Under the pieces are notes generated by a model. That model worked only from the letters and a program-made list of their open reading frames with translations. It had not been told where the DNA came from and did not search any database. Made by a program: the position numbers and the translations under genes. A DNA stretch of 7,198 bases. It comes from Pseudomonadota bacterium. GTDB lineage: Bacteria > BMS3Abin14. Location of the stretch: contig JAFGWO010000039.1 in NCBI GenBank assembly GCA_016937135.1, forward strand, positions 1 to 7,198. Direction: 5' to 3'. This document shows positions 1-7,198 of this stretch, one piece after another (within the stretch, counting starts at the first letter, position 1; each line of letters begins with the position of its first letter).

Positions 1-677
1 GTGATCCCCCGTCCCCTCTCCCGGAGAAGGGACTCTCTGTTCTCAACTATCGGGATTCCCTGAATCGGCCTCAGGGCTGATGAGAGAATGGACTCCATCC
101 TCTCGCTGAAACCTTCCGCGAAAAGAGGCGCCATTTCTTCCGGATCCAGATCCAGCCCGACCTTTTCAATGAGGGTGCCCGAAGCCACGAGGCGGTCGGA
201 AACAACATCCGATCGCTGCAACTCCAGCTCCCTGTCAAGGCCCACTCTGTCCGCGGGGGATGCAACCCGGATTTCCTCCCGGAAAAGTTCCTCGGCCACC
301 CGTTGGGAAATAACCGTTTCCCTCATGGCCCGCAAAAATTCCCTGACGATCTGGTAATTTTTCAAGGTCTGATCCTGGTCGTAATCGTAAACGGCCGGGA
401 CTTGCGCGGCGGCCTCCTTTTTTCGGGTTGCTGTGGTGTCCTCGTCCTCAACCAGGAACGACCTCGTTGCCCTTATGTCCCTCTGGGCGATGCTGCCGGG
501 ACTGTATGCGGCGATCTGCAGGGCGCGGGACGGAAGTAGAAGATAGGTCACAAGGCATACTGTGATCCAGAAAAGCAGGGACAGCTGGACCTCGCGGTTC
601 CACCCGAGATGAATCCTCAGTCGCCGGGACCTCAAGGGCGTCTTGTCGCTCTTTCTGGAAACTGTCCTTTTGCCCAA
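1..677 (-). CDS. 7TMR-HD (PgpH/YqfF-type) membrane HD hydrolase, N-terminal part
   Basis: Partial gene: 225 codons are visible and the C-terminus lies beyond position 1. A basic N-terminus is followed by one membrane segment at about residues 32-48 (LSLLFWITVCLVTYLLL). Next comes the start of the extracytoplasmic 7TMR-HDED domain, recognisable from Y58-S-P, then FLVEDEDTTATRKKEAA and VPAVYDYD (about 74-100). In this family the missing part holds several membrane helices and a cytoplasmic HD domain. Characterised members (Listeria PgpH) hydrolyse cyclic di-AMP; that activity is not shown for this branch. The start is a TTG one base after the phoH stop. It has an AAGGGG ribosome site 7 nt upstream, inside the end of phoH, so translation is probably coupled. 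The phoH-7TMR-HD order is the usual one and is often followed by ybeY. Family assignment is firm; the enzymatic role is inferred. Confidence 0.9.
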   Translation of the reverse strand, partial: MGKRTVSRKSDKTPLRSRRLRIHLGWNREVQLSLLFWITVCLVTYLLLPSRALQIAAYSPGSIAQRDIRATRSFLVEDEDTTATRKKEAAAQVPAVYDYDQDQTLKNYQIVREFLRAMRETVISQRVAEELFREEIRVASPADRVGLDRELELQRSDVVSDRLVASGTLIEKVGLDLDPEEMAPLFAEGFSERMESILSSALRPIQGIPIVENRESLLRERGRGI

Positions 678-678
678 T

Positions 679-1623
679 TCAGATCCCCTTTTTCTCGTAG
701 GCCCTGATGATCTCCTGGACCAGGGGATGTCGGACAGCGTCGGTCTCATTGAACAGAACGAAGCTGATCCCCTCGATGCCTTCCAGAATTTCCATGACCT
801 GTATAAGCCCGGAGGAGCTTCTTACCGGCAGATCGATCTGGGTGATGTCACCGGTGATCACCGCCCTGGAATCGAATCCAAGACGAGTGAGAAACATCTT
901 CATCTGTTCAGCCGTGGTGTTCTGGGCTTCATCGAGGATGACGAAGGAGTCATTCAGCGTCCTGCCCCTCATAAAGGCCAGGGGAGCGATCTCGATCACT
1001 CCCCTTTCCACCAGTTTCAAGGCTTTTTCGGCGGACATCATATCAAAAAGGGCATCGTAAAGGGGCCGGAGGTAGGGGTTGACCTTTTCATACATATCCC
1101 CCGGAAGAAAACCCAGCTTCTCACCCGCTTCCACCGCAGGACGGGTAAGGATGATCCGACTCACTTCTTTGGATATCAGGGCTCGCACGGCCGCGGCCAT
1201 GGCCAGATAAGTTTTCCCCGTACCTGCGGGGCCGATCCCGAAGACGATGTCGTCCTGCCTGATTCTCTCAAGATAGGTTCTCTGGTTTCGGCTTTTGGGC
1301 ATCACCGATTTGCGCGGGGTCAGAACGAGGGATTCCACGGCGAGCTCCGTCGGACCCATCCCGTCCCCGTTGACCATGCGGCGGAAAAGGACTTCCATCT
1401 CCCGGCGGGTTGGACGAGCCCCCTGGTCGATGCTGCGCAGGACATCCGAGAGAAGACGGGCCACCTCCTCCACCCTGGTATCCGGCCCGTCGAGATAGAG
1501 GGCGTCCCCCCGGACGCCAACTCTTACCCCTGTCAAGCGCTCGATCATCCTGAGGTTCCCGTCCAGATCCCCGGACAGAATCCTGGCCTGTTCCTCACTT
1601 TCAACCTGAAGAGTTTTTTTCAA
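679..1623 (-). CDS. phoH: PhoH-family P-loop ATPase
   Basis: A 314-residue protein of normal length for the PhoH/YbeZ family. Residues 1 to about 100 form the small N-terminal nucleic-acid-binding-like domain. The ATPase core follows, with Walker A GPAGTGKT at 131-138, the family signature TRPAVEAGEKLGFLPGD at 160-176, MRGRTLND at 218-225, Walker B FVILDE at 227-232 followed by AQN, and the sensor-like VITGDITQIDLP segment. The protein is cytoplasmic. PhoH proteins are linked to RNA metabolism and usually sit beside ybeY, but their precise reaction is unsettled. The start is TTG at 1623, overlapping the TGA of the upstream DUF4388 gene by 4 bases, with GGGG about 8 nt before it. This arrangement suggests translational coupling. 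The gene ends in TGA. No frameshift or missing motif was seen. Confidence 0.96.
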   Translation of the reverse strand: MKKTLQVESEEQARILSGDLDGNLRMIERLTGVRVGVRGDALYLDGPDTRVEEVARLLSDVLRSIDQGARPTRREMEVLFRRMVNGDGMGPTELAVESLVLTPRKSVMPKSRNQRTYLERIRQDDIVFGIGPAGTGKTYLAMAAAVRALISKEVSRIILTRPAVEAGEKLGFLPGDMYEKVNPYLRPLYDALFDMMSAEKALKLVERGVIEIAPLAFMRGRTLNDSFVILDEAQNTTAEQMKMFLTRLGFDSRAVITGDITQIDLPVRSSSGLIQVMEILEGIEGISFVLFNETDAVRHPLVQEIIRAYEKKGI

Positions 1624-2825
1624 TCCTGATTCCCCGGGGGGACAATGGTGGGCCCGTTCGCGCCCCAGTGGATCCCGTAAGGGCTGTTGAAAGGATAATA
1701 AACATCCGATTCGAGGACAAACCCTGCGGTGTAGAGATCATTCAGGTCCTCCGGGTATGACCCTTTTTCCAGCCTGTAGGCCTCCATGGCAAGGATCAAT
1801 CTTTTCGACTGGGCATCGGCGATGGCCTCCCGGACAATGCGGGATTTTTCCGAGGCGACCTGGGCGAAAAAGCCCAGACGCGTCGCCGACGCGGCCAGAA
1901 CAGCAAAAAGGACAAAGACCAGAAGTCCTGTAAAAACAAGACCTGCCACCAGGGTCAAGACCCCTTTCCGCCTCCTGGTTTCCTCCTCTTGCTCCTGATT
2001 TTTGGGCTTGCTAAGGGGGACCTTCACGGGTTTGACCAAACCAAAACCGGCGAGATCCTGAAGCGCCTTGGACGCTTCAAACTCCCCGAGCAGGGACCTG
2101 TAGGAAATTTCGGAAACCGTGTATTGCCCATTGACGAGATCAAACACCCTTTCCTGGTCGGGGGAAAGGACGACGCGGTCATTTTCGGCCGCCTTGGGTT
2201 TTTCTTCCCCGCCCAGATCAAAATCAGGGCCTTGAGGGGGATTTTCTTTCATTTCGGAACGTCGGAGAATCCTTGACTCCGCTTCCGGCACCTTGTCAAA
2301 GACCATCTCTATGGATGGAATCCTGGCCCGGACACCGGGCCATTCATCGATGATCCTGGCGGCTTCCATCAGAATGAATTCCGCCGGCATGGGAGAGATG
2401 AACTGTTTGTCGTAGGAAATTTTCGTGGTCTCGAAACGGTAGGTCCCGCTCGTCCACTGGAAAATCCTGAAAAGGGTCTCCTTGATCTGGAAAAGAAGGG
2501 CCTGGCGAAAAATCTCCTCGGTGAGATATTTTTTCTCCGTAAGGACAACCCCAAGCTTCCTGGCCGTCCTTTCCTGCTCCTGAAGACACTGGGCAAGGCG
2601 CCCCTGATCGAGGACCCCCGCCTTGAGGAGGATGTCCCCCACCCGTTCCTTTTCATGGGTTTTTTCGGACCCGGCCTCGGCCCCGACCACCTTCCCCTCA
2701 TCGAAAGTCACGGAGACGCTCTTTCCCTTGTCTTCTAAATACAGGATGCCCGTCTTCCTCTGGTGGGAGATCAGCTGGAAGATATCGGAGAGACCAAAGT
2801 CCCTGAGCGTTCCCTTCAAGGCCAT
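1620..2825 (-). CDS. DUF4388 (PATAN-type) protein with membrane anchor and pseudopilin-like tail
   Basis: A 401-residue protein. Residues 1 to about 160 match DUF4388: it opens with the typical LKGTLRDFGLSDIFQLI, then KTGILYL and FDEGKVVGAE. A helical stretch (about 61-120, RVGDILLKAGVLD) resembles the N-terminal domain of GspE/MshE ATPases. Residues about 215-266 (LSPDQERVFDLVNGQYTVSEI) look like the winged-helix segment often found after DUF4388. A charged linker leads to one strong membrane segment at about 288-312. The tail after it, with AMEAYRLEKGSYPEDLNDLY at 346-365, resembles the periplasmic part of GspG-like pseudopilins. DUF4388 proteins are generally linked to signalling, gliding or secretion regulation; no reaction is known. 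The ATG has GGAG about 9-12 nt upstream, and the gene begins 4 bases after the preceding stop. The N-terminal call is strong and the tail call is tentative. Confidence 0.88.
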   Translation of the reverse strand: MALKGTLRDFGLSDIFQLISHQRKTGILYLEDKGKSVSVTFDEGKVVGAEAGSEKTHEKERVGDILLKAGVLDQGRLAQCLQEQERTARKLGVVLTEKKYLTEEIFRQALLFQIKETLFRIFQWTSGTYRFETTKISYDKQFISPMPAEFILMEAARIIDEWPGVRARIPSIEMVFDKVPEAESRILRRSEMKENPPQGPDFDLGGEEKPKAAENDRVVLSPDQERVFDLVNGQYTVSEISYRSLLGEFEASKALQDLAGFGLVKPVKVPLSKPKNQEQEEETRRRKGVLTLVAGLVFTGLLVFVLFAVLAASATRLGFFAQVASEKSRIVREAIADAQSKRLILAMEAYRLEKGSYPEDLNDLYTAGFVLESDVYYPFNSPYGIHWGANGPTIVPPGNQD

Positions 2826-2829
2826 TTGA

Positions 2830-4836
2830 TCACTTCTCCTCCAGACGGTCCCCGATCTTTTTCAGGGCAAAAAGATAGTAGGCAACCAAAAAGAGACCGA
2901 AAACAATCCTGGAAGAAAAACCCGCCTCGATTTGGAGGGAAGTGGTGGACCTGAAAAATCCGTGCCAGAAAACCCACTTCGACCAGAAGAAGACGGAAAG
3001 AGTGATAAAAACCAGGGACTGCCACCCCGCGCCCAGATAGCTGTGGCCGAGACCCGGAAAGAGAACGGTGGCAAACCTCGAGATGAGAGCCTTCCTTTTG
3101 TTGAAGCTCAAAATCTGCATCATTTTCCTGACCCTGCCAGCGGGGTCGACCCCGCTCCGGACAATGAAGATCTGACGGCATTGAGCACAAAGGCCGTCCC
3201 TGGCCGACTGGCTGCATCGATGACAGTGCAGATGGCCGCATTTCCGGCATCTTGCCGCCCCACGGAAATTTCGCCCCGCCAGACCACCGAGGTAAACAAC
3301 GGCACAGGCCCCCAGGAAGAGAAGCCAGGAACCCCGGAAGGGGATCTTCGGCACAATCCCTGCCCAAAGCCGGTTCCGGTAATCGTGACCCTGGGTGGTC
3401 AGGGAAAGGGAATCTACGAGGGTGGCCCCCATCCCGCGAAAAATATCCATGGTGATCCTCTGAACCGTGGCTTGCTGGGATTCCATGAGCATTTCGGTCA
3501 AGGCCGGGGATCGTTCCTGGGCTATCCTGAACTCCGTCTCCCCCTCTTCGAGCTGAAGGTTTTCCCTTAACGCCTGACTCAGGTTGTAATGGATCCTGGG
3601 GTCGTCCTTGTATCGGAGAGCATCCCTGTAATGGGCAATGGCCTGTTCAATCCTGCCTGTCCCGAGAAGAATATTCCCCAGGTTATTCAGATATCTTGGG
3701 GAAAACGGGGTGATTTCCATGGCCCGCCTCAGAAGGGATTCAGCCTCCTTCATGTTGCCGGACCTTTTGAGGACCAGGGACATCGCCGCGAGCACCTCGC
3801 TGTCCTCGGCATCCCGGACACGATAATAGTGAAGCTCATCCAGGGTTTGCGAACCTTCCCCTCCCCTTTCCGCCTTATAAATCGCGAGGGATCTTGAATC
3901 GGAGAAATAGTCCCTGCCGAGGGAGAGGACATGGAGAAAAGCGGGGACGGAAGCCATCAGAACAAGGGCGATCATGACGGCCAAACGTTCCCTGGAAGAG
4001 AGATGAAGGACCATCAGCAGGGCAAGGAGGATCACCCAGAGAACGAGGGACATTCCGGAAACCAGGACAGCGCCCAGGAGGACCAGAAAGGAAAGGATCA
4101 ACACCCAGTGGGGCACCTTGACGAGATGCGAAAGATCGTGGGAAAGGCGGGGTACAACCCTCAAAAATAACAGGAAAATGGTAAGGGATGACCCCACCGC
4201 CAGTCCCAGCAGCAGCCACAGGGCGAAATCAAGGACCCACGGGAATAAAGAACGGAAATCCTTTAAAAACGCGCCTGTCCCCTCAAGAATGGCATCCAGG
4301 GCCGACAGGGCGCGCAGCTGGTTCTGGCTCCAGATGGTCCTCGCCTTCTGGAAATGGGGCCCGGGTGTGTCGGGGGCGAGATCTCTGGCAATGGAAATGA
4401 TTTCCAGGGAGTCCTCGAACCGGTTTTCCTTCCTGGCCAGGGAGGCCTCTTTCAGAAGAGCTATGGAAGGCAGATAAAGGTTGGGGATTCCGTGGTCTTT
4501 CCTGTAGGCGATCACCCTTTCAAGACTCTCGGAAGCCGCTCTGAAATTCCCCCGCAATATCCCCTGCCGATAGGAAAACCAGTCCTCTTCCCAAGGGGAC
4601 CTGGGGAACCTGGACTTTCCGACGACGATGGCGGACCCATCGCCGGCCGCCCCCCCTTCTTCCTGGTCCTGGAGTTTCAGAACCTCGGACAAGGGAAAAT
4701 CCACCGTCACATCGCTGACTTCGATAGCGAAGGCAAAGGACGCAAGAAGGAGAATTGCCCCCGGCAGGACAGAAAGGGAAAAACACCGAAAGCGCTTCAT
4801 CGCGGTTTGGGTTTTACCGGCCTTCCCTGACGGCAT
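2830..4836 (-). CDS. Multi-pass membrane TPR protein with Cys-rich zinc-type motif
   Basis: A 668-residue protein of unknown function. From the first Met it has a secretion signal or anchor (about 16-37, ending AFA), an extracytoplasmic helical region (about 85-190) that may be TPR-like, then four predicted membrane segments (about 200-227, 243-260, 262-278, 284-303). A clear TPR block follows at about 339-445 (NMKEAESLLRRAMEITPFSP, then RYLNNLGNILLGTGRIEQAI). After another membrane segment (501-520) come six cysteines, C530, C533, C538, C541, C550 and C553, spaced as three CxxC pairs and likely to bind zinc. The C-terminus has PGLGHSYLG and two further hydrophobic segments. The chosen start has GGAAG 7 nt upstream and overlaps the upstream gene by 23 bases. 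An alternative is the ATG at 4800, which gives a tidier signal peptide but lacks a ribosome site. The gene ends in TGA. Confidence 0.87.
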   Translation of the reverse strand: MPSGKAGKTQTAMKRFRCFSLSVLPGAILLLASFAFAIEVSDVTVDFPLSEVLKLQDQEEGGAAGDGSAIVVGKSRFPRSPWEEDWFSYRQGILRGNFRAASESLERVIAYRKDHGIPNLYLPSIALLKEASLARKENRFEDSLEIISIARDLAPDTPGPHFQKARTIWSQNQLRALSALDAILEGTGAFLKDFRSLFPWVLDFALWLLLGLAVGSSLTIFLLFLRVVPRLSHDLSHLVKVPHWVLILSFLVLLGAVLVSGMSLVLWVILLALLMVLHLSSRERLAVMIALVLMASVPAFLHVLSLGRDYFSDSRSLAIYKAERGGEGSQTLDELHYYRVRDAEDSEVLAAMSLVLKRSGNMKEAESLLRRAMEITPFSPRYLNNLGNILLGTGRIEQAIAHYRDALRYKDDPRIHYNLSQALRENLQLEEGETEFRIAQERSPALTEMLMESQQATVQRITMDIFRGMGATLVDSLSLTTQGHDYRNRLWAGIVPKIPFRGSWLLFLGACAVVYLGGLAGRNFRGAARCRKCGHLHCHRCSQSARDGLCAQCRQIFIVRSGVDPAGRVRKMMQILSFNKRKALISRFATVLFPGLGHSYLGAGWQSLVFITLSVFFWSKWVFWHGFFRSTTSLQIEAGFSSRIVFGLFLVAYYLFALKKIGDRLEEK

Positions 4837-5230
4837 CGAGATACTTCCACTTCAGCTCGGCGGAGGCGCTTTTGATCAGCTTTTCCTCCTCATCGGTCAG
4901 GTTTCCTTTGGTTTTGCTGATCATCATATCGATGATATCGATGGTCTGCTGGGCGGCCTGGAGATTTTTATCGACCTGGCCCGTCATCGGATCGGCCATA
5001 TCCCCCATCTGAATCAACGCCGAACTGAAAAGGGAAAAGATAAAAGTGGAGAAATCAACCTTGGTCCCACCCTTGCCCTGTTCGGCGGCCTTTTCTTCTT
5101 CTTTTAGGGCCTGATCAGCAATGGTTTCCGGCGAGGGGGCCGGAGGGCCATCCTCGTCCTTTCCCTTACCGGAGGAAGTCCTTCTGTCCTCGACCTTGAA
5201 GGTCTTTTGATCCTTCTCGTTCTCAGCCAT
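4814..5230 (-). CDS. DUF1844 domain protein
   Basis: A 138-residue, highly charged protein. The first 57 residues are low-complexity and rich in Lys, Glu, Gly and Pro, probably disordered. Residues 59 to about 133 are a full DUF1844 domain: DFSTFIFSLFSSALIQMGD, then DPMTGQVDKNL, then QTIDIIDMMISKTKGNLTDEE. There is no signal peptide, so it is probably cytoplasmic. DUF1844 has no known function; the family is common in deltaproteobacteria and related groups. The ATG has GGAG 7 nt upstream. It is the first gene of the five-gene operon and follows a plausible promoter about 110 bases upstream. It ends in TAA, 23 bases inside the next gene if that gene uses its first Met. Confidence 0.92.
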   Translation of the reverse strand: MAENEKDQKTFKVEDRRTSSGKGKDEDGPPAPSPETIADQALKEEEKAAEQGKGGTKVDFSTFIFSLFSSALIQMGDMADPMTGQVDKNLQAAQQTIDIIDMMISKTKGNLTDEEEKLIKSASAELKWKYLDAVREGR

Positions 5231-5343
5231 CGATATGCTCCGTTTTTCCGCGCTGGTTCAGGTTCCCTTTGATAACCATCGCCCCGACTTTCCCCTTGAT
5301 CTCCCGGGACCGCCGGATCCGATGGATCTTTAAACACGGTTGC

Positions 5344-5373
5344 AATATACCAATTTTGTCGTGCCGGTGGCAA
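5344..5373 (-). promoter_or_regulatory. Putative sigma70-type promoter of the DUF1844-to-7TMR-HD operon
   Basis: On the minus strand, TTGCCA (5373-5368; 5 of 6 match to TTGACA) is followed after 18 nt by TATATT (5349-5344; 5 of 6 match to TATAAT). Transcription would start near 5337 and leave a leader of about 105 nt before the DUF1844 ATG. No riboswitch or attenuator was recognised in that leader. Sequence match only. Confidence 0.5.
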
Positions 5374-5399
5374 GAAAACTGAGAAAACTCAGAAAAGCA

Positions 5400-5462
5400 G
5401 TTCAGAGTTTAGAGTTCAGAGTCGCAAGTTCAGAACCCAGAGTCGCAAGTTCAGAGTCCAGA
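5400..5462. repeat. Three tandem 21-bp units (GTTCAGA-type intergenic repeat)
   Basis: Units are 5400-5420, 5421-5441 and 5442-5462. The last two match at 19 of 21 positions and both contain GTCGCAAGTTCAGA; the first matches the third at about 15 of 21. The shared core is GTTCAGA followed by a variant ending CAGA. The block is flanked by 9-bp direct repeats GAAAAGCAG (5392-5400 and 5464-5472). A perfect 5-bp hairpin, CTGAG-AAAA-CTCAG, lies just outside it. There is no coding signal. The array resembles low-complexity repeats expanded by slippage; a function is not evident. Confidence 0.8.
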
Positions 5463-5612
5463 GGAAAAGCAGGAAGTGCACTTCAGGCAGCGTCTAACCT
5501 CTGACGGTATTCTTTCCAATCAACCATCCTCCGCGTCTTCCAGTCTCCGCGTTCGCTCCCCTTTTCCGGCTTTTCCCCTCTTCCCTCTTTTCTTTTCCCT
5601 TCCCTCTCCTGC
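5463..5612. other. Gene-free spacer with palindrome, octamer repeat and pyrimidine tract
   Basis: No gene is seen between the redox gene and the operon leader. The stretch holds a perfect 12-bp palindrome GAAGTGCACTTC (5473-5484), two copies of CTCCGCGT 16 bp apart (5529-5536 and 5545-5552), and an almost pure pyrimidine tract on the plus strand (about 5551-5610, purine-rich in the transcribed sense). No GC-rich hairpin followed by a T-run was found after the redox gene, so its transcription end is unclear. Confidence 0.6.
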
Positions 5613-6806
5613 CTATTTATCCCCCTGAATTTCCTCGAGGGTCCTTATGATGGCGTTCATACCCGGATCATCGTTGATGTCGTGGATGTCGATGTAGCGG
5701 ATGACGCCTTTCTTGTCGATGATGAAAATTGCCCTTTCCGCAACCCCTTCCCTCCTGAGAACATCGTATTTTAAAGACACATGCCCATGGGGCCAGAAAT
5801 CACTCAGCACGGGAAAGGAAAGGTTGTTGCCCTGCGACCACCCCTTGAGGCTGGGGATATTATCCGTGAGAACACCCAGAACCTGGGTGTCGGTGGCGGC
5901 GAAGAGGTCCTTGAGCTCCTCATACGCCGCCAGCTGGCCCGTTCAGACAGGGGTGAAGGCCGCGGGCAAAAAGGTCAAAAGAACATTTTTTTCCCCCCGG
6001 TAGTCGCTAAGGGTCACATCCGTATCCTGGGTCGAGGGAAGGGTGAAATCCGGGGCCTCCTCCCCGACCCTGGGCTCGTTGGTCGGCCGGGACGGGGGCA
6101 CCATCACATACAGCGGAACCTTTCCCATGCCGAAGGAACTCTCTGCCGCAAAGGCCTCCGAAGGCCCGTTGAAGGGCAACAGGGTTTTAAAAAGAAAGGA
6201 TACGGGACCCGTCTTCCCCTCCAGGATCTCATCAATGGCTTTCTTGTAGTTTTCGTAGGGCTGGGCGCCCTTGTAAATGGTACCGTTAATAAAAACCGTG
6301 GGCGTGCTCCAGATGTCCAGTTCGTGGATCCGGTCAAGGTTTTCGTTCAATTCGGGCAGGTGGGTCCTGTCGTCCAGGGCCTTTTTGAATTTTTCCATGT
6401 CAAGACCGATTTCCTTGGCGATACGCTCAAGGTCGGGCCTCTCAAGCTCCGGTGCGTTTTCAAAAAGAAGATCGTGCATCTCCCAGAATTTCCCCTGGTC
6501 CCAGGCCGCCCAGGCGGCCAGCGCCGCGTCCCGCGAATGGTTGGAATATTTCCTCATGTAAGGGACCATCGTGAAACGGATCTTCCCCTCGTATTCCTCC
6601 ACAAGCCGTTTGAAGGTCAAACTGACCTCCTTGCAGAAGGGTCACATGAAATCCGCGATCTCGATGATCTCCACCGGCGCCTTGTCCGCACCCTTCGATG
6701 GGGCCCTTACGGGTTGGAATGACTCGGCGCCATGGATGGGAAGGGATGCCACAAGGGCCACCGCCACAAGCAACATGATCGTCAGGCAAACAGGACCTCT
6801 TCTCAT
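5613..6806 (-). CDS. Secreted DsbA-like/peroxiredoxin fusion selenoprotein with two selenocysteines
   Basis: One 397-codon frame holds two in-frame TGAs (codons 55 and 288) and ends in TAG. Residues 1-28 form a signal peptide (MRRGPVCLTIMLLVAVALVA, cleavage probably after HGA). Residues about 45-195 are a DsbA/Thioredoxin_4-type domain: EIADFM-U55-PFCKEV replaces the usual C-P-x-C, and the cis-proline loop is STPTVFING (P169). A linker of about 50 residues leads to a peroxiredoxin domain (about 245-397): GEEAPDFTLP, then PAAFTPV-U288-TGQ at the peroxidatic PxxxTxxC site, FPVLSDFWPHG, and the conserved Arg in ERAIFIIDKKG (R358). No resolving Cys is present; C58 is the only Cys in the mature protein. 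The ATG at 6806 has a perfect AAGGAGG 7 nt upstream. Probable role: peroxide or thiol-disulfide chemistry outside the cytoplasm. The alternative, a gene with two nonsense mutations, is unlikely because both TGAs fall exactly on catalytic positions and the frame is otherwise intact. Confidence 0.92.
5895..5931 (-). promoter_or_regulatory. Putative bacterial SECIS element for Sec288
   Basis: It begins 11 nt after the TGA at 5943-5945. The lower stem is GGCGGCG (5931-5925) with CGCCGCC (5901-5895). A small internal loop (TAT opposite TT) separates it from an upper stem, GAGG (5921-5918) with CCTC (5907-5904). The 10-nt apical loop is AGCTCAAGGA, with G as its second base. The loop starts 25 nt after the TGA, within the range known for bacterial SECIS elements read by SelB. 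It lies inside the coding sequence, as expected in bacteria. Folded by eye. Confidence 0.75.
5943..5945 (-). other. Selenocysteine codon (TGA), residue 288, peroxiredoxin active site
   Basis: The TGA falls between TFLPAAFTPV and TGQLAAYEEL. In AhpE/AhpC-type peroxiredoxins this position is the peroxidatic Cys of the PxxxTxxC motif. The frame stays open and peroxiredoxin-like on both sides, up to the TAG at 5613-5615. Confidence 0.92.
6612..6630 (-). promoter_or_regulatory. Putative bacterial SECIS element for Sec55
   Basis: It begins 11 nt after the TGA at 6642-6644. GGAGGTCA (6630-6623) pairs with TGACCTTC (6619-6612), eight pairs including one G-U, closing a GTT loop whose first base is G. 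The loop starts 19 nt after the TGA. A G at the start of the apical loop and this distance fit the bacterial SECIS consensus. Folded by eye. Confidence 0.75.
6642..6644 (-). other. Selenocysteine codon (TGA), residue 55, DsbA-like active site
   Basis: The TGA falls between APVEIIEIADFM and PFCKEVSLTF. In DsbA-type proteins the first Cys of CPxC occupies this position, so the motif reads U-P-F-C. The frame continues through a full DsbA-like domain with its cis-proline loop. Confidence 0.92.
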
Positions 6807-6813
6807 AAAAAAA

Positions 6814-6820
6814 CCTCCTT
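6814..6820 (-). promoter_or_regulatory. Ribosome binding site that fixes the selenoprotein start
   Basis: AAGGAGG on the minus strand is followed by seven T bases and then the ATG at 6806-6804. This favours 6806 over an in-frame ATG at 6854 and leaves a clean signal peptide. Confidence 0.88.
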
Positions 6821-6856
6821 CAACGAAATGGACCTTTGAAAAAAATGTTTTCATTT

Positions 6857-6881
6857 AATATACCAAAAACAAACGGGTCAA
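6857..6881 (-). promoter_or_regulatory. Possible promoter of the selenoprotein gene
   Basis: TTGACC (6881-6876) lies upstream of an AT-rich TATATTAAAT stretch (6862-6853). The spacer to TATATT is only 13 nt; using TATTAA (6860-6855) or TTAAAT (6858-6853) instead gives 15 or 17 nt with weaker -10 matches. The leader would be about 40-50 nt. The match is imperfect, but the position directly upstream of the gene is right. Confidence 0.4.
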
Positions 6882-6994
6882 AACATCTTTATGATTTCTT
6901 TCGTTTTTTGCGCCAGGTAGGGGTAATATGCGGATTTTCAATCCATCCTTTTCTCTGTCATAATCCGCCCCGCCAGAGGGGAAAGATGATGACC

Positions 6995-7134
6995 TCGCAA
7001 AAAGTCATCGACGCGCCCCGCGCGGGGCGCCCGGATCAAGGACCCGGGTTGCAAGTCCTTGATCCGTGAGGAAAGGGAAAACGACGCTTTTCTTGTTCCG
7101 GAAAGCGTTAGGTCCCGGATCGGACTTTTTGCGA
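6995..7134. mobile_element. MITE/REP-like element with 12-bp terminal inverted repeats
   Basis: TCGCAAAAAGTC (6995-7006) and its exact reverse complement GACTTTTTGCGA (7123-7134) bound a 140-bp non-coding segment. Inside are three hairpins: an 18-bp perfect palindrome GCGCCCCGCGCGGGGCGC (7013-7030); an 11-bp perfect stem GGATCAAGGAC (7033-7043) with GTCCTTGATCC (7055-7065); and CGCTTTTC (7085-7092) with GGAAAGCG (7100-7107), which includes one G-T pair. No transposase is present. No flanking target duplication was identified. It may be a non-autonomous element or a structured intergenic repeat. Confidence 0.6.
7029..7054 (+). repeat. 26-bp repeat module, copy 1
   Basis: It matches 7173-7198 at 25 of 26 positions; the only difference is CCC versus CAC in the middle. 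It sits directly after a GC-rich palindrome and forms the left arm and loop of the 11-bp hairpin ending at 7065. Confidence 0.85.
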
Positions 7135-7154
7135 CCCTGTTAACAACCAACAAC

Positions 7155-7198
7155 GCGGCCCGGGTGCAGGCCGCCCGGATCAAGGACACGGGTTGCAA
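7155..7198 (+). repeat. Repeat module, copy 2 (GC hairpin plus 26-bp repeat, cut by the window end)
   Basis: GCGGCC (7155-7160) pairs with GGCCGC (7169-7174) around an 8-nt loop, followed by the second copy of the 26-bp repeat (7173-7198). The right arm, expected to read GTCCTTGATCC, would lie just outside the window. The layout matches copy 1, with a different GC stem. Confidence 0.75.

Follow-up and report, generated by a model that had tools for sequence, protein, structure and literature searches.

The question raised by this locus is whether three minus-strand reading frames, separated by two TGA codons, are the pieces of a single exported selenoprotein and, if so, what such a protein would do. 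Within the window (the whole stretch of 7,198 nucleotides that was analysed), the first-pass annotation had joined the pieces into one frame, with both TGAs placed exactly on catalytic cysteine positions (U-P-F-C and PAAFTPV-U) and no other stop or frameshift over 397 codons. The coordinates and both TGAs were confirmed exactly; the frame runs from 6806 to 5613, carries TGA at codons 55 and 288, contains no internal TAA or TAG and ends in TAG (Table 1). When the bases of the gene were shuffled, freedom from TAA and TAG was seen in 1 of 20,000 cases. An in-frame ATG is also present upstream, at 6854; the start at 6806 is favoured because of the sequence GAAGGAGG at 6814-6821 and the start sites picked for relatives. 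The reading preferred here, to which a probability of about 0.7 is given, is that of a conserved two-UGA fusion whose product is predicted to be exported with two selenocysteines, peroxide oxidising Sec288 and the Sec55-x-x-Cys58 domain likely re-reducing it.

Table 1. Features of the fusion locus, in positions of the window.
Feature	Position	Strand	Remarks
Likely ribosome-binding site, GAAGGAGG	6814..6821	(-)	7 bases 5' of ATG; inferred from consensus
Two-UGA DsbA-peroxiredoxin fusion gene	5613..6806	(-)	397 codons, ATG to TAG; intact in 8/12 genomes of the phylum
N-terminal export-type signal, residues 1-27	6726..6806	(-)	basic start and hydrophobic core; cleavage point set by eye; helix 3-21 in model
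DsbA/DsbG-like thioredoxin-fold domain, residues 38-193	6228..6695	(-)	Pfam PF13462, PF01323
UGA codon 55, position 1 of U-P-F-C, predicted selenocysteine	6642..6644	(-)	TGA in 8/8; Cys in Cys-type fusions
Cys58, last position of U-x-x-C	6633..6635	(-)	sole Cys outside the signal
Predicted SECIS 1, GGAGGUCA-GUU-UGACCUUC	6612..6630	(-)	8 base pairs, loop 19 nt past the UGA
AhpE-type peroxiredoxin domain, residues 247-372	5691..6068	(-)	AhpC-TSA (PF00578)
UGA codon 288, peroxidatic position (PxxxTxxU), predicted selenocysteine	5943..5945	(-)	TGA in 8/8; outside the phylum, TGA or TGC/TGT
Predicted SECIS 2, two-part stem-loop downstream of UGA codon 288	5894..5932	(-)	
DUF1844 gene, next gene downstream of the fusion	4814..5230	(-)	Pfam PF08899; likewise downstream in L037, L038 and L039; adjoins the remnant in L027

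Conservation of the gene was followed in 12 genomes of the phylum (G000-G011), several of which are incomplete. The whole fusion was found in eight of them (G000, G003, G004, G005, G006, G007, G010 and G011), representing six of the eight genera, and the relatives align with the window fusion over the full length at 58-70% protein identity. In each carrier the fusion has exactly two TGAs (G003 and G010 use a third as the stop), and both fall on invariant catalytic columns that read TGA in 8/8. As the same two TGAs recur in every genome with the fusion, they are not sequencing errors, a doubt that had accompanied the original proposal. The search of the 12 genomes found no fusion in G002, G008 and G009, and only a remnant (L027, 1501-1731) in G001, with an internal deletion and a TAA; it is located between DUF1844 and MazG, the place held by the whole gene in L037 and L039. 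This genuine case of decay lends some colour to the view that the fusion is a decaying pseudogene or a product of assembly errors. That view is nevertheless exceedingly improbable, given the identical two TGAs in eight separate genomes, the lack of any other stop or frameshift and the low dN/dS after each TGA. Median dN/dS was 0.24 upstream of the first UGA, 0.15 between the UGAs and 0.10 downstream of the second; 17 of the 84 pairwise values were undefined and dS was near saturation. The regions beyond each UGA are thus under protein-level selection.

Homologues were used to establish which residue would be expected at the two sites. A protein search with the peroxiredoxin (Prx) part yielded at least four full-length DsbA-Prx fusions of a cysteine type (P0212, P0219, P0248 and P0275), all with Cys at both Sec columns. 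These proteins were absent among the 120 matches listed by the first two protein searches, and the idea that the architecture is Sec-only was dropped once they had appeared. They have the same domain order as the window protein, a length of 374-421 and 34-36% identity to it, but carry Cys in place of both Sec and fall outside the Sec-fusion clade of the Prx tree; no family name was found for them. This tree has 41 rows, and its midpoint rooting serves for display only. The eight Sec fusions group together in a single clade (97/99); next to it is an all-Cys group of 18 rows that includes the Cys fusions, and other Sec peroxiredoxins are placed elsewhere. This scatter implies that more than one change of state has probably occurred with respect to Sec at the peroxidatic position. 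Among loci outside the phylum, the Prx codon is TGA in Acidobacteriota (L042-L045) and Myxococcota (L047-L049, L059), where these relatives are Prx-only, and in L061. The remaining loci with an aligned codon have TGC or TGT there, except for GGT in L067 and GCT in L104. At the DsbA site, the loci of other phyla that have an aligned codon (L054, L063, L064, L066, L089, L090, L098 and L101) carry Cys; inside the phylum, TGA occupies the place of the first active-site Cys in 9/10 more distant DsbA-like loci (L026, L028, L030-L036), the exception being L029, with Cys. Several database proteins (P0011, P0281-P0284) are middle segments of the Sec form and stop at PAAFTPV, exactly at the second UGA. 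A partial DsbA-Prx protein from Sumerlaeota (P0187) starts within the DsbA domain, past the CxxC place (DSBA profile from position 110), and its missing start may hide a UGA.

One alternative is that UGA is generally reassigned in this genome, to Trp, Gly or Cys, so that neither site is Sec. A full-length metagenome protein that is 68% identical (P0002), and so a ninth copy of the fusion, is indeed called with Trp at both UGA sites, and UGA-to-Cys suppressor tRNAs exist; the two tryptophans would, however, be explained if the gene of P0002 had been called with a UGA-Trp table. Furthermore, TGA is the stop codon, as had been claimed, of the genes ending at 679, 1620 and 2830, none of which contains it internally. 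It also terminates the fusion gene itself in the relatives G003 and G010, where UGA would thus have two roles, Sec and stop, within a single message. The code is accordingly not reassigned. With the internal TGAs coinciding with catalytic Cys columns and the lineage possessing tRNA-Sec, SelA, SelB and SelD, reassignment is considered very unlikely. The two-selenocysteine reading of the first-pass annotation is thus supported by homologues, conservation and the Sec machinery of the lineage, and Sec is predicted at both sites with very high confidence.

The distribution of that machinery is uneven. A tRNA-Sec was above cut-off in 11 of the 12 genomes, including all eight carriers, selA in nine, selB in eight and selD in six; every one of these selD genes has one in-frame TGA (L125-L130), and SelD is probably itself a selenoprotein in those six genomes. 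All four genes were above cut-off together in four of the eight carriers (G003, G006, G007 and G011, >90% complete), but each of the other four (G000, G004, G005 and G010, 73-81% complete) was without at least one of selA, selB and selD above cut-off. For the window's own genome, G000, which is 81% complete, the secure finds are limited to the tRNA-Sec (73 bits) and a selA that is truncated by a contig end; profile matches to selB and selD were all sub-threshold, two of those to selB being near contig ends. A second match to the tRNA-Sec model, at 47-49 bits and thus at the cut-off, was seen in six genomes (G000:C63:3252-3339, G003, G004, G006, G007 and G011) and is probably another long-arm tRNA.

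The stretches following the UGAs were compared with the published bSECIS model, which, in the accessible text of its source, specifies a loop of 3-9 nt, 4-16 bp, a G within the first two nucleotides of the loop (holding for most, not all, bacterial elements) and a distance of 16-37 nt (PMC13188914). After the first UGA, an 8-pair stem with a G-U-Y loop 19 nt downstream fits this geometry in seven of the eight carriers, with stem energies of -9.0 to -9.8. After the second, 7/8 likewise have a stem, of 6-8 pairs and with the loop 25-27 nt downstream, but the loop G is present in L024 only; L025 fails the perfect-stem test at both UGAs. From the fit at each site, the first UGA is predicted to be followed by a near-canonical SECIS element and the second by a probable, atypical one. 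Synonymous-codon constraint on a 12-codon scale had its gene maximum in windows starting at residues 53-54, with an excess of 0.366 (389 windows, mean near 0, sd 0.09). Directly after the second UGA it was not raised (0.002, rank 182 of 395), and a lower peak starts at 299-303. Folding beyond that of synonymous shuffles, scored as z averaged over the eight genomes, has its peaks close to the two UGAs. With 36-nt windows, the lowest 11 of 385 all start at 55-59, 292-294 or 304-306, in the order 293 (z -3.0), 59, 58, 305, 55, 292, 57, 306, 56, 304 and 294; for 48-nt windows, starts at 289-293, 50-51 and 56-59 account for the 11 lowest of 381, led by 292, 293, 291, 51, 290, 58, 59 and 50. Compared with dinucleotide shuffles, single 43-nt folds after the first UGA had only modest stability, with z of -0.9 to -1.1 in four cases and of +0.2 in L025. 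The minimum-energy fold of this stretch differs from the SECIS 1 hairpin in the window and in L024. The pairs of SECIS 1 are mostly invariant, and covariation amounts to one pair, a level reached by 113 of 500 shuffles; in the window, a paired double change from G-C to A-U keeps the pair while the amino acids change. At the second UGA, RNAalifold returned a weak consensus (-4.2 kcal/mol) and no covariation is claimed. Of six DsbA-like paralogues of the phylum that were tried, five could be located, each of which carries a stem with an AGGU loop 34 nt after the UGA.

The proposal that this is one protein with two redox domains was upheld by Pfam matches above cut-off. Residues of about 38-193 matched Thioredoxin_4 (PF13462, 104 bits) and DSBA (PF01323, 60 bits), with BdbD (3eu3) as the nearest solved sequence, and residues 247-372 matched AhpC-TSA (PF00578) at 121 bits against a cut-off of 26. 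In the DsbA-like domain, U55, C58, T168 and P169 are invariant among the eight fusions, T168-P169 (motif TP) being what we take to be the cis-Pro motif. In the Prx domain, P281, T285 and U288 satisfy the motif PxxxTxxC/U, and AhpE is the closest solved relative by sequence and by fold (VIA-align comparison, covering the Prx part); the AhpE-type one-Cys pattern fits as well, since the fold is that of AhpE and the domain is without a resolving Cys. A hydrophobic N-terminus is present in 8/8 fusions, and the protein is predicted to be exported. Outside this putatively cleaved signal, U55, C58 and U288 (window numbering) are the only redox residues in 8/8. The AlphaFold model reached a pLDDT of 64 with 8 alignment rows and 87.9 with 49; residues from about 200 to 243 were modelled with low confidence and may form a long flexible linker.

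From this composition, the fusion is predicted with good confidence to act as a peroxidase, and an internal relay between the fused domains is considered probable. SelB and the two stem-loops would insert Sec at both UGAs, and Sec288 would react with H2O2 or a hydroperoxide to give a selenenic acid. This would then be attacked by Sec55 or Cys58 of the same or a neighbouring chain, and the resulting Sec55-Cys58 bond would be reduced by thiols outside the cytoplasm. As the mature protein would hold only three redox residues, its Prx domain, like AhpE, has no resolving residue of its own, and U288 would probably be recycled by the fused UxxC domain. AhpE (Rv2238c) is a one-Cys peroxiredoxin described, in the accessible text of PMC4360819, as reduced by a separate redoxin, Mrx1; it differs from the window's domain in using Cys and in standing alone, its partner unfused. 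Among the Cys-type fusions, P0248 and P0275 contain, outside the signal, no Cys other than CxxC and a single one in the Prx domain, which was counted in favour of the relay. P0212 has a further Cys (320) in the Prx domain, which shows that not every Cys fusion keeps to three such residues.

Support for the relay also came from joined or adjacent genes in other lineages. Prx-Grx fusions (e.g. P0200, P0254), which occur among the listed Prx relatives, likewise join a close Prx domain to a CxxC redoxin; they differ in that Grx is C-terminal and no signal was seen, in the two examined, and in that there would be at most one Sec. Of the 100 listed proteins P0185-P0284, 12 have Trp at the Prx site and all 12 have a Grx domain (the metagenome proteins P0210, P0222, P0228, P0229, P0232, P0250, P0254, P0260, P0261, P0263, P0271 and P0276); these are likely Sec Prx-Grx fusions in which TGA was misread with a UGA-Trp table. 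In Halocatena marina and Azospirillum brasilense, the two cases examined among 475 matching plasmid records, the redoxin and DsbA genes are neighbours with gaps of 2 and 66 bases, although these encode two proteins, with Prx first and Cys at the sites. It may nevertheless be that the fused DsbA-like domain acts on other proteins instead of Sec288. A selenoprotein with independent domains, in which a DsbG-like isomerase or reductase is tethered to a peroxidase reduced by an unrelated thiol, would accord with the stand-alone Sec versions known for both domain types and with the possible linker near 200-243; it is judged unlikely, as it leaves the Prx domain without a resolving residue and sits poorly with the Cys fusions and adjacent gene pairs of other lineages.

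The preferred peroxidase relay has a further rival in an oxidising use of the same chemistry, in which peroxide would oxidise Sec288, which would oxidise the DsbA-like domain, which in turn would form disulfides in exported proteins and so replace DsbB or VKOR. The relay chemistry would be identical, the electron source alone being different. The partners of DsbA-like proteins were therefore of interest. DsbB was found in none of the 12 genomes of the phylum, and DsbD_TM, marking DsbD-type partners, in four, including two of the eight carriers. VKOR was also found in four, namely 1/8 carriers versus 3/4 non-carriers, a contrast that is not significant (Fisher p 0.067) and is drawn from 12 related genomes, several incomplete, in which it is confounded by kinship. 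In G003 (100% complete) and G007 (99%), none of DsbB, VKOR and DsbD_TM was found. This pattern of occurrence keeps peroxide-driven disulfide formation a serious rival, albeit an unlikely one: G008 has neither fusion nor VKOR and G011 has both, and Sec at the first UxxC position is expected to make the pair less oxidising. About as unlikely is a self-contained, peroxide-powered disulfide-forming selenoenzyme that passes electrons from exported proteins through its two Sec to peroxide and replaces the membrane quinone route. If true, a lineage that lacks DsbB, and in most genomes VKOR as well, would form its disulfides by means of a fused DsbA domain and peroxide. A further question posed by the locus is which partners oxidise or reduce the DsbA-like proteins of a lineage with no DsbB found among 12 genomes.

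Comparison with known selenoproteins was made to judge novelty, the first-pass annotation having held that Sec-containing DsbA-like and Prx families are known and that one protein with both is rare at best. Table 1 of a 2026 review, stated to hold 119 families or subfamilies, lists single-Sec DsbA-like, DsbG-like and Prx entries, in line with the former statement, along with several double selenoproteins (PMC13188914). On the latter, that table contains no DsbA-Prx double selenoprotein: the listed proteins with at least two Sec per chain (e.g. NF047649, NF045648, NF041536 and TsoB NF045694) resemble the fusion in this respect alone, have other domains, and none joins DsbA and Prx (PMC13188914). 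In the accessible text of earlier papers (PMC2398784, PMC9312934, PMC1794560) there are other fusions or none, and a DsbA-Prx selenoprotein is not named in the literature titles and abstract starts searched. No NCBIfam model reaches its cut-off on the fusion protein. The best match to residues 38-193, the DsbG-like selenoprotein family NF041057 (Rcas_1661), shares the UxxC thioredoxin-fold domain but is listed with one Sec (PMC13188914) and scored 93.9 bits against a cut-off of 190. Sec peroxiredoxin (PF00578, TxxU; PrxU, NF040737) shares PxxxTxxU with Sec at the peroxidatic position but is listed as a one-Sec Prx family (PMC13188914), and NF040737 scored 57.4 bits against a cut-off of 270. 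As neither the table, the NCBIfam models nor the literature so surveyed gives a DsbA-Prx double selenoprotein, the two-Sec DsbA-Prx architecture is judged to be new as far as these sources extend, the single-Sec domain families and other double selenoproteins being already known. The fusion is a conserved addition to the two-Sec architectures, one that gene calling splits into fragments (P0003, P0011, P0281-P0284), and, with three redox residues outside the signal, two of them predicted Sec, would offer a clean system for extracytoplasmic diselenide or selenenylsulfide relay chemistry.

Outside the coding features, an Rfam scan of the window gave sub-threshold matches only, without bearing on the fusion. 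A short tandem repeat (unit of 21 bases, 2.2 copies) lies at 5417-5463, between the fusion and the DUF1844 gene, and a 33-base direct repeat with copies that are 91% identical occupies 7022-7054 and 7166-7198, the second copy being at the contig end.
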